From: Stephanodiscus triporus
Taxonomy: Eukaryota; Bacillariophyta; Thalassiosirophyceae; Thalassiosirales; Thalassiosiraceae
Assembly: GCA_036939755.1 (NCBI GenBank)
Contig: JALLAZ010001316.1
Location: 1-13,489, forward strand
Length of the DNA: 13,489 bases
Reading direction: 5' to 3'
Part shown: positions 1 through 13,489 of the stretch, in pieces
How the letters are laid out: each line of letters starts with the position of its first letter
Numbering within the stretch: the first letter of the stretch is position 1
Notes under the pieces: generated by a model
What the model was told of the DNA's origin: nothing
The model's database searches: none
The model's input: only the letters and a program-made list of their open reading frames with translations
Program-made: the position numbers and the translations under genes

Positions 1-495
1 GAAAAGTCCGAAGTTTTTCCAACTCGGAAGTTTTTTTTCTGCATAGACAATGCCTAAGTGTGGAGGATATCTTCTAGGAGTAAGTAGAGAGAGAGAGAAA
101 GATGTGTGTCTTCATTTTTTCCCTAAGATACGTTGATGAGCGTATGTAAGTTTTGGTATCGTACTACGCACTAAAAAAATGACCCTCATCCTCCATCCAC
201 CTGAACCTTCCCACAAAACCAAGATGGCCACCACATTCAACTGACAATGGCAACATTCCATTGTCTATGATTGTTGTGCCGCCAGATCTGAGTGATCCAC
301 CACTTGAGAGAGGGTCCAGTCGTATTGTATGAGTAAATTCTTCGATCATTGTGTGAATTGCGACCACTCGCTGTAAAAGTGAGGCCACATCCCCACGAAA
401 AGGTTACTCTGATGTAATCATCACGTTCACCACATGATACGCCAACTGATCACTGAACACCGGACACCTCGATCATTGACGAGCACAACCCCGCG
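1..495. other. 5' flank of the kinase gene, no convincing gene
   Basis: Non-coding as far as I can support. It holds a short GA-rich simple repeat near 86-100 and two nearby copies of a CGGAAGTTT-like string at 8-32. A minus-strand open stretch at 164-403 ends in a peptide containing GGHLGF; it is discussed in the findings, but I do not call it a gene. The 5' UTR and promoter of the downstream kinase gene should lie here, but no TATA box or initiator stood out. Confidence 0.5.
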
Positions 496-2827
496 ATGCG
501 TCACCCATATATTTCTCCAACGATCCGTTCCGGACCTACGCCCCAATCGCCGAAACGTTTCATACTTTCCCCTCCGCACCAATCATCCAAAAGAAATCGA
601 GCGATGGCTTTAACGACGAGCACCGTAATACCCCTACTGGGAGCACTGATCATTTTCTCCTCGATCACGAATCTTCATTCTCTAGGAGGTGGTGGGGGTG
701 GTGGTGTGGATAGGGAAGCTGCCTCTTGGGATCAGGTGCCACCACGAGACGGCGAGCAAAAGCAACTCGTCCGGCGTGACAAGACGACGAGACGGAAAAC
801 CATGGCGGTTCGTGGAGTTTTGAACGATAGGCCTTTAGTCAATTCGAGAACGGGGGGCAATGATGACTCACAAAATCGAAAGGGTCAATCCTTCTGGAGA
901 GAGACTGCAACCAATGGATACAGCCAACAAATAAATCTTAACAACGAAGATAGCCGACAACCTGTTTCGTTCACACCCCACCCAACCATGAGGGCGAGGC
1001 AATCGTCTTCATTTTCCCATTTATTACTGCCACCACCTACAGCATCGATAAAAATAAATCGTTTGGTCTGTTTGGATGGCAAACACGTCATAACCCAAAA
1101 TAATGTTGATGCGCATCTCGAAAACTGGCTTGGTGAAGACCACTCTGATGGCATAGTAGTCGGTAAGTCGTCGAGCGATGAGCTGGCCTATAGGACCCAG
1201 ACGGTCGTATGGGACCACGAAGATGAATGCGTTCCAATGTCTGCATGGCAATCAAACATTCATGTGAGTTGTTGACAACGTATCGTCTTCTCAAATTTGT
1301 TGTATGGAGTTGTGCGTTCTAATTTCTTTCTGTCCCATCATCCAACGCACAGCCAACATGCAACTCTCTTCATGAGGTTGATATCTCCCAATTGATTAAT
1401 GCTGGAGCATTTTCACTTGTGAGCAGCAGAGGTTTTTGGAGGAATGCGTGGAAGGTGGATGTGGTAGAGAGAGCGGAAGGAATAGAGACTGCGGATTCAT
1501 CGCAAGATCAACAATATCCTCCGGGATTCTTAGGTCGCACAGAGGACAATGGCGAATCAGTAAATACGCATGTAGTGCTGAAGTCAATCAAGTAAGTAAA
1601 AGTCGGATGATGAATTAGCGCTCGTTTCTTCTGGCATACGTACTTAACCGCTGTAACAGGTACATTCACGAGCCAAACAAAGAGGTATTTGAACTCAGCC
1701 GCGTCGACGCTATATCTCTGGACGTATTGACGAAGAGCCGTTTCACAATCAACATCTACGGATTTTGCGGTTCGTCCTCGCTACAGGTAAGTTTTTTTTT
1801 CATTCCAAATCATTTTCCCGAGCAAAAGAAATTGATAAATGCCAAAACTGCAAATACAGGAGTTTGCCGGTGGAGATTTGAAGGGGTTGTTACCCGTATT
1901 GGACCCAATCGACAAATTGCGCATGGCGACGTGGTTAGCGAACGGAATTGCAGATATTCACGCGGTTGATTCATGGAATAGCGTGAGCTACTTCGATGAA
2001 GGCGCACATGCCGTCCACTCGTTGACTGGCTCTGCGGACATTGACGCCGAAGCCGCCACCGAAGACAACGACGGATACAATAGAAGCGCAACTCCGGTAT
2101 CCCTGATTCACAACGATATTAACATGGACAATATACTCTTGGGTTATCGCAATCGGGTCGAAACGCCGTTGATCAACGATTTCAACATTGCCGTGTTTCA
2201 GAAGAGAAACAAACAGACAGGATTGCCATGCCAATTCCATGGGCGCTTTGCGAACCCGCAGGTAAGATGCGATATGTTCAATTATGTTTTTTCCTATGTA
2301 ACGACTCTCTTATTCACTGTCGAATGCTTGACAGTGGATGTCTCCGGAACAACAGGAACGTGATGAGGATGAACTGTCGACGGGTAAACTGAACGAGAAG
2401 ATCGACATTTACGCTTTGGGGAATATTCTCTACAAAATAGCCGTCGGGAATAGTCCATGGAAGGTAAGAACAATCCGTCTTGACTCGAAGAAATATCGAC
2501 TTTTTGTGATAGAATCTAACTATTCAATCTGATTCACTCTCCAAATGATGGACATTGCAGTACGACTACAAAGTCAATAGGATCACCGAAAAGGAGAAAA
2601 AGAGCATCGCGCGCGCGAAGTTGAAGGGCCGCAAGCCGAAGGTGCCGCCCGAATTGAGGAATTCGACCAGCCCGATAAAGGCGGTCCTAACTGCCATGAA
2701 CAAATGCTACAGGAACGAGGCGCGACTGAGGCCCTCGGCGAGGGAGCTGGCGGCATACCTTCAGTCCGAATTGGATGCTATCGAACTTCCGCTCAAAGTC
2801 ATGGATCGTTTCGAATTCGATGAATGA
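496..2827 (+). CDS. Secretory-pathway protein-kinase-like protein, six exons
   Basis: Proposed exons: 496-1263, 1353-1591, 1660-1786, 1860-2261, 2335-2463, 2561-2827. The five introns (89, 68, 73, 73 and 97 bp) all begin GT and end AG, and joining the exons keeps one frame. The product is 643 aa from the ATG at 496, or 607 aa from the in-frame ATG at 604, which has a better context and puts a hydrophobic segment (MALTTSTVIPLLGALIIF) at the very N-terminus as a signal peptide. From 496 the same segment would be a type II membrane anchor. A glycine run and a long low-complexity region follow. The kinase fold is in the C-terminal half (numbering from 604): beta-3 Lys297 in VVLKSIK, catalytic loop HNDINMDN (His426, Asp428, Asn433), DFN in place of DFG (449-451), MSPEQ as the APE motif (478-482), and KIDIYALG with Asp500. 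The glycine loop is degenerate and an acidic insert of about 40 residues precedes the catalytic loop. Topology puts the kinase domain in the ER/Golgi lumen or outside the cell. Diatoms carry many such signal-bearing DFN kinases; this is family knowledge from memory. Substrate unknown. Confidence 0.8.
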
Positions 2828-3028
2828 CTTTTGTTGGACTGGGACGTGTAGAACAGAACTTCGTGGATAAAATAATTAGATCTTGCGTTTCATCAAGTGA
2901 AACTCTCGAATTTGTGTCTCTATCAATCGTACCCCCAAGCACACCTCGGTCAGCGTCAGACCCACCAACTTTTGGTATTGACTGCATGTTTGATTGGAGT
3001 TGAGGGATATTAGGTAGCGTGAGTCTTT

Positions 3029-3066
3029 TACTAGACCTAAGGTCTAGTACTAGACATTGGGTCTAG
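3029..3066. repeat. Two tandem 19-bp repeats, each self-complementary
   Basis: Unit 1 (3029-3047) and unit 2 (3048-3066) share TACTAGAC at the start and GGTCTAG at the end and differ only in the middle (CTAA versus ATTG). Each folds on itself: CTAGACC/GGTCTAG with a 3-nt loop in unit 1, and CTAGAC/GTCTAG in unit 2. Their junction is a perfect 14-bp palindrome, GTCTAGTACTAGAC (3042-3055). Confidence 0.85.
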
Positions 3067-3105
3067 AGTACATACGTACTTTACCATCTTTTTAACCGTT
3101 CGCAT

Positions 3106-3271
3106 TTCACAATCTGTGAAGTCATTGGTACCTCACGAAGCAACTTCGAAGCCATACGCCTCTCCGATACGCGTACTAGAGAGGTGTGCACAAGATGTGC
3201 ACTGGGGGGTTGGGTTTGGAATTGAGGATTAATTCAATTCTCCCCTCCCCCGATCCCTATCAGCGATCGGG
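3106..3271. repeat. Cluster of five perfect inverted repeats
   Basis: Perfect short stems seen directly: TTCACA/TGTGAA (3106-3111 with 3115-3120, 3-nt loop); CCTCTC/GAGAGG (3159-3164 with 3179-3184); GTGCACA/TGTGCAC (3186-3192 with 3196-3202, 3-nt loop); GAATTGA/TCAATTC (3219-3225 with 3234-3240); CCCGATC/GATCGGG (3249-3255 with 3265-3271). They do not overlap and follow one another like beads. They would fold in RNA from either strand. The function is unknown. The position just 3' of the minus-strand recombinase gene suggests the terminal non-coding part of that retroelement. Confidence 0.7.
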
Positions 3272-3314
3272 AATGTGATGCCTCCTCCATTAATTGCCCC
3301 ACGTCACCGATCGA

Positions 3315-4570
3315 TTAGCTGAAACGGGAAAACGAAGGTAGCTGGACCCGTCGTGACCTGTCACCTCCAATATTTTGTCTCGTCTCGGCATTAACACGAT
3401 GGTTCCGCTGCCGAGGGTCCTCGATTGATACTACTTGTGGTGCAATTTCTTGGATCGTTCGAAACGATCTAAACGTGAGCATTTGTTTTGCGACGTGGCA
3501 CGAAAACTGCTCCACCTGTTTCCGAATATACCGTAGGAATGCGTCGCTCAACCATCTGCCAATCAGCATGATGGTATAAACTGGTACTCCTGCCAGGTAC
3601 ATTTCCATTGCCGCTCCCAAGCGTAGGGAGTGCGTCCCGATTTCCTTCGGCTCGAAACCTAGTGTCGAGCTTCCGACTGATCGTGCTGCCGCCCGTAGTC
3701 GCAGCAGAATCTGCGACGAACTGATTTTATCTACCCGTCTGCCGCTGCGCTGAAAGGTGCAGATCGGTGTATTGTCTGTCGTCCCCTCGTAGCTCCAAAT
3801 TCTGTTCACTAGTCGTGCCCATTGAAGAACTGGGCATAGGACGGGGTCGTCTGTCCGACCGTGAATCACTGTGTCAAACTTGCTGTCGTTCTTTTGCATT
3901 TCAAATGTCACTGTGACGCTGTCGGCTAATTCCAAATCCGCCGAAGGTGCTGAAATTAGATGCCTCTTTTTGAAGAACCTAATATTTTTCAGACAAAGCA
4001 GTTTAGTGCGTCGTTCCTCTGTCTTTGGGACAACCGAGTATTCGCAAGATCTACACGTGAAGAAGGCTGCTCCGATAGTCAACTGGCTCAACGCGATATT
4101 TAACTCTGTCACTTGTCATTTTGCTAATTCTTCTAACACGATGAAAGGTAGGGCCTTTTGTTGTTTTTGTTGGGGATCGTCGTTCTTGTAAGCTCGGTAC
4201 TGCCGTGATAGAAGGATGCTAAGTTCGTTGTCTTCGTCTTTTGTGGGGTTCTGTCTGCCCGCCGCCCGGAAGGCCTGAACCACATGTGAAACGGCACCTC
4301 TGACTGTGCCTTCAACCAGCACCTCATAGCGTTCCCCCGAGAATCTTCCTTCCCTGATAGCCATTGCAAATGCTCCCCAAGCATGATAATTTGTTCATGT
4401 CGCGCGAGCTGGTCCATGAAGAAGTCCTTGCATCCAACGGACTCGCAGTATTCAGTCCATCGTCGCCAGGCTCTAGCTTCGCCGTCGTGTGTTCCTCCCG
4501 TAACTGCTAGCTCACGGGCAATTGCTGCAGCAGTGATGTCAGCCAGGAGCTGATTTCGCTGGGGAGAGGT
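3315..4570 (-). pseudogene. Tyrosine recombinase (YR) of left-hand element, broken
   Basis: This is the integration enzyme of DIRS-type elements: it cuts and joins DNA through a covalent 3'-phosphotyrosine bond, replacing an integrase. The N-terminal part is read from about 4570 to 4375 (ADITAAAIAREL, ARAWRRWTEYC, EQIIMLG). The frame then shifts near 4365-4380 and continues as AFAMAIREGRFSGERYEVLVEGT and onward to an in-frame TGA at 4118-4116. The same frame continues to the stop at 3315. Catalytic residues are all present: Arg in CRSCEY (about 4052-4050), His and Arg in THSLR, Trp in GRWLSD, and Tyr in RYIRK eight residues after the Trp, which is the normal spacing. The N-terminus overlaps the RNase H tail in another frame, as is common in this superfamily. 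A GTG just after the TGA is unlikely to be a real start, because protein-like sequence runs straight through the stop. Confidence 0.8.
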
Positions 4571-6207
4571 GATATCACGAAATGGTCGGGCATCTGATTT
4601 GGGAAAATTTTGCGAAGGAGTGAGGTGAGTTCGTCGTTAGTTCTGTGCCACTCCCATTATTTTTCTTCCCCGGGAACCACTGACTATAGCCCTTGACGTC
4701 TGCGCTCATGAATATTTCTGCGTATTTTCTCGCCGCGTCGACTCGCGTCCTTGCTTGGATGGGGTCGGTGCTCGGTTCGCTGAAATTCAACTTTCGCATC
4801 CAGCCTTCGGCCGTCGTGCTGTCGGTCATCGAAAGTGCGCATTCCCCTCGATTTAGGCGTCCGCTAACGATGTCGATCCAAGGCGTCACCACCGCTGCCA
4901 AAAATTCTAGCAAATTGTTCGACGCTCGGAATTGCAGGTCGTCGGGGATTCGGAATCGCCAAGCGAATCCTTGGTCGCTGTAGCCGCCCAGGCCGGCGGG
5001 GCATGAGTCCGAGTAGTAAATTCTGTCGGGGGAGCGGAAACCGAGTAAGTTCATATCGATTCCCCCTCTCACTTTCTCCAGTAATTTCAGCATCAGAATT
5101 AAATCACTTCTGCACTCCTCGTTTAATGCGATTGTTTGCCTGTGTTGAGCGCGTCCCAGCAGTGTTTGAAGCCTGCTTAAGAAGTGGAAGACCCATGGGA
5201 TGACAAAGCCTACGTGGCCTAGTCGTCCGATCGTTGACTCCAGCGCTTTCTTCGTCGTTCTTCCGCGGTCTAGCATTGACTGGATCTCACCCGACCACGC
5301 GATGTATTTGTGTTCGGGGAGGCTTACGGTGAGTGTTCGGAAGTTGAAATGCCATCCCAAAATTACTTTTGTTTCTGACAGCCCTCCTTTTGTCCTCTGC
5401 CACCATCTTCTTGCGTGGGATTGGTTCGTTCAGGTCGTTCAGACGGGCTGCGACTTCGATCGCAAGGGGGATCGCCGCTTCAAGTCTATCGGCGATGTGT
5501 GTGCCCGGCAGGTCAACTCCAAGAGCCGTCGTATCGTCGATATAGACATCCGCATATCCGCAGGGGTTGACATCGATGTCGACGATGAGCTCTCATCCGG
5601 TCGCAAAAGGTACGTTGTCGCTGAAACACTCTCGCGGGGGGATGTCGGCCTGGACCGACGCATGTAAGGTACGTGGATCCCAGTCGTCGCATTTTAGAAG
5701 CTCGTTTGCCAAATCGCATATTGTTTCTGACATTATTCCCCATTCGAATGGACATGGTGCTCCTCCGAAGGTGAGGCGGAGTGTTATTATTGCCAGGTCG
5801 TCGTTTGGGAGTTGTGTTGCTGTTTTTAGTGCTGTTTCGTAATGCAGGATGCCTCAATGGTAAGCCGATTTATAATCGATTTTTGCTGCAAGGATGCGTT
5901 GATTTGGATATTTTCGTCTCGCTGCTAACGACCAATTTATCAACCGTCGAATGCAGAAGCCGTATCTGCAAGCTTGCAGAGCGTCCTTTTGGACACGGCT
6001 GTTCACGGAAGTCCCGGACGACCACTTCCAGCTTTGGTCGTGCGTCAGGCGATCTTTCGGGACGATCCTGCCGAACTCGTCGATGGTGTTCTGCGCCATG
6101 ATGTTCATCGGTGCCATGCAGATGCCTGGGATTAGTCGGGTGCTTGCGAGAGGAATGGTCGCCAGTAGCCGCAGAAAAATTAGCGGTGAGAACGATGGAC
6201 AGCTCAT
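4507..6207 (-). pseudogene. Reverse transcriptase-RNase H of left-hand element, broken
   Basis: This enzyme would copy element RNA into DNA. Reading from an ATG at 6207: GICMAPMNIMAQNTIDE, then DRLTHDQSWKWSSGTSVNSR, then AAKIDYKSAYH with the first catalytic Asp, typical of DIRS-type RT. A TGA follows at 5856-5854 and another at 5595-5593, in the same frame. The active-site YIDD is at 5544-5533. Near 5382-5397 the frame changes in an A/G-rich run, and the match resumes as GGLSETKVILGWHF, the LGW block after the RT palm. RNase H follows: IYYSDSCPAGLGGYSD, an E in NNLLEFLAA, and MTDSTTAEG. Near 4648-4672 a second frame change destroys the usual AD-LSR region, and the tail (NDELTSLLRKIF, then PDHFVISPLPSE) runs to a TAG at 4509-4507. 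That TAG may be the natural end or a further nonsense change. Not functional as it stands. Confidence 0.8.
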
Positions 6208-6600
6208 GGTGCCCGCGTTCTCTGATTATCAGCTGAGTGTGAAAAGAAAATGTGGGATTAGTATCTTAAAAACAAATAATTGGTCTGTCTGTCTGAGAAA
6301 TTTTCCAGAAATTCTCGCACACATGACAACCACACATTCATGGTGCCAAAAGTTCTTTTCCTGCGCGCGGGAACACCATGTCAGCTTTAAATTCGAACTT
6401 GCCCCCTCAAATGAGAGGGCTCGAATTGCTCATTGTTTTTCTTTTGGGTTGCCGAATACAATCAACAACCCATTGTCTTGGATCGTTATCAAGGCAAAAT
6501 TTTCCATTGCCTTGGATCGTTATCAAGGCTAATCAAATATCAGACGAATTAAAAAGCGGATTAAGGTAAATAATATCAAGCCCTCCGCGGCTCTTTCCCC
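6208..6600. other. Junction between two divergent retroelements, no gene
   Basis: No coding region is supported on either strand; the open frames here are long only by chance and show no family motif. The region holds the 25-bp direct repeat at 6471-6529 and, on the minus strand, a good-looking 3' splice site (TACTAAT at 6263-6257, pyrimidine tract, CAG ending at 6233) 26 nt before the RT ATG at 6207. The left end of the right-hand element should lie here, but I see no repeat that marks it. Confidence 0.5.
6471..6529. repeat. 25-bp direct repeat, two copies
   Basis: Copies at 6471-6495 and 6505-6529 match at 24 of 25 positions, around the core CTTGGATCGTTATCAAGGC, and are separated by 9 nt. 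The core has 5-bp complementary ends (CCTTG/CAAGG) in the second copy. The position between two oppositely oriented retroelements fits a terminal sub-repeat or a small local duplication. Confidence 0.85.
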
Positions 6601-6636
6601 CTTTGATGTTGCCGGCGGGTCCTGGTTAAAATCGTT

Positions 6637-6963
6637 GCCGTCCAGGCCGTCCGTTATAAAAGTCCGCCTTCAATGGTGGCCAGGATTGACCCCTGAGACT
6701 ACCTCTATCGAGGTTTCGTCAATGTTTAAGTCCAGTCTGCTCTAAACTACTGGCCGGGGGCGTGAACCCCCGAGACTATCGTCGAAAAGTCCGCATTCAA
6801 TCGCGGCCGGCATTATCGCCGAGACTACCTAACCAAAAGGATTCGTCGTCATAACAAAGTCCGCATCAATACGGCCAGGAATTGAGTCCTGAGGCTACCT
6901 TTTAAAGGATTCGCCATTTTCTACTTGTTTCTGACGAGCAACACGGAGAACGGCCTGGACGCC
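6637..6963 (+). ncRNA. Four-unit structured RNA array in element leader
   Basis: Four tandem units with AGTC at 6661, 6729, 6788 and 6858 (period 59-70 nt). Each reads AGTC, hairpin 1, a single C, hairpin 2, A, then GACT (GGCT in unit 4), so AGTC can pair with GACT to close a three-way junction. Hairpin 1 stems: CCGCC/GGTGG, CCAGT/ACTGG, CCGC/GCGG, CCG/CGG. Hairpin 2 stems: CAGG/CCTG, CGGGGG/CCCCCG, CGGC/GCCG, CAGGA/TCCTG. Sequence changes while pairing holds, including the G-U in unit 4's outer stem. A third small hairpin follows in units 1, 3 (weak) and 4, then TTCGTC or TTCGCC. A 12-bp perfect inverted repeat, CGTCCAGGCCGT (6639-6650) with ACGGCCTGGACG (6950-6961), plus CCGT (6651-6654) with ACGG (6943-6946), encloses the array. 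I do not recognise the family. Plausible roles are translation initiation, packaging or reverse-transcription control of the retroelement RNA. Confidence 0.65.
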
Positions 6964-7073
6964 ATGCATTTCTCTAACGAGATTCAAAAATGTCCTTCAA
7001 ACTAACAGCATTTTGTTATTATTCTATGAATAGACATGTCAACAAACTGGCTCACTTCGAAGCCTGCTCCTGA
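6964..7073 (+). promoter_or_regulatory. Upstream ORFs before gag, one overlapping its start
   Basis: An ATG at 6964 opens a 13-codon reading frame ending at 7005. An ATG at 6990, with another in the same frame at 7026, opens a frame ending at 7073 that overlaps the gag ATG at 7036. Further ATGs occur at 6606, 6673 and 6722 within the structured leader. If the transcript contains this region unspliced, simple scanning would rarely reach the gag ATG. These may be chance ATGs in a leader that is spliced, bypassed or not transcribed. Confidence 0.4.
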
Positions 7074-9423
7074 AACCCCGGTTTTGGACTGGTTAAAATG
7101 GTCGGGCCAAGATCTTGAGCGTTACATCGCTGAATCTGATAAGATTGCAGCCATCATTGGTATCAACAAAATGGGAGACGTCGAAACAATGTATAGTCCC
7201 ATTCTCATCCCGAAAGCATTTGCTTCCGATCATTCGGCTATCATTGGAAATCAAAACGATAAGCGCAACAAGCCATCGTTTATTTATTCAGATGCATCTG
7301 ATATAGGCTCAATCATGGTTGTCTTGACATACGAAGATATTCACTCCGAATTGCGCCCGGACGAGCATCTCTCTCCACGAACCATTGCTGATACTTCTTG
7401 GGCCAGTGCTAAGGTCAGACTTGGTATGGTGCAGTTCCCCATGGTTGCCCCAATCTTTTTCCAGCAGAAGACTGTCACATGCTCCGTACACGACCCCAAC
7501 TTTGAAGAACTACTAGGAGAAATCTCCCCTACCCACCTTCGTTGGGCCCAACTAATGAGAGAGCAATTGACTCAAGAAGAAAATGACGGTAAAGATTTGG
7601 ATCTAGTTATTCAGCGTCTCACGAAGTCCCGTAGCAAGGCCGATAGCGCAAAAATGGTGACAGCTGGATTTGGTGTGGCTCGTCCCGCTGAATCAACCTT
7701 TCTCTCCACTTTTAGTCTTCCACCTGAAAAATGGGTCCTACAACAGACTCCCCTTCGCGAACTCTTTGTTGGTAATCCAAGCCCTCGCAAGAGTCAACCC
7801 CCCCCCCTTGACGTAAATGCTCGGAATATCAATTTTGAGCAAGAACAAGTCGAACCGAACGTGGGTGCGGCTTCCGGCATCTCCATTGGCACCATGAACC
7901 AGCAACCCAACCAATCCTTGAGCGGCCCCTTCGATCCCATGGCCTTCCTGAAATTATGGGGTGACAAAATGCAGTTGATGCAACAGCAGCCTCAAACGAT
8001 TGTCGTTGAGTCCAGGGCCGACAAGTCGCGTGAGACTGAGGCTAAATTCAATAACCATATGCTGTTGTTATTCCTCATTTCCGGCGAAGTCGATTTTGCA
8101 CTCCCTGGAACATTCACAGCTCCTCGAATCCCAACGTACACCCAAGCAATGGTGAATGTCCTCGCCCAACCTTCATCGGTACGCGGCATTCATGCAGTCA
8201 ACATTCTTACCACCTGCTTCAATCAAGTCCCTACGGACCTTGCTGAACGTCTTAGCCCTTTGACGACTCACAAGTCCATGAACTTCATCTCAAAGAACTT
8301 CGCGACTTCATTCATTACTGCCAACATCCAACGTACCCCCCTCGAGTCATTGAAGTTCGAGACAAGCTCGGTTACTATTTTGAGCTTCGTTGGCCAAAAT
8401 GATATTGCAAAAATTGAGGCTCATCGTGAGGCTGAGCAACTTGCCAAAAACGAGCGTGAATTCGACTTCGTCGACACTCAACGTAAAGCCCTCAAGACTA
8501 CCATCGAAGGTCTCGGAATGATCACAGGGATGGAGTGCGTTGTCAAAATCTGTGCCAACGTTTGCTGCACCATCACTGCCCTCTTCGACATTGATCGTAC
8601 CAACCCTGTCCCGCTCTTCTATAGTGTATGCATCAAGACAATCGACTTTATAAAAAGTCTCGATTTCATCAAGTGGCACGCGACTGTGCAGACTCGTGTT
8701 CCCCAGTTGCCTTTTATTTTTTTAAACATGCTCCAGCAAGTTTTATCGCAACTGGCAATTTACTCCACTAACACCGTGAACATCAACTTGATTGAGCGTG
8801 GAGATAACGGCTCCGGTGTCAGTACCACTGAACTTCTGAAGATCGTGAAGCTCGTTTCCTGCTTCTTCGAAAGAATGGAAAACCACATCCTCGAAGGGAG
8901 TTACCCGGACACCGTTCCAGCGTTTACCCCACGAGATTGCAACCCCAACCATAAAGCCACGAGTGTTATTATGACTTCTGCCGTTGACGACCGGCCTGCC
9001 ACTGAAAAGGTCAAGATGGATATATCCCCTCCAGGTACTCCTGCTCGTGATAGAAACTCCAAGAAACCAAAACTCAGAGCCGGTGCTGGTACTAAAGACT
9101 TCACGAAAGCCGGCCTCTTTCGCTGCAAGGAAGGAACCCCCATTGGAGACTTGTTCCCCACGGACCTCTCCAAGAAGTATTGCTCTTTCTTCTGTTTCCA
9201 CGACAAGAAGTGCTCCAAGCCCAAGCAATCTTGTGATTTTGAACATGTTGGCAAATGGGATAAAATCCCCGTCGAAGACCAAACCAAAATTCTCGAGCAC
9301 TGTCATGCAAGTGGTGGAAAGATCTGGCTTGACGCAGATACCTTCACCAAGCATAGGATTACGAACATCCCTGATAAATTTGTATACCTCCTAGGTGATG
9401 CAAAAGGCCCAAAGAGTACGTAG
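7036..9423 (+). CDS. gag: Gag-like protein with C-terminal CCCH-type zinc finger
   Basis: A 795-aa protein in the first position of the element, where gag sits in DIRS-type elements; it would bind and package element RNA. I assign it from position and the C-terminal finger, since the body resembles no family I can name. The finger is Cys720-x5-Cys726-x6-Cys733-x3-His737, with an extra Cys at 716, a spacing like RNA-binding CCCH fingers. Near residues 280-325 there is a Gln/Asn-rich stretch (NQQPNQ, MQLMQQQPQ), and around 660-690 a basic, Ser/Pro-rich linker. The ATG at 7036 is chosen because the protein-like frame begins there. The run of ten C at 7798-7807 encodes prolines and is a possible slippage site. 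The TAG at 9421 is followed by 30 open codons in the same frame leading into the RT gene. Confidence 0.7.
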   Translation: MSTNWLTSKPAPETPVLDWLKWSGQDLERYIAESDKIAAIIGINKMGDVETMYSPILIPKAFASDHSAIIGNQNDKRNKPSFIYSDASDIGSIMVVLTYEDIHSELRPDEHLSPRTIADTSWASAKVRLGMVQFPMVAPIFFQQKTVTCSVHDPNFEELLGEISPTHLRWAQLMREQLTQEENDGKDLDLVIQRLTKSRSKADSAKMVTAGFGVARPAESTFLSTFSLPPEKWVLQQTPLRELFVGNPSPRKSQPPPLDVNARNINFEQEQVEPNVGAASGISIGTMNQQPNQSLSGPFDPMAFLKLWGDKMQLMQQQPQTIVVESRADKSRETEAKFNNHMLLLFLISGEVDFALPGTFTAPRIPTYTQAMVNVLAQPSSVRGIHAVNILTTCFNQVPTDLAERLSPLTTHKSMNFISKNFATSFITANIQRTPLESLKFETSSVTILSFVGQNDIAKIEAHREAEQLAKNEREFDFVDTQRKALKTTIEGLGMITGMECVVKICANVCCTITALFDIDRTNPVPLFYSVCIKTIDFIKSLDFIKWHATVQTRVPQLPFIFLNMLQQVLSQLAIYSTNTVNINLIERGDNGSGVSTTELLKIVKLVSCFFERMENHILEGSYPDTVPAFTPRDCNPNHKATSVIMTSAVDDRPATEKVKMDISPPGTPARDRNSKKPKLRAGAGTKDFTKAGLFRCKEGTPIGDLFPTDLSKKYCSFFCFHDKKCSKPKQSCDFEHVGKWDKIPVEDQTKILEHCHASGGKIWLDADTFTKHRITNIPDKFVYLLGDAKGPKST

Positions 9424-9513
9424 ACTCATTTGTTTTGCCCTACTACGGAGATTGGAAAATGGTTCGCCATCCGTTGCCACCCGGAGTTTTCTTTTCATAT
9501 TTCAACCTCATAT

Positions 9514-11784
9514 ATGACTGATCAAGTCATACCATTTACTCGTATTCGCGCCATACCAGGCCAACCAAGCAGCTTCGGCCGCTCGGTCTACCGTTCAATA
9601 CACGATAGCATAAAGCCAGTAAAATTGAAGGTTACTCAGAATCTAATACCAAACAAGACCATGGATTGTGTTTTGCACCGAATGAACTCTGTCGACACAG
9701 AAGGAATTTTAACTAAGCCCATCGACAAAAACGCCATCCTTGCAAAATATGATGATGATTGCAAGAAATTGGGCAACCTCGGCCAAGTCACTACAACAAA
9801 AAAAGGTGAGCCAACACATTCGCCTACTTCCTATCCTTCAATCTACCAACTCGTCCGTGATTGCTCGATGAAACCGGACAATAACCACTACTATCGAGTT
9901 CAAGATTTGACCTTCAAGAATATCATAGTAATTCTCATTAAGTCTGTCGATAGCTACCTCTCGGCCGCGTGCATCAAAAAGCTTTGTTGTTTAAACTGGT
10001 CGTTCAACGAGATGACTACCGATGTCTGTCGACTCAGAAACCTGGACTTCTCAAAACTGAAAGAACCAAGATTTGGATATGCAGACCAAAAAGAAATCCA
10101 ATCGTCACGCGTTGACATGGCAACCGCAGCAATAATACACTACTCGTTGCATCCAGGGATGCTAATACGATATGTTAAGGGAGAGTATGTTGGAGAATCC
10201 AGGAACGTGTCTCAAATTATCAATGACGTTTCTCCGTACATTAAACAAGAGGACGCTATGCATATCAAGCGAATCCTCACTAATGGCGTCCCTTCCTACA
10301 TGAACTTTGAAGAAGCTTCAGACATGAAATCCTTCATCATTGAAAAAGGAAACCAAGCAACGTTCAAAACGCACCCTGAAGCGGTCACGAAGACCATGAA
10401 CAAAGAAGATAAGCACAGCCATCTTCTCCCAGTTAAACTTTGGGTTTTGCATTTCTCGCCTTGGTGTCGTCACACGGCTCAGGGTATGCAAATCAAACCT
10501 GGGAAAAATCCTAGAGTCATTTTTGATGCATCCACGAAGGGAAGCCCCCATGAAGTTGTCCTGAATGAATATACCCCCACTGAATTCAAAGCCAACATTG
10601 ATTTTGGTCATGCCAAAACAAATCTACTTCAACAAATTTATAACTTGAGGATTGGCTTACCGCAAGAGATAATATTTCTGGCACTTGCTGACATCACAGC
10701 TTGCTTTCGATTACCAAGAGTACACGCTGATTTAACTAGGGCCTTCGGATTCATGGTTGATCACTTATACTTCTTAGCAACGAGCATGGTCTTTGGTTCA
10801 GCCTCAGCCAGCAGTTGGGAACCCCTCAGAAGAGCTATCCAGGCTATGATTCCTATATTTTCAATGAGAGATGACTTGGTAATTAAGCACAAGGCATTGC
10901 TCGATATGCTTGCATGGTATGATGACGATATGCTTGTTCCTACTCTAGTTCAAGCCTTTGGTTGCGCAATTAATCCAGGTCTTTCAGATCAACATGGCCC
11001 TCTCAAAGCGTTAATCTATGTTGATGACATACTGGCAGCAGCGGTAGGAAAACGAAATATCCTTCGCCTACTCGCCGCCATCATTGAAGCTATCTTTACA
11101 GTCTGTGGTCGTACAATGATTGAGCATCGTCAATGTCCCCTCTCCATCGAAAAATGGGAGGAGTTAGTTATTGGCCCTGTTCAAACCGTCTTGGGACTAA
11201 TAATCGACACCAACAAAATGACTGTCGGTATCACACACGAGTACCACAAGCAAGTCTTGGATCTCCTTAATGATAACTGGCCTGACACTAGGCGCATCTT
11301 CAAAGTACGAGACGTCCAAAAACTAGTTGGGAAAATTGCGCGTCTAGGTGAAGGTGCCCCGTGGATATACAAAATCATGTCTCACGTTTACACCTCCCTA
11401 GCCTTTGCCCTCAAACAGAACGAATCCCTTCTACGGCAGTGCTCCCCCGAATTTCGCAACATCGTCATGAGAATCGAACGAAAGCAATTTTCAGGCGACC
11501 AATATGCATTTGCTAAAGAGCTGAACTTTGCTTTAAAGACGGCTTCAAAGATGGTCAACAGCCACTCGCAAATATACATCATAAATGATACAATGCGTGA
11601 AGAACTACGATTCATCCGACAGGCTTTACAAGAAGACTCCAAAATTTCCTTTGAGGCACCTATCGCATTTATCATTCCAAGAATCCCATCAGCATCCCTC
11701 TTCGGAGATAGCTCCCTTACATCTTGTGGTGGCTATTCCACTGACCTACGTTTTTGGTGGTTCGTACTTTTCCAGATGAGATAA
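9514..11784 (+). CDS. pol: Reverse transcriptase with start of RNase H (frame broken at 3' end)
   Basis: 756 aa from the ATG at 9514; the same frame is open back to the gag stop at 9421, so a readthrough product would start earlier. An N-terminal region of about 300 residues precedes the RT. RT landmarks (numbering from 9514): RVIFDAS (334-340); LADITACFRLPR with catalytic Asp393; IYVDDI with Tyr502 and Asp504-505; VLGLIID as the LGxxxD block; then a thumb-like region. RNase H begins at SLFGDSS with Asp732 and GGYSTDLRFWW, then the frame runs into TAA at 11782. The rest of RNase H continues in the -1 frame from 11772. The role is to copy element RNA to DNA and remove the RNA strand. Motif spacing and order match the DIRS-type RT-RH and not Copia or LINE RTs. 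Confidence 0.8.
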   Translation: MTDQVIPFTRIRAIPGQPSSFGRSVYRSIHDSIKPVKLKVTQNLIPNKTMDCVLHRMNSVDTEGILTKPIDKNAILAKYDDDCKKLGNLGQVTTTKKGEPTHSPTSYPSIYQLVRDCSMKPDNNHYYRVQDLTFKNIIVILIKSVDSYLSAACIKKLCCLNWSFNEMTTDVCRLRNLDFSKLKEPRFGYADQKEIQSSRVDMATAAIIHYSLHPGMLIRYVKGEYVGESRNVSQIINDVSPYIKQEDAMHIKRILTNGVPSYMNFEEASDMKSFIIEKGNQATFKTHPEAVTKTMNKEDKHSHLLPVKLWVLHFSPWCRHTAQGMQIKPGKNPRVIFDASTKGSPHEVVLNEYTPTEFKANIDFGHAKTNLLQQIYNLRIGLPQEIIFLALADITACFRLPRVHADLTRAFGFMVDHLYFLATSMVFGSASASSWEPLRRAIQAMIPIFSMRDDLVIKHKALLDMLAWYDDDMLVPTLVQAFGCAINPGLSDQHGPLKALIYVDDILAAAVGKRNILRLLAAIIEAIFTVCGRTMIEHRQCPLSIEKWEELVIGPVQTVLGLIIDTNKMTVGITHEYHKQVLDLLNDNWPDTRRIFKVRDVQKLVGKIARLGEGAPWIYKIMSHVYTSLAFALKQNESLLRQCSPEFRNIVMRIERKQFSGDQYAFAKELNFALKTASKMVNSHSQIYIINDTMREELRFIRQALQEDSKISFEAPIAFIIPRIPSASLFGDSSLTSCGGYSTDLRFWWFVLFQMR

Positions 11785-12326
11785 TTGCGCGAACGTTGTT
11801 GCATCTCAAGAATGACTCGGAATCAAACTTCATCTCGATCAACGTACTGGAATATGTAACAGTAATCTTAAATTACTGTAGGGCACTCACCGTTTATATG
11901 GAAGATGCTCCGACCGAAGACCCCCATCCGGTGGTGCTTTGTGTTACTGATAACATCAGTGTGAAGAAATGGACTACCCACACATGCAAAAAATCCATCA
12001 TCGGCCGAGCTTTGGCTCGTTTCTTCTGTGGACTTATGATCAATTCCCATGTTGGTATCAATGCAAAATGGATCAGCATGGCAGCGAACAAGATAGCGGA
12101 CGATATTTCTCGACTAAAAAAATCTCACACTTCAACTTCATCATCATTTTGCTATGACTTTTCAAAACTCAAACAGGACCATGCGGACCTGAAACATTGT
12201 CGTTTTTACCACCCGAGTCAAGAGCTGCTCTCTTTGATCTGGGAAACAGTGTTGACGAGAAAATCGCCAGACTTAGAATCACTTCAAGCATTGAGACTGA
12301 GCGGTTTAGGCAAGCTAAGTACCTGA
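11772..12326 (+). pseudogene. RNase H remainder of pol, in the -1 frame
   Basis: Continues the RNase H fold after the frame break: FPDEIIARTLLHLKN, then an acidic residue in INVLEYVTVILNY, an Asp in VLCVTDNISVKKW, and ANKIADDISRL as the last conserved Asp block. Reading the C at 11772 twice joins FWWFVLF to PDEIIAR smoothly. So either one base of the CTTTTCC run was lost, or ribosomes shift -1 here; the former is more likely inside a folded domain. Open to TGA at 12324-12326. Its last 169 nt overlap the open recombinase frame. Confidence 0.7.
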
Positions 12327-13402
12327 ACTGGTGCCGACTCAAAATGATCCCAGATGCTTGTGGAAACGAACATGGATACGAACGCATACTCGCTTGTTTT
12401 ATTGAAAATCTCATCATTGATTGTCATTCGCGCTCAGCCACTATTCTTGGCTATGCCCAAGCAATCAATAAGCTCTTTGAACTAAGAAAGTTTCCCATCC
12501 CTGCAAACTTATCAGACAAGACCAACATGATATCTAAGATCGTCCAGGCATGTGAGCGCGAGGAGAACATCGCCAAACAGCGAAGTCCTCTAACTAAAGA
12601 AATGTATGTTGAGATGGCTAAACGTGCCGAAGCATCCCCACAAGATTCTGTACATTCGGTCCTATTTGATTACTTCAACTTAATACGAGTAGGAGGATTC
12701 AGAGTTTCTGAATATGCCCAAAAACTCCAAACAAAGGTTGATGAGTTTGAATATGGATCTGGCAACAAAGTGGTCAAGGCTTTCGTCCCTTCGGATTGGC
12801 AATTCTATGATGCCAATGGACGCCTCCTGACGATACACTCACTCAATGGCCTTACAGAAATCCCAAAGCGATTGCGTATTACTTTCAGAATTCAAAAAAA
12901 TCGTAAGAACGGCCAAAAAATCACTTTTGCTGCTGATGATAAGTATCCTCATATATGTCCGGTCCGTTCGGCATATCGAATCTTTTTGAGAGCCAAGAGA
13001 CTTGGCCAATCTGATCACCAGCCGATGGGCGTTTACCTCAACGATCAAGGTATTGTTAAATACCTCACGGCCAATAAAATATCCGAGCTACTACAATCGA
13101 TAGCAAAGCATTGCCATCCGGATTTGACCAGAGATGAAATCTCACGCTTCTCCTCCCACTCTGGAAGAGTTTGGGCTGTCGTATTACTGGATGAAGCCGG
13201 AATGAATTCAGATTTTATCAAATCTCGGCTCCGTTGGATGGGGGATTCTTACAGACTCTATCTAAGAGATACTGCGGCCCTCCAAACCAAACATATTACT
13301 GCCCTTGAAAAAGCTTCATTTGATTTCATAACATTGTTCGGAGAAAATTGTATCACACTCCCTGACATCGTCCCTGACGATGATAGCATGGACCCTTATT
13401 AA
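12158..13402 (+). CDS. Tyrosine recombinase (YR) of right-hand element
   Basis: This is the DNA strand-exchange enzyme that would insert the element. The frame is open from 12158 to TAA at 13400-13402. The first in-frame ATG is at 12344, but protein-like sequence (SRAALFDLGN, IETERFRQAKYLNWCR) begins before it, so the protein probably starts by a shift from the RNase H frame or from a non-ATG start near 12197. Numbered from 12197, the N-terminal core-binding region is about 27-145. The catalytic domain has Arg169 in GGFRVSEYA, His321 and Arg324 in SHSGR, Trp347 in RWMGDS, and Tyr355 in RLYLRD, with the Tyr eight residues after the Trp. The full R-H-R-W-Y set is intact and the C-terminus is complete, so this domain looks functional. 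The tail is acidic (DIVPDDDSMDPY). Confidence 0.8.
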   Translation, partial: LFKTQTGPCGPETLSFLPPESRAALFDLGNSVDEKIARLRITSSIETERFRQAKYLNWCRLKMIPDACGNEHGYERILACFIENLIIDCHSRSATILGYAQAINKLFELRKFPIPANLSDKTNMISKIVQACEREENIAKQRSPLTKEMYVEMAKRAEASPQDSVHSVLFDYFNLIRVGGFRVSEYAQKLQTKVDEFEYGSGNKVVKAFVPSDWQFYDANGRLLTIHSLNGLTEIPKRLRITFRIQKNRKNGQKITFAADDKYPHICPVRSAYRIFLRAKRLGQSDHQPMGVYLNDQGIVKYLTANKISELLQSIAKHCHPDLTRDEISRFSSHSGRVWAVVLLDEAGMNSDFIKSRLRWMGDSYRLYLRDTAALQTKHITALEKASFDFITLFGENCITLPDIVPDDDSMDPY

Positions 13403-13489
13403 CTTACAAACTTTACATAAAAAATTATATTTCTTTTTTTTTGCATGCCTGCAATACATAGCGGCGTTGTCGTACTTAAGACAATAGTG
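13403..13489 (+). other. 3' non-coding tail of element, cut by window end
   Basis: AT-rich sequence after the recombinase stop, with ACATAAAAAATTATA and a run of about ten T near 13432-13441, then GCATGCCTGCA. It could contain the polyadenylation region and the first of the terminal repeats. Nothing here could be matched to the element's left side, so the repeat structure is unresolved. Confidence 0.4.

Follow-up and report, generated by a model that had tools for sequence, protein, structure and literature searches.

The window, a 13,489-nt stretch of Stephanodiscus triporus DNA, carries an Ngaro-like tyrosine-recombinase retrotransposon, as indicated by its gag, reverse transcriptase (RT) and tyrosine recombinase (YR) genes, by split repeats in a relative and by predicted folds. 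The element starts at position 6159 and continues with the direct repeat A1, a gag-like open reading frame (ORF), an RT ORF, an RNase H-like continuation and a YR ORF, with a putative first exon and intron ahead of gag:

6159 to 6503, plus strand: A1, 5′ direct repeat of the Ngaro-like element (by blastn; in solo loci B lies directly 3′ of A)
6429 to 6565, plus strand: putative exon 1, bounded by a conserved CTCATTGTTTTT-like motif and the splice donor (by eye, the two are similarly spaced in other copies)
6566 to 7033, plus strand: putative leader intron, GTAAATAAT ... GAATAG, 468 nt (layout common to other leaders)
7036 to 9423, plus strand: gag-like ORF, with a C-terminal C-x3-C-x5-C-x6-C-x3-H, CCCH-like by eye
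9430 to 11784, plus strand: RT ORF (YVDD motif; predicted fold)
11754 to 12326, plus strand: RNase H-like continuation of pol, which in the window copy occupies a frame of its own
12197 to 13402, plus strand: YR ORF, with a predicted Cre fold

Gag, RT and YR matched no Pfam family at E up to 0.01. For Gag this held below E 0.1, and for the RT ORF neither Pfam nor the PDB gave a match by sequence. Matches did come from the predicted structures of RT and YR (mean pLDDT 77.6 each): RT resembled the RTs of foamy virus (E 3.4e-6), XMRV and Ty3, with TM-scores of at most 0.44, and YR resembled Cre (best E 6e-8), with TM-scores below 0.5 and the integron integrase 2a3v among the weaker matches (E 8e-3). 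Residues H321, R324 and Y355 of YR were invariant among 19 aligned sequences. Longer relatives carry sequence matching the RNase H-like part in one reading frame (from the consensus line, by eye only). All four cysteines and the histidine of the Gag motif were present in four of five aligned Gags, one of them with C-x4-H; an RNA-binding domain was unconfirmed by Pfam, which gave a Nab2-type CCCH finger in one relative only (E 0.11). RT had 77 relatives and YR 328; among those listed, the only two with an organism name were Thalassiosira. Viral contigs yielded no relative, by RT alignment or by unit pattern.

A blastn search with window positions 6159–6560 found matches in C896, C653, C216, C560, C219, C688 and C1190, which mostly ended at query positions 340–348. 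In the first four of these A is followed without a gap by B, making them solo AB loci. In the relative C219, B1 (L069 2038–1803), A2 (1803–1503) and B2 (1502–1434; a matched length of only 69 nt) lie downstream of YR, so that this relative has split direct repeats, A1-[ORFs]-B1A2B2. Their 3′ part was not seen in the window, whose 3′ side ends at the contig end. In Ngaro elements as described in PMC8547959, gag is followed by RT/RNase H and then YR, the direct repeats are split as A1-[ORFs]-B1A2B2, and solo AB loci occur; gene order, split direct repeats and solo AB loci here agree with the relevant passages of PMC8547959 and PMC3783388. A comparison of 5′ and 3′ regions in five elements found no long terminal repeats in four and, in C1190, only the repeat of a neighbour. 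In that contig (L066 2075–1483) two different elements lie head to tail with a common B1-A junction, as if joined at the repeat. C220 and C1138 are A repeats without the hairpin array described below. A 29-nt direct repeat occurs twice, 34 nt apart, at window positions 6470–6532, shortly 5′ of the splice donor, its second copy just outside A1. On the minus strand, positions 3315–6207 hold a second tyrosine-recombinase retroelement, which the Pfam family Phage_integrase matches only weakly (E 6e-4, short of the cut-off). At about 6159 its RT-like frame meets the Ngaro-like element's 5′ end, and the Ngaro-like element probably interrupted this second one.

The first-pass annotation had reported a tandem array of four RNA units upstream of gag, each with two stem-loops whose stems differ between units and keep pairing. 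The units are indeed present, at 6659–6915, and both stem-loops are found in each, with stems that vary and remain mostly paired; the exception is one A-C inside stem 1 of W4. A 12-bp helix, P0, encloses the array:

6639 to 6650, plus strand: 5′ arm of P0, the helix enclosing the array (inverted repeat I4)
6659 to 6720, plus strand: unit W1, type I, with a long third hairpin
6727 to 6783, plus strand: unit W2, type II, with CGGGGG-CGTGAA-CCCCCG and a short GAC-TATC-GTC third hairpin
6786 to 6847, plus strand: unit W3, type I
6856 to 6915, plus strand: unit W4, type I, with a GGC/GCC third hairpin
6950 to 6961, plus strand: 3′ arm of P0 (inverted repeat I4)

Three further copies, C1190a, C1190b and C688, carry this array ahead of gag sequence, and it is also present in C563, a truncated copy that lacks gag. 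The window has four units, C1190a four, C1190b two and a remnant, C688 five and C563 five, partly decayed: 20 units in all, 16 of them in the four other copies. The C1190 copy with four units is 83% identical to the window. Between the window and C1190a the innermost pair of P0 changes from U-A to C-G; two other base changes in the 3′ arm give one G-U and one U-U. Two unit types can be told apart: type I has a long third hairpin, and type II combines a CNYGAA-like stem 2 loop with a short third hairpin like GRC-UAUC-GYC. By eye, C1190a also has a separate AUAGAACG/CGUUCUAU-type hairpin 5′ of its array, and C1190b and C688 have hairpins like it 3′ of theirs (leaders L002, L033 and L051).

A covariance model built from the first ten units recovered those ten and one weak match (E 1.1) in 10 loci, and found five units each in C688 (E 1.1e-9 to 7.4e-5) and C563 (E 1.6e-8 to 0.027). 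A pattern scan of the organism's own genome, which was not exhaustive, A2 and B1 being among the known units that its pattern overlooks, gave 12 matches: eight known units, a new unit in C688, and C637, C860 and C864. The last three were taken as chance, since a reversed control gave two matches and the model, run at E up to 1, picks up none of the three. Rfam had no match in the window and nine related loci, and known ribozymes and riboswitches were set aside on this ground; in the array region three hits (E 1.9 to 8.9) were all below the gathering score. A hammerhead has the core motif CTGATGA, and a hammerhead on the minus strand was dropped because no such core was seen by eye. No tRNA-like structure was present in the window.

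What shape does each unit take? It had been proposed that the two stem-loops are closed by an outer AGTC/GACT helix into a three-way junction, and that this helix covaries through a G-U in unit 4. The proposed helix fared poorly. None of its four pairs had a two-sided change in the model alignment, and it gave no swap signal in ten units. AGTC is identical in 18 of 20 units, so the G-U in unit 4 is not covariation; moreover, the last C of AGTC is the same base as the first C that had been assigned to stem 1. In a hand parse the helix was broken in five of the 20 units (D2, D5, E2, E3 and E4), and the one A-U to G-C change was in unit E5 of the decayed copy. The first-pass annotation had missed a third hairpin, in which GRC pairs with a downstream GYC. 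When each structure was forced, the third hairpin was lower in energy than the junction in 17 of 20 units (in D1, E1 and E5 by no more than 0.5 kcal/mol). The free minimum contained the third hairpin in nine units and the junction in none. Three consecutive hairpins thus fit covariation and energy better than a three-way junction, but A2, A3 and B1 favour the junction. We conclude that each unit is predicted to form three successive hairpins, and that the junction may occur as an alternative state.

To score covariation, units were parsed by the conserved anchors AGT, GGYC and AGRC, only pairs outside the anchors were counted, and 3′ strands were swapped among units; third-hairpin strands and orthologous groups were set by hand. 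Over all 20 units, pairs 3–5 of stem 1 were paired in 54 of 60 cells (34.5 when swapped) and pairs 2–5 of stem 2 in 74 of 80 (62.1 when swapped), with no swap in 100,000 as high in either case; the middle R-Y pair of the third hairpin was paired in 20 of 20 units (15.5 when swapped; P 6e-5). The 15 units outside C563 gave 40/45, 56/60 and 15/15 for stem 1, stem 2 and the third hairpin (P 0, 0 and 1.4e-3), and nine units, one per orthologous group, gave P 2.7e-4, 7.1e-4 and 7.9e-3. These P values are optimistic, because swapping does not remove shared ancestry. The four units of the window alone fell short of significance, with 10/12 for stem 1 (6.5 when swapped; P 0.085), 14/16 for stem 2 (11.25 when swapped; P 0.084) and P 0.25 for the third hairpin. 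The earlier claim that compensatory changes point to selection is therefore supported over the 20, 15 and nine units, but not on the window's four units, from which it had been drawn.

The model alignment pointed the same way. Five of ten pairs were changed on both sides (2.1 when shuffled; 2 of 500 shuffles as high), 22 cells had a two-sided change (5.6 when shuffled, and three or fewer when the partner was slid), and the covariation score was 0.318 (0.183 when shuffled); standard pair types, at 10 against 9.7 in shuffles, showed no excess. The model (R1) is approximate because the first MAFFT alignment of the units misplaces stem 2 in W4, A4 and B1, and for this reason the swap tests rest on anchors. 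Between the orthologous units B1 and E1 there are two compensated pair differences in stem 2, where the third member, D1, has three A-C mismatches. Stem mismatches were G-T in 12 cells and A-C in 11 (10 and six in the interior); since G-T is not clearly above A-C, this comparison does not separate RNA from single-stranded DNA hairpins. Folded singly, the window units were not unusually stable (z of -2.36, -1.10, -1.15 and -0.91 for W1 to W4); positions 6620–6980 folded whole gave z -3.04.

From its sequence motifs, the array probably sits inside an intron, flanked by a donor of the GTAAAT type and by an AG that immediately precedes gag. This donor/acceptor layout was found in 10 of 12 leaders read, namely nine parsed from donor to acceptor and C688; the leader matches C74, C1314 and C75 lie outside the parsed set. 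The donor pattern AGGTA[AT][AT] occurred once in each of ten leader stretches, and acceptors were picked by eye. Among the nine parsed leaders the intron starts with GTAAAY in eight and with GTATTT in C211. An ATG follows the acceptor AG by 0 to 5 nt in eight of ten leaders and is absent at the expected place in C1190b and C546. The C563 leader has GTGAAT and no gag. The unparsed C612 leader shows AG|GTAAAC, which resembles a donor, and a site resembling an acceptor, but its upstream sequence differs from A. A host gene of the actin family loses its frame at CCA|GTGAGT, where an intron apparently begins.

The distribution of ATG codons was uneven across 11 leaders: the 100 nt before the donor (exon 1) contained six ATGs against 16.4 expected, and the introns 84 against 66, counts to which C563, taken at arbitrary length, contributes one and 18, respectively. 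Exon 1 was fused to gag in none of ten gag copies with upstream DNA read. Since the copies read keep the intron, the unspliced RNA must be the copied template if splicing occurs. Intron folds had z of -1.28 to -4.47 in nine copies (40 shuffles each) and -5.44 in C688, compared with -0.60 to -3.92 for the 300 nt upstream of the donor and +0.93 to -2.55 for the first 300 nt or less of gag; strong folding is thus not confined to the intron, because the 300 nt before the donor fold about as strongly.

The same intron slot in other lineages holds hairpins of other kinds. The C1217 intron has six hairpins with the loop AAUNA (0.10 in shuffles) and the C1246 intron three (0.18), and the C211 intron has four with the loop UUUCC or UUCC (0.38), none of 500 shuffles being as high in any of the three; C257 has two hairpins of the UUUCC/UUCC kind (0.30; 22 of 500 shuffles as high). 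Hairpins with an AAUNA loop were absent from the C885 and C211 introns and numbered one in the window (63 of 500 as high), while the loop CNYGAA occurred once in the window (30 of 500) and twice in C688 (2 of 500). Because the loop motifs were picked with the sequences already in view, the counts are descriptive. In the rows of C1217 and C211, like loops sit on varying stems.

What might such a row of hairpins do? The reading we favour, to which we give slightly less than even odds, is that it forms a cis-acting RNA domain in the leader intron of the Ngaro-like element, retained only in unspliced genomic RNA, and most likely acting as a multivalent packaging signal read by Gag. The tandem hairpin triplets, enclosed in the window by the 12-bp helix, would have the exon 1 donor on their 5′ side and, on their 3′ side, the acceptor ahead of the gag start. 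The gag mRNA would lose them through splicing; the full-length RNA would retain them and serve as template for new copies. Gag would then attach to several of the hairpins, possibly by way of its C-terminal Cys/His motif, and the array so bound would mark the unspliced RNA as genome, much as psi does in retroviruses. Psi lies between the major splice donor and gag. A packaging signal fits best because a hairpin row with recurrent loops, putatively limited to the RNA that would be the genome, stands alongside a Gag with a conserved Cys/His motif. From the computed hairpins, covariation, position, recurrence and element class we infer splicing, Gag binding and packaging.

Two known packaging systems bear comparison. 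In retroviruses the unspliced RNA is packaged (PMC5035971). The array resembles psi in its place relative to the putative donor and gag, in its several hairpins and in its putative restriction to unspliced RNA; it differs in that a putative acceptor stands just before gag, so that the gag mRNA itself would be spliced, and in that it belongs to an Ngaro-like tyrosine-recombinase retrotransposon and consists of many tandemly repeated hairpins. In BARE, a spliced Gag mRNA is kept apart from the packaged RNA, according to the abstract of PMC3735527. The proposed arrangement likewise assigns Gag synthesis to a spliced RNA and packaging to a different one; BARE, however, is an LTR element, and the abstract contains no hairpin array.

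The main rival, which we consider unlikely though worth weighing seriously, is that the array acts on splicing: hairpin rows would compact the intron or tune its retention and so set the ratio of spliced to unspliced RNA. The donor motif precedes the array in all five array-bearing leaders, four of which also have the acceptor, and the predicted fold of the whole C688 intron (L051 137–715, minus strand) joins the donor region to the acceptor region. The leaders of C1217 and C1246 have, near the donor, a UUGAUUG complementary by eye to the repeated CAAUCA loops, and this complementarity would allow several CAAUCA hairpins to compete for one UUGAUUG docking site. Set against the splicing account, the loop recurs within a lineage and differs between lineages (C1217, C211), which suggests a specific partner over generic compaction.

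Less probable still is a role in reverse transcription or RNA dimerisation, in which loop-loop contacts could pair two genomes. The array lies a short way inside A1, where LTR elements carry a primer site, and in W1 and W4 the stem-loop 1 loop UCAAU is by eye complementary to the stem-loop 2 loop AUUGA; no such complementarity was seen by eye in W2, B1, B2, D1, D2 and D4, and kissing loops were dropped as a general feature of the array.

That the hairpins are a functionless by-product of tandem duplication of palindromes seems quite improbable: the units do look duplicated, vary in number (4, 4, 2 and a remnant, 5, 5), fold singly only modestly well and, in the window alone, lack significant covariation, whereas the swap tests on the larger unit sets and the two-sided changes in the model alignment speak for kept pairing. 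We think it a shade more doubtful that the leader is unspliced and the array an internal ribosome entry or translation-control structure for gag. The array's place directly upstream of gag and the many intron ATGs in the path of scanning ribosomes are consistent with that account, but the donor, the acceptor and the scarcity of ATGs in exon 1 speak for splicing.

Integron attC sites are tandem hairpins that vary in sequence, keep their shape and lie near a gene for a tyrosine recombinase, and the array resembles them in these respects. By analogy the hairpins could be folded single-stranded DNA sites for the element's own Cre-fold recombinase, which has the integron integrase among its weaker fold matches, and the G-U versus A-C comparison is compatible with DNA; we regard this as very unlikely, as the recombination-like junctions in the genome fall between A and B, away from the array, and no gene cassettes were seen.

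Returning to packaging by Gag, one more specific form of it is possible, though distinctly more tentative: the packaging code would be a modular, fast-changing hairpin row in the leader intron, with a lineage-specific recurrent loop on freely varying stems read by the lineage's own Gag. The recurrent loops are CNYGAA and UCAAU in the window lineage, AAUNA in C1217 and UUUCC in C211. If this modular reading is true, a psi would have been invented separately here, with packaging specificities that differ from lineage to lineage.

The first-pass annotation knew of no described retroelement leader motif of this kind. No Rfam family matches, and the titles and abstract openings of the 6 to 20 top papers listed per literature search contained no description of it, nor any work on leader introns or on structured RNA from Ngaro or DIRS elements. 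The main text of the Cafeteria paper (PMC8547959) uses "hairpin" zero times and "intron" twice, the intron passage shown concerning virophage genes without introns, and the fungal paper (PMC3783388) uses "intron", "splic" and "UTR" zero times each. How DIRS-order elements select their own RNA for copying is not treated in the passages of PMC8547959, PMC3783388 and PMC3266345. If the proposed function is right, the array would be, as far as the literature searched shows, the first cis-acting RNA element described for tyrosine-recombinase retrotransposons. The covarying hairpin row is a concrete, testable candidate for how DIRS-order elements make that selection, and through it one could ask how an element tells its message and its genome apart. 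The differing hairpin rows of related lineages are a natural experiment on the joint change of Gag and its RNA target.
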